A stretch of DNA of 64,000 nt from Terriglobales bacterium. Its GTDB lineage: Bacteria; Acidobacteriota; Terriglobia; Terriglobales; Acidobacteriaceae. The stretch lies in assembly GCA_035624455.1 (NCBI GenBank), contig DASPRM010000156.1:1-64000 (forward strand), read 5' to 3'. The notes below the pieces were generated by a model. It worked only from the letters and a program-made list of their open reading frames with translations. It was not told the DNA's origin and ran no database searches. The position numbers and the translations under genes are program-made. Shown here piece by piece: positions 1 to 64,000 of the stretch. Positions within the stretch are counted from its first letter, which is position 1, and each line of letters opens with the position of its first letter.

Positions 1-108
1 TCTCTGTTGTTGTTCCCACTCCAAAAACGGCCTGACGTATTCCCATTGCGCATCCGTGAGATCAGCCATGCCTTTCATTTGCTTCAACTTCACTCGCGAA
101 GCAAGCAT
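1..108 (-). CDS. IS5-like transposase, N-terminal fragment (runs off left edge)
   Basis: Only the first codons are inside the window. The reverse strand reads MADLTDAQWEYVRPFLE, which matches the start of IS5-family (DUF4096-type) transposases, the enzymes that move these insertion sequences. Three in-frame ATGs are available, at 108, 78 and 69; a TAA codon lies directly upstream of the ATG at 108, so the frame cannot extend further. Family members usually begin at the MADL methionine, so 69 is a good alternative. The rest of the gene, its catalytic DDE residues and the other IS end lie outside the window, so intactness cannot be judged. Confidence 0.7.
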   Translation of the reverse strand, partial: MLASRVKLKQMKGMADLTDAQWEYVRPFLEWEQQQR

Positions 109-160
109 TTATTCAGGAGCCACATTAGTGAGATAGGTTCTAACTGCTGTTAAGGTAGGG

Positions 161-194
161 GCTCTGCACGGATGCACGGTGGTCCGTGCAGAGC
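161..194. repeat. Strong 12-bp hairpin near the IS-like edge
   Basis: The 12 bases 161-172 (GCTCTGCACGGA) are repeated as a perfect reverse complement at 183-194, with a 10-base loop. No T-run follows, so it is not a typical Rho-independent terminator. It lies about 50-85 bp outside the transposase start and could be part of the insertion-sequence end or its regulatory leader; that is inference. Confidence 0.6.
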
Positions 195-383
195 TCTTGG
201 GCTTTAGGAGGTAACCACGTTAGCAGGGTGGTTGGGGGAGGGTTGAGTAGCAGAGTTAAGAGGGCGACTTAGTACAGTGGCTTGCATTTTCTTACCGTGC
301 AGAACTTGTAAAACTCTAACCATTGCCCAAATTTGGCTGGCCGTATTGGTCAAGAACTTTGTTCAATCCGCTCGCGATCACTC

Positions 384-629
384 TTATCCGGCCTTGCGGA
401 GTGGCTGCGGGCAGGTGCTGAGCAAGACGCCGAGAAACCCGAGCGCATTATGAATGGCGCGCATCTCCGGTTCGTTTTCCTGGCGTGCTCCAAAGGAAAG
501 CTCTCGCATCCGATCGTGAATTGCCTTTTTGGCAGTCGTAATGCGTGCCAAGACCTGATCGCGATCGGCTTCCATCAGGGCGGCGCGATAGTAGCTTACC
601 CATGAACTGCTCTGCCATGGCTGGTTCAT
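384..629 (-). CDS. Small hypothetical protein (81 aa)
   Basis: Function unknown. The predicted product is a soluble, helix-rich protein with regularly spaced charged residues (for example SYYRAALMEADRDQVLARI), no membrane segment and no Cys pairs. The start at 629 is chosen because a near-perfect Shine-Dalgarno (GAGGGAGAAG) sits just upstream of the ATG of MNQPWQ. The reading frame stays open upstream to an ATG at 884, which would give 166 aa with a very basic N-terminal half (IRRKQRRRLQ); that longer form lacks a comparable ribosome site but cannot be excluded. Small proteins of this look are common in acidobacterial genomes, but I cannot name a family. Confidence 0.55.
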   Translation of the reverse strand: MNQPWQSSSWVSYYRAALMEADRDQVLARITTAKKAIHDRMRELSFGARQENEPEMRAIHNALGFLGVLLSTCPQPLRKAG

Positions 630-1257
630 AACTTCTCCCTCGGCCGCATTGCCTTGCGAGGCGACCTTCTCATCATCCGGCGCTACTAGCCCACCGCGAT
701 CCAGCCGATTCCGTTGCTGTTTGGCCAACTCAAGCATCTGTTGCAAGCGACGTCGTTGCTTTCGGCGGATGCCACGAAACGAAAGCACCCGACCGAGATA
801 GCGTTCCAGGCTCCGCAGTTCCAACCACCTTCTATTGGGTTGCTCGGGATGACCAGCGTTCATGAGCTTCCCTATAAACACCAATCATTGCCAGGACCTG
901 AGAATGCCAACGGCAAACTCGGCAGTCCCGTCGCCACAGAACCCCATCCGAATGTCGCAGGTACTTGCGGACTGAGCCGGAGCCGCTAGTTCAACTCTGA
1001 GTTGTGTCCGCAAGCGCGATTAAAGACATCTTTTTTACCCAGAGCAATACGGTGAATCATGCATGACTAGGTGGTCACAACCGTGTGGTTACTAGTTACA
1101 AACTGCACTGAGCGTGTACCTGCGAAGGGGCGAAGCGGAATTGGAGATCTCACGCAGGGTTGGGAAAGCTTGGAACATTCAGAAAAACAAGGAGTTGTGT
1201 AGGAACGGATTGCCCCGAGTGCAGAACGAGGTGGGATGGTTTTGTAGCAGAAGCCGT
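630..1257. other. No convincing gene
   Basis: Apart from the optional N-terminal extension of the gene at 384-629 (up to 884), I see no convincing coding frame, RNA gene or terminator here. Short frames on the plus strand around 1114-1570 lack ribosome sites and domain-like sequence. Confidence 0.4.
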
Positions 1258-1440
1258 TTACAGGGCTCCAGCTTCGCGCAGATATGGCAAAGGATTCGAG
1301 TTGCGTCGATGGCGGCGAACAAAAAACAAGGCCAATACCGAACTGAGCAGAACAGCAAGACTTCCGCCCACGGTAACTCCCGCCACTACTTCAGAGCGCT
1401 TCACGGTGATCTCCCGACGCAACCTTTTGACAACTCTCAT
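1258..1440 (-). CDS. Possible small single-pass membrane protein (60 aa)
   Basis: The frame encodes a basic N-terminus (MRVVKRLRREITVKR), one hydrophobic segment of about 22 residues (AGVTVGGSLAVLLSSVLALFF) written here only in part: GVTVGGSLAVLLSSVLALF, and a basic cytoplasm-type tail (VRRHRRN). This is the layout of a small one-span inner-membrane protein. There is no clear Shine-Dalgarno before the ATG at 1440, and an upstream in-frame GTG is an alternative start, so the gene is tentative. No function can be given. Confidence 0.3.
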   Translation of the reverse strand: MRVVKRLRREITVKRSEVVAGVTVGGSLAVLLSSVLALFFVRRHRRNSNPLPYLREAGAL

Positions 1441-1566
1441 AGAACTTAGCACGGCTACCTATTCGATGTTAGGAGAATTTGAAAGGTTACAAGAGAAAAT
1501 TCTCCCCTTCTTGATCCGGACAGTGACAGTACGTTGGAGGATTGACCAGGGCAGATTCGACGCTGG

Positions 1567-3156
1567 CTAAGACTTAGCTGGCATGACCTCCTCTGTTGCG
1601 GAGGCAGCGCAGGGTGCAGAAAACTGGACGGTATCTCGTCCGATCTCCTTGCCGCGATAAAGGGCGAGGTCGGCCCGGCGCAAAACGGATTCGGGAGTGT
1701 CCCCGGCTTCCGACAGAGCTACACCGATAGTGGCGGTGATTTCGATCGCCCGGCCGTTATAGACGACGGGGGCGCCGGAAATACGGCAGCGCATGCGATC
1801 GGCGATGTGCTTTGCCGAGGCCTCATCACAGTCGGGAATGATGACCAGGAATTCCTCCCCGCCATAGCGCCCGACGTAGTCGTGAGAGCGAACGCAGTCC
1901 TGCATGCGGGTGCTGGAGGCAACGATGGCAATGTCCCCGGCGTGGTGGCCAAACTGATCGTTAATCTGCTTGAAATGGTCGAGGTCAATCAGCATGGCAG
2001 CCAGTTGTTTGCCGGAGCGGGAGGCGCGAGCAAGTTCTCGTTCGAGTGCAGCGACGACGGTGACGCGGTTCATCACTCCAGTCATGGCGTCGTGAGTTGC
2101 CTGGTATTCCAGGGCCTCACGCGCGCGCGCCAACTCCAGGAAGGATTGCCGGGAACTGTCCAGGGATTGTCGCAGGCGGCTGCTGAGGACGTGCTGCTTG
2201 GCGAACAGCATGGCTGCTAACGCCAGAATGGTCGCTAAAGACACCAGAATTCGAAAACGGCGTGCCGGCTCGGAAGATTGGCTGAATTCCAACGCCCAAC
2301 CGGCGAGCAGGGGAACCGAGAGGAGGGCCACAATGGCCATCTTGGTAATCCAGCCGGCGCTTGGAGCCTCATGTCCCTCTTCTTGGACTTCGGGAGAGCC
2401 GAAGTCGGTTGTGGAGCTGGCCGCGGCCCAGCACATAGCGGCAAGACTCAACACAAATGGGATGTCATATGTGCAGCCGGTATAGTAAAGCTGCTTGTCC
2501 AGGGCGACATTGATGATGTGCGAACTGAGGGTGTAGACCAGCGAACCAATCAGCAGGCGACGGTAGAAAACCCTCCAGGCACCGCGCGACCCCAAAGCCA
2601 GTACCCCCAGGGCGAGGATGAAAGCGACGTCTTCCGTCGAATAAAGAACGTTGAAGGTGGGTCCATACAGTTGGACGCTTGGAGTGACGTATTGCCAGGG
2701 AAGGACGACGAACGAGTACAGATACATCCACCACACAGCCACCATGGCAAGCGAGAAAACCACCATGGGAGGCATCTTCCTGGGTTCGTGGGGTAGCGTG
2801 GCCAGAGCCGACATCATAGGGACAAGATGGAGAAACAGAATGATGTCCAATACCGAGGGGCCGCTAAGATCGACCTGTCGGATCGTCTCCAGATAAGCCC
2901 AACCCGCCCGGGAAATGAACCAAAGAACCGTGCCCGAAGCCATCAGTCCCCAGAACGAACGGACTCTTCCTTTCGTCGTGGCCAGATGAGAAGCAAAGGC
3001 AGCGGCGATCAGGCCGTAGGCGATCAGTTGGGCAAAGTTTCCGAACAGCGTCAGTTCGAAGGACGGCTTGGCCAAGAGCGCAACCAGCGCATACACGGCC
3101 GCCAGTGTCCAGGCGCTGGCCGAGAGACATCTCCGGTACTTGGAAATGTTGTGCAT
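1567..3156 (-). CDS. Membrane-bound diguanylate cyclase (GGDEF)
   Basis: The product is expected to make the second messenger cyclic di-GMP from two GTP at the inner membrane. The first about 320 of 529 residues are a string of roughly nine to ten hydrophobic segments forming an uncharacterised membrane sensor, with a short linker of charged helix (SFLELARAREALEYQ) leading to the GGDEF domain. The domain begins at HDAMTGVMNR and keeps LAAMLIDLDHFKQIND and the active-site loop YGGEEF, a catalytically competent GGEEF variant. I see no RxxD inhibitory site immediately upstream of it and no EAL domain. It is transcribed alone, away from the RidA gene, with a 450-bp upstream region that carries two TGACC palindromes. 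The sensed signal is unknown. Confidence 0.9.
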   Translation of the reverse strand: MHNISKYRRCLSASAWTLAAVYALVALLAKPSFELTLFGNFAQLIAYGLIAAAFASHLATTKGRVRSFWGLMASGTVLWFISRAGWAYLETIRQVDLSGPSVLDIILFLHLVPMMSALATLPHEPRKMPPMVVFSLAMVAVWWMYLYSFVVLPWQYVTPSVQLYGPTFNVLYSTEDVAFILALGVLALGSRGAWRVFYRRLLIGSLVYTLSSHIINVALDKQLYYTGCTYDIPFVLSLAAMCWAAASSTTDFGSPEVQEEGHEAPSAGWITKMAIVALLSVPLLAGWALEFSQSSEPARRFRILVSLATILALAAMLFAKQHVLSSRLRQSLDSSRQSFLELARAREALEYQATHDAMTGVMNRVTVVAALERELARASRSGKQLAAMLIDLDHFKQINDQFGHHAGDIAIVASSTRMQDCVRSHDYVGRYGGEEFLVIIPDCDEASAKHIADRMRCRISGAPVVYNGRAIEITATIGVALSEAGDTPESVLRRADLALYRGKEIGRDTVQFSAPCAASATEEVMPAKS

Positions 3157-3277
3157 GCTTTTGCTTTGCGACCAAGGTCTTAGGGACGGAATCCCACCCT
3201 TGCACAGACCGTCACCCCAGACGTTCTTTGGCCTCCGGTACAGCTAATGGTAGGGGACGTCGGCGAAAACCATTAGA

Positions 3278-3289
3278 TGACCTTGGTCA
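3278..3289. promoter_or_regulatory. TGACCTTGGTCA palindrome, Crp/Fnr-like half-sites
   Basis: A near-palindrome TGACCTTGGTCA (followed by CTT) in the space between the diguanylate cyclase and ridA. A closely similar site occurs 129 bp away at 3408-3419. The 5-base arms around a short core resemble Crp/Fnr-superfamily operators; which regulator would use it is not known. Confidence 0.35.
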
Positions 3290-3406
3290 CTTCGCTACCG
3301 GCAAAGTATTGGACAGACAGCGGAATGCCCCAATCAGAGGACACAACACCTGGCAAACGCCTGCTCTTCCGCAGCCTGCGGAGAGGCAGTTTTGGGGCTG
3401 TGGTCA

Positions 3407-3420
3407 GTGACCTAAGTCAC
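3407..3420. promoter_or_regulatory. GTGACCTAAGTCAC palindrome, Crp/Fnr-like
   Basis: Inverted repeat GTGAC-CTAA-GTCAC. With the site at 3278 it shares TGACCT-N2-GTCAC. Between the divergent genes it could control either one. Its arms differ from the TGTGA arms near the Crp gene at 13.4-14.1 kb, so a different Crp/Fnr paralogue may be involved. Confidence 0.4.
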
Positions 3421-3608
3421 ATAGGGCGATGAGGAATCCGTCCCACCGAGTGACATTGAATATTGGCCAGAACGTTGCGCCTTGCCTTGAAGATGCACGC
3501 TCTGAAACCGGGCGCTTTTTGCTCGCCCGTGCAGTGGCTGAGTACAATCCGTGCCTTGAAAAAGGTGCTTCGGGAGATGTTTGGAATCTGCTCGTTACAG
3601 GAGCGTAC

Positions 3609-4073
3609 GTGAAAAACCTTTGCGTGTTGCTTGTCATGATTGTTGTGGCTAGCGTTTCCCTGTCGGCGCAGGCTGGTTCGAAAAATGAAGCCCCACAAAT
3701 CCCCCGGCGCCACATCAACTTGCCCAAGCTAGTGCAGGCGCCGTTCAGCGATGGCGTGCTGGTGGGGAACACGCTTTACGTCGCGGGCCGCATCGGTCTT
3801 GATCCCAAGACTGGCAAGCCGCCGGAAGATGTGGAACAGGAAGCGCGCAACGTTCTCGATGGCATCAAGTCCGTGCTCGGTGAAGCTGGCATGACTATGG
3901 ACGACCTGGTTTGGGTCCAGGTGTTCTGTCCGGATCTCTCGCTGTATGGCAAATTCAATGACGTGTACAAAACCTATTTCAGCAATGACTATCCGGCACG
4001 CGCCTTTGTCGGTTCCGGTCCGCTGCTGCGCGGCGGACATTTCGAAGTCAACGGCATTGCCGTGAAGCGGTGA
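3609..4073 (+). CDS. Secreted RidA/YjgF-family protein
   Basis: The product has the RidA (YjgF/YER057c) fold, a family whose founding members hydrolyse reactive enamine/imine intermediates from PLP enzymes. Recognisable stretches are VGNTLYVAGRIGLDP, EQEARNVLDGIKSVL, FNDVYKTYFSNDYPAR (the Arg matches the conserved substrate-binding Arg) and FEVNGIAV at the end. Unlike cytosolic RidA it carries an N-terminal signal peptide (VKNLCVLLVMIVVASVSLS). I place the start at the GTG at 3609 because AGGAG lies 5 bases upstream and the signal peptide begins there; the frame itself stays open further upstream. Export suggests a periplasmic role and substrate that cannot be read from sequence. Confidence 0.85.
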   Translation: MKNLCVLLVMIVVASVSLSAQAGSKNEAPQIPRRHINLPKLVQAPFSDGVLVGNTLYVAGRIGLDPKTGKPPEDVEQEARNVLDGIKSVLGEAGMTMDDLVWVQVFCPDLSLYGKFNDVYKTYFSNDYPARAFVGSGPLLRGGHFEVNGIAVKR

Positions 4074-4147
4074 GCAGCAGCAGTTCCGGCCAGTCAGAAA
4101 CCCTGCTGCTGCTCAGAGAAATGAGGCTTGTGATTTCATGAATTCCT

Positions 4148-4594
4148 CTAGCGCCGGCAAGCGGAGCAGTAACCTCCCACTTCCAGGCGCGCAACCACGA
4201 TACGGAAGGCGCAATCGCGTTCCAGTTGTTGCTTCAGAGAATCGAAGGTTTCGCTGACAAACTCGGTGATCTTGCCGCAGCGCAGGCAGGTCATATGAAT
4301 GTGGTCGCGCCCAAGCTTGCGCTCGTAATAGTGCTTTTCGCCATTCATGTGCATGAGATCGAGCTCGTCGATCATTCCCTGGCGTTTCAGAAGATGCAGC
4401 GTACGGTAGACGGTGCTGCGGTCCACCGAGGCGTCGAGTCTCTGCGCTTTGCGCAGGATCTGGCTGGCGTCGAGATGGCGGTTGGCAGTTTCGATGACGC
4501 TGAGAATGGCGCGCCGCTGCTGGGTCATGCGAATGCCGCGCTCGGCGAGCAGGGCCTGCAGGCGGCCGGGGATCTCAGTTTGAGGGAGGGGCAT
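4148..4594 (-). CDS. Fur-family metal/peroxide-responsive repressor
   Basis: A 148-aa winged-helix regulator of the Fur/Zur/PerR family. The DNA-binding part includes RMTQQRRAILSVIE and the recognition helix DRSTVYRTLHLLKRQG; the dimerisation part has the metal-site stretch YYERKLGRDHIHMTC. Two Cys pairs, CLRC and the terminal CSAC, are expected to hold a structural zinc. The start at 4594 (MPLPQTE) is chosen for the AAGGA eight bases upstream; a TTG start 11 codons earlier is less likely. One Fur-like palindrome lies just in front of the start (4612-4627), which suggests autoregulation, and three more lie ahead of the divergent outer-membrane gene. Sequence alone does not tell iron (Fur), zinc (Zur) or peroxide (PerR) sensing apart. 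Confidence 0.9.
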   Translation of the reverse strand: MPLPQTEIPGRLQALLAERGIRMTQQRRAILSVIETANRHLDASQILRKAQRLDASVDRSTVYRTLHLLKRQGMIDELDLMHMNGEKHYYERKLGRDHIHMTCLRCGKITEFVSETFDSLKQQLERDCAFRIVVARLEVGGYCSACRR

Positions 4595-4611
4595 AGGCGA
4601 TCCTTCCGGTT

Positions 4612-4627
4612 TTGCAACTGATCGCAA
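4612..4627. promoter_or_regulatory. Fur-like box 1
   Basis: TTGCAACTGATCGCAA, an imperfect inverted repeat with TTGC and GCAA ends, 18 bases upstream of the Fur-family start codon. It fits an autoregulatory operator. Confidence 0.6.
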
Positions 4628-4658
4628 TCAAAACGCGACAGAATCTCGGGTCCGCGTA

Positions 4659-4688
4659 TTGACAGGCGAAGAGCGGCGAAAGTATTCT
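4659..4688 (+). promoter_or_regulatory. Sigma-70-type promoter ahead of Fur boxes
   Basis: TTGACA at 4659-4664 and TATTCT at 4683-4688 with an 18-base spacer, pointing towards the outer-membrane gene at 4865. The next palindrome (4701-4721) would lie across the predicted transcription start, the normal geometry for repression. Confidence 0.5.
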
Positions 4689-4700
4689 GAGTTTGTCCCT

Positions 4701-4721
4701 AATTGCGACTCAGTCGCAATT
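4701..4721. promoter_or_regulatory. Fur-like box 2 (perfect 21-bp palindrome)
   Basis: AATTGCGACT, a central C, then AGTCGCAATT: a perfect inverted repeat with 10-bp arms. It is the best of the four boxes and lies about 13 bases downstream of the predicted -10 element. Confidence 0.75.
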
Positions 4722-4777
4722 AACTCCCGCCCCATCCGAGGAAGACATCCACAGGCGGAAGCTGGAGTTTAGATCAG

Positions 4778-4794
4778 TTGCGACTGATTCGCAA
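4778..4794. promoter_or_regulatory. Fur-like box 3
   Basis: TTGCGA-CTGAT-TCGCAA, a 17-bp inverted repeat with perfect 6-bp arms, the same motif as the box at 4701-4721. Confidence 0.7.
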
Positions 4795-4816
4795 GTAGTT
4801 TTTGGGCGCAAGTTAC

Positions 4817-4833
4817 TTGCGACTCGTTCGCAA
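4817..4833. promoter_or_regulatory. Fur-like box 4
   Basis: TTGCGA-CTCGT-TCGCAA, a 17-bp inverted repeat 31 bases upstream of the chosen start codon at 4865. If translation began at the upstream TTG at 4802 this box would lie inside the gene, an argument for the later start. Confidence 0.7.
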
Positions 4834-4864
4834 CGAATTTCTGGCGCATCAAGAAAAGGATATC

Positions 4865-5725
4865 TTGTTCATTCGCTCTAATCGCAGGTCAGTTTGCTTA
4901 GGGGCGGCGATTTGTCTGCTGGTATTGGCTGCGCCGGCACAGGAAGCCTACTTCATCACTTACACCCACCAGATGGAAGAGCCCGGCAACCTGGAAATCG
5001 CGGCCAAGAACGTGGCTGGATTCCCGCAGGGAGGCAACTCGTTTCTGGCTACCGCGCTGGAACTGGAATACGGCGTGAAGGCGTGGTGGACTTCGGAGCT
5101 TTACCTGGATGGTCAGACGACCAGTGGCGAGAGCACCCTGTTCACGGGTTTTCGCTGGGAAAACCGCTTCCGGCCGCTGCTGCGCGAGCACCGCGTAAAT
5201 CCTGTGCTGTACGCGGAATTTGAAAATATCAATTCCGCCGACAAAACGCTGCTGGAAGTGGTAGGGCATGATGGCCGCGAGGATTTTCTCGAACGCAACG
5301 ACCGCAGCGAGAAAGAACGCGAACTCGAGCTGAAGCTGATTCTCTCCAGTAACGTGCGCGGCTGGAATTTCGCGGAGAATTTCATTGCTGAGAAAAACCT
5401 CAGCAATTTCCCCTGGGAGTTCGGCTACGCGCTGGGCGTGAGCCGGCCGCTAGCACTTACGGCGAGCCCGAAGCGCTGCAGCCTGTGCCGGGAAAATTTC
5501 GATCTCGGGGCGGAGATGTATGGGGGTCTGGGGGACACGGCCAGCCTGGGCCTGCATGATACTTCGCATTACCTGGCGCCGATCGTGAACTGGCGACTTC
5601 CCACTGGTCCGAGCCTGAAGATCTCGCCGGGATTCGGCCTGAACGATTACAGCCATGGCTTTCTGTTGCGCTTTGCCGTCTCGTACGAGATCAACCAGGT
5701 GGGTTCCTGGCTGAGGGGGCGGTGA
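4865..5725 (+). CDS. Putative outer-membrane beta-barrel protein under Fur-box control
   Basis: No named family recognised. The 286-aa product has a signal peptide (SVCLGAAICLLVLAAPAQE) followed by alternating polar/hydrophobic strands typical of an outer-membrane barrel (ALELEYGVKAWWTSELYLDG, ALGVSRPLALTAS) and ends in a strand with aromatic residues (HGFLLRFAVSYEIN). A short CSLCRENFD segment gives a CxxC pair. The start is taken as TTG at 4865 with AAGGA four bases upstream; an in-frame TTG at 4802 would place a Fur box in the coding part. The stop overlaps the start of the cytochrome gene by one base (TGATG), so the two are one transcript. The boxes predict de-repression when the cognate metal is scarce, or on peroxide if the regulator is PerR-like. 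Confidence 0.7.
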   Translation: MFIRSNRRSVCLGAAICLLVLAAPAQEAYFITYTHQMEEPGNLEIAAKNVAGFPQGGNSFLATALELEYGVKAWWTSELYLDGQTTSGESTLFTGFRWENRFRPLLREHRVNPVLYAEFENINSADKTLLEVVGHDGREDFLERNDRSEKERELELKLILSSNVRGWNFAENFIAEKNLSNFPWEFGYALGVSRPLALTASPKRCSLCRENFDLGAEMYGGLGDTASLGLHDTSHYLAPIVNWRLPTGPSLKISPGFGLNDYSHGFLLRFAVSYEINQVGSWLRGR

Positions 5726-6126
5726 TGCGGAGATCGGTGAAATTCTGGGTGGTCTTGCCGCTCGTGCTCAGCTGTGTCGGCCTGCTTTTTGCGGGAGCCG
5801 GCGATGGGCTCTGGCGTGGAAAAGTGCCCGAAAGAGATAAGGGGCGAGCCAATCCCTTCGCCGAGAACACGGAAGCCGCAATGGCGGGCGGGAAACTCTT
5901 CGAGCAGAACTGCGCGAGCTGTCATGGCAAAGATGCCGAGGGCAAAGGGAAGAAGCCACCTCTGCGCTCTGAGCGAGTGCGCGAAGCGACTCCGGGTGAA
6001 CTGGAGTGGCTGCTGACGAACGGCAACATGAAAAACGGAATGCCATCGTGGGCGCGTTTACCGGAACCGCAGCGCTGGCAGATTGTGACGTATTTGAAAT
6101 CGCTACAGAGCCCGCCGGGGCAGTGA
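5725..6126 (+). CDS. Small exported cytochrome c
   Basis: A 133-aa monohaem class I-type cytochrome c for periplasmic electron transfer. The N-terminus is a hydrophobic signal/anchor (FWVVLPLVLSCVGLLFAGAG); the haem site is CASCHGKDAEGKG and a plausible axial methionine lies in NGMPSWARL, followed by the C-terminal helix RWQIVTYLKSLQ. The ATG at 5725 shares a base with the stop of the upstream barrel gene and is preceded by a G-rich ribosome site, indicating translational coupling. Being in a Fur-box operon suggests the haem protein serves metal or redox handling with the barrel protein; the partner is not known. Confidence 0.85.
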   Translation: MRRSVKFWVVLPLVLSCVGLLFAGAGDGLWRGKVPERDKGRANPFAENTEAAMAGGKLFEQNCASCHGKDAEGKGKKPPLRSERVREATPGELEWLLTNGNMKNGMPSWARLPEPQRWQIVTYLKSLQSPPGQ

Positions 6127-6210
6127 GGAGTCCATTGTTTGCAGAGCGCATCGAGTCCGCGCAACGGTCTTTACGACTCTGGAGTGCTGTGCGATCAAGA
6201 GGGCAGAAAA

Positions 6211-6292
6211 CGCAAGATCCTTCGACTCCGCGCCCGCGACCCGCGAAATGCGCGGGTCGGAAGCGCAAGACGGGCGCGTCGCTCAGGATGAC
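6211..6292. repeat. Dispersed repeat, GTCATCCTGAGCG type (copy 1)
   Basis: Read on the minus strand the segment begins TGTCATCCTGAGCGACG, contains a hairpin (CGACCCGCGCA and TGCGCGGGTCG arms) and ends GAGTCGAAGGATC. Related copies lie at 19301-19362 and 23344-23427 in this window. Such elements are frequent in acidobacterial intergenic DNA; no coding role is seen. Confidence 0.6.
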
Positions 6293-6312
6293 ATACCGGG
6301 ATTCTCTCACTT

Positions 6313-6346
6313 AAAAAAGAAGGCCGCCTCCTTGCAAGCGGCCTTC
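6313..6346 (-). terminator. Rho-independent terminator of the 6375-7568 gene
   Basis: Perfect 9-bp stem GAAGGCCGC (6319-6327) / GCGGCCTTC (6338-6346), flanked by six A on the plus strand, which read as a T-run after the stem on the minus strand. Confidence 0.8.
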
Positions 6347-6374
6347 GCTCACGCCCCGTCCATGGTTCAGCTTT

Positions 6375-7568
6375 TCATGGTTCGTCTGCTTCGGTCAGTT
6401 CCGGGCCGACGGCGGTCAGGGTTCCAAACAGGCCGTCGGTCTCACCGTTGATGCCCGCAGTAAAGAACAAAGTGTTGTACGGACCCGCGGCCGGCGGCGC
6501 CGGGGGATTGCCGACAAGAGTGCCATTATTGTTACCGAATCCGATCGCCCACAGTCCTGGGATGCTGAACGTGGAGCCGTCTTCGTTGAGGATGTTTCCG
6601 CGGAAATGACCGGTGAACGGGCTGAAGGCAGCGATATTGCCTCCGCCGAATTGGCCGATCAGCAGGCTGTGGCTGAATTCACCGAATTCGCCGGGAGCCA
6701 GGGCAATGCCCCAGGGCGCGTTCATCCAGAGACCGTGTTGGAGGCGCAGCAGTAATCTTCCAGTTGTGCTGAAGACATCGACGAAGCCTAGTCCTGCACC
6801 ATCCACCTCGTCATGTTTGTCGGGAAGCTGCTGCTTGGCAAATGAAACGATGATGTTCCTGCCGATAGCCTGCACGTTAAAGGGGGCATAACCCCCGGGC
6901 AGGCGTTCATCCTCAAAAGCATCTCCAAGAAATTTCACCGGCTTGAAGTTGGTGTCATACACCTCGACTCTGCCGGAGTGGAAATTCGCCGCATAGAGGT
7001 AGTGCTGACCGTTGGCCTCAGCAAGTGTCAGGCCCTTGTAGACTGCATTTTTCTTGGCCACCACCTGGATAGAGTTCAAAGGATCAACCGTGGGATTCCA
7101 ACCCGAAATGGTTCCGTCTTCAGTGGCAAAGAAGAAAACCCCGGGCGCGGGCTTGCCAGCATTAGGCCCGCTGACCGCAATGCCGACTGAAAAGTCCGAT
7201 GTTCCGTTGAACACCGTGCCGGTTGGAGTCGAGCTGCCCGTTGGCGGAATATTGACGACGAATTGCACCAGCTGCCCGTTGACCATTCTCTGGACGATCG
7301 AGCCATTGCCGTTTCCGTTATAGAGGGTTGAAGTGCCAGTGCCGTTGTTCGCCACCCACCAGGGACTGGTGGCGCTGCGGGTGAGTCCCCAGGGATTGAC
7401 CAGGTGGGAATCGAGAAGATTGGGAGCAGGCCCGGGCGGCGCTTTGCTGGGATTTGGATTTCCGACCAGATTCACCTGGTGATAGTGTTGAGCGGTAGCA
7501 AGAGTGGGGAGCAACAAAAGGCTGAGGCCCAGAAGCGACACAAATGCCAATCGAATGCCGAACTTCAT
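6375..7568 (-). CDS. Secreted TIGR03118-family protein (copy 1)
   Basis: A 397-aa exported protein of the TIGR03118 family, whose function is unknown. It has a signal peptide (FVSLLGLSLLLLPTLATAQ) followed by a likely beta-propeller: repeated short motifs NPWGLTR, NGTSDFSVGIAVSG, YKGLTLAEANGQHYLYAANF, VEVYDTNFKPVKF, NAPWGIALAPGEFGEFSHSL and FRGNILNEDG. The start at 7568 (MKFGIR) is supported by AAGGAGAAG upstream; earlier codons in the frame do not look like protein. It is a tandem paralogue of the next gene (7840-9000), same strand, each with its own terminator, so the pair arose by duplication. Context suggests an envelope or extracellular role only. Confidence 0.85.
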   Translation of the reverse strand: MKFGIRLAFVSLLGLSLLLLPTLATAQHYHQVNLVGNPNPSKAPPGPAPNLLDSHLVNPWGLTRSATSPWWVANNGTGTSTLYNGNGNGSIVQRMVNGQLVQFVVNIPPTGSSTPTGTVFNGTSDFSVGIAVSGPNAGKPAPGVFFFATEDGTISGWNPTVDPLNSIQVVAKKNAVYKGLTLAEANGQHYLYAANFHSGRVEVYDTNFKPVKFLGDAFEDERLPGGYAPFNVQAIGRNIIVSFAKQQLPDKHDEVDGAGLGFVDVFSTTGRLLLRLQHGLWMNAPWGIALAPGEFGEFSHSLLIGQFGGGNIAAFSPFTGHFRGNILNEDGSTFSIPGLWAIGFGNNNGTLVGNPPAPPAAGPYNTLFFTAGINGETDGLFGTLTAVGPELTEADEP

Positions 7569-7780
7569 ATGTCTTCTCCTTCGCTGCTTCTTCAGGACAC
7601 AGGACATCCTGACTATGGGTAGCTGGTTCTCCTTCCGCAAGAGGGGCATTGAGAGGGGACCGATTGGGACAAACGGTAGTCCATCCGTGGCGAGCGCTTG
7701 TCACATCTCTTTCTGGAATTTGTAAACACTTCGTCAACAACACGTGACATCAGGAGTGATTTGAAATCGACCTGGGACGA

Positions 7781-7812
7781 AAAGACGAAGGCCGCCCGAT
7801 TTCAGGCGGCCT
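7781..7812 (-). terminator. Probable terminator of the 7840-9000 gene
   Basis: 8-bp stem AGGCCGCC (7789-7796) / GGCGGCCT (7805-7812). On the minus strand it is followed by CTTCGTCTTTT, a weak T-rich tail. The stem sequence nearly matches that of the terminator at 6313-6346, consistent with tandem duplication of gene plus terminator. Confidence 0.6.
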
Positions 7813-7839
7813 GCGCTCCTGCCGTTTAATGCTCAGGGG

Positions 7840-9000
7840 TTACGGTTCATCCTCCTCATTGAGTTCTGTGATGACCGGAGTTAGAGTGCCGAACAAGCCG
7901 TCGTTCTCGTCGTTAGGGCCGGCATTGAAGAAGAGAGTGTTGAATGGGCCCGCGCCCGGCGGAACTGGCGGGTTTCCACTGAGAGTACCGTTATTGTTGC
8001 CGAAGGCGATCGCCCAAAGGCCCGGAATGCTGAAGGAGGCGCCGTCTTCGTGGAGGATGTTTCCGCGAAAGTGTCCGGTGAAGGGACTGAAAGCGGCGAT
8101 ATTGCCGCCACCGTTCTGCCCGATCAGCAGACTGTGACTGAACTCGCCGAAGTCGCCGGGAGCCAGAGCAATACCCCAGGGTGCATTCAGCCACGGGCCA
8201 TGCTCTAAGCGCAGCAGCAGTTGTCCAGTGGTGCTGAAGACATCGACGAAGCCCAAGCCTGCCCCGCGTACCTCGTCCTCTTTGTCGTCATCTTGCTTTG
8301 CCCAGGCCACCACGATGTTCCGGCCCACGGCTTGCACATTGAAAGGCCCATAGCCTTTGGGCACGCGGTCATCCTCAAAAGCATCGCCGAAGAATTTCAC
8401 CTGGGTAAACTTGGTGTCATAGACTTCGATCTTGCCCGAGTGAAAATTGGCGGCGTAGAGATAGTGCTGTCCGTTGGCCTCAGCGAGAGTGAGACCCTTG
8501 TAAATGGCATTCTTTTTGGGGCCTACCACTTGAATGGCATTGGTGGGATCCACTGTAGGATTCCAGCCGGCGATGGTTCCGTTTTCGGTGGCGAAGAAGA
8601 AGACCCCCGGAACCGGCTTGCCGGCATTAGGTCCGGTCACCGCAATCCCTACCGGAAAATCAGGGGTGCCGTTGAATACAGTCCCAGTCGGGTTCGAGCC
8701 GGACGGTGGAATAGTGACTACGAGCTTGGAGATGGAGCCATCGTTCCCGTCAAACAGAGTTGAGACTCCAGCGTGATTATCCGCGACCCACCAGGTGCTG
8801 TTAGAGCTGCGCGTCAGACCCCAGGGATTGAACAGGTGGGGCTCAGTCTTGACTGGATTGCCTCCCGGCGGAGGTTGTGTGGGATTGGGATTTCCAATGA
8901 GATTAGTCTGCTGATAGTGCTGCGCCAGTGCGAGGCCCGGCAGCAATAGCAAAGCCAGGCCAAAAAGAGTGGCTGACGACCGTCGAATAGCGAACTTCAT
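7840..9000 (-). CDS. Secreted TIGR03118-family protein (copy 2)
   Basis: A 386-aa paralogue of the protein at 6375-7568. It shares the signal peptide type (TLFGLALLLLPGLALAQ), the HYQQTNLIGNPNP start of the mature part, YKGLTLAEANGQHYLYAANF and the C-terminal LWAIAFGNNNGTLSGNP block. Differences are mainly a shorter loop where copy 1 has an Asn/Gly-rich stretch. The start at 9000 (MKFAIRR) has AGGAGAACG upstream. The two copies remain intact and similar throughout, so both are probably functional, perhaps with different ligands. The family role is unknown. Confidence 0.85.
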   Translation of the reverse strand: MKFAIRRSSATLFGLALLLLPGLALAQHYQQTNLIGNPNPTQPPPGGNPVKTEPHLFNPWGLTRSSNSTWWVADNHAGVSTLFDGNDGSISKLVVTIPPSGSNPTGTVFNGTPDFPVGIAVTGPNAGKPVPGVFFFATENGTIAGWNPTVDPTNAIQVVGPKKNAIYKGLTLAEANGQHYLYAANFHSGKIEVYDTKFTQVKFFGDAFEDDRVPKGYGPFNVQAVGRNIVVAWAKQDDDKEDEVRGAGLGFVDVFSTTGQLLLRLEHGPWLNAPWGIALAPGDFGEFSHSLLIGQNGGGNIAAFSPFTGHFRGNILHEDGASFSIPGLWAIAFGNNNGTLSGNPPVPPGAGPFNTLFFNAGPNDENDGLFGTLTPVITELNEEDEP

Positions 9001-9413
9001 ACGTTCTCCTCTCACTGCTTTATGCAGGACACAAAGACTCATGGGTTAGGGGTGGATCTTGTCCTTCACGAAAATGAAGGCCTGTTCAGGGGAGGCAGAT
9101 CAAAACGTAAAGCATCGGCCGGAGATGGGTGTCATGCGGTCATCAGCAGTTCGTAAAAGTGCATGAACAATGCAAGCCGGTTGTAACAAGAAAATCTGAT
9201 CTGAATGCCGAATGCGGTGTGAGAGAAGCGTGGCAGTTAGGTTTTGCGGATGTGCGACGCACAGACCAGGAGGGTGTCGCGATGGCGGAGAAAGGCGCTC
9301 GTCACCTCCCGAGCGCAAATATGCCGATCTGGTGGCTGAAAAGGAGGCGGGCGACATGGCTCGCTGCTTTGAGCCATGCGCCCACCGAGGAGAGAAGCAG
9401 ATAAAACACTACT
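9001..9413. other. No gene seen
   Basis: About 410 bp between two minus-strand genes. No convincing frame, RNA or repeat; it should hold the promoter of the TIGR03118 copy 2 and the 3' end of the ferritin-like gene's transcript. Confidence 0.4.
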
Positions 9414-10661
9414 TCAGATGTTTTCCCGCCGAGCTTCATCGGCATCCTCCGCCAGATCACGCAGAAGGTCGAAGAACCTTTTGTCATGCTGTCCGATGAA
9501 AAGCCCATCGGTGATGAACGCGTTCAACGCCCCCATCGCCGCGCCCTTGGTTTGCGTCGGGCGAATGATCGAGCACACGGGGAACTTGTGGCTCAGAAAT
9601 GGGCAAGGCTCCGGCATGATGAGATTCGTCTGGAAGTCCTCCGAGTTAAGAAGATTGAGATTCGGGAAGGACAACCCATTGGTAGAGTCAGTCAGAGGAG
9701 CCAGAGGATCGGCGACGGCGTTGCCTGCCTTATCGTGCCAGGTCTGGAAGTGTGCGGTCTCGGTTGGACCGATGCTGAGCAGAATGCGCAACACCTCCAG
9801 GCTGGTCACCCGTTGTGCCAGACTCGGATAGAGACTGGTGCCACCCTGCTCGATAAATCCAAAGTGGAAACCGGCAGTGTTGGCGATGGCCTGGATGTGA
9901 TCTGTGGGAGTGGTATCGGCGTTGGACCGCGGAATTGCCGGAAGTCCATTGGGAAACTTCGTCTTGTCAAACAGATCCTTGACGGCTTGTTGAAATACAA
10001 ATCCGGGGTCGAGGTCAGGATTCTCGTCGCGGCTCCGATAACGCGTGTACCAGCTGGTATCGACCGTGAGGTTCATCAGGTTGGTGAGCCTGCCGAACTT
10101 TTTCCCGTTGATGGTGACGAATTGATTTGCGCCATCCGCTGTGCTGCTGGGCAGAGTGCGGAATTGGTCGAGATTGACAGTATCCGCGCCCTTTGAGGCC
10201 AGATATGCGTTGATAAATGTGAAATGGCTGATCTCATCCTCGGTGTTGTCGTGGATGTACTGCGGCATATCCTCATCTAAGTTCCCGAGGGCCGAGGTGT
10301 AGGGCGTATTGCCGCCAGTCGGGAGTCCTGGCAATTCGTTCTCAGGATCGCCATTGGGCTGGGTTTGTGAGCCTCCGAGTTCGGCGTACTGCAGCCACAA
10401 GTCGCTCTCGATAATCTCCGCCGCGGCGAGAAAACGAAGAATGGCGGCATCGCCCTTGGTGAGACTGCCACTCTTCTCCTCCGCGGCGCTAAGGTGGGCT
10501 GGCCACAGTGCAGCGGCTGAGATGGTGGCGGCGGTCGCTCCCATACCTTTAAGCATGGAGCGGCGCTCCATGACTCGATACCAAAGGGAATCGAACTGTT
10601 TTCCTATCGGAGACGAGGGTGTGTCGGCGGCCAAAGGGGGAGTGGAATCTTCTTTTTTCAT
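9414..10661 (-). CDS. Tat-exported ferritin-like domain protein
   Basis: A 415-aa protein with a twin-arginine export signal (ERRSMLKGMGATAATISAAAL) about 30 residues in, followed by a ferritin-like four-helix domain. Candidate di-iron ligands are in the helices FLAAAEIIESDLWLQY, DNTEDEISHFTFINAYL and IGPTETAHFQTWHDKAG, i.e. the Glu and ExxH pattern expected of this fold. Export through Tat fits a folded, metal-loaded protein in the periplasm. The start has AGGAG nine bases upstream. The activity (iron storage, oxidase, or structural) cannot be inferred. It lies upstream of, and on the same strand as, the TIGR03118 genes but 400 bp away, so it is probably a separate unit. Confidence 0.8.
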   Translation of the reverse strand: MKKEDSTPPLAADTPSSPIGKQFDSLWYRVMERRSMLKGMGATAATISAAALWPAHLSAAEEKSGSLTKGDAAILRFLAAAEIIESDLWLQYAELGGSQTQPNGDPENELPGLPTGGNTPYTSALGNLDEDMPQYIHDNTEDEISHFTFINAYLASKGADTVNLDQFRTLPSSTADGANQFVTINGKKFGRLTNLMNLTVDTSWYTRYRSRDENPDLDPGFVFQQAVKDLFDKTKFPNGLPAIPRSNADTTPTDHIQAIANTAGFHFGFIEQGGTSLYPSLAQRVTSLEVLRILLSIGPTETAHFQTWHDKAGNAVADPLAPLTDSTNGLSFPNLNLLNSEDFQTNLIMPEPCPFLSHKFPVCSIIRPTQTKGAAMGALNAFITDGLFIGQHDKRFFDLLRDLAEDADEARRENI

Positions 10662-10986
10662 CGGCTTAGTCTCCTGCGTTGATCAGAAGAATCGTGATCC
10701 GGGAAAGGACGGCGATTCATGTAATTGGCAGCGTAGGCGGGTCGTTGGTCGCAGCTTGTCATCGGAGCGCAATGGATTTGTAAAATGTTTTGTTGTTCTT
10801 CTGAAATGGGGAAGGAATACGCGGCGGCTTGACTGGCCGGCGGCGGCGGTATAGGTTTCTGAACACATCGGCTCCCCACGGGTCCCACGTCTCCCCGCAA
10901 TTTCTGGAGTAGGCGCATGAAGAGAGTTTCTCTTCCTGTCTCATTCCGGAGCCAAGCAACCACTCCCGCCTTCGACGGAGGTTCTT
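10662..10986. other. Divergent intergenic region
   Basis: It separates the ferritin-like gene (minus) from the gene at 10987 (plus). A weak promoter-like pair TTGACT (10829-10834) and TATAGG (10850-10855) has only a 15-base spacer. Nothing else is recognisable. Confidence 0.3.
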
Positions 10987-11892
10987 ATGCATGCCAGCAG
11001 AGCGCACATCGAAAAATACGTCGACCCCGCACAAAGAATTCGGGCGATTCAGAAAGGCGAGCCCGTTCCCAAGAGAGTCATCGAGGAGATCGCTTCGCGT
11101 TGGACACAGGAGGTGACCAGGAAATTCGAGGCGCGAAAAGCGCTCCGGTCAGAAGACCGGAAGTATCGCGAGAAATTGACGGCCAAGTTGCACGACATTC
11201 TGGGTAAGGACAAAGAGGTTGTGGATGCGCAAAAAGGATTGCGCGCGATGGCCACTCGTCTAGCGGAGCGCAAACCGAAGCCCCCGCACGGAATTCAGAT
11301 TCAGCCGCAGATCCTGGGGGGCTCAGTGCTATCGGTGTTCGCGCCGCCTTACGACACGATCTGGGCACAAAATCTTGGCGACTCGACAGTCAATCAGTCG
11401 GCGGAAGATGATCTGGGGGGAACCTTCGGCTTTAATGTACAAGCCGACGGGAGCGCCTACGCCGCGGCTGCCATTGGAACCTTCTGCCGTCCTGTTTCCA
11501 ACAATCCTATTGGGCACTTTCGGCCGTTCATGCGTTGCAGCTATAGCTATGTGGACAGCGCCTGGTACGCCTCGACTGCGCACAACGATGGCTATCTGCA
11601 CGCCCGGGTGGTCAGCATGGACTCGAAGTTCAACATCGTGAAGTGGCCGCCCGACGACTCCTCCTTCCAATTGTGGAGCGATGGCGTGAGCGTCTGGGAC
11701 GACACCCACAGCGTGGACGTAGAGGACGATTGGCCAGGCCAACTGGATGTGCAATTCGAACTGGCGCCCGATCATGTTTACCTGCTCTGGTGCTGGTGCG
11801 AGTGTTCGCTGGATGATGGGAGCGCAAGCATCGCCAGATCCAATATGAGCGTAAGGGCGCCATTCATGGTGGTGCAGGAAACGAACGCCTAG
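10987..11892 (+). CDS. Hypothetical protein (301 aa)
   Basis: Not recognised. The first about 95 residues are highly charged and helical (EKYVDPAQRIRAIQKG, ARKALRSEDRKYREKL), and the rest is rich in Trp, Ser, Asp and Gly with likely beta-strands (GTFGFNVQADGSAYAAAAIG, SFQLWSDGVSVWDDTHSV) and a Cys/Trp cluster LLWCWCECSLDD. No signal peptide or membrane segment is evident. The ATG at 10987 follows GGAGG with good spacing. The C-terminal half looks like a lectin- or jelly-roll-like domain, which is a guess. It is monocistronic, with a palindromic repeat downstream. Confidence 0.65.
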   Translation: MHASRAHIEKYVDPAQRIRAIQKGEPVPKRVIEEIASRWTQEVTRKFEARKALRSEDRKYREKLTAKLHDILGKDKEVVDAQKGLRAMATRLAERKPKPPHGIQIQPQILGGSVLSVFAPPYDTIWAQNLGDSTVNQSAEDDLGGTFGFNVQADGSAYAAAAIGTFCRPVSNNPIGHFRPFMRCSYSYVDSAWYASTAHNDGYLHARVVSMDSKFNIVKWPPDDSSFQLWSDGVSVWDDTHSVDVEDDWPGQLDVQFELAPDHVYLLWCWCECSLDDGSASIARSNMSVRAPFMVVQETNA

Positions 11893-11952
11893 ATAACAAG
11901 ACCCTGGTTTCTTTCGCAAGCGTGAATGGCAGCCTCTATGCAGAAGTGAAGC

Positions 11953-11989
11953 TACCCCACTCAAGCCAAGAACAGGCTTGAGTGGGGTA
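11953..11989. repeat. Palindromic repeat, CCCAC..GTGGG type (copy A)
   Basis: A perfect 15-bp stem, TACCCCACTCAAGCC (11953-11967) with GGCTTGAGTGGGGTA (11975-11989), 7-base loop AAGAACA, followed by CCC. It belongs with the palindromes at 19184-19270, 19865-19906 and 21402-21442. It may also end transcription of the gene at 10987. Confidence 0.7.
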
Positions 11990-12181
11990 CCCATCATTGG
12001 AAGAGGCAAGGCCTGGGCCACCTCGGAAGCATGAAACGAATCTGCCCCGATTCCGCGGGCGCTTTCATTCCCACAGGTTTCAAAAATATGCGAGATCTCG
12101 CGCACCCGGGAGGACAATCTGCGTCTAAAAGGGAAGTTCGAATTGCCAGTCTTTGGCTTGAGCGCATGCATAGGAGACGCC

Positions 12182-13261
12182 ATGCAGATTCGTGCCGTGT
12201 GGGTTAGCTGCGTTCTGGCAGGTACTTTGCTACAGGCAGCGCAAGAACCCACGCCGAAATCGGCGCCCTCAGTCGAGCGGAGAGACGGCCAGCATGACTG
12301 GGATACGTTCTTTGGAACCTGGAAGATGCATTTGCGAAAACGCCTACATCCGCTCACCGGATCCGACCAGTGGGTGGAATTTGAAGCGCACGATAGCACG
12401 CGAAAAGTCTGGGGCGGGCGCGCCAATCTGGATGAACTCGAGGCTGATGGCCCGAATGGACATATCGAGGGACTTACACTGCGGCTCTACAACCCGCGCA
12501 GTCATCAGTGGAGTATCCACTGGGCAAATAGTGCAGACCCAACGCCGGAAAATCCCGTAATCGGTGAATTCAAGGACGGGCGGGGTGAGTTCTACGATCA
12601 GGAGATGTTCAATGGACGGAGCATCTTTGTCCGATTCCTCTGGACCAACGTAAGCGAAACGTCGGGCGATTTCGAGCAATCGTTCTCCGAAGACGGTGGT
12701 AAGACTTGGGAACCGAACTGGGTCACGACGATGGAGCGCGAGCCTGCCGGGCGCGCGAACGTCCCACCAAACCCCGACAATCACGATGGCCAGCACGACT
12801 TTGATTTCGAATTCGGGCGTTGGAAGGTGCACTTGAAACGGCTTGCGCATCCTCTCAGGGGACCACCGCAATGGCAGGAGTACAACGGCACCATCGCTGT
12901 CAGCAAGTTGTGGAACGGACGTGCCAATATTGTTGAGTTCGAAGCGAGAAATGATACAAGTGAGATTGAAGGCCTCAGTCTGCGCTTATTCGATCCGCAC
13001 ACGCGCCAGTGGAGCATTTGGTGGGCGAATGCTGCGGATGGAACGCTGGATTCTTCTCCCGTAGCAGGCGGGTTTGCGAACGGCCGGGGCGAGTTCTATG
13101 GCTCCGTAAAATACACAGGCCGATGGATTCTGGTTCGGTTCCTCTTTTCCGGCATCGGGACAAAGACCGTGCACGGGGAGCAGGCATACTCGATGGATGG
13201 AGGAAAAACCTGGGAGCCGAACTGGGCTGAAGACCTTTCTCGCGAAGAGGTCAATCCGTGA
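12182..13261 (+). CDS. Secreted protein with tandem-duplicated DUF1579-like domain
   Basis: A 359-aa exported protein made of two copies of one domain. The signal peptide is VWVSCVLAGTLLQAAQ. Copy 1 begins at DGQHDWDTFFGTWKMHL and copy 2 at DGQHDFDFEFGRWKVHL; each then shows HPL-G--QW-E, GRAN--E-EA, IEGL-LRL--P--RQWSI-WAN, GRGEFY and DGGKTWEPNW. The repetition is about 150 residues long and covers nearly the whole mature protein. Resemblance to DUF1579-type lipocalin-like proteins is by pattern only; no catalytic residues are apparent. The start at 12182 has AGGAG upstream, while an earlier TTG in frame lacks it. It stands alone, followed by a repeat. Confidence 0.75.
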   Translation: MQIRAVWVSCVLAGTLLQAAQEPTPKSAPSVERRDGQHDWDTFFGTWKMHLRKRLHPLTGSDQWVEFEAHDSTRKVWGGRANLDELEADGPNGHIEGLTLRLYNPRSHQWSIHWANSADPTPENPVIGEFKDGRGEFYDQEMFNGRSIFVRFLWTNVSETSGDFEQSFSEDGGKTWEPNWVTTMEREPAGRANVPPNPDNHDGQHDFDFEFGRWKVHLKRLAHPLRGPPQWQEYNGTIAVSKLWNGRANIVEFEARNDTSEIEGLSLRLFDPHTRQWSIWWANAADGTLDSSPVAGGFANGRGEFYGSVKYTGRWILVRFLFSGIGTKTVHGEQAYSMDGGKTWEPNWAEDLSREEVNP

Positions 13262-13303
13262 GGGGAGATTTCCCCACTGAAGCCTTTTGGGGCAGAGCTG
13301 ATA

Positions 13304-13385
13304 ATCCCGCCCTTCGCCAAAAGCGAGCGAGGATTCTCAGAGAAAACCCCGCCCAAGCTGCGCTTGAACGGGGGCACCCTCAGGA
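13304..13385. repeat. Repeat-rich segment with GGGGCACCCTC motif (copy E)
   Basis: It contains CCCGCCCTTCGCCAAAAGCG and, 60 bases on, GGGGGCACCCTCAGG, the same end motif as the palindromic repeats at 19.2, 19.9 and 21.4 kb. The inverted arms are degraded here. Confidence 0.45.
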
Positions 13386-13424
13386 TCATTGCAAGGTATG
13401 AACCCAGCAGTCACGCCGACAAGG

Positions 13425-14123
13425 TTACGCGGAAATCAGCGACTCCAGTGCGTCCCGGTTAGGAATCACTAAAGTCGCGCCGTTCTGTTGGATGAGGCGG
13501 CGGCGCTTGAAGCCGCCCAGCACGCGAGTGACAGTCTCGCGGGATGTGCCGATCATCTGCCCGATTTCTTCGTGCGTGAGAGTGAACTTCATGCGGCCGG
13601 GATTGCGCGCTTCTTCGTTCTGATCCAGCCAGTCCACCAGGAGGCGGGCCAGTTTTTCCGTGGCTGATTCGGAGAGCACGAGGTGGCGGATCTCGCGGCA
13701 GGTGGCGTCATAGTCTCGGCTGAGCTGCTGGGCTACCCATAGCGGCAGTTCGCGGTGGACACGCATCAGGCGCTGGAGATCTGCCTGGCGGATGAAGCTG
13801 ACTTCGCACGGTCCTTGGGTTTCGGCGGTGGCCTCGTAACCGCGCGCGGAGACGGCGGCCGATACTCCCAGCAGCTCCCCGGGCTCGGCGATCCGCAGAA
13901 TCAAAACTTTACCGTCGCTTCCGCTGACCGAGAGCTTCACTCGGCCCCGGCGGACGATGAAGATGCCCCGAGGCGCCTGTTCTTCCACGAACAAGACAGC
14001 TCCCGAGGGATAGGTGGTAGTAAACGCCACCTCGTCCAAGGCTTGGGATATTTCCGACGGCAACTCGGGGAACATCTGTCCGGATTGAGGAACAGCGTTA
14101 ACTTTGATTGCATGTGCGGCCAT
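13425..14123 (-). CDS. Crp/Fnr-family transcription regulator
   Basis: A 232-aa regulator with an N-terminal cyclic-nucleotide-binding-type beta-roll (SGAVLFVEEQAPRGIFIVRRG, LRIAEPGELLGVSA), a long dimer helix, and a C-terminal winged helix with recognition motif MIGTSRETVTRVLGGFKRR. The SRETVTR segment is like that of Crp, which binds TGTGA half-sites. The N-terminal region lacks the Cys cluster of Fnr, so it is not an Fnr-type oxygen sensor. The start at 14123 has GGGAGGTGG upstream. A TGTGA-N6-TCAC site at 14303 in its own upstream region suggests autoregulation. The effector (cAMP or other) is unknown. Confidence 0.9.
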   Translation of the reverse strand: MAAHAIKVNAVPQSGQMFPELPSEISQALDEVAFTTTYPSGAVLFVEEQAPRGIFIVRRGRVKLSVSGSDGKVLILRIAEPGELLGVSAAVSARGYEATAETQGPCEVSFIRQADLQRLMRVHRELPLWVAQQLSRDYDATCREIRHLVLSESATEKLARLLVDWLDQNEEARNPGRMKFTLTHEEIGQMIGTSRETVTRVLGGFKRRRLIQQNGATLVIPNRDALESLISA

Positions 14124-14302
14124 CTGCCACCTCCCACTGGAGATAAGGCAGGTGGGTGGCCATTCGCGCGGAAGTCAGCTGCGGGCATACTGTTTTGGGC
14201 AACTGCAAGAAAACAAGAGGGCTGTTGGACGTCGAGGAAAAAAGCGGGCTGAGGAAAGCAAGGTACACCCGACTCTGGGCTGCGCGAAATCGCACAAAGC
14301 TG

Positions 14303-14318
14303 TGTGATCTCAATCACT
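14303..14318. promoter_or_regulatory. Crp-type binding site
   Basis: TGTGA-TCTCAA-TCACT, one mismatch from the classical TGTGA-N6-TCACA. It lies 180 bp upstream of the crp-like start and between it and the hybrid kinase, whose stop is at 14387. Confidence 0.5.
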
Positions 14319-14386
14319 GGCCGGATGGCCACATGGCAACTGTCCGGGGTAACGCCGGACGGATGGGGGAGCGAGGGCCAGTCCTT

Positions 14387-16375
14387 TCAAGCAAGGGCGC
14401 CGTTGATGGCTTTCAGCAGGGCAGTGCGGGTAAAGGGTTTTTCCAGCAGAGTGTTGCCATGAAGGGAATCATGCTCTCCCAGCAGCTCTCCGGTGTACCC
14501 GGACATGTACACCACCTTCATGTCGGGGTGAGAGTCGCTGAGCCGCAGCACCAGCTCCGGACCACTCAGGCCACGCATGACAACGTCGGTGAGCACCAGG
14601 TCGATGTGCTGGTGGTGGGAAGCGAGAAGGCCCATGGCAGCGCGACCGTCCCCCGCTTCGAGCACGGTGTAGCCCTGGTCAGCGAGCGTTTGGCGGGTCA
14701 GCATGCGCATCATGTCATCGTCTTCGACCAGGAGGATAGTGACTCCATCGCCTTTGGGTAGGGCAACCTCGGCCTCGGCTTCCTCCGCGGCACTGATTCT
14801 GTGCTCCGCGGAGGGCAAGTACATGCGGAAAGTGGTGCCGCGTCCCGGTTCGCTGTATACCCAGATGTAGCCACCACTCTGTTGCACGATGCCATAGACG
14901 GTTGCCAGTCCGAGACCGGTGCCCTTGCCGGTTTCCTTGGTGGTGAAGAAGGGCTCGAAGATGTGAGCCAGCGTTTCCTCGTCCATTCCTGTCCCGGTGT
15001 CGCTGACGGCAAGCATTATGTACTTGCCAGGCTTTAAAGGCGGATGCTGGCAAGTGAAAGCCTCGTCGAAGTCCATGACAGCGGTTTCAAGGATTAGCTT
15101 GCCACCGCGCGGCATAGCATCGCGCGCATTCACCGCCAGGTTGAGAACGATTTGGTCGATCTGGCCGGGATCAGCTTCTATCAACGCCGATTCAGATCTG
15201 GGCACGATAAGGATTTCAACATCATCGCCCATCAGGGGACGAAGCAGCTTGTTAACCTCCCGCAAGCGTTCATTCAGATCGAGGACCCTTGGCCTTATGG
15301 TCTGTTTGCGGCTGAAAGTAAGCAGCTGACGCGTCAAAGAGGCGCCGCGTTGGGCAGCTCTCTTGATGGTTTCCACGTACTGCGCCGGGGGACTGGCCGC
15401 CTCGATGCGGTCGCGCAGGAATTCGGTGCAGGCGGTGATGATGCCAAGAATGTTGTTGAAGTCATGAGCCACTCCCCCGGCCAGCCGGCCCACGGCTTCC
15501 ATTTTTTGTGCCTGGCGAAATTGATCCTCCACGCGCTTCTGTTGAGTGATATCACGCGCAATTACGGAGGCGCCGAGAATCGTGCCGTGCGAGTCACGAA
15601 GAGGAGATACGGAAATGAAGACGTCCAAATGACGTCCGTCCTTGGCTACGCGTATGGATTCGAAGTGCTCGACCGATTCTCCCCGGCGCATTCTCTCCAG
15701 AATATCGAGCATCTCATTCGCACGGTCCTTGGGAGCGAGCATGGTGATGGACTTGCCGATTACTTCCTCGGCGGTATAGCCATAGGTGCGCTCAGCCCCC
15801 TTGTTCCAATGGGTGATGTTGCCGTTGAGGTCCTTGGCGATGATGGCGTCCTCGGAGGAGTCCATGATCAGAGCCAGCCGTGAGGTCGCCTGCGTAGCCC
15901 GGAGATCGAGCTCTTCATTGAGTCGGCGCAGTTCGTCTTCAATTTTGCGGCGATCGCTGATGTCACGGATGGCGCTCAGCACGATCATGCCCTGGTCGGT
16001 GGGCACCGGGCTGAGGCTGATCTCGACGGGAAACTCCGAGCCGCCGCGGTGGCGTCCATAGAGATCGAGACCGGCTCCCATGCGGCGCGCTTTTGGTTGC
16101 TGTGCAAAATTGCCGCGATGCTGATGATGCTGCTGCCGATAGCGATCGGGAACCAACAGCTCGACGGTTTGGCCAATCAGTTCTTCCCGGGGATAACCGA
16201 ATAACTGCTCGGTTTGAGAATTGACCTGGATGATGATTCCTTGTTGATCCACCGCGACCGTGGCGTCGGGGAAGGCTTCCAGCAGCGCGGAAGAGAGCAG
16301 GATACCAGTCGGCAGGCCGCCGTACTCGGGCGCAAGTTCGGGTTCCTTACGTTGAGCGGAAGGGTTCCGAGGCAT
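14387..16375 (-). CDS. PAS-PAS hybrid histidine kinase with receiver domain
   Basis: A 662-aa soluble hybrid sensor kinase. Domains: PAS1 about residues 28-145 (TVAVDQQGIIIQVNSQTEQL), PAS2 about 165-285 (DAIIAKDLNGNITHWNKGAE), dimerisation/phosphoacceptor HDFNN with His304, HATPase with N box LNLAVNARDA, G1 DTGTGMD and G2 GKGTGLGL, and a C-terminal receiver with acidic EDDD and phospho-Asp about residue 597 (LVLTDVVM) plus the conserved KPF. No membrane segments, so it senses a cytosolic signal. No response regulator with a DNA-binding domain is adjacent; phosphotransfer probably goes through a partner elsewhere. Start ATG at 16375 has no strong ribosome site. Confidence 0.9.
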   Translation of the reverse strand: MPRNPSAQRKEPELAPEYGGLPTGILLSSALLEAFPDATVAVDQQGIIIQVNSQTEQLFGYPREELIGQTVELLVPDRYRQQHHQHRGNFAQQPKARRMGAGLDLYGRHRGGSEFPVEISLSPVPTDQGMIVLSAIRDISDRRKIEDELRRLNEELDLRATQATSRLALIMDSSEDAIIAKDLNGNITHWNKGAERTYGYTAEEVIGKSITMLAPKDRANEMLDILERMRRGESVEHFESIRVAKDGRHLDVFISVSPLRDSHGTILGASVIARDITQQKRVEDQFRQAQKMEAVGRLAGGVAHDFNNILGIITACTEFLRDRIEAASPPAQYVETIKRAAQRGASLTRQLLTFSRKQTIRPRVLDLNERLREVNKLLRPLMGDDVEILIVPRSESALIEADPGQIDQIVLNLAVNARDAMPRGGKLILETAVMDFDEAFTCQHPPLKPGKYIMLAVSDTGTGMDEETLAHIFEPFFTTKETGKGTGLGLATVYGIVQQSGGYIWVYSEPGRGTTFRMYLPSAEHRISAAEEAEAEVALPKGDGVTILLVEDDDMMRMLTRQTLADQGYTVLEAGDGRAAMGLLASHHQHIDLVLTDVVMRGLSGPELVLRLSDSHPDMKVVYMSGYTGELLGEHDSLHGNTLLEKPFTRTALLKAINGALA

Positions 16376-16707
16376 AACGCACGCACCTGATCTTGCGGGA
16401 ATCCTTACTATAGTCGAAAGGGACGAGAGAGGGAAATCGGCGCGGCAAAGTTCCGTTTTCTGGAAATTCGGGTTTTGGGGGCCGTCGAGGCTGCACCTCG
16501 ACTGGCAGCTAAGAGGGAGGGAAGCAGCGACAGATGTTCTGGAGTAGGGTTCTTCGATTCAGCCGCCTCGGGGTGCTAGGGAAACGTCCGTCCACTAGCT
16601 GTATAGGGGAGGTCGAGCCTCCGAATTTTCCGTGAGCGGCCACGGGGAGGGGGTGATATTGTGCTCCTGAACCTATATGCCTGGGGGGGGTGAATGGAGG
16701 AACCAAT
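16376..16707. other. Divergent intergenic region
   Basis: Holds the promoters of the hybrid kinase (a TATAGT element on the minus strand about 30 bp upstream of its start) and of the Cys-rich gene at 16708. A short inverted repeat GTCGAGG-CTGCA-CCTCGAC occurs around 16484-16502. No gene seen. Confidence 0.35.
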
Positions 16708-17505
16708 ATGGAAAAACTGAAGTACCTTGCTCTAGGTCTGCTGCTGGCGGGTACGCTGGTGGCGCACGCTCAATATCTACCAAAGTGCGGATTCTGCGAT
16801 GTTGGAGGAATCTGCAAGGACTCTTACCCAGGAAGTAGAACATATTGCTGCCGCTTCGTTACCGCCTACTCACCAACTGGGCCCAAGATAGCAAACTATG
16901 GAGGGGCTAACGTGTTCTACCCATACGGTAGAATGTGTGCATCTTGTGGCACCTGTACCATGCAGGGAGGGACACCACAATGTCTGTCTTGTAGTTCCGG
17001 CTGTCTATACGATCAGGGGGTATATGGGTGTGACACTGGAATGGGATGTCCAGGCACATCCCCTGCCAGTCCAGCCTCTAGAGTGGATGCTCCTAAACCT
17101 AAGATTAAACTCGTATCTCTAAATGACGTGTACGGCGGTAAGAACCCTTCTTGGAACACAGACAAACTGCGCGAGATACTCGGACCTTATTCGGCGGCTC
17201 TCTACTCTCTGCTAACTGACTGGTATCTATACCCAGGACGGTTGTGGGGGAAAGGAAACTGCGGAGAGAGGTTCGCCGGAGCAATGGGCCTTGGGCACAA
17301 ATCAGATTTGTCTGACAAGGTCGGGTTTACTTACGAGTACGTCAAAGCGACAGAAGATTGGAGGGTGATAACCATTGCCGACGACAATCTTCCAGAGGAT
17401 CAATCGCCCGACAAAAAGACTCTACGTCTGTGGCTATCCGATGACTGGTGGAGATTAGAGGATTATTCAACCGCCACAACGCTGATTGAGGGCAATTTAC
17501 GCTAG
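16708..17505 (+). CDS. Secreted Cys-rich hypothetical protein, atypical codon use
   Basis: Not recognised. A 265-aa exported protein: signal peptide KYLALGLLLAGTLVAHAQ, then about 110 residues with many Cys pairs (CGFCDVGGIC, YCCRF, CASCGTC, CLSCSSGCL) that suggests a disulfide- or metal-stabilised module, then a Cys-poor C-terminal domain of about 140 residues (VYGGKNPSWNTDKLREIL, LTDWYLYPGRLWGKGNCG). The start follows GGAGG. The gene uses many A/T-ending and rare codons (CTA, TCT, GGA, AGA) unlike its GC-rich neighbours, a sign of recent transfer. It is unrelated by motif to the other Cys-rich family in this window (34.2 and 49.2 kb). Confidence 0.65.
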   Translation: MEKLKYLALGLLLAGTLVAHAQYLPKCGFCDVGGICKDSYPGSRTYCCRFVTAYSPTGPKIANYGGANVFYPYGRMCASCGTCTMQGGTPQCLSCSSGCLYDQGVYGCDTGMGCPGTSPASPASRVDAPKPKIKLVSLNDVYGGKNPSWNTDKLREILGPYSAALYSLLTDWYLYPGRLWGKGNCGERFAGAMGLGHKSDLSDKVGFTYEYVKATEDWRVITIADDNLPEDQSPDKKTLRLWLSDDWWRLEDYSTATTLIEGNLR

Positions 17506-17514
17506 GAAGAAAGG

Positions 17515-17605
17515 AGGAATACCTCGTTCGAGGGAGTCATGAACGTCCTGCGAGGAATCGAAACTGCAGATCCCTCGTTGGACTGAAGTCCTCCTCGTGA
17601 TGACA
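17515..17605. repeat. Possible dispersed repeat with GAGGGATC core
   Basis: Read on the minus strand it starts TGTCATCACGAGGAGG and contains ACGAGGGATCTGCAG and TTCGATTCCTCG. It resembles, loosely, the GTCATCCTGAGCG repeats at 6.2, 19.3 and 23.3 kb but is clearly diverged. Only one copy is visible here. Confidence 0.3.
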
Positions 17606-17680
17606 ATTGGAGTAAACAGCAAGTCTTTCGACTGAGACGGGGCCATTATTCCCGTGCTCGCTTAAGATATCTCCTCTTCG

Positions 17681-18586
17681 CTAATGTCCCGCGTACATCT
17701 CTCCCGCCTCGATCGGCACCTTCAAATAATTCTCCTTCGGCGGCAGCGGACACGTTGCATAAGGTGTGAATCCGCAGGGCGGGGTGTAGGCCTTGTTGAA
17801 GTCGAGGATTACCTTGCCGTCCTTGGGCATCTCGGCGTAGAGGAAGCGCCCTGCTGGGTAGGTCTGCTTGCCGCTGGTCTGATCTCTCAGAATGAAGAAC
17901 AATTCGTCTTCGCCCTCTTCCACCAGCGCCTCGAGCCGAAGCTTGTTTCCATTCAGACTGAATTCGACGTATCCGGGACTGGACATCTCGACATCCTCGC
18001 CGAGTACGGTTGGAACCGAGACTTGCCTGGGCTTATCAAACGGCACAAAGGCGGCATTCACGCGGTAGGAATCTTGAATCGGAAAATACTTCAGGCCCTT
18101 GAAGCTGCGGAGGTGATCGCTGTGCAAATCGCGAGTGCGAATGCCGAGCCGCTGATTGCGCTTGATCACCAGCATGCGCAGGTCGCCCATTTCGATGATG
18201 GTCGGAGATGTCGCGGTATCCGGCTCGAGAATGGCGTCGGTGGCGGGCTTGCCTTCGATCTTCACCCTAGACTGGGGAAGCGCGTGCAGAGTCACAGTGC
18301 CATTCTTGAGTTCGAAAACACCAGCCTGCGCAGGCGCTTTCTCGCGTGGTAGGACAACCTCATTGTTGGCGTCGCTGCCAAAGCGGTTGGGGCCTTCCTT
18401 CAACCAGGACAGGCCAACAAGCGTGAGCCAGTTGGTCTTCAAGCTGGCCTCACGTTTTTCACGCCACTTCATGATCTCCGACTGATAGGCGGGAGAAACG
18501 GCGTTGGCGGCAGTGCCGAGAGTTGCTGCGATCGTAGGAATGGCGAGAGCCGAGATGAGCAGAATGCTAGGGATACGTAGTCTCAT
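17681..18586 (-). CDS. Exported DUF1684 protein
   Basis: A 301-aa member of the DUF1684 family (Pfam PF07920), function unknown. Family hallmarks are W-REKREASLKT-WLTLVGLSWL near the start, GLKYFPIQDSYRVNAAF in the middle and DFNKAYTPPCGFTPYATCPLPP with the conserved Cys pair at the end. A signal peptide (SILLISALAIPTIAAT) precedes it. The start at 18586 has AAGGT five bases upstream; an upstream extension to 18694 has no support. The gene stands alone, facing the SnoaL-like gene. Confidence 0.85.
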   Translation of the reverse strand: MRLRIPSILLISALAIPTIAATLGTAANAVSPAYQSEIMKWREKREASLKTNWLTLVGLSWLKEGPNRFGSDANNEVVLPREKAPAQAGVFELKNGTVTLHALPQSRVKIEGKPATDAILEPDTATSPTIIEMGDLRMLVIKRNQRLGIRTRDLHSDHLRSFKGLKYFPIQDSYRVNAAFVPFDKPRQVSVPTVLGEDVEMSSPGYVEFSLNGNKLRLEALVEEGEDELFFILRDQTSGKQTYPAGRFLYAEMPKDGKVILDFNKAYTPPCGFTPYATCPLPPKENYLKVPIEAGEMYAGH

Positions 18587-18747
18587 GCGTACCTTGAGAA
18601 TGCGGGCGGCGGGTTCCGAGTTGGGCAGTCTCCGTGCGCCACCCGGTCGAGCACCCTTCCACATCTTATACGGCAGTACAATGGATGTGCTCAATGCCGC
18701 CGCAGTTACTTTGCGGTATCCAGCGGTAAGCGAGCCGGGAGGTCCAG

Positions 18748-19155
18748 ATGCCGATTGCCAGCGACGAAGTAGAGGCTCTCATCAGCAAAACCGGGGACCA
18801 ATGGGCCCAGCATTGGAATGCGGGCGAACTGGACAAGCTCATTCAGTCGTATGCTAGTGAAGCCGTGTACATGCCTCCACATCATGCTGCCGTGCACGGC
18901 CGCGATGCCATTCACGAATATCTGAAGGGTCCGCTACGCCACGGTGTGCGGGATCTGGCCTACGAAGTTACGTTTATCAAGCACTCAGGCGACTTGGCGT
19001 ACGATGTAGGACGCTACTCCATGAGCCTGCCCGAGCCCGATGGCACCATGCGGAAGGATCGCGGAAAATATCTGACGGTGTGGCGGCGACAAGCTGACGG
19101 GCAGTGGAAGATCGTGGCCGATTGCTGGTCGAGCGATCTGCCGCCGGCGCATTGA
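18748..19155 (+). CDS. SnoaL-like / DUF4440 protein
   Basis: A 135-aa NTF2-like small protein of the DUF4440/SgcJ type, a cone-shaped fold that binds small ligands and is sometimes enzymatic. Features: N-terminal helix EVEALISKTGDQWAQHW, SYASEAVYMPPHHAAVHGRDAI, and strands GRYSMSLPEPDG, YLTVWRRQADGQWKIVADCW ending in the family-typical W-x-I-x-x-D-x-W. No signal peptide, so cytosolic. Substrate unknown. It is followed by palindromic repeats rather than a partner gene. Confidence 0.75.
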   Translation: MPIASDEVEALISKTGDQWAQHWNAGELDKLIQSYASEAVYMPPHHAAVHGRDAIHEYLKGPLRHGVRDLAYEVTFIKHSGDLAYDVGRYSMSLPEPDGTMRKDRGKYLTVWRRQADGQWKIVADCWSSDLPPAH

Positions 19156-19183
19156 AAATTTGTCTGTTATAGAAAACCAACAA

Positions 19184-19270
19184 TCCCACCCTAGCCAAAA
19201 GATGGCCAGGAGGGGGCACCCTCGGGCGAATCCCACCCTCCGCCAAGTGCGCGGAAGGGTGGGGCACCCT
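19184..19270. repeat. Two palindromic repeats in tandem, CCCACCCT type (copy B)
   Basis: First unit 19184-19222: CCCACCCTAGCC-AAAAGAT-GGCCAGG then GGGGGCACCCTC. Second unit 19231-19270: CCCACCCTCCGCC-AAGTGC-GCGGAAGGGTGGGG then CACCCTG. Both are hairpins followed by GGCACCCT, and match copies at 19865 and 21402. Confidence 0.7.
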
Positions 19271-19300
19271 GTAACTTTTGTTGGCGATACTGTCGGTAAG

Positions 19301-19362
19301 AAAACGCAAGGCCCTTCGGCTCGGACGGGATTTTCATAATCCCGTCTCGCTCAGGGTGACAT
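19301..19362. repeat. Dispersed repeat, GTCATCCTGAGCG type (copy 2)
   Basis: AACGCAAGGCCCTTCGGCTC, a hairpin GACGGGATT-TTCAT-AATCCCGTC, then TCGCTCAGGGTGACA. The ends match the copy at 6211-6292 in the same orientation, with a different central hairpin. Confidence 0.6.
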
Positions 19363-19397
19363 TCACAGAATTCTTAGCCAGAAATCCTGGAGGACGA

Positions 19398-19841
19398 ATG
19401 CAACGTAAAGCTAGCGCAGTCTGGACCGGCGGTCTGAAGGATGGCAAAGGCACCATCTCGACCGCAAGCGGAGTACTTTCCAACACGCAGTATTCTTTTG
19501 CCACCCGCTTTGAGAATGGCGTGGGCACCAATCCCGAAGAACTGCTTGGCGCATCGCATGCCGGCTGCTTTTCCATGGCTCTCTCGAACGAACTGGGCAA
19601 GGCAGGATTCACGCCGGAGCGCATCGCAACGGAAGCTACGGTCACGCTGGACAAAACCGACGCCGGCTTCACCATCACCACGGTTCATCTTAACGTCAAC
19701 GCCCGCGTGCCGGGAGCCAGCGAAGACGCATTCCGTAAGGTTGCCGAAACGGCGAAGGCTGGATGTCCGATTTCTCGCGTCCTGAATGCCAAGATCACGA
19801 TGGATGCGAAGCTGGAAAAGGGCGCGGCCGCGGCGGACTAA
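19398..19841 (+). CDS. OsmC-family peroxiredoxin
   Basis: A 147-aa OsmC-type thiol peroxidase that reduces organic hydroperoxides in the cytosol. The two redox cysteines are Cys57 (GASHAGCFSMALS) and Cys123 (AGCPISRVLN), at the family positions; the N-terminal beta-sheet and the ATVTLDKTDAGFTITTVHL strand pair also fit. The ATG at 19398 has GGAGG upstream; earlier codons in frame belong to the repeat. The gene is flanked by palindromic repeats on both sides, so likely a single-gene unit. Confidence 0.9.
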   Translation: MQRKASAVWTGGLKDGKGTISTASGVLSNTQYSFATRFENGVGTNPEELLGASHAGCFSMALSNELGKAGFTPERIATEATVTLDKTDAGFTITTVHLNVNARVPGASEDAFRKVAETAKAGCPISRVLNAKITMDAKLEKGAAAAD

Positions 19842-19864
19842 CTATTGCCTTAGTGAAACGAACT

Positions 19865-19906
19865 ACCCCACCCTAGCCAAAAGACGGCTAGAGTGGGGGC
19901 ACCCTC
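19865..19906. repeat. Palindromic repeat, CCCACCCT type (copy C)
   Basis: CCCCACCCTAGCC-AAAAGAC-GGCTAGAGTGGGGG then CACCCTC. Nearly identical to the first unit at 19184 in loop and flanks. Confidence 0.7.
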
Positions 19907-19991
19907 AAGATTGTCGGGATCGCCAAGTTTGCCGGCTGATGCGGGCGTGTAGCGCAGGCGATCTCGCCTGCCCTCAATGTGTGGCTAGCAG

Positions 19992-20216
19992 CTACTTCCC
20001 CTGGGAGCGGAGCAGTTCGCGGATCTCGCGGTTGATGCGGGCAGCTTCGTGGGCAGCCTTGTCGATCATCTGCACCCATTTCTTCCCGTCCTCGTCTAGG
20101 TTGGCGTGAGCAAGCAGATAGGACGCTTGCATGACGGTCTCGATGGAGTTGCTGAGGTCGTGAGCGAGACTGCGAAGCCGGCCATTTACGTCGGGCCGCG
20201 TGTTTTGATTGTCCAT
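19992..20216 (-). CDS. Lone histidine-kinase dimerisation-like helical protein (74 aa)
   Basis: The product is almost entirely a two-helix hairpin. Its first helix, LRSLAHDLSNSIETVMQASYLL, written in part as RSLAHDLSNSIETVMQ, looks like the HisKA phosphoacceptor helix (H-D/E-L-x-N), and the second, GKKWVQMIDKAAHEAARIN, like the returning helix. No ATPase, receiver or sensor domain is attached. It could be a free-standing phosphotransfer or kinase-interfering protein, or a remnant of a kinase. The start at the ATG 20216 is chosen over an upstream TTG; neither has a clear ribosome site. Function is inference. Confidence 0.55.
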   Translation of the reverse strand: MDNQNTRPDVNGRLRSLAHDLSNSIETVMQASYLLAHANLDEDGKKWVQMIDKAAHEAARINREIRELLRSQGK

Positions 20217-20380
20217 AAGTAAAGACAAGCGAACGGCGAAGCGCGCTCTGCTGCGCCTAGTTTACAACGAGAGCAGGCGGGTATCCTGCTGCGCGCAGGT
20301 TTGACACTAGACGGAGCGTTTGTAGAATAGAAGAGTCTTCCCTGAGCGCCGGGCCTCCTGTCCGGCGCAGCCTGCTTCGT

Positions 20381-20467
20381 GCCGAAGTGGCGGAATTGGC
20401 AGACGCGCATGGTTCAGGTCCATGTACCCGCAAGGGTGTGGGGGTTCGAGTCCCTTCTTCGGCACCA
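20381..20467 (+). tRNA. tRNA-Leu (CAG)
   Basis: A complete class II tRNA: acceptor GCCGAAG pairs with CTTCGGC, D-arm GCGGAATTGGCAGACGC, anticodon stem CATGG/CCATG with loop TTCAGGT (anticodon CAG at 20415-20417), a long variable arm ACCCGCAAGGGT, T-arm GGGTTCGAGTCCC, and an encoded CCA end. Confidence 0.95.
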
Positions 20468-20596
20468 GAAATACGAGATGTCCTTCGCTCCGGTAGGGAT
20501 TTCGCCAGCGGGTTCAGACTCCCTCCAGATCACAGTCGCAACCCGGCTCAACCTGCTATACTCCTGCCGCAAAATTCTGCCGAGGAGGAGATCCCT

Positions 20597-21385
20597 ATGC
20601 GAAAGCTCGTTTTACTTCTGCTGCTGATGGTGCAGGTGGCGCTTGCCGCCTGGGCGCAAAGTCCCTTCGACGGCAGCTGGAAAGTTGACCTGAGCAAGTC
20701 ACAGCCACCGAAGAAGCCAGATGTTTTCGTTCTGCAGAATGGAACATACACCTGCAAGACCTGCGTACCGCCAGTCTCGGTCAAGGCGGATGGCAGCGAC
20801 CAGCCCGTCACCGGGCATCCCTACTACGACACCTTAGCGATCAAAGTGGTGGATGATCACACCGTGGAGCAGAGCATGAAGAAGGGCGGCAAGCCGACGG
20901 TCAGTGAGAAAGATGTCATCTCTGCTGACGGCAACACGATCAATGCCGATTGGACCGACAGCACGCCCACCAGCGGCGGACCGGTAACGGGCAAGACCAA
21001 GATGACCCGCGTTGCCAAAGGGCCCTCGGGCGCGCATCTTATATCCGGCTCGTGGCGAACCGAGCAGATCAGCGACATGGGCGATAACGGGCTACTGATC
21101 ACCTTCAAGGGCACTGGCGATGGACTGGAGATGAGCACGCCTACCGGTGCCTCCTATTCCGCCAAGCTGGATGGCAAGGATGTCCCCTACAAGGGCGATC
21201 TCGGGATTACCAGTGTCTCGCTGAAAGCGGTGAGCGCGAATTCGATTGAAGAAACAGATAAGCGCGAGGGCAAAGTGATCAGTGTGACCAAAATCAGCGC
21301 CACGCCCGGCGGCAAGACGCTGACCTTCGACGTCGATGACAAGCTGCACAACACCACGAGCCACTGGGTGGCAGTGAAGCAGTAG
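20597..21385 (+). CDS. Exported hypothetical protein (262 aa)
   Basis: Not recognised beyond a pattern common in acidobacterial exported proteins. Signal peptide LVLLLLLMVQVALAAWAQ, then SPFDGSWKVDLSKSQPP, a CKTC pair (TYTCKTCVPP) and a beta-rich body that ends in a lipocalin-like run of strands (GKTLTFDVDDKLHNTTS). Repeated K-G-T/x-G-L-x-M-S motifs suggest a calycin-like barrel, by inference. The start at 20597 follows AGGAGGAG. It lies 130 bp after the tRNA and is followed by a palindromic repeat. Confidence 0.75.
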   Translation: MRKLVLLLLLMVQVALAAWAQSPFDGSWKVDLSKSQPPKKPDVFVLQNGTYTCKTCVPPVSVKADGSDQPVTGHPYYDTLAIKVVDDHTVEQSMKKGGKPTVSEKDVISADGNTINADWTDSTPTSGGPVTGKTKMTRVAKGPSGAHLISGSWRTEQISDMGDNGLLITFKGTGDGLEMSTPTGASYSAKLDGKDVPYKGDLGITSVSLKAVSANSIEETDKREGKVISVTKISATPGGKTLTFDVDDKLHNTTSHWVAVKQ

Positions 21386-21401
21386 TACGAGACGGGCTTG
21401 C

Positions 21402-21442
21402 GGGTGCCCCACTCCAGCCATTTTTTGGCCAGGGTGGGGTGG
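21402..21442. repeat. Palindromic repeat, CCCACCCT type (copy D, inverted)
   Basis: GGGTGCCCCACTCCAGCC-ATTTTTT-GGCCAGGGTGGGGTGG, the reverse orientation of the copies at 19.2 and 19.9 kb. It lies between two convergent genes and may act as a bidirectional terminator. Confidence 0.7.
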
Positions 21443-21471
21443 TTGATCTTCATTAACAACGGCGGGCAAGA

Positions 21472-23268
21472 TTATTTCGCAAACTTCGCGGACGGCTGAC
21501 TGCTGATTGCTGACGGCTTGTTTGATTGCTGACTGCTGTTCGCTGAAGGCTGGTTCAATTTGCTCTGGCCGGAAAATGGCGTCTTCTGCTGTACGCCCTG
21601 GCCTTCGGCGATGGTGTAAATGAAGTCGGCCGCCAGGTCCTGGAGAACATCTTTCTTGCCGCTTGGCCACGCGATTTCGACGGTGTTCAGGGTGACGTGT
21701 GAGCCGAGGCCGAAGTGCAAGCGCAGGTCGTTCTGCGATAGATAGCTGCCACCGCCGCGCACTTCGCTGAACTGCACCAGGTCCCCCGCGGTAACCGTTA
21801 CCCGCGCTCCGATTGCAGCCTTATTGCTTTTTGTTCCCACCAGCTTGAAGAGCACGGCGTGATTTGAACTCTCCGTGCGGTTGATCAGCAGCGTCGGCGG
21901 TTCGCCCACATTGAGGATGAGCACATCTACTTTGCCGTCATTATTAACGTCGCCAAACGCGGCGCCGCGGCGGGATAACAGCGGCAACTTGTCCAGCCCG
22001 GCAAGCGTGCTGATGTCTTCAAATGTCCGGTCGCGATTGTTGCGGAACAACACTATCGGCTGGCGATAGGGCACGCCGCCTTTCACCAGATCCATCTGCG
22101 GATAGACGTGACCGTTGGCCACCAGGATGTCGAGCCAGCCATCGTTGTCCACATCAAAGAAGGCGGTTCCCCATCCCACCAGGGGATAAGTCGGCTGGCC
22201 GATGCGCGCATTCCAACTGATATCGGTGAAGCCCTGCGCACCTCTGTTCCAGAACAGCATGTCGGGCTGCTCGGTGAATTCGCTGACGAAGATATCGAGG
22301 CGGCCGTCGTGATCGAAGTCGCCGAAATCGACCCCCATCGATCCCAGTTCCTGGCCGTCACCACTGAGGGCCGCACCGGAAAGCAACGCCACGTCTTCAA
22401 AGGTGCCGTCGTGCTTGTTGTGATAGAGGTAATTGGGGCCGGCGTCGTTGGCGACGTAGAGATCCGGCCAGCCGTCGTTGTCGTAATCGGCCCAAACGCC
22501 CTGCATGCCGAAATAGTGGTTGGAATCGTCTACCCCAGCCTTCTTGGAGACATCTTCGAAGGTGCCATCGCCGCGATTGTGGAAGAGAAAGTCGGACTCA
22601 CCGGGCAATCCCCAAGGACCGCACTGCACGGGGATGCCGCGGAAACGGCAGGTCTTGTCGTTGCTTCCGAACTCGGGGAGCTTGTTGATGTCGATATAGA
22701 CATATCGTGGGACGAATAAATCCACATAGCCGTCGCGATCGTAGTCCCCCCAGGCAGCACCGGTGCTGAAGCCGCCCACCCGCAGTCCCGCCTTCTCGGT
22801 CACGTCTTCAAACTTGCAGTTGCCGAGGTTGCGATAGAGGGCGTTGCCGCCATAGCCGGTGACGTAAACGTCCTGCCAGCCGTCGTTATCGAAGTCGGCG
22901 ACTGCGACTCCCATGCCCCAGCCTTTGCGGGTGAGTCCGGCCTCTTTAGTGATGTCGCGGAATTTCAGATCGCCTTCCTGGTGGTAGAGAGTGATCATGG
23001 GATCGCCACCCTGGCGGTAGCGGTCCACGGAAGAGCCATTCACGGTGATGATGTCGAGCTTGCCGTCGTTGTCACAGTCGATAAAACCCACGCCTCCGCT
23101 CATCGACTCGACGATGTAACGCTTTTCGGGAGTGGAAAGATGAGGAACGGTCAGGCCAGCCTGTTTGCTGACGTCTTCAAATTTCGGCGTAGGCGCGGTG
23201 GGAGGAGCTTGTCCCAGAGCGTTTAGAGAAATGAGGAGTAACAGGACGAGGGTACCAACTCTGCCCAT
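21472..23268 (-). CDS. CRTAC1-type FG-GAP/VCBS and ASPIC/UnbV secreted protein
   Basis: A 598-aa exported beta-propeller protein. Signal peptide VGTLVLLLLISLNALGQ; then about seven FG-GAP/VCBS repeats with calcium-loop sequences (DCDNDGKLDI, DFDNDGWQDV, DYDNDGWPDL, DFDHDGRLDI, DVDNDGWLDI, DVNNDGKVDV); then the ASPIC/UnbV domain (LVGTKSNKAAIGARVTV, GGGSYLSQNDLRLHFGLG, VEIAWPSGKKDVLQ). The calcium loops suggest structural calcium. The last about 30 residues are a Ser/Gln/Pro tail (NSSQQSNKPSAISSQ) produced by a short tandem DNA repeat. The gene faces a paralogue and its start codon overlaps the possible ATG of that gene. Biological role of the family is unknown. Confidence 0.9.
   Translation of the reverse strand: MGRVGTLVLLLLISLNALGQAPPTAPTPKFEDVSKQAGLTVPHLSTPEKRYIVESMSGGVGFIDCDNDGKLDIITVNGSSVDRYRQGGDPMITLYHQEGDLKFRDITKEAGLTRKGWGMGVAVADFDNDGWQDVYVTGYGGNALYRNLGNCKFEDVTEKAGLRVGGFSTGAAWGDYDRDGYVDLFVPRYVYIDINKLPEFGSNDKTCRFRGIPVQCGPWGLPGESDFLFHNRGDGTFEDVSKKAGVDDSNHYFGMQGVWADYDNDGWPDLYVANDAGPNYLYHNKHDGTFEDVALLSGAALSGDGQELGSMGVDFGDFDHDGRLDIFVSEFTEQPDMLFWNRGAQGFTDISWNARIGQPTYPLVGWGTAFFDVDNDGWLDILVANGHVYPQMDLVKGGVPYRQPIVLFRNNRDRTFEDISTLAGLDKLPLLSRRGAAFGDVNNDGKVDVLILNVGEPPTLLINRTESSNHAVLFKLVGTKSNKAAIGARVTVTAGDLVQFSEVRGGGSYLSQNDLRLHFGLGSHVTLNTVEIAWPSGKKDVLQDLAADFIYTIAEGQGVQQKTPFSGQSKLNQPSANSSQQSNKPSAISSQPSAKFAK
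21490..21556. repeat. Short tandem repeat in the 3' end of a CRTAC1 gene
   Basis: Units of GCTGACTGCTGATT and variants (GCTGACGGC, GATTGCTGACTGCTG) recur several times and encode the Gln/Ser-rich tail of the protein at 21472-23268 in frame. Confidence 0.6.
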
Positions 23269-25186
23269 GGAATTCGTGTATTTTAGCAGAGTGTTTCCGG
23301 CTTCTTTGGCTCCGCTGTGTCTGCCGCATGCACGAACTTCGCGTTGTCATCCTGAGCGGAGCGTCCGCCCATTGTTTTGGGCTCGCGGCTTGCGGCAGCC
23401 GGGTGGGCGCGGAATCGAAGTACCTGGCGTTTTCCTGCTGCTCGCTCTTTTCTTGACCAGTTGTGTGATCTTGCCGGTCCCACTCAGGGCACAGAAACCA
23501 GCCGCGGAGCCGAAACCCACCACGACCATTCGCTTCACCGACATTACCGCTGCCTCCGGCATCCATTTTGAGCACGCGATCTCTCCCGAGAAGAAATACC
23601 TGGCCGAATCGATGAGTGGGGGCGTTCTGCTGCTCGATTACGATCAGGATGGCTGGCTCGACATCTACTTCACCAACGCTCCCAGCGTGGAGATGGCGTT
23701 GCACGGTCAAAAGGCAAAGAGCGCCTTGTACCACAACAATCATGACGGAACGTTCACTGACGTGAGCGACAAGGCTGGGGTGGGCTACCCCTGCTGGGCC
23801 ATCGGAGGCGCGGTTGCGGACTATAACAACGATGGCTGGCCGGACATCCTGGTCACTTGCGAAGAAGGGATGGTGCTCTACCGCAACAATGGCGATGGCA
23901 CGTTCACCGATGTCACCAAGGAGGCCCACCTGACAGATCCGCGCTGGACGACCGGCGCCGCATTCGCTGACTACGATGGCGACGGTTTCCCCGATCTGAT
24001 GGTCTCGCGCTATGTTGTTTTCGACCTGAATCATCTGCCGCAGTTTGGCTCAGGACCTACATGCCATTTCCGGGGCATCCCGGTGCAGTGCGGGCCTCGC
24101 GGCATGAAGGGGCTCGCGGACAGCCTCTATCACAATAATGGAGATGGCACGTTTACGGATGTTTCGAAGTCCGCGGGTGTGGACGATCCGTCAGCCTATT
24201 ACGGACTCGGTGTGCTGTGGGCCGACTTCAATGATGACGGCCGTCCCGACTTATTCGTCGCCGACGATTCCACTCCCAACTATCTCTATCGTAACGATGG
24301 CAACGGGCATTTCACCGACGTGGGCTTCGTTTCCGGCACCGCGGTCAACAACGACGGCGGGGAGATGGCGGGGATGGGCGTGGCCGCTTGCGACTACAAC
24401 CACACTGGCCGCCTGTCGCTGGTGGTAACGAATTTTGAAGAGCAGGGTGAAACCCTTTATCGAAATGATGGTGGCATGACCTTCAATGAAGTTTCCAACG
24501 GGGCCGGGATCAGCGCTATCACGACACGTTATCTAGGCTGGGGAATCGGCTGCGTGGACTTCGACAATGACTCCTGGGACGACCTGTTCATCGTCAATGG
24601 CCACGTCTATCCGCAAGTCGATACGTATGAGGCGGGAGCCAAGTATCGCGAGCGCAAGCTGCTCTTCCAGAATCAGCGCGACGGTACTTTTCGAGAGGTG
24701 AGTGATCAGACGGGGCCGGCGCTCTCGATCCCGCAGGCAAGCCGGGGCGCGGCTTTTGGCGACCTTAATAATGATGGGAAGATCGACGTGGTTGTAGAGA
24801 ACATCGATGGCGCTCCCATGATCCTGCGCAATGACAGCGGCAACGGCAATCACTGGATCACACTGCAACTGGTGGGAACGCGCAGTAATCGGCTTGCGAT
24901 TGGGGCACGGGTGAAGGCGATAGCGGGCTCGCTGGTCCAGATCGACGAGGTCCACAGCGGTGGCAGTTACTTATCGCAAAGCGATATGCGTATCCATTTC
25001 GGCCTGGGGGACGCAGCCAAGGTCGACCGGGTCGAAATTCGCTGGCCCTCGGGACAAACTGAGACTTTACAAAATCTCGCTGGCGACCGATTCTATGTGA
25101 TCAAAGAAGGTGTGGGAGTGGTGCCGGCTGAGAGTGCGCGGCCGACGGGTGCGAAAGCAGCATCGGCGGGCACGAAGAATCACTGA
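23267..25186 (+). CDS. CRTAC1-type FG-GAP/VCBS and ASPIC/UnbV protein (start uncertain)
   Basis: A paralogue of the gene at 21472-23268, with the same layout: FG-GAP/VCBS repeats (DYDQDGWLDI, DYNNDGWPDI, DYDGDGFPDL, DFNDDGRPDL, DFDNDSWDDL, DLNNDGKIDV) and an ASPIC/UnbV end (LVGTRSNRLAIGARV, GGSYLSQSDMRIHFGLG, VEIRWPSGQTE). A lipoprotein-like signal (VFLLLALFLTSC) precedes it. The ATG at 23267 overlaps the ATG of the divergent paralogue, leaving no promoter room, and the next 50 codons lie in or near a dispersed DNA repeat (23344-23427). A later start, for example TTG at 23390, would put the signal peptide close to the N-terminus. Body of the protein is certain; the first 60 codons are not. 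Confidence 0.85.
   Translation: MEFVYFSRVFPASLAPLCLPHARTSRCHPERSVRPLFWARGLRQPGGRGIEVPGVFLLLALFLTSCVILPVPLRAQKPAAEPKPTTTIRFTDITAASGIHFEHAISPEKKYLAESMSGGVLLLDYDQDGWLDIYFTNAPSVEMALHGQKAKSALYHNNHDGTFTDVSDKAGVGYPCWAIGGAVADYNNDGWPDILVTCEEGMVLYRNNGDGTFTDVTKEAHLTDPRWTTGAAFADYDGDGFPDLMVSRYVVFDLNHLPQFGSGPTCHFRGIPVQCGPRGMKGLADSLYHNNGDGTFTDVSKSAGVDDPSAYYGLGVLWADFNDDGRPDLFVADDSTPNYLYRNDGNGHFTDVGFVSGTAVNNDGGEMAGMGVAACDYNHTGRLSLVVTNFEEQGETLYRNDGGMTFNEVSNGAGISAITTRYLGWGIGCVDFDNDSWDDLFIVNGHVYPQVDTYEAGAKYRERKLLFQNQRDGTFREVSDQTGPALSIPQASRGAAFGDLNNDGKIDVVVENIDGAPMILRNDSGNGNHWITLQLVGTRSNRLAIGARVKAIAGSLVQIDEVHSGGSYLSQSDMRIHFGLGDAAKVDRVEIRWPSGQTETLQNLAGDRFYVIKEGVGVVPAESARPTGAKAASAGTKNH
23344..23427. repeat. Dispersed repeat, GTCATCCTGAGCG type (copy 3), inside a coding frame
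   Basis: TTGTCATCCTGAGCGGAGCG, an inner hairpin-like part around GGGCTCGCGGCTTGCGGCAG, and the end GGAATCGAAGTACCTGG. It is in the opposite orientation to the copies at 6.2 and 19.3 kb, and is open in the frame of the CRTAC1 gene. Confidence 0.6.
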
Positions 25187-25324
25187 TTCGCAGGCGCCGC
25201 GTGCAACGATGTCAGCTTGAAATCGCACGCTTCGTTAGCAAATTAAAGATCCACGATTCGGCTGTCTGCAGGGGCGCAGACCGCGCAAACTGAGGTTGCT
25301 TTTGTCATCCTAAGGAGATCGCAC

Positions 25325-27094
25325 TTGATCAGCGCGTGTGACCGCCAGCGATGCGGGGTTGTGCTCATGCTGCTCATCTCAGCGTGCATGGCGGCCCAGC
25401 AAGCCTCACCTCCACCGCCCCCGGCAGACCTCAGCATCCGGACGACTACCCGGGTTGTGCTGGTGGATGCGGTGGTAATCGACGGCAGCTCACATGCGGT
25501 CAAGGGCCTCGCGGCCTCCGACTTCACCGTTCTGGAAGATGGCAAACCGCAGAAGATCGCTTTTTTCGCGTTCGAATCTGCGGCACAGCGTCAGGCTGCA
25601 AATCCGCCCAAGCTGCGTTCCGATGTCTATACGAACCGCCCGGAATACCACGACGCCGAGGGCGCCATGGTGGTGCTGCTGCTGGATGGTCTGAATACTC
25701 CGCCGGGACAACAGCTTTATGTCCGCCAGCAGATCCTGAAATATCTCTCGGATTCGAAGCTCTCGGGGCGAGGCACGGCGGTGCTTGCGCTGGGGAATGA
25801 CCTCTCGGTGCTACAGGACTTCACGTCGAATTCGGAATTACTGCTGGCTGCGGTGCGTAATTACAAATCGGGACGAACCGCGGTCGACGTGGAGACTCCA
25901 AAGATCGATGTGCCGGTGACCACCAGCCCGGGAGCGGCGCCCTCGAATGTCTCCATACCTGTCTCCAACTCGGCCGACGTAGCATCGGCGGCGGTGACCA
26001 ACACCCGGCCGCTAAATACTTTCGAGGAGCTTGCCGATTCCCTGCAGCGCTTTGAGAAAAGGATCGGAGTGGAGGACCAGGACCTTCGCACGCGCACCAC
26101 GCTGGCCTCGCTCCGTCTGATTGGCCGCGCTCTGGCGGGCTATCCGGGGCGCAAAGCATTGATCTGGTGCTCAGCTTCCTTCCCGTTTAATCTCGCGCTT
26201 GACGAGAGCAAGGATGTGGAATTTTCCAAGTCTTATCACGACCAGATTCGACAGACCTCTGCCTTGCTGTCGGACGCTCATGTAGCCGTCTATCCCATCG
26301 ATGCTCGAGGTCTGCTGACCACAAGTTCCATCGCTGACGCCTCTGTCGAAACCCGCATGGCCAAAGTCACACAGGACGCGGCGCCCAGTCCGTCGCTGGC
26401 ATCACAGGCCTTTCAGCAATTCAATACTGAAGCCACGATGGATCATCTTGCCCACGACACCGGGGGAGAAGTCTTTCGCAACACCAATGATCTCGGACAC
26501 GCCGTGCAGGCGGCGGTAGCTGACGCGGAGTCTTATTATGTGCTGGGCTACTATCCGGAGCAAAAAAAGTGGGACGGGAAGTTTCACAATATCAAGGTGA
26601 TCACCGCCAATAAGCAGCTCACCATTCGCGCACGCAGCGGTTACTTCGCGGTCGATCCAGGGGATTGGAGAAAAGCGGGCGATGACAAGTCGATGCTCTC
26701 ATCCGCCAGTCTGCACACGTTGTCGGCCACGGGCATTCTGTTCTATGCGCATCCCGTGCCGCCTGCCAAGCGCGGTCAGCCTGCGGTTGTTGAAATCCTG
26801 GTGGACGCGAGCACGGTTTCCTTTGGCTCAGGGCCCGACTTCAGCTACAACACGAACCTGGAATTTCAGGTGGGAGCATTCACTCCTGACGGCAAGCTCG
26901 ACCGGGTGGAATCGCAGAGCGCGCAGGGTGACGTGCACCAAGACACCTACCAGCGTTTTATGAAGAGCGGAATTCCGGTCCGTATGGAACTGATGCTTAA
27001 GCCCGGCCGCTACCAGGTGCGCGTCGCCGCCCGCGACAACCGCAACGGACACCTGGGCACGCTGGACGTCCCACTCACCGTCCCACAGCTCTGA
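25325..27094 (+). CDS. VWFA-related Acidobacterial domain protein (TIGR03436-type)
   Basis: A 589-aa exported protein with the acidobacterial VWFA-related domain. Features: lipobox-like LLISACMAAQ near the start, then IRTTTRVVLVDAVVIDG and LAASDFTVLEDGKPQKIAFF, VLLLDGLNTPPGQ (VWA strand with Asp; the classical DxSxS MIDAS is altered), QILKYLSDSKLSGRGTAVLALGNDLSVLQDF, a Ser/Thr/Val linker, GRALAGYPGRKALIWCSASFP, and ESYYVLGYYPEQKKWDGKFH in the C-terminal half. The start is the TTG at 25325 because AAGGAG lies seven bases upstream and the lipobox follows at about residue 20. The proteins probably bind extracellular ligands; their role is unknown. Confidence 0.9.
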   Translation: MISACDRQRCGVVLMLLISACMAAQQASPPPPPADLSIRTTTRVVLVDAVVIDGSSHAVKGLAASDFTVLEDGKPQKIAFFAFESAAQRQAANPPKLRSDVYTNRPEYHDAEGAMVVLLLDGLNTPPGQQLYVRQQILKYLSDSKLSGRGTAVLALGNDLSVLQDFTSNSELLLAAVRNYKSGRTAVDVETPKIDVPVTTSPGAAPSNVSIPVSNSADVASAAVTNTRPLNTFEELADSLQRFEKRIGVEDQDLRTRTTLASLRLIGRALAGYPGRKALIWCSASFPFNLALDESKDVEFSKSYHDQIRQTSALLSDAHVAVYPIDARGLLTTSSIADASVETRMAKVTQDAAPSPSLASQAFQQFNTEATMDHLAHDTGGEVFRNTNDLGHAVQAAVADAESYYVLGYYPEQKKWDGKFHNIKVITANKQLTIRARSGYFAVDPGDWRKAGDDKSMLSSASLHTLSATGILFYAHPVPPAKRGQPAVVEILVDASTVSFGSGPDFSYNTNLEFQVGAFTPDGKLDRVESQSAQGDVHQDTYQRFMKSGIPVRMELMLKPGRYQVRVAARDNRNGHLGTLDVPLTVPQL

Positions 27095-27121
27095 TCTTTC
27101 GTTTCGGATGCCGCAGGATGG

Positions 27122-27475
27122 TTAGTGTTTATTGTCCGTTTCCTCCGCGCACGATTTCTTGAGGCGTTTCCATTTCGTGACATTCACCGCGGTGCCCTGC
27201 ATGCAGGTGGTCATGCCCTGATGTTCTGTGCCAGTGAAGGAGATAGCAACACCCATGGCGGGCTGTTTGGCGTCCGCGGGGAATAAAAGGTTATAAAGCT
27301 TCTTGTCGTTGAAATCTTCGAGCACCACACAACCGCTTTCGACCCCAGCACGGGTGCAGCCTGAGGCCCGAACCGGTTTGGGAGCGGGCTGAGTCGGCGT
27401 GGATGTTTGTGCCAGCGTGATCCCGGCGAAGAGAGCAAATGCAGCAAGTGAACAGCACATTCGTTCTATGCGCAT
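27122..27475 (-). CDS. Exported hypothetical protein (117 aa)
   Basis: Not recognised. Signal peptide SLAAFALFAGITLAQ, a Pro/Thr linker, then a small domain with four Cys (SGCTRAGVESGCVVLEDF, TCMQGTAVNVTKWKRLKKSC). The segment LEDFNDKKLYNLLFP is typical of small acidobacterial exported proteins with a strand-rich fold. The ATG at 27475 has GAGG upstream. Minus strand, downstream of the dihaem cytochrome gene by 90 bp, so it may be co-transcribed with it. Confidence 0.6.
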   Translation of the reverse strand: MRIERMCCSLAAFALFAGITLAQTSTPTQPAPKPVRASGCTRAGVESGCVVLEDFNDKKLYNLLFPADAKQPAMGVAISFTGTEHQGMTTCMQGTAVNVTKWKRLKKSCAEETDNKH

Positions 27476-27564
27476 GCTGAATGCCTCGATGGCGTCGGAA
27501 GAAAGTGAAGGGAACCAACCATATGCCAGCCAAGTCTATGTTGAGTGCAGTCGCTTCGCCAGAA

Positions 27565-28704
27565 CTATCGCGCCGGCGAGGGCTTCGCGAACTTGGAATC
27601 TTCAATCGGCACGTTCTGCTGCACCTGTTCGAGCTGAATTGTGAACCGTCCCGAAGGACGGGCGATTGTCCAGCGGTAGGGGACTTTCACACCGCCGGTT
27701 TCGCGATAGTCGGCATAGTCGATCTGAGTGGGATTGCGTCCCAGTGGCGTTTCTGCGTAGCGTAATACGCGCACCAGCAACGCCGAGGTGGAATCGAAAT
27801 ACAGCTTCATCGGCGGCTGACCCTGGCGGATGCCCAAAATGACGCTGGTTTCGCGATCGCTGATTTTTTCCTGCGGCTGCAGCCGCATTTCGCTGAAGTA
27901 CTCCTTGGGGTGGAGAGGGAAGTGGAGGTCGGCGTCGAAACGAGCGGCATCGATATCCGAGGCGGTCATCTCGCGCGGTTCGCGATCCGGAGCAGCCAGC
28001 CAGCCGCGCTGACCATCGAAAACGGTCACGCTATCGCCGCCGGGCAGATGCATCACCGACATGCGTTTATCGGGAGCCTTGGCAAAAACATCGATCGGGA
28101 ATTGCCGTCCGCCGAAAGCCGTGATCGTGCCCTTCTCCACTCGGGCGGATATTTTCTGCAGGGCGTCCGGGCCGCCCAGGGCACGGACATAGTTATCCAG
28201 AATCTGATCGGTAGTGAGTAAGCTGGATGCGTCCGGCGCACCTACATGTACGTCCGCGACAGGCTGAACTGTCGGCTCGTGTTCTGGGATAGCCGGCGTG
28301 CTGGCCGGGTCTTTGCTGCCGCGGTGGCAGGTGTAGCAGGTGACCTCGCGCGTCTTGAAGTTATCCTTATTAATGGCGAACATCATGCGCATCATCAGCC
28401 GCGCCGTTTGTTTGGGCTTCAGGTCGTCTTTTTCAAAGGCGCCGGGCACATGGCAGAAGTCGCACTGCACGCCGAGCGACGCCGTGATGAATTGCATCGC
28501 CGGCAGCACCTGATCAGAGGGGACATCCTTGAGCACCTGAATATTCTTGTAAACCTCTGGGGCCTTTTTCGCTGCGGAGGGCACCGGGAGGTGCTCCTGT
28601 CCGTATTGCGCACGACCCTCGCGGACCGCGAGTCCCACCACGGTACCAATAGCCAGCGCCGCGAGGGCGGCCTTAGATACAAATCCGATCGAGACATCCT
28701 TCAT
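27565..28704 (-). CDS. Exported dihaem cytochrome c, reaction-centre cytochrome-like
   Basis: A 379-aa periplasmic electron carrier. After a signal peptide/anchor (AALAALAIGTVVGLAV) comes a domain like the 'photosynthetic reaction centre cytochrome c subunit' family found in non-phototrophic Acidobacteriota: VYKNIQVLKDVPSDQVLPAM, haem sites CDFCH (81-85) and CYTCH (123-127), with MMRMMFAINK between. Residues after about 165 form a second, lipoprotein-sorting-like beta domain (DNYVRALGGPDALQKISAR, MKLYFDSTSALLVRVLRY). The start follows GAGGA. Divergent from the seven-haem cytochrome gene at 28889, with which it may work. Confidence 0.85.
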   Translation of the reverse strand: MKDVSIGFVSKAALAALAIGTVVGLAVREGRAQYGQEHLPVPSAAKKAPEVYKNIQVLKDVPSDQVLPAMQFITASLGVQCDFCHVPGAFEKDDLKPKQTARLMMRMMFAINKDNFKTREVTCYTCHRGSKDPASTPAIPEHEPTVQPVADVHVGAPDASSLLTTDQILDNYVRALGGPDALQKISARVEKGTITAFGGRQFPIDVFAKAPDKRMSVMHLPGGDSVTVFDGQRGWLAAPDREPREMTASDIDAARFDADLHFPLHPKEYFSEMRLQPQEKISDRETSVILGIRQGQPPMKLYFDSTSALLVRVLRYAETPLGRNPTQIDYADYRETGGVKVPYRWTIARPSGRFTIQLEQVQQNVPIEDSKFAKPSPAR

Positions 28705-28888
28705 TGGTCCTCGCCTGAACGTCTGAGGACGGAGTGTAGCAAACCGAGGGCTGAGAAGGCCTCAGGCAGAGAGCCACAGTGCAGGCCGAGCGATTGTCTG
28801 CGTCTCTCCAGGTCTGCGATAATGTGTGGCCCGATTTGCGACGACGGATGGCGTTGTCGCTGGCTTTCTTTTCTCGGTCCCGGTATCT

Positions 28889-30115
28889 ATGAACACCCCC
28901 GCAGTGGGCAAGGGTCTGTGGTTTCGTTTACCAGGGTTTCGCGCGCCGGGGCTTCTGGTGCTCGCCGTAGGGCTGGCACTCACCCTCACCCTGGCAACCT
29001 CCGCACAGAGCCCGGGTCCGAGCGCGGGATCAAAGGGTCCCGCGACCATGGCGGAGCAATTGAGCACGACCGAGCGATTGCGCAAGCCGGGATGGTGGCC
29101 TACGAAGGGGACGCTGCCGCGGGAAGAATTTGCTGGTCCGGCGGCCTGCGCTCAGTGCCACTCGGCGATCTCTACCACGCAGCAGCAATCCGCGATGGCG
29201 CGCACCTCGACCCGGGCGCAGGACTCCGAGATCCTGCGTACACACCTGCTGGACTACCGCCTGGGTCCGTACAGCTATCGGATATCGCCGAGCGGAAACG
29301 TGCAAATGTACATCGTGAGTGATTCCACGCGGACAATTTCCGGCCCGCTGAGCTGGTCATTCGGCATCCGCATGGGCCAAAGCTGGTTTTTCAATCACAA
29401 TTCACTGACTCTTCTTGTCCCGCTCACGTATTACCCGGAGCCAAAGGAATTCAGCTTCACCGTGGATCAACCGCACACTGCGCCGGCGTCGCTGGAGAAA
29501 GCCATCGGACGTCCGCTGTCGTCCAGCGAGGTGCGGGGCTGTTTCGACTGCCACACGACGGCGGCCACCACCAACGATCATTTCGATCCCGAGCATGCGA
29601 TTCCGGGCGTGACCTGTGAGGCCTGCCATGGTCCGGGCGCGAATCATATCGCCGGCGCCAAATCAGGATTGATCGAACAGCAGGGAATCACAATGATCAT
29701 GAACCCGAAGCGTCTGAATCCCGTGGATTCCGTGGACTACTGTGGGGCGTGCCATCGCACGTGGTGGGATGTAACGCTGGCGGAGAATCCGGGACCGAAA
29801 TCTTTGCGCTTCCAGCCCTATCGCATCGAGAACAGCCGCTGCTGGGGCAAAGGGGATGCGCGCATCACCTGCGTGGCGTGTCATGATCCCCACCGTCCGC
29901 TGGTGCGTGATGCCGCCTCTTACGACACGCGCTGCGAGGCTTGCCACGTCACGGCGGGGAAGGCTACTGCCGATCATCCCGGCTCTGCTTGCCCGGTCAG
30001 CCAGAAGGATTGCGTGTCGTGCCACATGCCGCAGTACCAGGTAGTGGATATCCCCGTGAAGTTTACCGATCACCAGATCCGGGTGGTTCGGCCGAACGCT
30101 CCCATTCCGGAATAA
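28889..30115 (+). CDS. Seven-haem exported cytochrome c
   Basis: A 408-aa multihaem cytochrome with seven CxxCH sites: CAQCH (87-91), CFDCH, CEACH, CGACH, CVACH, CEACH and CVSCH. A hydrophobic signal-anchor (GLLVLAVGLALTLTLATSAQ) directs it out of the cytoplasm. The region GVTCEACHGPGANH and CVSCHMPQYQVVDIPVKFTDHQIR is typical of multihaem cytochromes/DmsE-like c families with tetraheme-type folds. The ATG at 28889 was preferred over a GTG at 28826 because the signal segment begins soon after it; neither has a clear Shine-Dalgarno. It is divergent from a dihaem cytochrome, making a small respiratory cluster, possibly for extracellular or alternative-acceptor electron transfer. Confidence 0.85.
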   Translation: MNTPAVGKGLWFRLPGFRAPGLLVLAVGLALTLTLATSAQSPGPSAGSKGPATMAEQLSTTERLRKPGWWPTKGTLPREEFAGPAACAQCHSAISTTQQQSAMARTSTRAQDSEILRTHLLDYRLGPYSYRISPSGNVQMYIVSDSTRTISGPLSWSFGIRMGQSWFFNHNSLTLLVPLTYYPEPKEFSFTVDQPHTAPASLEKAIGRPLSSSEVRGCFDCHTTAATTNDHFDPEHAIPGVTCEACHGPGANHIAGAKSGLIEQQGITMIMNPKRLNPVDSVDYCGACHRTWWDVTLAENPGPKSLRFQPYRIENSRCWGKGDARITCVACHDPHRPLVRDAASYDTRCEACHVTAGKATADHPGSACPVSQKDCVSCHMPQYQVVDIPVKFTDHQIRVVRPNAPIPE

Positions 30116-30259
30116 CCAGCAAGCGAAATCGTCCCGGCCGCGGCAGCTTTTCTTTACAAGTCGGCAAATTTTTTCTTAGCATCGTTCGCTTCTGACTATT
30201 GAGCTTGGACGAGAAGGGGCACAACTTCCGCCCTCGACCTTACGACTGCCGGAGGAAAC

Positions 30260-32692
30260 ATGAAGCGCAATTTCCAGACATGCCTGCTGTCTCTAATAGT
30301 TCTGGTGTTTGTGAGGGTTTTATGGGCGGGAGACCAGATTCCAAAGGCTGCCTGGAAGCGTGGTATCGGCGAGCCGTTGGCGAACGCCGGGGCCAGGAAA
30401 CCCTCGTTACCTGCCGCCGAGATGATTGATGATGGTTACTGGCAGGGCGCCCCTGTCGGCGGCTTCGGCGCCGGAACTTTTTCCCGTACTTATCGCGGCG
30501 ACTTCAGCCGCTGGCACTTGAAGGCCGGCATAAACAAATACCAGACAGTCTTCGCCAATCAATTCAGCATGTATCAGAAGTCGGAAGGGGACTCACAGGG
30601 AACGGCGCAGGTCCTCGCGGCTACGCATCCCGGAGGTGGGGCTCTCAGCAGTTGGAAGTGGGACTATCCCCTGGGTGCGGGTGACTATTACGCTCTTTAT
30701 CCCAAATCCTGGTTTGACTATCGCTGGGAGAAATTTCCTGCGCATGTGGTGCTGGAGCAGTTTTCGCCCATCCTGCCCAACAACTACAAGGAGACCAGCT
30801 ATCCGGTCGCGATCTACCGTTGGCACGCGGAAAATCCCACCTCGAAGCCGGTGACGGTCTCGATCATGGTCACATGGGCCAACATGCTTGGCTGGTTCCG
30901 CGACTTCACTCCCAACATGGATCAGCAACTGAATTCTGGTAACTTCAACAAATTTGTCGCCGCACCGGCGGGCGCAGCAGGGACCATGAAGGGCATTGTC
31001 CTGGATCGCAATCGAAAGACGCCCGTGCAGGATGAGTGGGATGGGCAATTCGTGATTGCCACGCTAGAGCAGCCGGGCATTGAAGTCTCTTATCAGCAGA
31101 CGTTTCAGATTCGCGACGACGGGCGCTCAGTATGGGATCCATTTTCCGCGACCGGCAAGCTGTCCAATGATCACCAGGAGTGGTACAGCAGCGACGAGCC
31201 GCTGGGAACAGCGCTGGCGGTGACGTTCACCTTGAAACCTGGCGAGAAGCGCACTGTGCCCATGGTTATAGCGTGGGACCTTCCAGTCGTGCAATTCGGA
31301 TCGGGCCGCAAATGGTACCGCCACTACACAGACTTCTACGGGACCAGCGGCACCAATGCGTGGAAGATCGCGCAAGATGCGTTGAGCAATGCCAGCGCCT
31401 GGAGCGATGCCATCGACAAGTGGCAGGCCGAATACATCAACGACGATAGTAAGCCGCTCTGGTATCGGGGAATGCTGTTTAACGAACTCTATATTCTGGC
31501 TGATGGAGGATCGGTGTGGGGCCGTCCTGTCAACGCTGGTCCGAAGACTGCCGAGAGCTTTGCCTTTCTCGAGTGCTTTGACTATCCGTTCTACGCCACG
31601 CTCGACGTGCGCTTCTACGGCTCCATGCCCCTGATCAAGTTCTGGCCAGATATTGACAAACAGGTGCTGCGGGAATTTGCCGCCACCGTGCCGCAAAATA
31701 TCTCTGACCGGACGATTTGGCGCTGGAAGACCGAACACAGCGATGGAGTGGCATTCCGCATTCGCAAAATAAAAGGCGCGGTGCCGCACGATCTGGGTGT
31801 TCCCAAGGAGGATCCGTTTTTCCAGGTGAATCAGTTCAATTGGCAGAACACCAGCGACTGGAAGGACCTCAACAGCAAATTCGTGCTCATGGTGTGGCGC
31901 GATTTTGTCCTGACTGGCGGAACTGATACGAAGTTTCTCGAAACTACCTGGCCCGCGGTCGATGAAGCCATGCAGCATCTCCGACAGTACGACCGCAACG
32001 GCGACGGCTTGCCGGAAAACGATGGCTTTCCCGATCAAACCTATGATGAGTGGGTGGTCAAAGGCGAAAGCGCGTACTGCGGGGGGCTTTATCTAGCGGC
32101 ACTGCGTGCCTCCGAGGAGATTGCGCGCAAGCTTGGGCGTACGCAGGCGGTTAACGACTACCACAATCTGTTTCTGCGGGCGCAGAAAAGCTACATCGAC
32201 AAGCTGTGGACGGGAGAATACTTCCGCTACGACGTAGCCAGCGATTATCGCGACAACATCCAGGCCGACCAGCTCGCCGGACAGTGGTATGCGAACCTGA
32301 CCGGCCTGGGAGATCTGGTACCAAAAAACATGCGAGAGACGGCGCTTAAGAAAATCTTTGACTTCAATGTCATGAAGTTCGCCAATGGCGAGATGGGGGC
32401 GGCTAATGGCATGGGGGCCGACGGCTCCATCATCAAGATCAAGAGTAATCAACAAGTGCAGGAGGTCTGGGGCGGGACGACCTTTGGTCTCGCTTCTGAG
32501 ATGATTGCAGAAGGCATGCGGGACGAGGCCTTCAAGACCGCGTGGGGCGTGTATAACGTCACATATCAGACGAAGGGCTATTGGTTTCGCACGCCGGAAG
32601 CATGGGATATCGACGGCTATTTCCGAGCTTCGATGTACATGCGTGAGGCTGCCATCTGGGCGATGGAGATGGTGAAACCAGTAGGGAAGTAG
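30260..32692 (+). CDS. Exported GH116 beta-glucosidase/glucosylceramidase-type protein
   Basis: A 810-aa secreted glycoside hydrolase of family GH116 (non-lysosomal glucosylceramidase type), which cleaves beta-linked glucose (some members xylose) with retention. Signal peptide SLIVLVFVRVLWAG; N-terminal beta domain (APVGGFGAGTFSRTYRGDFSRW); C-terminal (alpha/alpha)6 barrel. Candidate catalytic residues by family comparison are Glu about 409 in LFNELYILADGG and Asp about 592 in ENDGFPDQTYDEWV. GGAGG precedes the ATG. It is a single-gene unit next to a transporter on the other strand. The natural substrate is not known; glucosides or plant/microbial glucan oligomers are likely. Confidence 0.85.
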   Translation: MKRNFQTCLLSLIVLVFVRVLWAGDQIPKAAWKRGIGEPLANAGARKPSLPAAEMIDDGYWQGAPVGGFGAGTFSRTYRGDFSRWHLKAGINKYQTVFANQFSMYQKSEGDSQGTAQVLAATHPGGGALSSWKWDYPLGAGDYYALYPKSWFDYRWEKFPAHVVLEQFSPILPNNYKETSYPVAIYRWHAENPTSKPVTVSIMVTWANMLGWFRDFTPNMDQQLNSGNFNKFVAAPAGAAGTMKGIVLDRNRKTPVQDEWDGQFVIATLEQPGIEVSYQQTFQIRDDGRSVWDPFSATGKLSNDHQEWYSSDEPLGTALAVTFTLKPGEKRTVPMVIAWDLPVVQFGSGRKWYRHYTDFYGTSGTNAWKIAQDALSNASAWSDAIDKWQAEYINDDSKPLWYRGMLFNELYILADGGSVWGRPVNAGPKTAESFAFLECFDYPFYATLDVRFYGSMPLIKFWPDIDKQVLREFAATVPQNISDRTIWRWKTEHSDGVAFRIRKIKGAVPHDLGVPKEDPFFQVNQFNWQNTSDWKDLNSKFVLMVWRDFVLTGGTDTKFLETTWPAVDEAMQHLRQYDRNGDGLPENDGFPDQTYDEWVVKGESAYCGGLYLAALRASEEIARKLGRTQAVNDYHNLFLRAQKSYIDKLWTGEYFRYDVASDYRDNIQADQLAGQWYANLTGLGDLVPKNMRETALKKIFDFNVMKFANGEMGAANGMGADGSIIKIKSNQQVQEVWGGTTFGLASEMIAEGMRDEAFKTAWGVYNVTYQTKGYWFRTPEAWDIDGYFRASMYMREAAIWAMEMVKPVGK

Positions 32693-32723
32693 CATTCCAG
32701 CGTTGGGAGCAGCTGACAGCGGT

Positions 32724-33926
32724 TCATGCTCCTCCCAGCCATTGTCCCAATCCGCGCAGGGGGTCGACATAATCGCAGACAACTTTGGTCGCGCCCAGCA
32801 GTGGCACAGCCAGGATCAGCCCCATGGCTCCCCAGATCCATCCCCAGAACAGGAGAGCCAGGGTAACGGCCAGTGGATTCAACTGCAATCGTTGACCTAC
32901 CAGCTTGGGATAGAGCACATTCATGGTCAACAGATGCAGCCCCACGACGACAACCACCACGGTCACAGCTTCCGTCTTGTTTAGAATGCCAACGCCAGCA
33001 GCGAGCGGAGGAAGAAGAGCCAGAAACGCGCCGAGGTAAGGAACGAGGCTTACGAATCCGCTGATTACTCCCAGGAAGTAGAAGAAGGGTATGCCGAGCA
33101 CCCAGAAAAGCAGGATGCTTACGGCGGAATTGATCAGCCCGACTAACACATTGCCCATGAGAAAGCTGCGAATCATCTCTGAGATCCGACCTACTGTGCG
33201 GTACGCCACCAGCCGATGTTCCTTGGGAAACAGGCGGACGGTCGCTGTGTGCACGTGATCTTTCGAGGTGAGCATGAAATAGACAAGAAAGGGAATGAAA
33301 GTAAGAGCCAGCAGCAGGTCGCTTAGCGCACTTGCGTTCTTGGAGAAGAGCCCCACAAGTCCCGGCGCCTCCTTCACTTCGACCTGCACGGGCCGCTGCT
33401 TGTTTGAGGAAGGCTCTTCGATGATGGCGCGAGTGCCGTCGGCAATGGTTTTGGTCTGGCTGCGTAGTTTCCCGATTTCTGCACGTATCTTCCCGGAATA
33501 GCGTGGTAGCTCGGTGGCGAAATCAACCGCCCGATTGTAGAAGAAGTAGCCCAGCCCGGCGGCTAGCGTCAGCATCAGCATAACCGCGATAAGAGCTCCC
33601 GCGGCACGGGGCACTCTCAGGCGGGCGAGTCCAGCAACCATGGGCTCCAGCACAAAGGCCAGCAGGGTGGCCGTCAGGGTGGTGACCATCACCAATTTCA
33701 GCACGTAAAGCAGACCCAATACAGCAATGGCTGCCACAATAATCTGAGCAAGGGATCCAGCTTTGATCGAAGCCTGCAGCACCTCTGCTTCTTCGCTGGG
33801 AACTGGAGGAGGAGGCGTGGGCGCACCCTGTTCTAAGGTTGCCTGGGCATCAGCGGATAAGGCCAGTGCCCGGCCGAGGACCTGTTCCACTCCTGAATCT
33901 GACGGCGAATTGGATTTCAATGACAT
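32724..33926 (-). CDS. AI-2E-type transporter (TqsA/PerM family)
   Basis: A 400-aa inner-membrane protein of the AI-2E family (PF01594), whose members are described as exporters of autoinducer-2, ions or other small molecules; the substrate here is unknown. About eight membrane segments: IIVAAIAVLGLLYVLKLVM and LTATLLAFVLEPMVAGLARL lead, then GALIAVMLMLTLAAGLGYF; a central soluble part (residues about 130-210); DLLLALTFIPFLVYFML; and the C-terminal family core GFVSLVPYLGAFLALLPP and LVGQRLQLNPLAVTLALLFW. The N-terminal 50 residues are Pro/Ser-rich and cytoplasmic. Confidence 0.85.
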   Translation of the reverse strand: MSLKSNSPSDSGVEQVLGRALALSADAQATLEQGAPTPPPPVPSEEAEVLQASIKAGSLAQIIVAAIAVLGLLYVLKLVMVTTLTATLLAFVLEPMVAGLARLRVPRAAGALIAVMLMLTLAAGLGYFFYNRAVDFATELPRYSGKIRAEIGKLRSQTKTIADGTRAIIEEPSSNKQRPVQVEVKEAPGLVGLFSKNASALSDLLLALTFIPFLVYFMLTSKDHVHTATVRLFPKEHRLVAYRTVGRISEMIRSFLMGNVLVGLINSAVSILLFWVLGIPFFYFLGVISGFVSLVPYLGAFLALLPPLAAGVGILNKTEAVTVVVVVVGLHLLTMNVLYPKLVGQRLQLNPLAVTLALLFWGWIWGAMGLILAVPLLGATKVVCDYVDPLRGLGQWLGGA

Positions 33927-34161
33927 TCAGCGAAGCGCGCGAAAAAGGCTTATGTGGCAACATCAGGAAACTTGCCAGATCCTTCGACTTGGACTGGGGT
34001 GCACACTCTTAAGTTTTGTTTGGATGCGAGGCAGCAGGCAAGGTTGGCATCAGCTCCGGTCAGGAGTAGAAGGCAGGACTCCGCAGCCTCCTGAAGCGAC
34101 GGGGCCTTAAAGTTTCTTGCCCTACAAGATGATGTCCCGGGCCGTAATGCGAGGCTCGGCG

Positions 34162-34770
34162 CTAGCTTCCGTGGGGTCCGCAGGCGCACACGCCACGTCC
34201 GCTACCCAGGTATTGCACGAAGGTGCAGGCGAGCCCGAGAAACGAGAGCTCATTTTCCTGCAGCGGGGCTTGCTGAAAGTCACTTTCCGTCATTACAAGG
34301 GTTTTGCCATCGGGGCTCTGCAGGTGTGTGAGCCAGAGGCGCAAATCGGGTGTGGGAACCGGCCCTGTCTCGGCGCAATTGTCGTGGCTGTCTGATATGA
34401 CCTTGATCACGCCGTCGTTGGGCGGAGGATATCCGGTGAGAGGATTCGATGTCAGCGCAAGATTCACCGAAAGCTCAAGCATGCCATTGGCGGTGATCCT
34501 GCAGGCGCAGCACTCGATCATCTCCTGGCGAGCGTCGAAGACGTAGATGTCCGCGCAGACGGTGCCGTGGTTGGCGCTCATGGGAGTGCCTTGCTCTCCG
34601 GGATTGATGATCCGCAAGCGTTGATCCAAGCCGTACGGGTTATATCGATTGGAGTAGTAATTCAGGTGATAGACGTCGTTGGTGGTCTGCGCTGCACTCT
34701 CAGTCGGCAAATGGGAAAAGATGACAACGAGGAGCGACAGGGCCGCGAGCCGCGAATTGATCCCAGACAT
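34162..34770 (-). CDS. Secreted Cys-rich protein, family shared with 49208-49843
   Basis: A 202-aa exported protein of a family I cannot name. Signal peptide SLLVVIFSHLPTESAAQ; mature motifs shared with the paralogue at 49.2 kb: INPGEQGTPMSANHGTVCADIYVFD, in short blocks NPGEQGTP and GTVCADIYVF, then QEMIECCACRITANG, NPLTGYPPPNDGVIKVISD, PVPTPDLRLW and ELSFLGLACTFVQYLGSG ending in GVCAC. Cys occur in positions that can form disulfides (VCAD, ECCAC, NCAE, ACTF, CAC). AAGGAGG lies before the ATG at 34770. Preceded by about 620 bp of AT-rich upstream DNA carrying GGCTAA/GGCTAG hexamers. Confidence 0.75.
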   Translation of the reverse strand: MSGINSRLAALSLLVVIFSHLPTESAAQTTNDVYHLNYYSNRYNPYGLDQRLRIINPGEQGTPMSANHGTVCADIYVFDARQEMIECCACRITANGMLELSVNLALTSNPLTGYPPPNDGVIKVISDSHDNCAETGPVPTPDLRLWLTHLQSPDGKTLVMTESDFQQAPLQENELSFLGLACTFVQYLGSGRGVCACGPHGS

Positions 34771-35393
34771 ACTGGGGCCTCCTTCCAGCGTCTGGGGGGG
34801 GCGGGGACACGTCCAGTGTCTAAACCAAAGGCATTGTTTTCAACTACCTGGGATGCGTAGCTATATTGGCTAATCCTTTTAGGCTAGCCATAAAGATTAC
34901 AAATTCTGGCTAAGTAATTGGTAACAAAGGACAGGTTATTGGCAGTCAGGCTACGCAATTGGATTAATTTTTGGTTAATGAGCGGCCGCTTGCCCGGTAT
35001 TTTGTCTTTTCGCTGAGGGAAGTCGATGATGGCCAGGTCCAGTGGGAAGTGGTCGCGACGCGGGCTCGGTGAGCCAGAAATTCCGCGTCTCCAGTCTTAC
35101 TCAGCTCCGGTGGCGGGAGCGAATTCCTTTTCGGGGATTTGTCTGGCCACCGCATTGCAGAGGTCGATCACAACATAATTACGATCCACCTTCTGTAGCG
35201 TGTTCCTTCTTAGGTCAGCCAAGTTCTGTGGAAGCTGATCATCTAAGAATCGAGCGTGTCCAAGACGTTGTTAATTGTCCACGTGCGTTTCGCCTCGCCC
35301 TCTCGCGAGACGACATAGTCGCACGTCTTAGACGCGCATCCTTAGAAACTGCCGCTCTCAGCCTCAGCTTGCGAGCCTGAGCGAATTATTCTA
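34771..35393. other. Upstream region with GGCTAA hexamers and possible gene remnant
   Basis: The part near 34770 is unusually AT-rich and carries GGCTAA at 34868-34873, GGCTAG at 34882-34887 and GGCTAA at 34908-34913. On the minus strand two short open segments in different frames (35100-35270 and 35246-35341) look weakly protein-like, e.g. RRNTLQKVDRNYVVIDLC and REGEAKRTWTINNVLDTL; they could be a frameshifted remnant. No intact gene is evident. Confidence 0.3.
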
Positions 35394-35418
35394 AAATAAT
35401 ACTGATTTGGTACTATTT
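35394..35418. promoter_or_regulatory. Inverted-repeat operator upstream of the SUF operon
   Basis: AAATAATAC (35394-35402), 7-base spacer TGATTTG, GTACTATTT (35410-35418): arms match in 8 of 9 positions. It lies 45 bp before the Rrf2-family start and is a good candidate for Rrf2 binding (Fe-S-dependent repression of its own operon). Confidence 0.6.
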
Positions 35419-35462
35419 AAGGAACGGTCTGTTGGGAGGCCGAACGGGCGGTAGCAGCAGGA

Positions 35463-35945
35463 ATGGTAAAACTCAGCAAATTAACGGATTACGGCTTGCT
35501 GCTGATGAGCTGCTTCGCACGCGGCGAGAGGCAGAAGCTGCACACCGCCCGAGATCTGGCCGCCGAGTCGAATCTGCCTCTTCCGACCGTAAGCAAGCTG
35601 CTGAAGGAATTGCTGCAGAGCGGGCTGCTGGTCTCGCACCGCGGAATCAAGGGCGGATACAGCCTGGCCAAGGCTGCGCACCAGATTTCGCTGGCAGAAA
35701 TCATTGCTGCTCTTGAGGGGCCGGTAGCGCTTACCGAATGCAGTTCCGATGTTTCCGGAGTATGCGACCTGGAAGCGTGCTGCACGATCAAACGAAATCA
35801 GCAGGTGATCAGCCGGGCGGTGCGGGGAGTTTTGGAAAAACTGACGCTTTCCGACTTGACCCAACCCTTGCAGCTGACGGCCATCAAGGGGGTAGAGGGG
35901 AATCTGATCCCGACTGTGGGACTGGTGTCCAGGAGAACGCAATGA
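35463..35945 (+). CDS. Rrf2-family Fe-S regulator of the SUF operon
   Basis: A 160-aa winged-helix regulator of the Rrf2 (IscR/SufR-like) type, resembling TIGR02944 SUF regulators. N-terminal [16 protein letters not shown] and helix-turn-helix [18 protein letters not shown], wing [10 protein letters not shown]; the C-terminal [16 protein letters not shown] holds the Cys that should bind a [2Fe-2S] or [4Fe-4S] cluster. Such proteins sense cluster supply and repress suf genes when it is sufficient. Its stop overlaps the sufB ATG by four bases (ATGA), so it is the first gene of the operon and translationally coupled. Confidence 0.9.
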
Positions 35946-37399
35946 GCACTAACATGAATACGATCCGCGAATTGGCGGAACGTGAGTACAAGTGGGGATT
36001 CATAACCGATATTGAAGAAGAGAGAGTTCCCAAAGGACTCAACGAAGAAATCATCCGGCTGATTTCCGCCAAGAAGAACGAGCCTGAGTTCATGCTCGAG
36101 TGGAGGTTGAAGGCGTATCGGCACTGGGCATCGCTGGAGCAAGCGCAGGCCGAGCCGAAGTGGGCGAACGTGAAGTTCGGACCGATCGATTATCAGGACA
36201 TCGTTTATTACTCCGCACCCAAGAAGAAGCCGAGCCTGCAGAGCCTGGACGAGGTCGATCCTGAGATACTGCGGACGTATGACCGGCTGGGAATTCCTTT
36301 GGCGGAGCAGCAGAAACTGGCGGGCGTGGCGGTGGATGCGGTGTTTGACAGCGTCTCGGTTGCGACCACGTTCAAGGAAAAGCTGGCGGAGAAGGGCGTG
36401 ATCTTCTGCTCGTTCAGCGAAGCGGTGCGGAACCATCCCGAGCTGGTGAAGAAATACCTGGGTTCAGTGGTGCCGTATACCGACAACTTCTTCGCCTCCC
36501 TGAACTCTGCAGTGTTCAGCGATGGATCTTTTGTTTATGTGCCGAAGGGCGTGCGCTGCCCGATGGAGCTCTCAACTTATTTCCGCATTAACGCGGCGGA
36601 AACCGGGCAGTTCGAGCGCACGCTGATCATCGCCGACGAAGGCGCTTACGTGAGCTATCTCGAAGGATGCACCGCGCCGATCCGCGATGAGAATCAGCTG
36701 CACGCGGCAGTGGTAGAGCTGGTCGCGCTCGATAATGCGACGATCAAGTACTCGACGGTGCAGAACTGGTATCCCGGGGATAAGGAAGGCCGCGGCGGGA
36801 TCTACAACTTTGTCACCAAGCGTGGCAAGTGCCTGGGCCGGAATTCCAAAATTTCCTGGACGCAGGTGGAGACCGGCTCGGCTATCACCTGGAAATATCC
36901 CAGCTGCATTCTGATGGGTGACAACTCGGTGGGCGAGTTCTACTCGGTGGCGCTGACCAACAACTACCAGCAGGCCGACACCGGCACGAAGATGATCCAC
37001 ATGGGCAAGAACACCAGCAGCACGGTGGTGTCCAAGGGCATCTCCGCCGGACATGGCCAGAACACCTACCGCGGTCTGGTGAAGATTCAGAAGGGCGCAA
37101 CCGGAGCCCGTAACTACACGCAATGCGACTCGCTGCTGATCGGCGATAAGTGCGGCGCGCACACCTTCCCCTACATCGAGGTGAAGAATGCCAGCGCCCG
37201 CATGGAACATGAAGCGTCGACCTCGAAGATCGGCGAAGACCAGATCTTTTATTTGCGGCAGCGCGGTCTGAGCAGCGAAGAAGCGGTATCGATGATCATC
37301 AACGGATTCTGCCGGCAAGTATTTCGCGAGTTGCCCATGGAGTTTGCCGTGGAAGCTCAGAAATTGCTGAGCATCAGCCTGGAAGGAAGTGTGGGATAA
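35942..37399 (+). CDS. sufB: Fe-S cluster assembly scaffold protein SufB
   Basis: A 485-aa SufB, part of the SufBCD scaffold on which Fe-S clusters are built. It has the family stretches [76 protein letters not shown] and FIEV-like [18 protein letters not shown], plus Cys in CTAP and [11 protein letters not shown]. The start at 35942 overlaps the Rrf2 stop. Closely followed by sufC (11 bp). An intact gene, full length for the family. Confidence 0.97.
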
Positions 37400-37410
37400 C
37401 GAGAACGAAT

Positions 37411-38175
37411 ATGAGCATATTGGAAATCAAGAATCTGCACGCGCGGGTCGAGAATCACGAAATACTGAAAGGAGTGGACCTGACGGTCAACGCCGGCGAG
37501 GTGCACTCGATCATGGGACCGAATGGCTCGGGCAAGAGCACGCTGGCGCAGGTGCTGTCGCGCCGCGAGACATTCGAGATCACCGAAGGTGAAGTGCTGT
37601 TTAACGGCAAGGATTTGCTGGGAATGAAGCCGGAAGAAGCTGCCTGCGAAGGACTGTTCATGGCGTTTCAGTATCCGGTGGAGATTCCGGGAATCAGCAA
37701 CGCATATTTTTTGCGCGCTGCGCTGAATGCTGTCCGGAAGCACCGCGGTGAGGAGGAGTTGGACGCGATCGATTTTCTTCCCCTTCTGAAGGAGAAGATG
37801 CGCTTGTTGGAGATGGATGAGCGTTTCCTGAACCGGGCCGTCAACGAAGGCTTTTCGGGAGGCGAGAAAAAGCGCAACGAGATTGTGCAGATGGCGGTGC
37901 TGGAGCCGAAGCTGGCGATCCTGGATGAAACCGATTCCGGGCTCGACATTGATGCTCTGAAAATCGTTGCCAAGGGCGTGAATGCGATGCGCAGCCCGGA
38001 TCGCGCCATTGTGCTGGTGACGCACTATCAGCGGTTGCTGGATTACATCGTTCCGGACTACGTACACGTGCTGGTGGATGGCCGGTTCGTGAAATCGGGA
38101 GGGCCGGAACTGGCGTTGGAGTTGGAAGAGAAAGGTTATGGCTGGACGGAGCCTACTGCTGCGGCCGCGCGATAG
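37411..38175 (+). CDS. sufC: Fe-S assembly ATPase SufC
   Basis: A 254-aa ABC-type ATPase that drives the SufBD scaffold. Walker A MGPNGSGKST, Q-loop MAFQYP, the ABC signature FSGGEKKRNE and Walker B LAILDETDSGLDID are all present, as is the H-loop THYQRLL. It lies 11 bp after sufB and 61 bp before sufD. Confidence 0.97.
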   Translation: MSILEIKNLHARVENHEILKGVDLTVNAGEVHSIMGPNGSGKSTLAQVLSRRETFEITEGEVLFNGKDLLGMKPEEAACEGLFMAFQYPVEIPGISNAYFLRAALNAVRKHRGEEELDAIDFLPLLKEKMRLLEMDERFLNRAVNEGFSGGEKKRNEIVQMAVLEPKLAILDETDSGLDIDALKIVAKGVNAMRSPDRAIVLVTHYQRLLDYIVPDYVHVLVDGRFVKSGGPELALELEEKGYGWTEPTAAAAR

Positions 38176-38236
38176 GTGTTGTTTCGCGCCCAGGGGGTAG
38201 CGTCGGGAGAGAAGGAACAAGGATCAAGGTAAAAAG

Positions 38237-39628
38237 ATGGCAATCGCTTCATCACAACAGATTCGCCCCCAGTTGGAGGCGTTCAGCGAATTTGATTCGC
38301 GTAATCAGCGACAACCTGCATGGCTGCGTGAATTGCGCGCCCGCGGGTTCGAACGTTTCTGTCAAACTGGTTTTCCTACCACCAAAGATGAGGACTGGCG
38401 TTTTACCAACGTAAGTTCGATTGCACAAACCCCATTCGCGCTAGCGAGTGATCCAGAAAAGTCTTTTCCTGTGGAGTCGACCACTCCTTGGCGGATTCCG
38501 GGAGCAGCCTGCCAGTTGGTGTTCGTCAACGGCCGATTTACTCCGGTCTTGTCGGATTTCGGAAAATTGCCCAAAGGAGTGAAGGTCAGCAGCCTGGCGC
38601 AGGCGATTGCGGAAGACGGCGCCGAGATCCAGAAACACCTGGGCCGTTATTTGAATATCGAACGCGACGCATTCTGTGCCCTGAACACGGCCTTTATAGA
38701 AGATGGCGCCTACATCCATCTGCCGCGCAGAACGATACTGGATGCTCCGATCTACCTGCTGTTTATCTCGGTTGCAGGCGATGTTCCGCAGATGTCGCAT
38801 CCGCGCAACCTGATTATCGCAGAAGACGAAACCGAAGCCAGCGTAGTCGAGGATTACGTTTCGCTGGGTAGCGGCGTCTTCTTCTCGAATGTGGTCACCG
38901 AACTCGTTGCGGGCGAAGGAGCGATCATCTCTCACCACTTGATCGAGCGCGAGGACAAGCAGGCGATCAACGTCTCCACGTTGCGGATGCAGCAGGCGCG
39001 AAGTGCGAATGTGAGCTCGCACTCGGTGCTTCTCGGCGGCGGCCTGGTGCGCAACAACGTGCATCCGGTGCTGGCCGGAGAGGGTGGTGAATGCCTGATC
39101 AACGGCTTGTTCATCGGCAGCGGCACGCAGCACATAGACAACTACATGCTGGTGGAGCACGCCAGCCCTCACTGCAGCAGCCGTCAGTTTTATAACGGCA
39201 TTCTCGACGGACACGCGCACGGCGTCTTCCATGGGCGCATCATCGTTCACAAGGATGCGCAGAAGACTGATGCCAAGCAGACCAACCGCAACCTGCTGCT
39301 CTCTGACGATGCGCAGATCGATACCAAGCCGCAGCTGGAGATCTATGCCGACGACGTGAAGTGCACGCACGGCGCGACCATCGGCCAGGTCGAGGAAAAT
39401 GCGTTGTTTTACATCCGCTCGCGCGGAGTGGACGAAGTCACGGCTCGCAAGTTGCTGTTGCTTGCATTCGCGAACGAGTGCCTGGATCGCATGAGGAGTG
39501 TCCCGGTGCGTGAGTATTTGGAAGGCCTGGTGCATGGTTGGTTATCAGAGACCTCCGGCTCGGACGGTTCGCGACCGCGAATTACGACCGCCGGGGAGCG
39601 CGAGAGGCGATGGGAGGAGATTGGATGA
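38237..39628 (+). CDS. sufD: Fe-S assembly scaffold protein SufD
   Basis: A 463-aa SufD, partner of SufB. N-terminal FPTTKDEDWRFTNVSS, middle YIHLPRRTILDAPIYLLFI, and C-terminal HGVFHGRIIVHKDAQKTDA, NLLLSDDAQIDTKPQLEI and HGATIGQVEENALFYIRSRGV, the SufBD core motifs with the conserved His. The stop TGA overlaps the sufS ATG (ATGA), so the two are coupled. Confidence 0.95.
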   Translation: MAIASSQQIRPQLEAFSEFDSRNQRQPAWLRELRARGFERFCQTGFPTTKDEDWRFTNVSSIAQTPFALASDPEKSFPVESTTPWRIPGAACQLVFVNGRFTPVLSDFGKLPKGVKVSSLAQAIAEDGAEIQKHLGRYLNIERDAFCALNTAFIEDGAYIHLPRRTILDAPIYLLFISVAGDVPQMSHPRNLIIAEDETEASVVEDYVSLGSGVFFSNVVTELVAGEGAIISHHLIEREDKQAINVSTLRMQQARSANVSSHSVLLGGGLVRNNVHPVLAGEGGECLINGLFIGSGTQHIDNYMLVEHASPHCSSRQFYNGILDGHAHGVFHGRIIVHKDAQKTDAKQTNRNLLLSDDAQIDTKPQLEIYADDVKCTHGATIGQVEENALFYIRSRGVDEVTARKLLLLAFANECLDRMRSVPVREYLEGLVHGWLSETSGSDGSRPRITTAGERERRWEEIG

Positions 39629-40893
39629 CAACCGCCGCAAACACGATTCGCTGGCCCCAGCCGCAAGTACACGCTGGTTTCGACGTGTACAGGTTACGAA
39701 CGGAATTTCCGATCCTGGGGCGGCCGATTCAGGGCAAGCCACTCGTGTATCTCGATAACGCTGCTACTACACAGAAGCCACAAGTCGTGATTGACGCTCT
39801 GGTGCGTTACTACACGGAGGAGAATGCGAACATTCATCGTGGAGTGCACACGCTGTCCGAGGTGGCAACCGAGAGCTATGAACGCGCGCGTGGCATCGTG
39901 CAACGCTTCCTGAACGCCGCTGATCCCAGTGAAATCGTATTTGTGCGCGGAGCCACGGAAGGGATCAACCTGGTGGCGCAGACGTGGGGACGAACCAACA
40001 TCGGCCCCGGGGACGAGATTGTTATCTCGGCCATGGAGCATCACTCCAACATCGTTCCCTGGCAGATGCTCTGCGAACAGAAGGGGGCGCGGCTGCGGGT
40101 TGCGCCGATCAATGACGCCGGCGAGTTGCTGTTGGACGAATTTGAAAAGCTGCTTGGGCCCAAGACGAAGCTGGTCGCTATGGTGCACATCTCCAACGCG
40201 CTGGGCACGGTGAATCCGGTGCGCAAGATCGTAGAGATGGCGCACCGCTGGAATGCTCGCGTATTGCTGGACGGTGCACAGGCTGCGCCGCACACGGTCG
40301 TGGATATGCAGGATCTGGATTGTGATTTCTACGTCTTCTCTGGTCACAAAGTGTACGGGCCGACAGGCGTCGGCGTGTTGTACGGGAAGCTCGCGTTGCT
40401 GGAGGCGATGCCGCCTTACCAGGGTGGCGGCGACATGATCAGCTCGGTGACCTTCGAGAAGACGACCTACAACCGGGTGCCGCACAAATTCGAAGCCGGC
40501 ACGCCACATGTCTCGGGCGCGATCGGACTCGGTGCGGCGCTGGAATTTGTGAACGGGATCGGATTGGAGCCGATTTCCCGGCACGAACAAGAGGTGCTGG
40601 CTTACGGCACGGAGCGGCTGCTGGAAATTCCTGGAGTGCGGTTGATTGGTACAGCCAAGGAGAAAGCGGGGGTACTGTCTTTTGTGCTCGAGAGCATCCA
40701 CCCGCATGATGTCGGCACTGTGCTCAATCAACAGGGCATCGCGATTCGCACCGGTCATCACTGTGCGCAGCCGCTGATGCAGCGGTTCGGAGTGCCCGCC
40801 ACGGCGCGCGCGTCGCTCGCCCTTTACAACACTGTCGAGGACATAGACGCGCTCGCGGCGGGACTGCACAAGGTGAAGGAGGTTCTTGGCTGA
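39625..40893 (+). CDS. sufS: Cysteine desulfurase SufS
   Basis: A 422-aa PLP-dependent cysteine desulfurase that supplies sulfur as persulfide. The PLP lysine is about Lys242 in SGHKVYGPTG and the catalytic cysteine about Cys380 in RTGHHCAQP, the two signature sites; NIHRGVHTLSE and HHSNIVPWQ also match. The start at 39625 overlaps sufD; the stop overlaps sufU by one base. Confidence 0.97.
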   Translation: MTTAANTIRWPQPQVHAGFDVYRLRTEFPILGRPIQGKPLVYLDNAATTQKPQVVIDALVRYYTEENANIHRGVHTLSEVATESYERARGIVQRFLNAADPSEIVFVRGATEGINLVAQTWGRTNIGPGDEIVISAMEHHSNIVPWQMLCEQKGARLRVAPINDAGELLLDEFEKLLGPKTKLVAMVHISNALGTVNPVRKIVEMAHRWNARVLLDGAQAAPHTVVDMQDLDCDFYVFSGHKVYGPTGVGVLYGKLALLEAMPPYQGGGDMISSVTFEKTTYNRVPHKFEAGTPHVSGAIGLGAALEFVNGIGLEPISRHEQEVLAYGTERLLEIPGVRLIGTAKEKAGVLSFVLESIHPHDVGTVLNQQGIAIRTGHHCAQPLMQRFGVPATARASLALYNTVEDIDALAAGLHKVKEVLG

Positions 40894-41339
40894 TGCCGGA
40901 GCTGCAGGATCTCTATCAGGAAGTCATCCTGGAACACAGCAAGCATCCGCGTAACTATCGGACGCTGGAATCTGCCAACCGCATGGCCGAGGGATTCAAC
41001 CCGCTGTGTGGCGATCACTTCTCGGTCTATCTCGACGTGGAAGGCGATCAGATCCGCGATATTACGTTCCAGGGCTCGGGCTGCGCGATTTCGAAAGCTT
41101 CCGCCTCGATGATGACGCAGGCGCTGAAAGGCAAGCGCACCGAAGAGGCGGAGAAATTGTTTGAGAAGTTTCATCGCGTGGTAACGGGAAAGAATGGGTT
41201 TGAGGTGGCTGACTTGGGCAAGCTGGCGGCTTTCGCTGGAGTATCGGAATTTCCTGTCCGCGTGAAATGCGCCACCCTGGCGTGGCATGCGTTGCGCGCC
41301 GCCTTGCGGGGAGAGCAGCACGCCGTCTCCACCGAGTAG
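40893..41339 (+). CDS. sufU: SufU-type sulfur relay/scaffold protein
   Basis: A 148-aa IscU-like SufU, the partner of SufS that accepts persulfide (zinc-dependent in Gram-positives). Cys and Asp motifs: NPLCGDHFSV, GSGCAISKASASM, VKCATLAWHAL. It begins at the ATG overlapping the sufS stop (TGATG). The use of SufU rather than SufE matches an Acidobacteriota/Firmicutes-type SUF layout. Confidence 0.93.
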   Translation: MPELQDLYQEVILEHSKHPRNYRTLESANRMAEGFNPLCGDHFSVYLDVEGDQIRDITFQGSGCAISKASASMMTQALKGKRTEEAEKLFEKFHRVVTGKNGFEVADLGKLAAFAGVSEFPVRVKCATLAWHALRAALRGEQHAVSTE

Positions 41340-41351
41340 TTCAGGGGGACA

Positions 41352-41924
41352 ATGTCGAGCGACACGGTTGTGCTAAGTCGAGCCTGCGCGGCGGTGCCGA
41401 TTCCGCTGGGTGGCATGGAAGTGCTGCCTGCAGGAAGCCGTGTGCGAATCATGCAGTCGCTCGGTGGGAGCTACACCGTAGTCACCGAGCGGGGCTTCAT
41501 GATGCGCATCGATGCGAAAGATGCCGACGCCTTGGGACTTTCGCCAGAGGCACAGCCAATCGACGCGACTCCCGCGCAATTCAGTGAGAAACTGGTGTGG
41601 GATCAGCTAAAAACCGTTTTTGATCCCGAAATTCCAGTTAATGTGGTTGACCTGGGACTTATCTATTCCTGCCAGATCACGGCGATCGAAGGCGGTCACA
41701 AGATCGATATCAATATGTCGATGACTGCAGCCGGTTGCGGCATGGGAGACGTATTGAAGGCTGATATTGAACGCAAGCTGTCGCAACTTCCGGAGGTGAA
41801 GGAAGTCCACGCGACGGTTGTGTTCGATCCGCCGTGGCATCCCGGTCTGATGTCAGAGGCAGCGCGATTGCAACTCGGGATTGATTTGGACACAGACTCA
41901 TCCCTTCCCATGTATCGCCCCTAA
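41352..41924 (+). CDS. sufT: SufT-type DUF59 protein
   Basis: A 190-aa protein of the SufT/TIGR03406 type, which contains a MIP18/DUF59 domain and aids Fe-S maturation. Residues about 70-175 form the DUF59 core (VFDPEIPVNVVDLGLIYSC, INMSMTAAGCGMGDVLKADI, VVFDPPWHPGLMSE) with the conserved Cys-containing AAGCGMG. It ends the SUF run, 12 bp after sufU. Confidence 0.9.
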   Translation: MSSDTVVLSRACAAVPIPLGGMEVLPAGSRVRIMQSLGGSYTVVTERGFMMRIDAKDADALGLSPEAQPIDATPAQFSEKLVWDQLKTVFDPEIPVNVVDLGLIYSCQITAIEGGHKIDINMSMTAAGCGMGDVLKADIERKLSQLPEVKEVHATVVFDPPWHPGLMSEAARLQLGIDLDTDSSLPMYRP

Positions 41925-42021
41925 TTCAGGGCGGCAACATTTTCCATGTCGCAATACTCGCCCTTTACAATTCCGCAGGTCAGCAATAGCTCGCCAGTTA
42001 CTGGATGCCGCCAGGAGCCAA

Positions 42022-43872
42022 ATGGGGATAACCCGCCAGATTACGGTGCTGTTGTGTGTCTTGATCAGCACAAACAGAGCTCAGAGCCCACCTGACAAGT
42101 GGAGCGCTGACCTTGCTCGCTACTACTTTGTGTCGCCTGAAGCTGAGAAATCAGCGCGCGCCGACCTTGATGCAACCCTCAAGCGCCTGGAGAATTACAA
42201 AGGCAAGCTTAATAACGGATCCAGCTTGGTTCAGGCCTTTCAGGCATACGAGGATGTGCTTCGAATCTACAACAAGCATGATGGTTATCTTCATCTACGT
42301 TGTTCGCAAAACCGCAAAGACGCGGCCTGCGATGACGAGAGCGGGCTGGAATCGGAATTGAATGCCAGAAGCGCATTCTTCAAAGCGGAAGTTCTGGCGA
42401 TCTCCGAACTGCGGCTGCACGCATTTTTTCTGGCTGAGCCTGAAATGAAGCCATATCGGTTTGCGCTGGATGAGATGCGGCGCGACATCGCGCATACGCT
42501 CCCTGCGTCTGAAGAAGAACTACTCAGTCGTCTGCGGCCAGAAATTTCAGAATGGCAATACGAGCTGTACGATCACGTCGTCTCGGCGATTCCGTTTGGA
42601 ACCGTGACGACCGCGGCAGGTCCATTGGATGTGATCCGTCAGCGCAATTTGCTGGCCTCGAATCCTGATGCGCGTGTGCGTGAGGAGGCGTTCAAGCGCC
42701 GCCTCAATGGATTCGCCAGCCAGCGTGAGCTCCTGGCTTTCGCGCTCATCCACACGGTGAAAGCACAAGAGTCACTTGCGACGGCGCAACATTACTCCAA
42801 TGCACCCGATCGCAAATACACCAGCATGTATCTGAAACCGCAGCAGGCGCGGAATCTCCTACAGCTCATGGCTCAGCATGGGGAGGTCGCGAAGCGTTTC
42901 GAGAAAATTCGCGCTACTGATTTCGAGCGCGCCCACCACGCGCAGGCGCACGCCTGGGACCTCTCGGCTCCTGAACCCGGCCTCGCGCCGCCAATCACAC
43001 CCCTTCAGGCGCTGCCGGCCTTATTTCACGCTGCGTTCGCTGGGCTGGGGCCGGAGTATCAAGCGGCATTCGACTCGTTGCTGGCACCAGGCAACGGCAG
43101 GGCGGACGTGATACCGGGGGGAGCGCCGAATCGATATGCGGGCGGATTCTCCATTGGATTCACCGGCGCTACGAGCATCCTCTTTTATGGCCGCTATGAC
43201 GGAACCTTCAAAGACTTATCGGTGATCGCACATGAGGGAGGCCATGCCGTGCATCGCAGCTTGATGAGCCAGAACGATGTGAAACCGATATACGCGATGG
43301 GAGCCCATTTCCTGTTCGAATCGTTTGCTGCTTTCAACGAGCTTCTGCTCGCGGACTATCTTGCCGAACACACCCCGAATCCTGCCTTGCAGCGTTTCTA
43401 CCGGAAGCAGTGGATGAGTATCAAAGGACTGGATACGTTTTATGGTGCGCAAGACGCCCTGCTGGAACAGGCAATTTATGATGGCGTCTCGCGTGGAAGC
43501 GTTAGAAGCGCGGATGACCTGGACAAGTTGAGCCTGCAGATTGACGGCAACTTCTCTGACTCTTCTGCAACGACTCCGGAACTCCGCAACCGATGGGCGA
43601 CGTTGTCACTGATGTATGAAGATCCCCTCTACAACATTAATTATGTCTATGGCGGGCTGCTGGCACTGAAGTACTACCAGCTCTACATCTCAGACCGGGA
43701 ACGGTTCGTGCCGCGATATATTGCGTTGCTGAAGAATGGATTTGATGCACCGCCTGACGCGCTGCTCAAGAAATTTCTCGATGTCGATCTGTTTGATCCG
43801 GCGCTTCTGAGCGACGGCCTGAGGTTGCTGAACGCACGACTCGATCAACTCGAGAACAGTCCAGATCACTGA
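42022..43872 (+). CDS. Exported M3-family oligoendopeptidase
   Basis: A 616-aa zinc metallopeptidase related to oligoendopeptidase F and thimet-type M3 peptidases. The zinc site is HEGGH at about residues 404-408 (VIAHEGGHAVHRSLM), with a third ligand expected in FESFAAFNELLLADY. A signal peptide (ITVLLCVLISTNRAQ) implies periplasmic action, unusual for PepF, which is generally cytosolic. The ATG at 42022 follows AGGAG; 41881 upstream overlaps sufT and is not used. It likely degrades oligopeptides in the envelope. Confidence 0.8.
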   Translation: MGITRQITVLLCVLISTNRAQSPPDKWSADLARYYFVSPEAEKSARADLDATLKRLENYKGKLNNGSSLVQAFQAYEDVLRIYNKHDGYLHLRCSQNRKDAACDDESGLESELNARSAFFKAEVLAISELRLHAFFLAEPEMKPYRFALDEMRRDIAHTLPASEEELLSRLRPEISEWQYELYDHVVSAIPFGTVTTAAGPLDVIRQRNLLASNPDARVREEAFKRRLNGFASQRELLAFALIHTVKAQESLATAQHYSNAPDRKYTSMYLKPQQARNLLQLMAQHGEVAKRFEKIRATDFERAHHAQAHAWDLSAPEPGLAPPITPLQALPALFHAAFAGLGPEYQAAFDSLLAPGNGRADVIPGGAPNRYAGGFSIGFTGATSILFYGRYDGTFKDLSVIAHEGGHAVHRSLMSQNDVKPIYAMGAHFLFESFAAFNELLLADYLAEHTPNPALQRFYRKQWMSIKGLDTFYGAQDALLEQAIYDGVSRGSVRSADDLDKLSLQIDGNFSDSSATTPELRNRWATLSLMYEDPLYNINYVYGGLLALKYYQLYISDRERFVPRYIALLKNGFDAPPDALLKKFLDVDLFDPALLSDGLRLLNARLDQLENSPDH

Positions 43873-43888
43873 GCTCCTGCCTATCACC

Positions 43889-46498
43889 TTACGCCACACT
43901 CACCGCCGCGGGCGCGATGTGAGGTTCATGGGCCCAGGAAATCAAACCGGGAATGAATTTTACCGGCAAGTCAGGATGATTGGGGCGTACGCGCACGGTG
44001 AATCCGTGGAGTCCACTGCGGCCAATCGAGGTGTTTACAACGTAGTTGTAAGTGCCGTCAGAACGGCTCTCTTCCGGCTGCATCGGAACCGCCTCGCCCT
44101 CCACGAGATCGCCATTCATGTCCACGGCACCCACGTATAGCTCCACTACCACGTCTTCCGGACGGAGTTGACCCAGATGTACTTGCGCCCGGACAGGCAT
44201 CGACGAGGCCACTGGGACCGAATTGATGGGACCGTCCTCAACTTTTTCTACCCAGACCTCCTGCCATGAGTTGCGGATCCGATCCAGAGCGGATGACAGA
44301 TCACGCGCGCGGTGGGCATGATCGGCGTCGAGCGAGCGAAATCTGCCATGCGCGTTGACGTAGAACTCCTGGAAATAATCGCGCACCATACGATGGGTAT
44401 TGACGAAGTGACAGAGCGAATCTACGCAAGCCTTCATCCGCTCGACCCATCTGCGCGGGATGCGGTCAGCGCCTCTTTCATAGAACGTGGGCACGACATC
44501 GCGCTCCAGCAGATCATACAGCCCTTCGGCTTCTACCTTGTCCTGGTAGTTGGGATCGGAGTAGGACTCGCCCTTGCCGATGGCCCAACCGATCTTCTGG
44601 GAATTCCCGGGGTCATTCCATACTTCGTCCCACCAACCATCCGGCACGCTGAGGTTCAGCACGGCGTTGGCGGCGGCCTTCATCCCGCTGGTGCCGGACG
44701 CCTCGTTGGGGCGCAGCGGAGTATTCAGCCAGACATCCACGCCTTGCACCAGATAGCGAGCGACGGCCATGTCGTAGTCTTCGAGAAAGACAACGTGGCG
44801 ACCCAGCGTAGGATCGCGGCTGACATCGGTGATCTGACGGATCAACTGCTTGCCGCCATCATCCTGGGGGTGGGCCTTGCCGGCGAAGATCAGCTGCACG
44901 GGGCGAGCGGGATCGGTCAAGAGACGACGAAGCCGATCCATATCGCGCAGGATCAGGGTCGCGCGTTTGTAGGTGGCGAAGCGGCGAGCGAAGCCGATGG
45001 TGAGCGCATCCGGATCCAGGATTTCGGCGGCAGCATCGAGCTCTGACTGGGGCGCAGCCCGGCGCAGGCGCTGATCGCGAACTCGCTTGCGGGCCCATGA
45101 TACCAGCCGTTCGCGCCGGCGCTCGTGAGTGCGCCACAATTCTTCCGCGGGGATCGATTGCACCCGGCTCCAAACGTCGCTGTTCGCTGGTTCCTCGCGC
45201 CAGTTGGGGCCGAGATAGCGATCGTAGAGGTGATTGAACTCGGACGAGATCCAACTGCGAAAATGAACGCCGTTGGTGATGTGCCGGATGGGTATTTCTG
45301 TCACCGGAACCCCGGGCCACAGCGATTGCCACATTTGGCGGCTAACCTCGCCGTGGAGTTTGCTGACGCCGTTGGCCCATGCCGCTGTGCGCAGAGCCAG
45401 CACGGTCATGCAGAAGTCGCCGTTTTGCTGACTGCGTCCCAGATTGAGGAATTCGGAATACGGCAATCCCAACTCTCGCGCCGTGTCGCCAAAATAGAGA
45501 TTCACAAGATCGGATTGAAAGTAATCGTGCCCGGCCTCGACCGGAGTGTGGGTGGTGAAGACCAGGCTCGCCGAAGCCAACTCCCGCGCCTGGATGAAAT
45601 TAAGATCGCGGGTTCGCATGAGGTGGCGTATGTGTTCGAGTGCCAGAAACGCGGAGTGACCCTCGTTCATATGATAGACGGTAGGCTGCAAACCCAGCAT
45701 CTGCAGGGCGCGGTAGCCGCCGATTCCGAGCAGAATCTCCTGCCGGATTCGCATGTTGCGGTCGCCGCCGTAGAGCTGGTCGGTTATATCACGATCTTCA
45801 ATGCGCTGGTTTGCGGTGATATTCGTATCGAGCAGATAGAGCGGCACGCGTCCGACCTGCGCTTTCCACACTTGCGCATAAACGGGATGGCCAGCGAGGT
45901 CGACCTCGACGATAAACGGGGTGCCGTCGCCGTGATTTACGACGCTTACCGGAAGATTATGGAAGTCGTTCCCGGCGTACGATTCCTGCTGCCAGCCGGA
46001 CTGGTTCAGATACTGGCGGAAGTAACCCTGCTGATAGAGCAGCCCGACACCGACCAGGGGCAGCCCTAGATCGCTGGCGGATTTGAGGTGATCACCGGCA
46101 AGAATGCCAAGACCACCGGCAAAGATCGAAAGACATTCCGTCAGCCCGAACTCCGCCGAAAAGTAGGCAATCAGAGGAGCGTCACCGGAGTTCGCGTTGG
46201 TGCGGTGGAACCAGGTCGAATCGGAAGCAAGATAACCCTGGAGATTGGACTCAACCCGGTGCAGGTGAGCCAGGAAGGCATCGTCGCGGCTGGCAAGTTC
46301 CAGCTTCTCCTGTTCAATGATGCCCAGCAACAGCACGGGATTGTGTCCTGAGGTCTCCCACAGATCGCGGTCGAGACGCCGGAACAGCTCCACCGACTCA
46401 TGGCTCCAGCACCAACGCAGGTTGTGAGCGATGGCGAGCAATCCGTGGATTTGTGGCGGCAAAGAAGGAACGACACTGAAGGTATGAATAGGTTTCAT
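43889..46498 (-). CDS. glgP: Alpha-glucan phosphorylase
   Basis: An 869-aa alpha-glucan phosphorylase of the TIGR02094 type, releasing glucose 1-phosphate from maltodextrin or glycogen in the cytosol. It has the PLP-lysine stretch EASGTSGMKAAANAVLN, RRFATYKRATLILRD, IRHITNGVHFRSWIS and the N-terminal DUF3417-like part (PSLPPQIHGLLAIAHNLRW). The start at 46498 (MKPIHTF) is preferred over an in-frame TTG at 46513. It is divergent from the CGTase-like amylase gene at 46736, which could provide its extracellular substrate. Confidence 0.92.
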   Translation of the reverse strand: MKPIHTFSVVPSLPPQIHGLLAIAHNLRWCWSHESVELFRRLDRDLWETSGHNPVLLLGIIEQEKLELASRDDAFLAHLHRVESNLQGYLASDSTWFHRTNANSGDAPLIAYFSAEFGLTECLSIFAGGLGILAGDHLKSASDLGLPLVGVGLLYQQGYFRQYLNQSGWQQESYAGNDFHNLPVSVVNHGDGTPFIVEVDLAGHPVYAQVWKAQVGRVPLYLLDTNITANQRIEDRDITDQLYGGDRNMRIRQEILLGIGGYRALQMLGLQPTVYHMNEGHSAFLALEHIRHLMRTRDLNFIQARELASASLVFTTHTPVEAGHDYFQSDLVNLYFGDTARELGLPYSEFLNLGRSQQNGDFCMTVLALRTAAWANGVSKLHGEVSRQMWQSLWPGVPVTEIPIRHITNGVHFRSWISSEFNHLYDRYLGPNWREEPANSDVWSRVQSIPAEELWRTHERRRERLVSWARKRVRDQRLRRAAPQSELDAAAEILDPDALTIGFARRFATYKRATLILRDMDRLRRLLTDPARPVQLIFAGKAHPQDDGGKQLIRQITDVSRDPTLGRHVVFLEDYDMAVARYLVQGVDVWLNTPLRPNEASGTSGMKAAANAVLNLSVPDGWWDEVWNDPGNSQKIGWAIGKGESYSDPNYQDKVEAEGLYDLLERDVVPTFYERGADRIPRRWVERMKACVDSLCHFVNTHRMVRDYFQEFYVNAHGRFRSLDADHAHRARDLSSALDRIRNSWQEVWVEKVEDGPINSVPVASSMPVRAQVHLGQLRPEDVVVELYVGAVDMNGDLVEGEAVPMQPEESRSDGTYNYVVNTSIGRSGLHGFTVRVRPNHPDLPVKFIPGLISWAHEPHIAPAAVSVA

Positions 46499-46735
46499 GG
46501 CTGGGATCCTCAAGGTTAAAGTGCGTTCTTACTCCTCGGGCAGGAGTAGGTCAAGTTAAGTGTCGGTCAATTTCTAAGAAGTGGCGGTTTGGGGTTCCAT
46601 TAATGAAACAGAACCGTTTTAGCAAAGGCCAGGTAAATCCGGAATTTACGTTGCCCAAGGCGGACACATCTCCACACTGTGTGACAATAGCAGCCTCGCA
46701 GTCCGAGCATGTTCCCGGCCGCCCCGGAGGTCCGC

Positions 46736-48868
46736 ATGTCAAAGTCATTCACTCGCAAGCTTGCCGTTGTCGTGGTGATTCTGGCGCCGGCGATTATCCA
46801 GCCGGCCTCCAGGGCAGCTGACTTCAAGAAGGAAGTGATCTATCAGATCGTTACCGATCGTTTTTTCGATGGCGATGCCGCGAACGACAATCCCGCGCAA
46901 AGCAGCGGCTTGTTCGACTCCACGAAAAATAACTTTCAAGCTTACTGGGGAGGTGACTTGGCCGGCATCGAGCAGAAGATGTCGTACATAGCAGGCATGG
47001 GAGTCACCGCGATCTGGATTTCGCCACCGGTTGACAACGAAAACGCAAACGAAGACGGCAGTAGCGTCGGCGCGCCATATCACGGCTATCACGCCCGCGA
47101 CTTCAAGCGCATCGAGGAGCACATGGGAGACGCCAGCAACTCCTTTGCCGCCTTCGACAGCCTGGTCACGGCGGCGCACAGTAAGGGCATCAAGGTGATC
47201 GTCGATTTCGCGCCCAATCATTCCAACCCCAACAACAAAGGTGAGTTTGGCGCGTTCTATGACAACGGGAACCTGGTTGGAAATTACACGAACGATACGA
47301 ACGGCTATTTCCATCACAATCCGAACCTCGGCGACGGCGACTACAACGATCGCTATAAGGATCAGTACTACACCCTCTCCGATCTGGCAGACTTCAACCA
47401 GGAGAATCCCACGATTGACGCCTACCTGAAATCTGCAGCGCAGTTATTCCAGCAGCATCACGTCGATGGGTTTCGGGTGGACGCCATCAAGCACACCACC
47501 TGGGGCTGGCTGTACACTCTCGCGAACAGCATCTACAGCAACGCGGACACGTTCACTTTCGGCGAATGGATCGCCGACACGACTAATGATCCCCTTTATC
47601 ACGATCTCTATAAGTTCGCGAATCGCTCCGGCTTCTCGGCCCTGGATTTTCCACTCTACAACGCCATCGATGACGCGTTCGCGCGCGATAACAGCTTCAG
47701 CGAGATCGATACGGTGCTGTCGCAGGAGGCATTGAATTTCCAGCAGGTAAACGACCTGGTGACGTTCATCGACAACCACGACCGCCAGCGCTTCCTCTCC
47801 ATCAACAAGAACCAGGACCGGCTGCACGAGGCGCTCGCGTTCCTGCTGACCTGCCGCGGCGTGCCGGTGATCTACTACGGCACCGAGCAATATCTTCACA
47901 ACGACACTAACAAGGGGGTGGATCCTTATAACCGGCCGATGATGAGCAGCTTCGATACGACGACCACTGCCTACAAGCTCATCAGCAAGCTGAGCGCGTT
48001 GCGCAGAAGTAATCCAGCGATACCATACGGAACAGTTGGCCAGCGCTGGATCAATAACGATGTGTATATCTACGAGCGGAAATTCGCCGCAAGCGTGGTG
48101 CTGGTTGCCATCAATAAAAATGACGCCTCGGGGACGCCAATCTCCGGCCTTTTCACGGCGCTTGCTGCCGGCAATTACACCGACTACCTGGGGGGAATGC
48201 TGGGAGGGCCCTCGATCACCGTGACCAATGGTGGAGGGAACAATCCTGTCAACAATTTCACTCTGCCGGCGCACTGCGTCGCAGTCTGGGTTTTCAACCC
48301 CGGCACGGCGGCCACTCCAGTGCTGGCATCGATCGGACCGGATGTGATCCAGCCGGGAGTTCAGGTCACGCTCGCCGGCAGCTTCGCCGGATCAAACACC
48401 GTAAAGTTCGGCACCACGGTCGCAACAGTGGTCAGCTCCAGCAAGAATCAGATCGTGGCGACGGTGCCCACGATTGGGAACGGCAACTACACGGTTACAG
48501 TGACCGATTCGTCAGGGCACGTCTCCAACGGTCTGCCGTTCACCGTGCTCGCGGCAAAGCTCATCCCGGTGACTTTCACGGTGACCAACGCCGCACCGAC
48601 GGTCATCGGCGACTACATCTTTCTTAGTGGTGACACGGTGGAGCTGGGAAACTGGAACACCACCTGGGATGGCGCGGTCGGTCCGATGCTCGCGCCGCAC
48701 TATCCGGATTGGTTTTTGAACGTAGGTGTGCCGGCCGGTCGAACCATTCAATTCAAGTTCATCAAGATCGCGGCAAACGGCACGGTCACTTGGGAAGCCG
48801 GTCCCAACCACTCCTACACGGTTCCTACCAGCGGCACCGGGTTCGTGAATGTGAGCTGGCAGAACTGA
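46736..48868 (+). CDS. Secreted GH13 CGTase/maltogenic-amylase-like enzyme with IPT and CBM20 domains
   Basis: A 710-aa exported GH13 enzyme with CGTase layout. Signal peptide KLAVVVVILAPAIIQPASRA, (beta/alpha)8 domain with catalytic Asp249 (DGFRVDAIKH), Glu277 (FTFGEWIAD) and Asp349 (FIDNHDRQRF), and calcium-type loops (DRFFDGDAANDNP). C-terminal IPT/TIG fold about residues 525-610 (IGPDVIQPGVQVTLAGSFAG) and a starch-binding CBM20 about 615-710 (NWNTTWDGAVGPML, WEAGPNHSYTVP). It could act as CGTase, amylase or maltogenic amylase; the acceptor-side residues were not judged. SD CGGAGG precedes the start. Confidence 0.85.
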   Translation: MSKSFTRKLAVVVVILAPAIIQPASRAADFKKEVIYQIVTDRFFDGDAANDNPAQSSGLFDSTKNNFQAYWGGDLAGIEQKMSYIAGMGVTAIWISPPVDNENANEDGSSVGAPYHGYHARDFKRIEEHMGDASNSFAAFDSLVTAAHSKGIKVIVDFAPNHSNPNNKGEFGAFYDNGNLVGNYTNDTNGYFHHNPNLGDGDYNDRYKDQYYTLSDLADFNQENPTIDAYLKSAAQLFQQHHVDGFRVDAIKHTTWGWLYTLANSIYSNADTFTFGEWIADTTNDPLYHDLYKFANRSGFSALDFPLYNAIDDAFARDNSFSEIDTVLSQEALNFQQVNDLVTFIDNHDRQRFLSINKNQDRLHEALAFLLTCRGVPVIYYGTEQYLHNDTNKGVDPYNRPMMSSFDTTTTAYKLISKLSALRRSNPAIPYGTVGQRWINNDVYIYERKFAASVVLVAINKNDASGTPISGLFTALAAGNYTDYLGGMLGGPSITVTNGGGNNPVNNFTLPAHCVAVWVFNPGTAATPVLASIGPDVIQPGVQVTLAGSFAGSNTVKFGTTVATVVSSSKNQIVATVPTIGNGNYTVTVTDSSGHVSNGLPFTVLAAKLIPVTFTVTNAAPTVIGDYIFLSGDTVELGNWNTTWDGAVGPMLAPHYPDWFLNVGVPAGRTIQFKFIKIAANGTVTWEAGPNHSYTVPTSGTGFVNVSWQN

Positions 48869-49207
48869 GGTAGCCCGCCTCAGAAGTGGCCTCGATTAGG
48901 CGGGCAATAAGTTTCGGCAGCCTATCATCCCGGCGAGGAGAATGCTTTCAAGTTTTGTCAGATGGATATCAGGTCATCGCGCGAGTAAGGCAGCGGCCCG
49001 AAACATTATGGTCGAAGGACCGCCGCCTAGCCTCCCGAACTAGCCACGCAGGCGATTGGCAATTGGCTAGTCTGATTGGGGAATTGTGAACCTTGGAATT
49101 TCCGATAAGCTCCCAAGTCGAGGCGATGCCGTTCTCTCTTCCGGCCGCCAACGGCACAATTGCACGAAAAGCTGTCGCCGCGCGGCTGCACAAAAGGAGC
49201 GATTTCC
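48869..49207. other. Upstream region of the Cys-rich gene
   Basis: No gene or RNA seen. Contains CTAGCC at 49027-49032 and 49040-49045 and GGCTAG at 49065-49070, the same hexamer found in front of the paralogue at 34.8 kb. TTGGCAATTGGCTAG is in an AT-rich block. Confidence 0.35.
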
Positions 49208-49843
49208 ATGCGTAAGATTCTGGCCATCAGCGTACTGCTCATCATGGTTGCACTGGCGTCGCAGGTTTGGGCACAGGGCACGAATGATGTGTACCAGGTA
49301 AGTCCGTGGGAGAGATTTAGTGTTGAGGCTGGCGGTTTGAGCGCCGCAGAAGCCGACTTTGCTTTCGTCGAGATAGTTAACCCTGGCGAGCAAGGCACGC
49401 CAATTAGCGCCCACCACGGCACAGTTTGCGCCGACATCTACTGGTTTGACACGAACCAGGAGATGCTGGAGTGCTGTGCGTGCCCACTCACAGCTAACGC
49501 GTTGCTCAGGCTGCAGATTGGTCGCGAACTCAACCATAACCCGCTTACCGGATTTCCGGCTCCGCAACACGGTGTAGTTAAGATCGTCTCCGACAACCAG
49601 GCGAACTGTGATCCTACCAGCCCGGTTCCGACCCCGGATCTGCGGGCGTGGACGAGCAGTCTGTTCGTGTCTTCAGCGCCTGTGCAAGTGGAACCGCCCG
49701 GTACTTTCGTTGGCAGAAGTCGCGATCTGTTTGCCCAGGTGCCGCTCCAGGCGGACGAACTGGCTTTCCTCGGGCAGGCATGCTCGTTCGTGCAGTTCCT
49801 GGGCAGCGGCAAGGGTACGTGCAGCTGCAGTGTAGGGGGATAG
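49208..49843 (+). CDS. Secreted Cys-rich protein, family shared with 34162-34770
   Basis: A 211-aa exported protein of the same unnamed family. Signal peptide ILAISVLLIMVALASQVWAQ; conserved blocks VNPGEQGTPISAHHGTVCAD, QEMLECCACPLTANALL, NPLTGFPAPQHGVVKIVSD, PVPTPDLRAW and LAFLGQACSFVQFLGSGKG ending in TCSC. The start at 49208 has AAAGGAG upstream. A strong Rho-independent terminator follows. Identity with the paralogue is high in the Cys-containing blocks and low elsewhere, which points to a shared fold with differing ligands. Confidence 0.75.
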   Translation: MRKILAISVLLIMVALASQVWAQGTNDVYQVSPWERFSVEAGGLSAAEADFAFVEIVNPGEQGTPISAHHGTVCADIYWFDTNQEMLECCACPLTANALLRLQIGRELNHNPLTGFPAPQHGVVKIVSDNQANCDPTSPVPTPDLRAWTSSLFVSSAPVQVEPPGTFVGRSRDLFAQVPLQADELAFLGQACSFVQFLGSGKGTCSCSVGG

Positions 49844-49861
49844 TCCAATCCGAAACGTTCT

Positions 49862-49893
49862 CAAGCCACCCTTCGAGGGTGGCTTGAGTTTTT
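49862..49893 (+). terminator. Rho-independent terminator of the Cys-rich gene
   Basis: CAAGCCACCCT (49862-49872), loop TCG, AGGGTGGCTTG (49876-49886), then AGTTTTT. An 11-bp perfect stem with a T-run, just after the stop at 49843. Confidence 0.9.
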
Positions 49894-50079
49894 GAGGCAG
49901 ACTGTAGGTGCGTAACCCGATTGCTTAGTCCGGTTCGCAATTGACAGGGCTGGGTTGCTCCGGCAGAATCTGCCATCTCTTACTAGCTCCAGCTTCTCCT
50001 TCTTCCTCTGACCCGAGATGCCTCCGGTTGCGGAGTAGGGCCTTCCGTACGCGCACTGATAGCGGGAGGAGGAGAAAGA

Positions 50080-51882
50080 ATGGTCCCGAGAAGTGTATTT
50101 GTATGGAAAACCTGCAGTTGCCGCTGTATGAGGCGAATCAGTACAACTACAGCGGCGTTGCTAACAACTCTGGTTGCGACGGTGATGATCGCGTCGCTGC
50201 CAGCCCATGCGCAGAATGCGTGTCCAGCCGGGTTTAATGATCGGCCCGCGCTTCAGACTCACATCGACCAGAACGATATCGTCAACGGAAGATACAGCTT
50301 CCAACAAGTCTTCAATCTTGGGCGGCAGATCTTCATTACCGATTTCAACCGCTGCGATGGCGCCGGGCGGCCGGCAAATACTGCGGCGGTTGCGAATCAT
50401 GGCATCGGCGGCCCGCGCACTCCGGATCCGCTCAAAGCCCCACGGCTGACCATCCTTTCGGGACCGGATGCCAACTCCTGCGCTTCCTGCCATAACGAGC
50501 CGGAAGTCGGTGGCGCTGGCAGCTTTCATGCCAATCTCTTCGATCAGGCGATTGATTGCGATCCGGTCTCAGGCGTGATGTTGACCACCAGCGTGTTCGG
50601 AAATTTGAACGCCGCCCGTCCGTGCAGGCCGACTACGCCCACATCCACCGGTGGCGGCTTTGCGCATACCTTCAACGAACGCGGCTCACTCGGCATGTTC
50701 GGCTCTGGCGCCATCGAATTGCTTGGCCGAGAAATGACCGACGACCTGCAGAATCTCAAGGCGCAGGCGCTGGCACAGGCTGCGGCTTTGCATCACGACG
50801 TTACTGTCAATCTGGTGACCAAGGGCGTGCAATTTGGTTCCTTGACCGCTCACTCCAACGGCACCGTCGATACCAGTCAGGTTCAGGGAGTCAGCCCCGA
50901 CCTGGTGATCCGGCCGTTCGGCCGCAAGGGCCAGAACAAGTCCATCCGGCATTTCACGATCCAGGGATTCAATCGGCATCTGGGGATCCAGCCCGTTGAG
51001 GCCCTGGAGCAGTTGAATCCACCCGTCCCGGATCCAGACCAGGACGAAATCAGCAATGAACTCACTGTCGGCGACGTGACCGCGGTTACCGTCTTTGAGG
51101 CGGCGCTGCCGGTTCCGCGGCGCACCGTCCCGCACAGCGCGCAGGAGCTACGCGAGGTCCTTCGCGGCGAGCAGTTGTTTTCGCAGATCGGTTGCGCCTC
51201 CTGTCATGTTCCTGCGCTTCCACTGCGCAGCACCATCTACTGCGAACCCAATGCGCGCAATCAGGAGGGCGATTTTCGCGACACCAGCCAGTCCTTCTGT
51301 TTTGACCTGCGAAAGACCAGCGGCCTTGTCGGCAAGTGGGTACCCGCCTTTACCGATCTGAAACGCCACACTATCTGCGATCCCACCCACGATTTCGATC
51401 CTGTCACGAACCATTACTGTGACGACGTGCCGATCTCGCAGACGCCGGCGACCGACAAGACCAATGCCGGGCCTACCGGCGTAACCGATCGTCCACCGTA
51501 TTACCAATTCATGACAGCCAAGTTGTGGGACACCGGCAACTCCGGTCCCTGGGGCCACCGCAACGATCTGGACACGATCTATGAGGCGATCAGCCGGCAC
51601 GGTGGCGAGGCCACCCAGGCGGAGACGGCGTTCGAGAGTCTCTCTGATGGTGATCAGCTGGCGGTGGTCAGCTTCCTCAAGACGCTGCAGATGCCCATCA
51701 TGGACAACAATCCGCAGCCTCAGGAAGAGGGATCGCCGACCGCGCCCAATCCCGGAGGTGGATTCACATTACTGGCCAGCGAGCGGCACTCGGCGCTTGG
51801 ATGGGCCACAACGATAGCGGTCGTTTTCGTTTTCGGTGTCTCTGTAATCTGGCGTGGCCGCAAGACACAACGAAAACGCTAG
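50080..51882 (+). CDS. Exported dihaem cytochrome c peroxidase-like oxidoreductase
   Basis: A 600-aa protein of the dihaem oxidoreductase (DHOR)/peroxidase-like type. The N-terminus has a signal segment (ALLTTLVATVMIASLPAHAQ), two CxxCH sites (CASCHNEPEVGGAG and CASCHVPALPL) far apart, and C-terminal TM (TTIAVVFVFGVSVIWRGRK) after a Pro/Gly linker. The conserved GSLGMFGSGAIELLGREM and LWDTGNSGPWGHRNDLDTIYEAI segments match the family. Expected in the periplasm, anchored to the membrane. A strong ribosome site GGAGGAGGAG precedes the ATG at 50080; a later ATG (MRRIST) is also possible. Confidence 0.85.
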   Translation: MVPRSVFVWKTCSCRCMRRISTTTAALLTTLVATVMIASLPAHAQNACPAGFNDRPALQTHIDQNDIVNGRYSFQQVFNLGRQIFITDFNRCDGAGRPANTAAVANHGIGGPRTPDPLKAPRLTILSGPDANSCASCHNEPEVGGAGSFHANLFDQAIDCDPVSGVMLTTSVFGNLNAARPCRPTTPTSTGGGFAHTFNERGSLGMFGSGAIELLGREMTDDLQNLKAQALAQAAALHHDVTVNLVTKGVQFGSLTAHSNGTVDTSQVQGVSPDLVIRPFGRKGQNKSIRHFTIQGFNRHLGIQPVEALEQLNPPVPDPDQDEISNELTVGDVTAVTVFEAALPVPRRTVPHSAQELREVLRGEQLFSQIGCASCHVPALPLRSTIYCEPNARNQEGDFRDTSQSFCFDLRKTSGLVGKWVPAFTDLKRHTICDPTHDFDPVTNHYCDDVPISQTPATDKTNAGPTGVTDRPPYYQFMTAKLWDTGNSGPWGHRNDLDTIYEAISRHGGEATQAETAFESLSDGDQLAVVSFLKTLQMPIMDNNPQPQEEGSPTAPNPGGGFTLLASERHSALGWATTIAVVFVFGVSVIWRGRKTQRKR

Positions 51883-51903
51883 CGGCCCGTTAATCTTAAC
51901 CCT

Positions 51904-51929
51904 GCCCGGCCGGCCTCGGCCGGGCTTTT
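51904..51929 (+). terminator. Rho-independent terminator of the dihaem gene
   Basis: GCCCGGCCG (51904-51912), loop GCCT, CGGCCGGGC (51917-51925), TTTT. A 9-bp all-GC stem 22 bases after the stop. Confidence 0.85.
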
Positions 51930-51983
51930 CTTGTTGGTCGGGGGGAGGATATCAAGGCGCGCCAAAAGCTTTCAGGGTAAGCT

Positions 51984-53000
51984 TTGCACGATCTCATGTT
52001 GGTTCAGGATTGCTCAGGAGCTCTAGACAGACCTAGACAGACCAGGAAAAGAAAGACCCTCTACGTGGCGGTTGCCGCCGTGGTGGTTGTCCTGCCACTG
52101 GCGCTGTTGCTGCGCACATTTTCGGCCTCACCTCTGCCGAAGCCAGCTCCCTATGCTGGCCCTCTGCCTTCAGCTACACCGCCGAAGGAGGTTGCCGTCT
52201 TCGCCTTGGTAACTGGCGTGAACCATCGCGTTGCCGCCTTTGGCTATCGCGCTGGCTCGTTGTTCGAGCGCCGCGACTTTTCCATGGCCGGAGTCTTGGT
52301 AAAGCACTCGCAGGGCGACTTGCTCATCGATACCGGGTTCGGCCGCAACATCGACCAGCAGTTCCGATCCCTGCCCCCGATCTTCCGTGCGATTACGTTT
52401 TATAGTCTGTGGCAGCCCGCCGCCGACCAGCTAAGGGCTGCCGGTTACGACCTGAAATCACTTCGCGCCATTCTTCTGACCCATTCCCATTGGGACCACG
52501 TCAGCGGCCTGCCAGATTTTCCGGGGGTGCCTGTGTGGGTCACGCCGCAGGAACACGAGTTCATCAGGAAAAGTGGGGACATGGATTTTTGCCGTCTTTT
52601 CACCGGCATACGCTATGAGGAGTACGGATTCGAAGGCGGGCCGTACCTGGGATTTCCTGCGAGCCACGACGTCTATGGCGATGGCTCGATCGTGGTTGTG
52701 CCCGCGCCAGGTCACACTCCGGGCAGTGTAATCATTTTCGTGACACTGCAGAACGGAAGGCGGTACGCATTTGTTGGCGATCTGGTATACCAGCTCGAGG
52801 GAATCACGTTGCGCGAGGAGCGGCCCTGGCTCGTCCGCAGACAAGCCGATTCGGATGCCGAAGGCAACCGCGAAAACCTGCTGCGCATGATCGCGCTCAA
52901 AGAACGCCTGCCCGACCTGATCATCGTACCGGCACACGACATGCGTGGATTCGCGGAACTGTTAAATCTGTCTCCGGCAAGCAGCGGGAGTGCTCGTTAG
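51984..53000 (+). CDS. Exported MBL-fold metallohydrolase
   Basis: A 338-aa metallo-beta-lactamase-fold protein with the zinc motif HSHWDHVSG; second-sphere His in PGHTPGSVIIF, Asp in FVGDLVY and a C-terminal His in VPAHD. An N-terminal membrane segment (VAVAAVVVVLPLALLLRTF) after about 25 basic residues anchors it facing the periplasm. The start is unsure: a TTG at 51984 has AGGGTAAG near it, an ATG at 51996 has none. Its substrate (for example a lactone or ester) cannot be read from sequence. Confidence 0.8.
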   Translation: MHDLMLVQDCSGALDRPRQTRKRKTLYVAVAAVVVVLPLALLLRTFSASPLPKPAPYAGPLPSATPPKEVAVFALVTGVNHRVAAFGYRAGSLFERRDFSMAGVLVKHSQGDLLIDTGFGRNIDQQFRSLPPIFRAITFYSLWQPAADQLRAAGYDLKSLRAILLTHSHWDHVSGLPDFPGVPVWVTPQEHEFIRKSGDMDFCRLFTGIRYEEYGFEGGPYLGFPASHDVYGDGSIVVVPAPGHTPGSVIIFVTLQNGRRYAFVGDLVYQLEGITLREERPWLVRRQADSDAEGNRENLLRMIALKERLPDLIIVPAHDMRGFAELLNLSPASSGSAR

Positions 53001-53053
53001 TAGGTCAGGACGCAGATTTAGAAGAGTGAATTAAGTTCCTGTCAGAAAATCGA

Positions 53054-53617
53054 CTAAGACGCTTGGCGAATATCTTGCCACGCGCCGATCGGCGCTCGCC
53101 CCACCGGCTTTAGCACCTCGAACTTTTGATCGGCAGTGACCGCGTCACTGCTCGATACAGAATCCACTGTGATGTGAAAGGATTTGACCTCTCCACCCAA
53201 CTCGGTCAGGCGGCTGATCAATTTGGTGCAGTCATTCAATCCGCTTGCCGGAATTCCACGCACATCGGCGGTAAAGCTTACTTTGAACTTGGCTGCTTTG
53301 GTGGGCGCCTCGGTGAGGGTGAGCTGCCACATTCGTGAGACCGCGATCACCGAGCGGCTGGCGCAAACACCGCAGGCATCATGCGGACTGTTGGTGATCA
53401 AATCGCAGTTCACGCAATAGACAGCGTTGACCAGAGGAATTGCGCTCAGAAGCCTGCTAGCCCGAAGCTGTTCGTCAAGCGAGCGCAATCTAGGAGTATT
53501 GGGCGCTGGTTTTACCAGCAGCCATCCAAACAACAGAATCGCGCCGACTAGCAAGCCCCAAGGGGCCATGCCAACACAAATCACCACAACCAGGACAAAA
53601 CCCAGGAGACGCAGCAT
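53054..53617 (-). CDS. Small membrane protein with zinc-ribbon-like Cys (187 aa)
   Basis: Not recognised. The N-terminus has two hydrophobic segments (LLGFVLVVVICVGMAPWGLL and LVGAILLFGWLLV), followed by a CVNCDLITNSPHDACGVCASRS stretch, in short CVNCD and CGVCA, which resembles a zinc ribbon, and a soluble C-terminal domain with a SLE-like run of strands. The ATG at 53617 (MLRLLG) is chosen because the frame before it (to 53689) starts with TTG and looks non-signal-like. Possibly a membrane-anchored zinc-ribbon protein; function unknown. Confidence 0.6.
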   Translation of the reverse strand: MLRLLGFVLVVVICVGMAPWGLLVGAILLFGWLLVKPAPNTPRLRSLDEQLRASRLLSAIPLVNAVYCVNCDLITNSPHDACGVCASRSVIAVSRMWQLTLTEAPTKAAKFKVSFTADVRGIPASGLNDCTKLISRLTELGGEVKSFHITVDSVSSSDAVTADQKFEVLKPVGRAPIGAWQDIRQAS

Positions 53618-53761
53618 AATCCACCAATTTCGTGCAGACCAATTGTGGCTGCATAGCCCTACTTTAGCAGCAGGTCGCTTGCCGTCCAATCGCTGAGGTG
53701 AAGATTTATGAAAAACTACCCGAAAATTTTCGCTGAACTCAGTCGATGTTAGTAATCGACT

Positions 53762-54904
53762 TTAGTAATAGGTGAGTTTGCGACGATGCATCGTGCCGGG
53801 TCCCCAGGCTGCGTCTGGACGAGAGCGGGAGACAATGGTCTGCTCGGTCCAATTGCCATGGTCGTCGTACTGATAGGTGTACTGTGTTTCGTGGGTGTCA
53901 GGTGGCTCGGCGGGTTGAGGGTGCCCGGCCGGAATCATGGCTCCGGCTTCAGTGAGATTGTATTCGATCCCAAATTCTGGGTTCCTGACCGTGGTGGTAC
54001 GCTCCGAGGCCTTGTCACCGTGATCGTTATAGGTTGTGACGGTTACTTCCTCGCCGAACGCCCCGCCAGTTCTGCGCCGTTCCGTCACGCGGCCATTGGA
54101 ATCGTAAGAATAAGAGATAGCACTGTTTAGCATGCCGCCAGCTATAAACGCGCCGACCGACTTGGCCTGTTCTGGATTGAGTTTTGACCGCATCTCTTCA
54201 GGAATCATCGACTCAGGGGCATCCGCGACCTGTTCCTCCGAGAGGATTTGACCTTTTGCATCGAACTTCCGCACAATGTGGCCCACGAGGTTTCCGTTTG
54301 CATCGCGCGACTGCGCACCGGTGGCTACCCCCTCCTCGTTGTACGACGTGGTGAGAGTGCCACCAGGAGACGGAGCGAAGCCCATGTCGGTGCCTTCCCA
54401 CTGTGGCGCGTAAGCAGTGCCCGGAGCTAGAGGCCTCGAATCATAGCTTTCAACGGCAGACTTGCGGCCCTTGTCGTCGTACTGGTAGCGAATCTGGGTG
54501 TTGTCACCCGATTTCACTCCAACCAGCCTTCGTTCTTTGTCGTACGAGTACGTCATATCAGAACTGGGGGCGGCGCCCGCCTTGCCGGAAACAGTTTTGA
54601 GGAGACATCCATCTGAGTCGTAGGTACGGCTTGTTACCCATTCCGAGCCATCCGGGTTGCCGTAACGCACTTCGAGAGTCCTGCCGTCGGGGGCGTACTC
54701 CGTCGTAGTGGTTGTGACGAACTGCTGACCACCAGCACCCGAGAAAGTGTTCTCAACCAGCACTTTCTTAAGTGGCCCTCGGAGCCCGGCTTTATCGCGA
54801 TCCGACACGGGAGCACCTATTTGGGATGATTGTTGTGGGAAAGCAAAGCACGCAGGCGAAAGCTGCAGCAACAGGATGATGGCGCAAGCGAGCCGGACGT
54901 GCAT
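53762..54904 (-). CDS. Exported YD-repeat-containing protein
   Basis: A 380-aa exported protein with several YD-type repeats of the kind found in RHS/teneurin proteins: YDSDGCLLKTVSG, YDKERRLVGVKSG, YDDKGRKSAVESY, YNEEGVATGAQSR, YDSNGRVTERRR, YNDHGDKASERT, YDDHGNWTEQTI. The signal peptide is ACAIILLLQLSPACFAF. No toxin domain, transmembrane anchor or polymorphic C-terminus is present, so it is not a typical Rhs effector. It probably forms a beta-rich shell on the cell surface. Confidence 0.75.
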   Translation of the reverse strand: MHVRLACAIILLLQLSPACFAFPQQSSQIGAPVSDRDKAGLRGPLKKVLVENTFSGAGGQQFVTTTTTEYAPDGRTLEVRYGNPDGSEWVTSRTYDSDGCLLKTVSGKAGAAPSSDMTYSYDKERRLVGVKSGDNTQIRYQYDDKGRKSAVESYDSRPLAPGTAYAPQWEGTDMGFAPSPGGTLTTSYNEEGVATGAQSRDANGNLVGHIVRKFDAKGQILSEEQVADAPESMIPEEMRSKLNPEQAKSVGAFIAGGMLNSAISYSYDSNGRVTERRRTGGAFGEEVTVTTYNDHGDKASERTTTVRNPEFGIEYNLTEAGAMIPAGHPQPAEPPDTHETQYTYQYDDHGNWTEQTIVSRSRPDAAWGPGTMHRRKLTYY

Positions 54905-54971
54905 TTTTCTGAAACTCGCGGGAATCAGGCTAAATTGTACCCTCCCATCTGCGGGGTGATAGCTCGCCTAT

Positions 54972-55365
54972 TCAGTGATTACTCCCCCGCGCGAAACACT
55001 TGGGCGTTCCGACCTCGATGTAGTGCCTGTGAGACGCACTCTTGACCTCTGCTTGCTGCACTGAACCTTCTTTGAATGGTTCAATTGGGCAGATGAGAAA
55101 ATCGGCGAAAAGACAGACCATTGAAGCAGGGCTGGCGTACTTTGGTTTGTCGGTGTCTTTCACTCCATTACCAAGCCACTCCTCGACCCGTGGCCGGGAC
55201 GAGTCATCGGGCGCGTACTCGTGGTGCGTTCCCGATACGCCAAATGCGAAGTTGACCGTCGCCGCCGTACAGATGCGCGCGACCGTGAATAACGATGCAG
55301 GATCCCGATGCATCAATCGGAAGAAGAGCAATAACACTGAGACAGAGGAGCACGACTATTCGCAT
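54972..55365 (-). pseudogene. Frameshifted small exported protein gene
   Basis: Two parts in adjacent frames fit together. From the ATG at 55365: MRIVVLLCLSVIALLPIDAS (signal peptide), then CIVIHGRAHLYGGDGQLRIW and RIG, after which this frame meets a TGA. From the same point in the next frame: THHEYAPDDSSRPRVEEW and on to the stop at 54972 (CFARGSNH). The break is at GGGAACG (55231-55233 GGG on the minus strand); removing one G restores R-I-G-T-H-H-E-Y. The repaired product is about 131 aa with several Cys. The gene may be a true pseudogene or the extra base may be a sequence error in a G-run. No family name can be given with confidence. Confidence 0.65.
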
Positions 55366-55460
55366 ATTGGGCTAGCGAACCTCCAAGCCGTTTAAAGATG
55401 GATGTGTAGCAGCAACTCTACCCTGAAACGGCAGGACTCACCATCAACAGTCGAAACCCC

Positions 55461-55503
55461 TTGACATCTGCAATGGTGTTATAGTTAAGTATAACAGTAT
55501 AGT
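55461..55503 (+). promoter_or_regulatory. Promoter region with GntR-type palindromic operator
   Basis: A perfect inverted repeat TGTTATA (55477-55483), spacer GTTAAG, TATAACA (55490-55496), 57 bp before the start at 55553. A TTGACA (55461-55466) precedes it, and TATAGT (55498-55503) follows. YtrA-subfamily GntR regulators bind such A/T-rich dyads, and the operon encodes one, so autoregulation is the likely reading. Confidence 0.65.
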
Positions 55504-55552
55504 ACGCGAGCGCTTCACGCCCAAGAACCGATCAAAAATGAGGAGAGGAAAC

Positions 55553-56164
55553 ATGAAATCGCCTGCTGTTGTGCTTAGTTTCGTGCTGTCTGTTGTTCTG
55601 GTCTCGTTCTCAACCGCGGCTTTCGCTCAAGCAGAAATGCACAAGTCTCCCGAGAAGCCCGCGCCAACCGAGGCCCAAAAGTCTTTCGACGCCATCAAAA
55701 CCCTGACAGGCGTCTGGCAAGGCGCGGTGACCACCGATCCACCCATCGAAGCCATGGGGAACGGAGCTCATACAGAGGTCTCGATGCGCCTGACTTCCCG
55801 GGGAAACGCGCTGGTGCATGAAATGTTTGAGGCGGGAAAGCCGGACGATCCGACGCGTTATGACCATCCGGTCACCATGTTTTATCTCGACGGTGACCGC
55901 CTGTTCCTTACGCACTATTGCGATGCCGGCAACCGGCCGCGCATGGTTGCCCGCACCTCGCCGGACGGGAAGAAAGTGGAATTCGATTTTGTCGACCTTT
56001 CAGGCGGCAATCAGTTCGGCCACATGTACCATGCGGTGTTCACCATCATCGATTCGAACCACCATATCGAGGACTGGACCTATATGATGCCCGGGGACAA
56101 GCCGATGCATGCGCGCATGGATCTGAAGAGAGAGAGTGCGCGGGCAAGTATCCTTGGTCAGTGA
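55553..56164 (+). CDS. Exported DUF1579-like protein heading the GntR-ABC operon
   Basis: A 203-aa exported protein of DUF1579-like type. Signal peptide VVLSFVLSVVLVSFSTAAFAQ; then AQKSFDAIKTLTGVWQGAVT, GNGAHTEVSMRLTSRGNALVHEM, PVTMFYLDGDRLFLTHYCDAG and IEDWTYMMPGDKPMHARMDL, giving a lipocalin-like fold. The ATG at 55553 follows GAGGAGAGG; one codon-run earlier (55538) is less likely. It is the first gene behind the palindromic operator and is 18 bp from the GntR gene, so it is co-expressed with the transporter. Its role may be ligand binding or carrier; this is inference. Confidence 0.75.
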   Translation: MKSPAVVLSFVLSVVLVSFSTAAFAQAEMHKSPEKPAPTEAQKSFDAIKTLTGVWQGAVTTDPPIEAMGNGAHTEVSMRLTSRGNALVHEMFEAGKPDDPTRYDHPVTMFYLDGDRLFLTHYCDAGNRPRMVARTSPDGKKVEFDFVDLSGGNQFGHMYHAVFTIIDSNHHIEDWTYMMPGDKPMHARMDLKRESARASILGQ

Positions 56165-56182
56165 GGTGGGCTGGGAATCCTG

Positions 56183-56575
56183 ATGGACAGCGAGTGGAAC
56201 GACGCTCAGCCGATCTACCGTCAGCTGCGCGACCGGGTTGTCGCCATGATACTGGAGGGAGTGCTCAAGGAAGGCGATCCGCTGCCATCGGTGCGCACGG
56301 TGGCGGCGGATTATCGCGTCAATCCGCTCACAGTATTGAAGGGCTATCAGGAACTGGTGGACGAGGAGCTTGTCGAGAAGAGGCGCGGTCTCGGCATGTT
56401 CGTCAAGACCGGCGCGCGCAGTCTGTTGCTGCAGGGTGAACGGAAGAAGTTCCTTGCCGAAGAGTGGCCGAGAATCCAGGCAACCATTCAGCGGTTAGGC
56501 TTGAAAGCGGAAGAACTGCTGGAGGACGGCGCGAACCGGAGATCAAGGTCGAAAACCAACGAGAAGGAGCGCTGA
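56183..56575 (+). CDS. GntR-family regulator, YtrA type
   Basis: A 130-aa regulator with only the winged-helix part of GntR and a short tail, the YtrA layout. DNA-binding segment VRTVAADYRVNPLTVLKGYQELVDE, preceded by IYRQLRDRVVAMILEG. Regulators of this group usually control a linked ABC transporter, and here one follows (56580-58366). The palindrome at 55477-55496 is its likely operator. No separate ligand domain. Confidence 0.9.
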   Translation: MDSEWNDAQPIYRQLRDRVVAMILEGVLKEGDPLPSVRTVAADYRVNPLTVLKGYQELVDEELVEKRRGLGMFVKTGARSLLLQGERKKFLAEEWPRIQATIQRLGLKAEELLEDGANRRSRSKTNEKER

Positions 56576-56579
56576 AGCG

Positions 56580-57452
56580 ATGGTGTGCATAGAAGCGCAC
56601 GGTCTCCGCAAGACCTACGGCCAAACCGTTGCGCTCGATGGCATCGATTTGCGTGTAGAAGAGGGCCGCATCCTCGGCCTGATCGGCCCCAATGGCGCAG
56701 GCAAGACAACGGCGCTGAACGCCATCCTTGGACTCACGCCGTATCAGGGAGAACTGACGGTGCTGGGACGCGACCCTTGGATCAGGCGGAACCTGCTGAT
56801 GCGGGACGTCTGCTTCATGACTGATGTGGCCGTACTGCCGCGGTGGATCAGGGTTTCGCAGCTGCTCGATTATGTTGCCGGCGTACATCCGCGATTCGAC
56901 CGCGCTAAGGCGGAAGGCTTTCTGGCTCGAACTGCGATCAAGCGCACCGGCAAGGTGAGGGAACTGTCGAAAGGCATGGTGACCCAACTCCACCTCGCCA
57001 TCGTGATGGCCATTGATGCGCGCCTGCTGATACTCGATGAGCCGACATTGGGTCTGGACATCCTGTACCGCAAGCAGTTCTACGATTCGCTGCTCAACGA
57101 CTACTACGATCGCAACCGTACCATCCTGGTGACGACGCATCAGGTGGAGGAGATTCAGCACGTCCTCACGGATGTCATGTTCATCGACCGCGGCCGCATC
57201 GTGTTCAATTCCAGCATGGAGGAGTTGGAGTCACGCTATGCAGAAGTGACGGTGAATCCCGAGCAGGTGGCCGGGGCACGAGCGCTCAAGCCGATGCACG
57301 AACGGCAACTGTTCGGCCGCAGCATCCTGCTGTTCGCTGGGGTGGATCGCCAGCGATTGTCGGAGCTGGGAGAGGTGCGGGCGCCAACTCTCGCTGACCT
57401 GTTCGTTGCGGTGATGGCCACGCAGGGTGTCGGGCAAGGAGCGGCGCGATGA
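56580..57452 (+). CDS. ABC transporter ATP-binding protein
   Basis: A 290-aa ABC ATPase. Walker A LIGPNGAGKTTALNAIL, signature ELSKGMVTQLHL (an atypical LSKG), Walker B LLILDEPTLGLDI and H-loop TTHQVEEI. It is four bases after the GntR gene and overlaps the permease by four bases, so transporter and regulator are one unit. The exported or imported substrate is unknown; YtrA-linked systems often act in cell-envelope stress. Confidence 0.92.
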   Translation: MVCIEAHGLRKTYGQTVALDGIDLRVEEGRILGLIGPNGAGKTTALNAILGLTPYQGELTVLGRDPWIRRNLLMRDVCFMTDVAVLPRWIRVSQLLDYVAGVHPRFDRAKAEGFLARTAIKRTGKVRELSKGMVTQLHLAIVMAIDARLLILDEPTLGLDILYRKQFYDSLLNDYYDRNRTILVTTHQVEEIQHVLTDVMFIDRGRIVFNSSMEELESRYAEVTVNPEQVAGARALKPMHERQLFGRSILLFAGVDRQRLSELGEVRAPTLADLFVAVMATQGVGQGAAR

Positions 57453-58366
57453 GCACGCAATCGAATGCCGTGCCCGACGCTCGAGTAGACTCGCAGGTAA
57501 TCGCGCCCGCGGTTGTGGCTGACACCCGGCCGATGTTCTGGTCGATCCAGCGCGAGTTCTGGGAGAACCGTTTTATCTACGCCGCTCCGCTGGCCGCCTC
57601 CGGCATCGTGCTGTTTGGCTTCTTCATCAGCACGGTCCGTCGTTCAGTGATAGGGCTGGATCCCTCAAAGCAGTTTGAAGTCCTTTCCTGGCCTTACGTC
57701 TTCGCTCCCAGTCTTATCATGGGGGCGAGTTTCTTGGCCGGGCTGTTTTATTGTCTCGACGCTCTGCACGGCGAGCGTCGCGACCGCAGCATCCTGTTCT
57801 GGAAATCATTGCCGGTTTCCGATCTCACCACCGTGCTGGCGAAGGCGGGCATTGCGATTGTGATTCTGCCATTGCTGAACTTCGCGATCACCTTTGTCAC
57901 GCAAGCGATCATGCTGCTGGTGAGCTCGATGGTGCTGCTGGCCAACGGGCTGAGCATCGCGCCACTGTGGACCCATTTGTCGATGTACCAGATGTCGCTG
58001 ATGCTGCTCTACCATCTTGTCAGCGTGCACATCCTGTGGTATGCGCCAATCTATGCCTGGCTGCTGCTCGTCTCCGGTTGGGCACGACGCGCGACACTTG
58101 TGTGGGCGGCATTGCCACCCTTTGCCATCGCCGTAATTGAAAAAATCGCATTCAATACTTCGCACTTCGCCCGCATGCTGTCTTACCGCCTGATTGGGCC
58201 TGAGCGATTCGAGATGTCCAGACATGGCGGCGAGCCGATGTATCCGATGACGACGATGGATCCGGGCAAATTCCTGAGCAGCCCGGGTCTGTGGCTTGGT
58301 CTCGCAGCAGCAGCAGTATTTCTTGCGCTGGCAGTGCGGGTGCGCCGCTATCGCGAACCGATCTGA
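57449..58366 (+). CDS. ABC transporter permease
   Basis: A 305-aa membrane partner of the ATPase at 56580. About six membrane segments: IYAAPLAASGIVLFGFFIS, VFAPSLIMGASFLAGLFYC, VLAKAGIAIVILPLLNFAIT, FVTQAIMLLVSSMVLLANGL, LVSVHILWYAPIYAWLLLV and LWLGLAAAAVFLALAV. The loop after the second (GERRDRSILFWKSLPVSDL) is typical of ABC-2-type permeases. Its start overlaps the ATPase stop (ATGA). Confidence 0.88.
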   Translation: MSTQSNAVPDARVDSQVIAPAVVADTRPMFWSIQREFWENRFIYAAPLAASGIVLFGFFISTVRRSVIGLDPSKQFEVLSWPYVFAPSLIMGASFLAGLFYCLDALHGERRDRSILFWKSLPVSDLTTVLAKAGIAIVILPLLNFAITFVTQAIMLLVSSMVLLANGLSIAPLWTHLSMYQMSLMLLYHLVSVHILWYAPIYAWLLLVSGWARRATLVWAALPPFAIAVIEKIAFNTSHFARMLSYRLIGPERFEMSRHGGEPMYPMTTMDPGKFLSSPGLWLGLAAAAVFLALAVRVRRYREPI

Positions 58367-58374
58367 GGAGGGAA

Positions 58375-59106
58375 ATGACAGATCGCACGATTGGGACATC
58401 GCCGCAGACTTACGCAAGAGTAGGCGGCGTGCTGTATCTGATCATCATCGCCATTGGACTCTTCGGCGAGGCAGGTGTGCGCGGGAGAGTCATCGTCTCG
58501 GGTGATGCAGCCTCGACAGCCGCCAAGCTAAGGACGATGGAGTCGCTGTGGCGCTTCCATATCGCCGCCGAACTGGTCTTGCTGATTTGCGCTGTCATCG
58601 TGACATGGATCTTGTTTTTCCTGCTCAAGCCGGTCAGCAAAGAACTGGTTTTACTGTCGGTCCTCTTCAATCTCGTATCGATCGGCATCGAAGCAGTGAG
58701 CACGATGTATCTCATCGTGGCACTGTTTCCACTGGGGAAAGCCGGTTATCTCAAAGCATTTACGCCGGAGCAGCTCTATGCCCTGGCATACCTCGCGGTT
58801 AAACCGCACGGCTATGGATTTGGCGTGAGTCTGATCTTCTTCGGCTGCTTCTGCGTGGTGATCGGCTACCTGATTTTCAGGTCGGGATATTTTCCCAAGG
58901 CGATCGGTATTCTGATGCAGATCGCAGGCGTCTGCTATCTGATTAATAGTTTCACGCTGATCGCCGCTCCCGCGCTTGCAGATCGGCTATTTCCCGCCAT
59001 CCTCATTCCCTCGTTTGTAGGCGAGTTGTCCTTCGCGCTGTATCTGACGGTGCAGGGCGTAAATGTCGCGAAGTGGCGGGAGAGAGCTGGCGCTCTGGCG
59101 AGCTAG
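58375..59106 (+). CDS. DUF4386 membrane protein
   Basis: A 243-aa protein of the DUF4386 family: TYARVGGVLYLIIIAIGLFGE, AELVLLICAVIVTWILFFLL, VLFNLVSIGIEAVSTMYLIV, GFGVSLIFFGCFCVVIGYLI and SFVGELSFALYLTVQGVNV, about six membrane segments. The function of the family is unknown. It is 8 bp after the permease and its start has GAGGAGG, so it is probably the last gene of the GntR-ABC operon. Confidence 0.85.
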   Translation: MTDRTIGTSPQTYARVGGVLYLIIIAIGLFGEAGVRGRVIVSGDAASTAAKLRTMESLWRFHIAAELVLLICAVIVTWILFFLLKPVSKELVLLSVLFNLVSIGIEAVSTMYLIVALFPLGKAGYLKAFTPEQLYALAYLAVKPHGYGFGVSLIFFGCFCVVIGYLIFRSGYFPKAIGILMQIAGVCYLINSFTLIAAPALADRLFPAILIPSFVGELSFALYLTVQGVNVAKWRERAGALAS

Positions 59107-59225
59107 CCGAGCATGAGCCGCAGTCGGACCACCCGCGGGACCTCAGCATCAGCCGCAATGCCCATCTTTTCAGGGAGCTGGCTGCCCTACAATATCCGCA
59201 CCCCCTCATACGTCTACAGCAGTAG

Positions 59226-59819
59226 ATGAAGGCAGCGAGCCTGGACCGGATGGCGCTCGAACAGGACCGGCTGATCTCGGAAGTGGTCAAGCGGGAGCAG
59301 TCCCGGCTGCGCAACTTCATTCGCCGGCGCGTGCCCGATCCGGGCGACGCTGAGGACATTCTGCAGGACGTTTTCTACACGCTGGTGGAAGCCAACCGCC
59401 TGCTGATGCCGATCGAGCACATCACCGGCTGGCTATTTCGCGTGGCGCGCAATCGCATCATCGATCTCTTCCGCAAGAAGAAACCGGAGAGCTTCAGCGA
59501 GGCCGCGGTCGCGAACGAGAATGGCGAACGGTTGCACCTGGAAGACCTGCTGCCTTCGCCCGATGCCGGACCGGATGCGGTTTACGCGCGCAACATGCTG
59601 CTCAATGAAATCGAATTGGCGCTTGACGAGCTGCCGGAGGAACAGCGCGAGGCTTTTGTGGCACACGAACTCGAAGGGCAGAGCTTCAAGGAGATAGCGG
59701 CGGAGACCGGCGTGAGCGTAAATACGCTGCTTTCGCGCAAGCGCTATGCGGTGTTGTATCTGCGGCAGCGCCTGCGAAAGATCTACGACGAATTTCGAAA
59801 GGATGAGGTACGGAAATGA
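59226..59819 (+). CDS. ECF-type RNA polymerase sigma factor
   Basis: A 197-aa sigma factor with region 2 (VPDPGDAEDILQDVFYTLVE, WLFRVARNRIIDLFRKKKP) and region 4 (LPEEQREAFVAHELEGQSFKE, ETGVSVNTLLSRKRYAVLYL). No C-terminal extension. Its stop overlaps the start of the membrane protein at 59816 (ATGA), a typical arrangement for a sigma factor and an adjoining membrane regulator. It lies 120 bp after the GntR-ABC operon and may be separate. Confidence 0.9.
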   Translation: MKAASLDRMALEQDRLISEVVKREQSRLRNFIRRRVPDPGDAEDILQDVFYTLVEANRLLMPIEHITGWLFRVARNRIIDLFRKKKPESFSEAAVANENGERLHLEDLLPSPDAGPDAVYARNMLLNEIELALDELPEEQREAFVAHELEGQSFKEIAAETGVSVNTLLSRKRYAVLYLRQRLRKIYDEFRKDEVRK

Positions 59820-60160
59820 GACGGAGATGGAGATGGTTTTTCATAGGTCCGGCGGCGATCGTGGCAATCGTGCTCTTCGCATTCCTCGGCGGCGAGATTG
59901 TCAAGCTGCTGTGGAACTGGCTGCTGATCCCGCTGTTTGGCTGGCCCCAGATCACCTTCTGGCAAGGGCTGGCACTATTGGCGCTATGCCGCATTCTCTT
60001 CGGTGGACTCGGGATGCGCGGCTCCCCGCGATCCCGTTTCCGGCGCCGCATGGCCGAGCGCTGGGAGAACATGACTCCCGAGGAGCGCGAACGGTTCCGG
60101 CAAGGTATGAGGGGAAGCTGCGGTTTCGGCCCAGCACCAAGCGAAAGCCAGGGACAATAG
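59816..60160 (+). CDS. Small membrane protein coupled to the sigma factor
   Basis: A 114-aa protein with two membrane segments (FFIGPAAIVAIVLFAFLGG and GWPQITFWQGLALLALCRIL) and a basic/acidic C-terminal tail (ERWENMTPEERERFRQGM). It overlaps the sigma gene by four bases. It may act as anti-sigma or sensory partner, but no zinc-binding anti-sigma motif (HxxxCxxC) is seen; related proteins next to sigma factors are common and uncharacterised. Confidence 0.75.
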   Translation: MRRRWRWFFIGPAAIVAIVLFAFLGGEIVKLLWNWLLIPLFGWPQITFWQGLALLALCRILFGGLGMRGSPRSRFRRRMAERWENMTPEERERFRQGMRGSCGFGPAPSESQGQ

Positions 60161-60543
60161 GCAGGAGGCTAGCGCTCGGGGGCATCGATGCACGTGAGTG
60201 GTTTTCAAGGCGGATTAGCCCTTGGCTGGGTCGAGTAAATTCAGGCACAATAGGCAGGGATCAGGCATAGTATGTGTACGAATCGATCCCTGGTCGCAAA
60301 GGCGAATCTCCGGAGAACCTTAGTAACCCTAACTCGCTGAGCTATTTAAACTTTCCCTTGGATAAAGATGCAACTTTGTTATACTGGCACGCATCTATTC
60401 CGATAGTCGTAGGCCTGCATCCCCGGGATGCTCTTTCTGGGTACCTCACAAAAACAGGAGATGGCAGGACCTTAAAACGGTCGGGTTTGCCCACCGCCTC
60501 GATGTGCGGCAATTTCTGGGACAAGGAGTTCTCAAGATAGAAG
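60161..60543. other. Intergenic region upstream of rpoZ
   Basis: No convincing gene. A sigma-70-type promoter candidate is TTGGAT (60358-60363), 16-base spacer, TATACT (60380-60385), about 160 bp before rpoZ. Confidence 0.4.
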
Positions 60544-60759
60544 ATGCGCTCGGACCTCGTTTTCGAAGCTTTACAGACACTTAGAAATCGTTATATGCTC
60601 TGCCAGCTTGCCTCCAAAGCAACCCGTAAGTTCCATCGTCCCAATACGCGCATCCAGGAGACGATGAACGAGGTCCTCGGCAAGATTGCCGATTCGGACC
60701 GCACCCAGGTCATGTCAGAACCGGAAAAGGTTGTCGAGGCGCAGCAGCGGGCTGCATAA
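60544..60759 (+). CDS. rpoZ: RNA polymerase omega subunit
   Basis: A 71-aa omega subunit. RSDLVFEALQTLRNRYMLCQ, LASKATRKFHRPNTRIQETM and NEVLGKIADS are the short conserved parts; the family motif around ASKATRK is intact. Omega helps assemble and stabilise RNA polymerase. The gene lies 100 bp before rho. Confidence 0.85.
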   Translation: MRSDLVFEALQTLRNRYMLCQLASKATRKFHRPNTRIQETMNEVLGKIADSDRTQVMSEPEKVVEAQQRAA

Positions 60760-60862
60760 TAGAGCTTCCGGGTGCGCCCCTTCCCGCAAGGCGCGCCCCA
60801 AAGTTCAAAGTAATCTTAGGTTATCTTCAGACCCCCCTTTACACATACCCCCGTAGGTGAAC

Positions 60863-62113
60863 ATGACAATCGCTGAACTGAAAGAAAAGAACATCACCGA
60901 GCTAACCCGCATAGCTCGCTCCCTGGACCTCCCCGGTGCCAGCGGTCTGCGCAAGCAGGATCTCATCTTCAAAATCCTGCAGGCCCAGAGCGAAAAAGAA
61001 GGACACATTTTTGCGGAAGGCGTTCTGGAAATCCTGCCCGATGGCTACGGGTTCCTGCGCTCGCCTGATTACAACTATCTGCCCGGACCCGACGACATTT
61101 ACGTCTCGCCTTCGCAGATTCGGAAATTCGACCTAAAAACGGGCGACACCATCAGCGGGCAGGTGCGCCCGCCTCATGAAGGCGAAAAGTATTTCGCGCT
61201 GGTCAAGATTGAAGCCGTCAACTTCGAATCTCCGGAAGAAGCGCGCAACAAGATTCTGTTTGACAACCTGACGCCGCTATACCCGCAGGAGCGCATCAAG
61301 CTGGAGACGGCGCGTGAAAACGTGAGCGCCCGCGTGATGGATCTGCTTACCCCGGTCGGCAAGGGACAGCGCGGCCTGATCGTCGCGCCGCCGCGTACCG
61401 GCAAGACCATGCTGCTGCAGAACCTGGCTAACTCCATCACCACCAATCACCCTGAAGTGGTGCTGATCGTGCTGCTCATCGACGAGCGCCCGGAAGAAGT
61501 CACCGACATGCAGCGCTCGGTCAAAGGCGAAGTTATCTCCTCCACGTTCGACGAGCCCGCTGTCCGTCACGTGCAGGTGGCGGAAATGGTGATCGAAAAG
61601 GCCAAGCGCCTGGTCGAGCACAAGCGCGATGTTGTCATTCTGCTCGATTCCATCACCCGCCTGGCTCGCGCCTACAACACTATTGTTCCGCCCTCAGGGA
61701 AGGTACTTTCGGGCGGCGTAGATTCGAATGCGTTACAGCGGCCGAAGCGCTTCTTCGGCGCCGCACGAAACATCGAGGAAGGCGGCTCGCTGACCATCTG
61801 CGCTACCGCTCTGATCGATACCGGATCGCGCATGGACGACGTGATCTTTGAAGAATTCAAGGGCACCGGCAACATGGAAATCATTCTCGACCGCAAGCTG
61901 GTCGATAAGCGCGTGTTCCCTGCGATCGATATTCAGCGCTCCGGCACGCGCAAGGAAGAGTTGCTCATCCCCAAGGAAGACCTGGCGCGCATCTGGGTGC
62001 TGCGCAAAGTGCTGAATCCGCTCTCGCCGGTAGAAGCCATGGAGTTGCTCATCGACAAGCTGGGTAAGACCAAGTCGAACGGCGAATTCCTGGCAAACAT
62101 GAGCTCGCTGTAG
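60863..62113 (+). CDS. rho: Transcription termination factor Rho
   Basis: A 416-aa Rho helicase. N-terminal [19 protein letters not shown] and RNA-binding [25 protein letters not shown]; Walker [14 protein letters not shown], Walker [19 protein letters not shown]-like [18 protein letters not shown] and Q-loop [20 protein letters not shown]. Length is normal, without the long N-terminal insertion seen in some Actinobacteria. The ATG at 60863 follows AGGTG; a GTG two codons upstream is possible. A Rho-independent terminator follows. Confidence 0.95.
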
Positions 62114-62141
62114 GCAGTACGAATTCCGATCGAAGGTGATA

Positions 62142-62174
62142 AAGCCCAGGCCGACATGCCTGGGCTTATTTTTT
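62142..62174 (+). terminator. Rho-independent terminator of rho
   Basis: AAGCCCAGGC (62142-62151), loop CGACAT, GCCTGGGCTT (62158-62167), then ATTTTTT. A 10-bp perfect stem 28 bases after the stop. Confidence 0.9.
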
Positions 62175-62537
62175 GGAAGCGGCTCTGGGAGCGCTGCTGG
62201 CCCCCTTTCGTACCCTTCCATTGCTACCTAAGCGAGGACAATTGGATAGCCACAATCCGATTGGATAGTGGGAATCTCTGTCAGGCGATGCCGTAACTAC
62301 CTAGAACCTCGTTGTGTTCCGCAGCAAAAACACCAGGAACTCGGCCAAGCAGCGTCATTTTGAGAGATTTTTCGAATTTCGGAACAGAACGAGTTTTCTT
62401 TCGCCAGCTTCCAATCGAGGTGGACAATAACGTGCTCGTATGGTTGTTGTGACACCACCTCTTGGTGTGCGTCTCTCTCCCCAGCGCAATCACGCGCGAA
62501 AAACTTAAAATCGGTTGAAAGTCTGAAAGGAGTCACC
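62175..62537. other. No gene seen
   Basis: About 360 bp before the C1 peptidase. A repeated ATTGGATAG (62240-62248 and 62259-62267 region) occurs twice. Weak minus-strand frames lack ribosome sites. Confidence 0.35.
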
Positions 62538-63329
62538 ATGCCACGAAAGGTACAACGTTACGGCTGGATTCCAGATCTGCCGGATCCGCGGGATCTCTTG
62601 TATGCAGCTCCGCCTGCAGTTCTGGCTACGTTGCCGCAAAGCATCGATCTACGAAACCAATGCCCTGGCGTCTACGACCAAGGCGAGCTCGGAAGCTGCA
62701 CTGCCAATGCCATTGCAGGCGCTTTCGAATTCGATCAGAGAAAACTAAAGCTGAAGGAGTTTGTTCCTTCGCGCCTGTTCATCTATTACAACGAGCGCAA
62801 GATCGAGGGCACTGTGAATCAGGACAGCGGCGCTCGCATTCGAGATGGGATCAAGACCACGGTGAAAATCGGGGTTTGTCCGGAGACTGACTGGCCGTAC
62901 AACATCCAGCAGTTTGTGGGGCCTCCCCCAGCGCAAACCCTGGTCGATGCTGCGAAAAATCGGGCCATTTCGTACCATCGGGTGACCCAGAGTCTGAACC
63001 AGATGAAGGGCTGCCTGGCCGAAGGCTATCCATTTGTGTTTGGCTTTACCGTGTACGACAGCTTTGAATCTCCACAGGTGGCAAAGACAGGTCAGGTGCC
63101 AATGCCGGCTCCTGGGGAGAATCAAATCGGCGGCCACGCAGTTGTTGCCGTCGGATATGACGACAGTCAGCAGCGCTTCATCGTCCGCAATTCGTGGGGA
63201 GACGCATGGGGAATGAAGGGCTACTGCACGATGCCTTATGCGTATCTTGCAGACTCGAGCTATGCGAACGATTTCTGGACGATAAGGGGCGTGACTGGAG
63301 AGGCGGCCCAGGCGAAAGCCGCTGCATGA
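62538..63329 (+). CDS. Papain-like C1-family cysteine peptidase
   Basis: A 263-aa C1 peptidase with the full papain active site: oxyanion Gln48 and nucleophile Cys54 (DQGELGSCTANA), His200 (IGGHAVVAVGYD) and Asn218 (VRNSWGDAWG). There is no signal peptide and the N-terminal PDLPDPRDLLY is typical of the bacterial C1 subgroup without a prodomain, so it may act in the cytosol, though leaderless secretion is possible. AAGGAG lies before the ATG. It converges on a chagasin-type inhibitor gene (63330-63644), a likely regulator of this protease. Confidence 0.92.
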   Translation: MPRKVQRYGWIPDLPDPRDLLYAAPPAVLATLPQSIDLRNQCPGVYDQGELGSCTANAIAGAFEFDQRKLKLKEFVPSRLFIYYNERKIEGTVNQDSGARIRDGIKTTVKIGVCPETDWPYNIQQFVGPPPAQTLVDAAKNRAISYHRVTQSLNQMKGCLAEGYPFVFGFTVYDSFESPQVAKTGQVPMPAPGENQIGGHAVVAVGYDDSQQRFIVRNSWGDAWGMKGYCTMPYAYLADSSYANDFWTIRGVTGEAAQAKAAA

Positions 63330-63644
63330 TCAAGGCCGAACGGACAGAGTGATTGTGAATAGGGTGCCGGAACCCGCCGGTTCCCATGGACGACTCTGCC
63401 GAAGCCGGAGACGCACTTCACCGGGCTGGCGGGCAGTCAGGAGCCACACATGCAACGCCTGGCCGCCAGTCCGGCCGTGTGGAAGGGTGGTACCGCGATC
63501 CTCGATTTGTACAACCGGAGCGCCCGCATCCTCCGCAGTCCAGCGATATCCCGAGGTGCGAGCCTCCGGTAATTGCAGTTCGACCGAAGCGTTAAGGTCC
63601 AGCGCGATCGTTGTGCCGTTCGCAGTTTCGGTTACTGTCTTCAA
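63330..63644 (-). CDS. Chagasin-type (I42) cysteine-peptidase inhibitor
   Basis: A 104-aa inhibitor of family I42 that blocks papain-like C1 peptidases through three loops. All three are visible: L4-type RTSGYRW (29-35), L2-type GRTGG (57-61) and L6-type RPWEP (85-89). No signal peptide is present. The start is a TTG at 63644 with AGGA upstream. It directly faces the C1 peptidase gene (one-base gap between stops), so enzyme and inhibitor are together. Cellular location of both is unknown, though neither has a signal peptide. Confidence 0.88.
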   Translation of the reverse strand: MKTVTETANGTTIALDLNASVELQLPEARTSGYRWTAEDAGAPVVQIEDRGTTLPHGRTGGQALHVWLLTARQPGEVRLRLRQSRPWEPAGSGTLFTITLSVRP

Positions 63645-63668
63645 GCTATTTCCTGCACATTGGCGCTC

Positions 63669-64000
63669 CTACTTTGACCTCTTCAACAGCACGTTTCGAT
63701 CTGCGCTGTTCCGCGTGCAGACCGTGTGTTGCGTGGAAGTGGCGTATTCGCAAGCGAAACAGGCACAGCCATTCTGCGTTCCAAGGTATTTCACAGGATC
63801 TTTGCAGGTGGCAATCGAATCCGAGCAGGAGTCGGGCGGCGGCACGAACGCCATGGATTCCACGCTGCCGGCGCCGGACAGCACATCGCCCGATATGTTC
63901 GGGTGTGTTACCTCAAGAGCGGCCATCTCGCCTGGCGGGACTTCTATCTTCGCTGGGGCTGAACACTGGGGGTGCACTGGTGTTATCAGCGCGCACAGAA
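63669..64000 (-). CDS. Partial exported Cys-rich protein (runs off right edge)
   Basis: The frame is open to the window edge, where LCALITPVHPQCSAPAKIEV looks like the end of a signal peptide. The mature part has VPPGEMAALEVTHPNISGDV, CSDSIATCKDP, NGCACFACEYATSTQ and HTVCTRNSADRNVL, with eight or more Cys. It is upstream of the I42 gene on the same strand with 24 bp between, so possibly one operon. Not recognised; start missing. Confidence 0.55.
   Translation of the reverse strand, partial: LCALITPVHPQCSAPAKIEVPPGEMAALEVTHPNISGDVLSGAGSVESMAFVPPPDSCSDSIATCKDPVKYLGTQNGCACFACEYATSTQHTVCTRNSADRNVLLKRSK

Follow-up and report, generated by a model that had tools for sequence, protein, structure and literature searches.

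The three palindromic boxes that lie between a FUR-family gene and a divergent outer-membrane barrel-cytochrome operon are probably the operators of the adjacent regulator, a predicted second iron-type Fur protein that would act locally to repress the operon. The window, i.e., the whole 64,000-nucleotide stretch of DNA that was analysed, carries the following features at this locus:

4148-4594, minus strand: FUR-family regulator, 148 aa (PF01475, E 2.6e-26), divergent to the barrel operon
4612-4627, no strand: degenerate operator-like site, TTGCAACTGATCGCAA, with a spacer of 4 rather than 5
4659-4688, plus strand: sigma70-like promoter for the barrel operon, TTGACA-18-TATTCT
4703-4719, no strand: predicted operator box 1, TTGCGACTCAGTCGCAA, a perfect palindrome just 3' of the predicted -10
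4778-4794, no strand: predicted operator box 2, TTGCGACTGATTCGCAA
4817-4833, no strand: predicted operator box 3, TTGCGACTCGTTCGCAA
4865-5725, plus strand: outer-membrane beta-barrel protein of 286 aa with a TTG start, a signal peptide at the N-terminus and 12 predicted strands
5725-6126, plus strand: class I-type monohaem cytochrome c, 133 aa (PF13442, E 2.7e-15), signal peptide

The earlier note on this DNA had described a group of Fur-like boxes flanked by a FUR-family gene and a divergently oriented barrel gene, and the gene calls and the PF01475 match bear this out. Boxes 1 to 3 are exact TTGCGA-N5-TCGCAA palindromes of 17 bp each, and they are the sole exact matches to this pattern in the window. 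Two of them start where the note had put them, at 4778 and 4817; the first starts at 4703, not at 4701 as written, and extends into a perfect 11-1-11 palindrome at 4700-4722. The note's 17-bp core stands as a set of exact palindromes, but its 6-bp arms give way to a 7-1-7/8-1-8 reading (TTGCGACTnAGTCGCAA), which describes the boxes better as Fur-type operators. In genome-wide scans, done by pattern matching, the relaxed exact pattern TTGCRANNNNNTYGCAA was found three times in the whole 4.39-Mb genome, each time at the present locus, and the reversed control pattern was found nowhere in that genome. When three mismatches were allowed, TTGCGA-N5-TCGCAA showed no excess in the window (35 found, 39.6 expected).

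The promoter at 4659-4688 is a consensus match only, with 10/12 matches where 0.1 such sites are expected in shuffles. Its position would put box 1 just 3' of the -10 element. Boxes 2 and 3 would fall within the predicted leader, and the spacing of the successive boxes is 75 and 39 bp. When leaders next to a FUR gene are compared, that of the window is the only one with three boxes, the others having 0-2, which agrees with the note's remark that such a density is unusual. The note was also right to call a fourth site, at 4612, degenerate. This site lies 18-33 nt 5' of the fur start and, by repeat analysis, resembles box 2 minus one spacer base and plus one arm change. It fits with the weaker TTGC sites, matching at 12-14 of 16 positions, that lie 19-49 nt before fur in most codirectional orthologous loci, and is probably a weak or decayed autoregulatory site. 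On the far side of the fur gene, the window encodes a RidA/YjgF-family protein behind a signal-peptide-like segment (3612-4073, plus strand), an unusual location for that family.

A weak terminator-like hairpin, made of box 2 and the T-run that follows it, was flagged by a terminator scan, and the predicted transcribed leader includes box 3 as well as box 2. From these two points one might suppose that the boxes are RNA hairpins or attenuators, or sites of an unrelated palindrome-reading regulator, and that the adjacency of the FUR gene is a coincidence. We consider this very improbable. Box 1 coincides with the promoter region, and the fur gene has boxes of its own in front of it; further, as described below, the class of box tracks the FUR orthologue across genomes, in one case in trans, and the same box is found before FTR1 and TonB receptors.

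The reading of the boxes as operators of the adjacent regulator is consistent with the features of the regulator itself. Its FUR domain is full length (PF01475, 92.6 bits against a cut-off of 23.1, profile positions 1-120 of 121), and the closest solved structures by sequence, 5fd6/5fd5 and 4raz, were deposited as Fur proteins. Two CxxC structural-zinc motifs, TCLRC and YCSAC, are kept in the orthologue alignment. The H, E and HxH regulatory-site positions are kept in the alignment of the orthologues with E. coli Fur, and the His/Glu positions are kept with 5fd6 as well. With the Fur/Mur-type iron (manganese) regulators the window protein shares the FUR domain, the structural CxxC pairs and the first-site His/Glu, and the locus shares a 7-1-7 palindromic operator at the promoter and an autoregulatory arrangement. 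The differences are in the operator letters, which are TTGCGACT/AGTCGCAA and not the TGAAA(A/T)T of the same genome's general iron box, and in the single target locus found by pattern, which would make the window regulator local and not global. The TTGC box is presumably similar to alphaproteobacterial boxes.

Other features of the protein suggest that it might read a signal other than iron. Ligands of the S3 type, as in E. coli Fur, are not conserved: the second metal site of that protein (H87/D89/E108/H125) is not retained in the window FUR protein. The orthologues, for their part, have two extra histidines that are invariant (LMH...GEKHYYE). The unconserved second site together with the two extra histidines makes another metal possible. 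One of the close solved relatives is the Fur protein of Rhizobium leguminosarum, an Mn-responsive regulator (Mur). At the NCBIfam cut-offs the window FUR protein was assigned to no Fur equivalog (best 69 bits against cut-offs of 200-220) and likewise to no PerR or Zur equivalog; the genome's other Fur-like proteins also fell below the equivalog cut-offs, so the NCBIfam models may not cover the phylum. On these grounds the adjacent regulator could read Mn, Zn, Ni, Co or peroxide, and the swapped operator would then bring in a new input unrelated to iron. We judge this to be unlikely in view of the company that the regulator keeps: operators of the same class are found before FTR1 iron permeases in several genomes, operons at sister loci carry the iron-Fur box, and orthologues of the regulator adjoin TonB-dependent receptors. 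Were the protein a peroxide sensor, one would look for it at genes of the catalase or ferritin type, and none were seen in the loci read.

That the boxes belong to an iron-type regulator next door is supported by a comparison of barrel loci in related genomes. The regions upstream of barrel genes contain either TTGC(A/G)ACTnAGT(T/C)GCAA boxes or TGAAATTnAATTTCA boxes. At strict cut-offs one of the two classes was present in 68/115 barrel upstream regions, and boxes were found in 3/2016 (TTGC class) and 2/2016 (TGAAA class) background regions. The barrel-side boxes beside a FUR gene (n=34) gave a clear consensus, and 7/11 multi-box leaders had a spacing of 81-84 bp. FUR orthologues at least 64% identical to the window protein were found in about 26 of the 150 related genomes. 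To relate boxes to regulators, the FUR orthologues were searched in the same 150 genomes and 48 barrel genomes were scored for boxes. A TTGC box (at least 14/16) preceded the barrel in 19/29 genomes with a FUR orthologue versus 0/19 genomes without one (Fisher 2e-6, the compared genomes being related and not independent). For the TGAAA box the numbers were 2/29 with an orthologue versus 10/19 without. In one genome (G052) the box was present at the barrel although the FUR orthologue was on another contig.

The tie between box class and regulator had exceptions. The barrel lacked a strong TTGC box in 10/29 orthologue genomes, mostly those with more distant orthologues; at three loci with an adjacent FUR gene about 47-51% identical, the box was before the fur gene instead; and G015 has a FUR orthologue, yet a TGAAA box at the barrel. 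When the orthologue has no neighbouring barrel, it often has as its neighbour, or as a divergently oriented partner, a receptor that is TonB-dependent or of the related OMP_b-brl_4 kind, and boxes lie in the interval. Regulation of the operon by the neighbouring Fur-like protein, which the note had offered as an inference, gains support from the association between box class and orthologue presence, and the conservation of boxes at orthologues by Fur-family genes was confirmed, mostly where the FUR gene is adjacent.

Box class changes seven times on the barrel tree. The informative independent regulator differences number 2-3, all in the expected direction and none contrary (sign test p 0.25). 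The window barrel falls within a 99%-supported clade of six, and its five clade-mates have a 12/12 TGAAA box and are without an orthologue of the window FUR protein. The best match to the TGAAA box (TGAAAnTnAnTTTCA) at the window barrel is 8/12, i.e., the general iron-Fur box was not detected there. Given the clade-mates, it is simplest to suppose that the regulator was exchanged in the window lineage or close to it.

The targets of the two box classes bear on which signal is read. In the window genome TGAAAnTnAnTTTCA occurs at four sites, three of them before FeoB, the FTR1-FtrD operon and another PF13557-like barrel, and one inside a pilin-like gene; it also precedes FTR1-FtrD in six further genomes. 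Because of these targets we take TGAAAnTnAnTTTCA to be the iron-Fur box of the clade. The second small barrel of the window genome (L230, G000:C75:74557-75504) is a PF13557-like protein of 298 aa and starts 51 bp from an iron-Fur box. Of the usable FTR1 promoters, 38/43 have a box of either class no more than 100 bp from the start. The TTGC class was present at FTR1 promoters in 10/28 genomes with a FUR orthologue versus 0/15 without (p 0.008), a grouping by any orthologue that was chosen after seeing the data. With orthologues of at least 60% identity only, the difference was not significant (6/23 versus 3/22, p 0.46), which is due to three genomes in which the orthologues are 55-57% identical and which carry the TTGC box. 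Genomes in which the barrel and FTR1 share a box class include G083, G009, G047, G085 and G052. In the window genome the two are under different boxes: the TTGC box is present at one locus only, FeoB and FTR1 keep the general box, and the barrel-cytochrome genes are outside the FTR1-FtrD cluster. The window FUR protein thus belongs to a family whose targets overlap with those of the iron Fur, which makes iron the most probable signal. The note had held that the signal could not be assigned; from the FTR1 and FeoB targets and the iron-Fur boxes at sister loci, iron can be named with fair confidence, in preference to peroxide. A PerR-type peroxide reading was also considered, and the targets give it no support.

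The first gene of the operon is preceded by an AAGG ribosome-binding site before its TTG start at 4865. Its product had no Pfam or NCBIfam match, and PF13557 gave weak matches to 5/30 barrel homologues (best E 0.0064). A sequence-profile search against solved structures gave a best E of 0.13, to an unrelated RNA-binding protein. An AlphaFold2 model made with the 30 homologues has 12 strands at a mean pLDDT of 82.6, and the top structural matches to the model were FapF (Z 21.1) and the COG4313 channel 4rl8 (Z 19.2). The predicted 12 strands, with Z of 19-21 over about 215 residues, are what the window barrel has in common with FapF and the COG4313/PF13557-like 12-stranded channels. It differs from them in sequence, with about 9-10% identity, and in having a conserved acidic lumen, a CxxC and a near-obligate cytochrome partner. 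The CxxC (C205 and C208) is invariant among barrel homologues. The polar face of the strands has invariant or near-invariant glutamates at E44, E66, E68, E78, E99, E118, E153, E155, E185, E217 and E275, accompanied by a few Lys/Arg, and the net charge is negative in 30/30 aligned barrels. With the lumen-facing side assigned by strand alternation, the model suggests a conserved acidic lumen.

The cytochrome has one CASCH haem motif and a conserved GMPsW methionine region (GMPSW in the window protein). The stop codon of the barrel gene, TGA, and the ATG of the cytochrome gene share 1 nt as TGATG; the note had called the two genes translationally coupled. Barrel homologues were found in 61/150 related genomes. 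A species-level genome collection contained 215 candidate barrel loci, and Acidobacteriota made up nearly all of the 80 matches listed. After duplicates and distant relatives were dropped, 116 distinct loci remained, and a cytochrome gene lay directly 3' of the barrel gene in 115 of them. Far from being an unusual envelope module, as the note would have it, this almost invariant pair is widespread within the Acidobacteriota. The upstream FUR gene at barrel loci is divergent, as in the window, or more often codirectional. Besides the barrel, the cytochrome and often the FUR gene, no conserved neighbours were found, and the flanks vary. A literature search for the barrel-cytochrome gene pair found nothing.

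Several observations were made on neighbouring and related loci. Downstream of the operon the window encodes a tandem pair of secreted proteins, similar to each other and each about 400 aa long (6375-7568 and 7840-9042, minus strand); the first of them has no Pfam match. At L069, L091, L168 and L192 the cytochrome beside the barrel is without an intact CXXCH as read, which may reflect a frameshift, an assembly error or a real loss. At L251 (G028:C93), about 0.4-2.5 kb from a FUR orthologue, three TTGC boxes separate that orthologue from a divergent gene pair. One gene encodes a secreted-type protein of 558 aa that is unrelated to the barrel, the other a protein of 119 aa with a CILCH motif; the two are possibly a non-homologous replacement of the barrel-cytochrome pair under the same control. 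At L253 a cytochrome c of the same type is divergent to a FUR orthologue and 0.3-0.75 kb from it, although the genome (G062) gave no homologue of the barrel.

A barrel and a c-type cytochrome so nearly invariant in their pairing, together with the conserved CxxC in the barrel, could form a small extracellular electron-transfer conduit, i.e., a split Cyc2 analogue or a miniature porin-cytochrome, and iron control would then reflect Fe redox metabolism rather than uptake. The Cyc2 fused cytochrome-porin does combine a one-haem cytochrome c with an outer-membrane barrel (PMC8406198). The window pair differs in being unfused, encoded by two genes, with a smaller barrel, a soluble cytochrome and iron-starvation-type control. 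Nor does it resemble the multihaem conduits of the MtrAB/PioAB type, since exactly one CXXCH was present in 111/115 partner cytochromes. The single haem is on a separate soluble protein, a 12-strand barrel is too small for a multihaem conduit, and Fur-type control, which the pair shares with iron-uptake genes, fits acquisition better than respiration. We regard the conduit as quite improbable.

A transport or redox role for the pair in iron entry is a possibility that we put forward tentatively. FTR1-FtrD is commoner in barrel genomes, 36/50 versus 41/100 of the others (p 5e-4, uncorrected for kinship), and FeoB is not enriched (13/50 versus 42/100). FtrD was absent from 14/50 barrel genomes and both FtrD and FeoB were absent from 6, which indicates that the module is not strictly dependent on either permease. 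FeoB as an obligate partner is ruled out by its presence in only 13/50 barrel genomes, as is FTR1 in the strict form of that proposal, at 36/50. In the Campylobacter FTR1-P19 system no outer-membrane receptor is known, iron reduction by thioredoxins has been hypothesised, and some homologous clusters include a cytochrome gene (PMC6083913). The FTR1-P19/FtrABCD system (Campylobacter 1649-1656, PMC6083913) is, like the present operon, iron-regulated, and the window genome has an FTR1 with an FtrD-like domain and an FtsX-like permease behind an iron-Fur box. The difference is that the barrel and cytochrome genes form a separate operon that is absent from some FTR1 genomes, the link being drawn from sequence. 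Iron-type control, the acidic lumen and the FTR1-FtrD enrichment together suggest an outer-membrane entry and electron-transfer step for FTR1-type uptake. In its full form the proposal, which must be called somewhat doubtful, is that the pair may be the missing outer-membrane and redox component of acidobacterial FTR1-FtrD uptake, the acidic-lumen channel admitting iron and the cytochrome supplying or accepting an electron, with control passing repeatedly from the global iron Fur to a second, dedicated Fur that reads an operator code of its own, or back.

From the computed boxes and their uniqueness, the conserved pair, the tie of box class to regulator presence and the shared FTR1 target, we infer that the regulator binds the boxes and represses the operon with iron as co-repressor. 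The regulator with its metal bound, most probably Fe(II), would sit on box 1 right 3' of the -10 element and would also occupy leader boxes 2 and 3, repressing the barrel-cytochrome operon; it may repress its own gene via box 1 and/or the degenerate 4612 site. Iron shortage would release the repressor and turn the operon on. The operon would then yield a 12-stranded outer-membrane barrel and a periplasmic monohaem cytochrome c, and the most likely role of the pair, though a tentative one, would be to let iron in through the outer membrane and handle its redox state, so as to supply the FTR1-FtrD permease of the inner membrane. In the sister lineages the operon would be under the general iron Fur via the TGAAA-class box, and in the window lineage it would have been captured by the dedicated regulator.

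The regulatory reading is well supported by the comparison of genomes. What appears to be new is a second Fur dedicated to this locus, which has an operator code of its own, along with a near-invariant, uncharacterised barrel-cytochrome pair. Acidobacteriota are abundant in soil, and a literature search for an acidobacterial Fur regulon found nothing. The present locus would give two operator codes, readable from sequence, one for each of two iron-type Fur proteins. It would also be a well-defined example of one regulator replacing another, both at the operon and at a conserved permease promoter. The barrel-cytochrome pair would be a candidate for the outer-membrane step that is missing in the FTR1-P19 literature.
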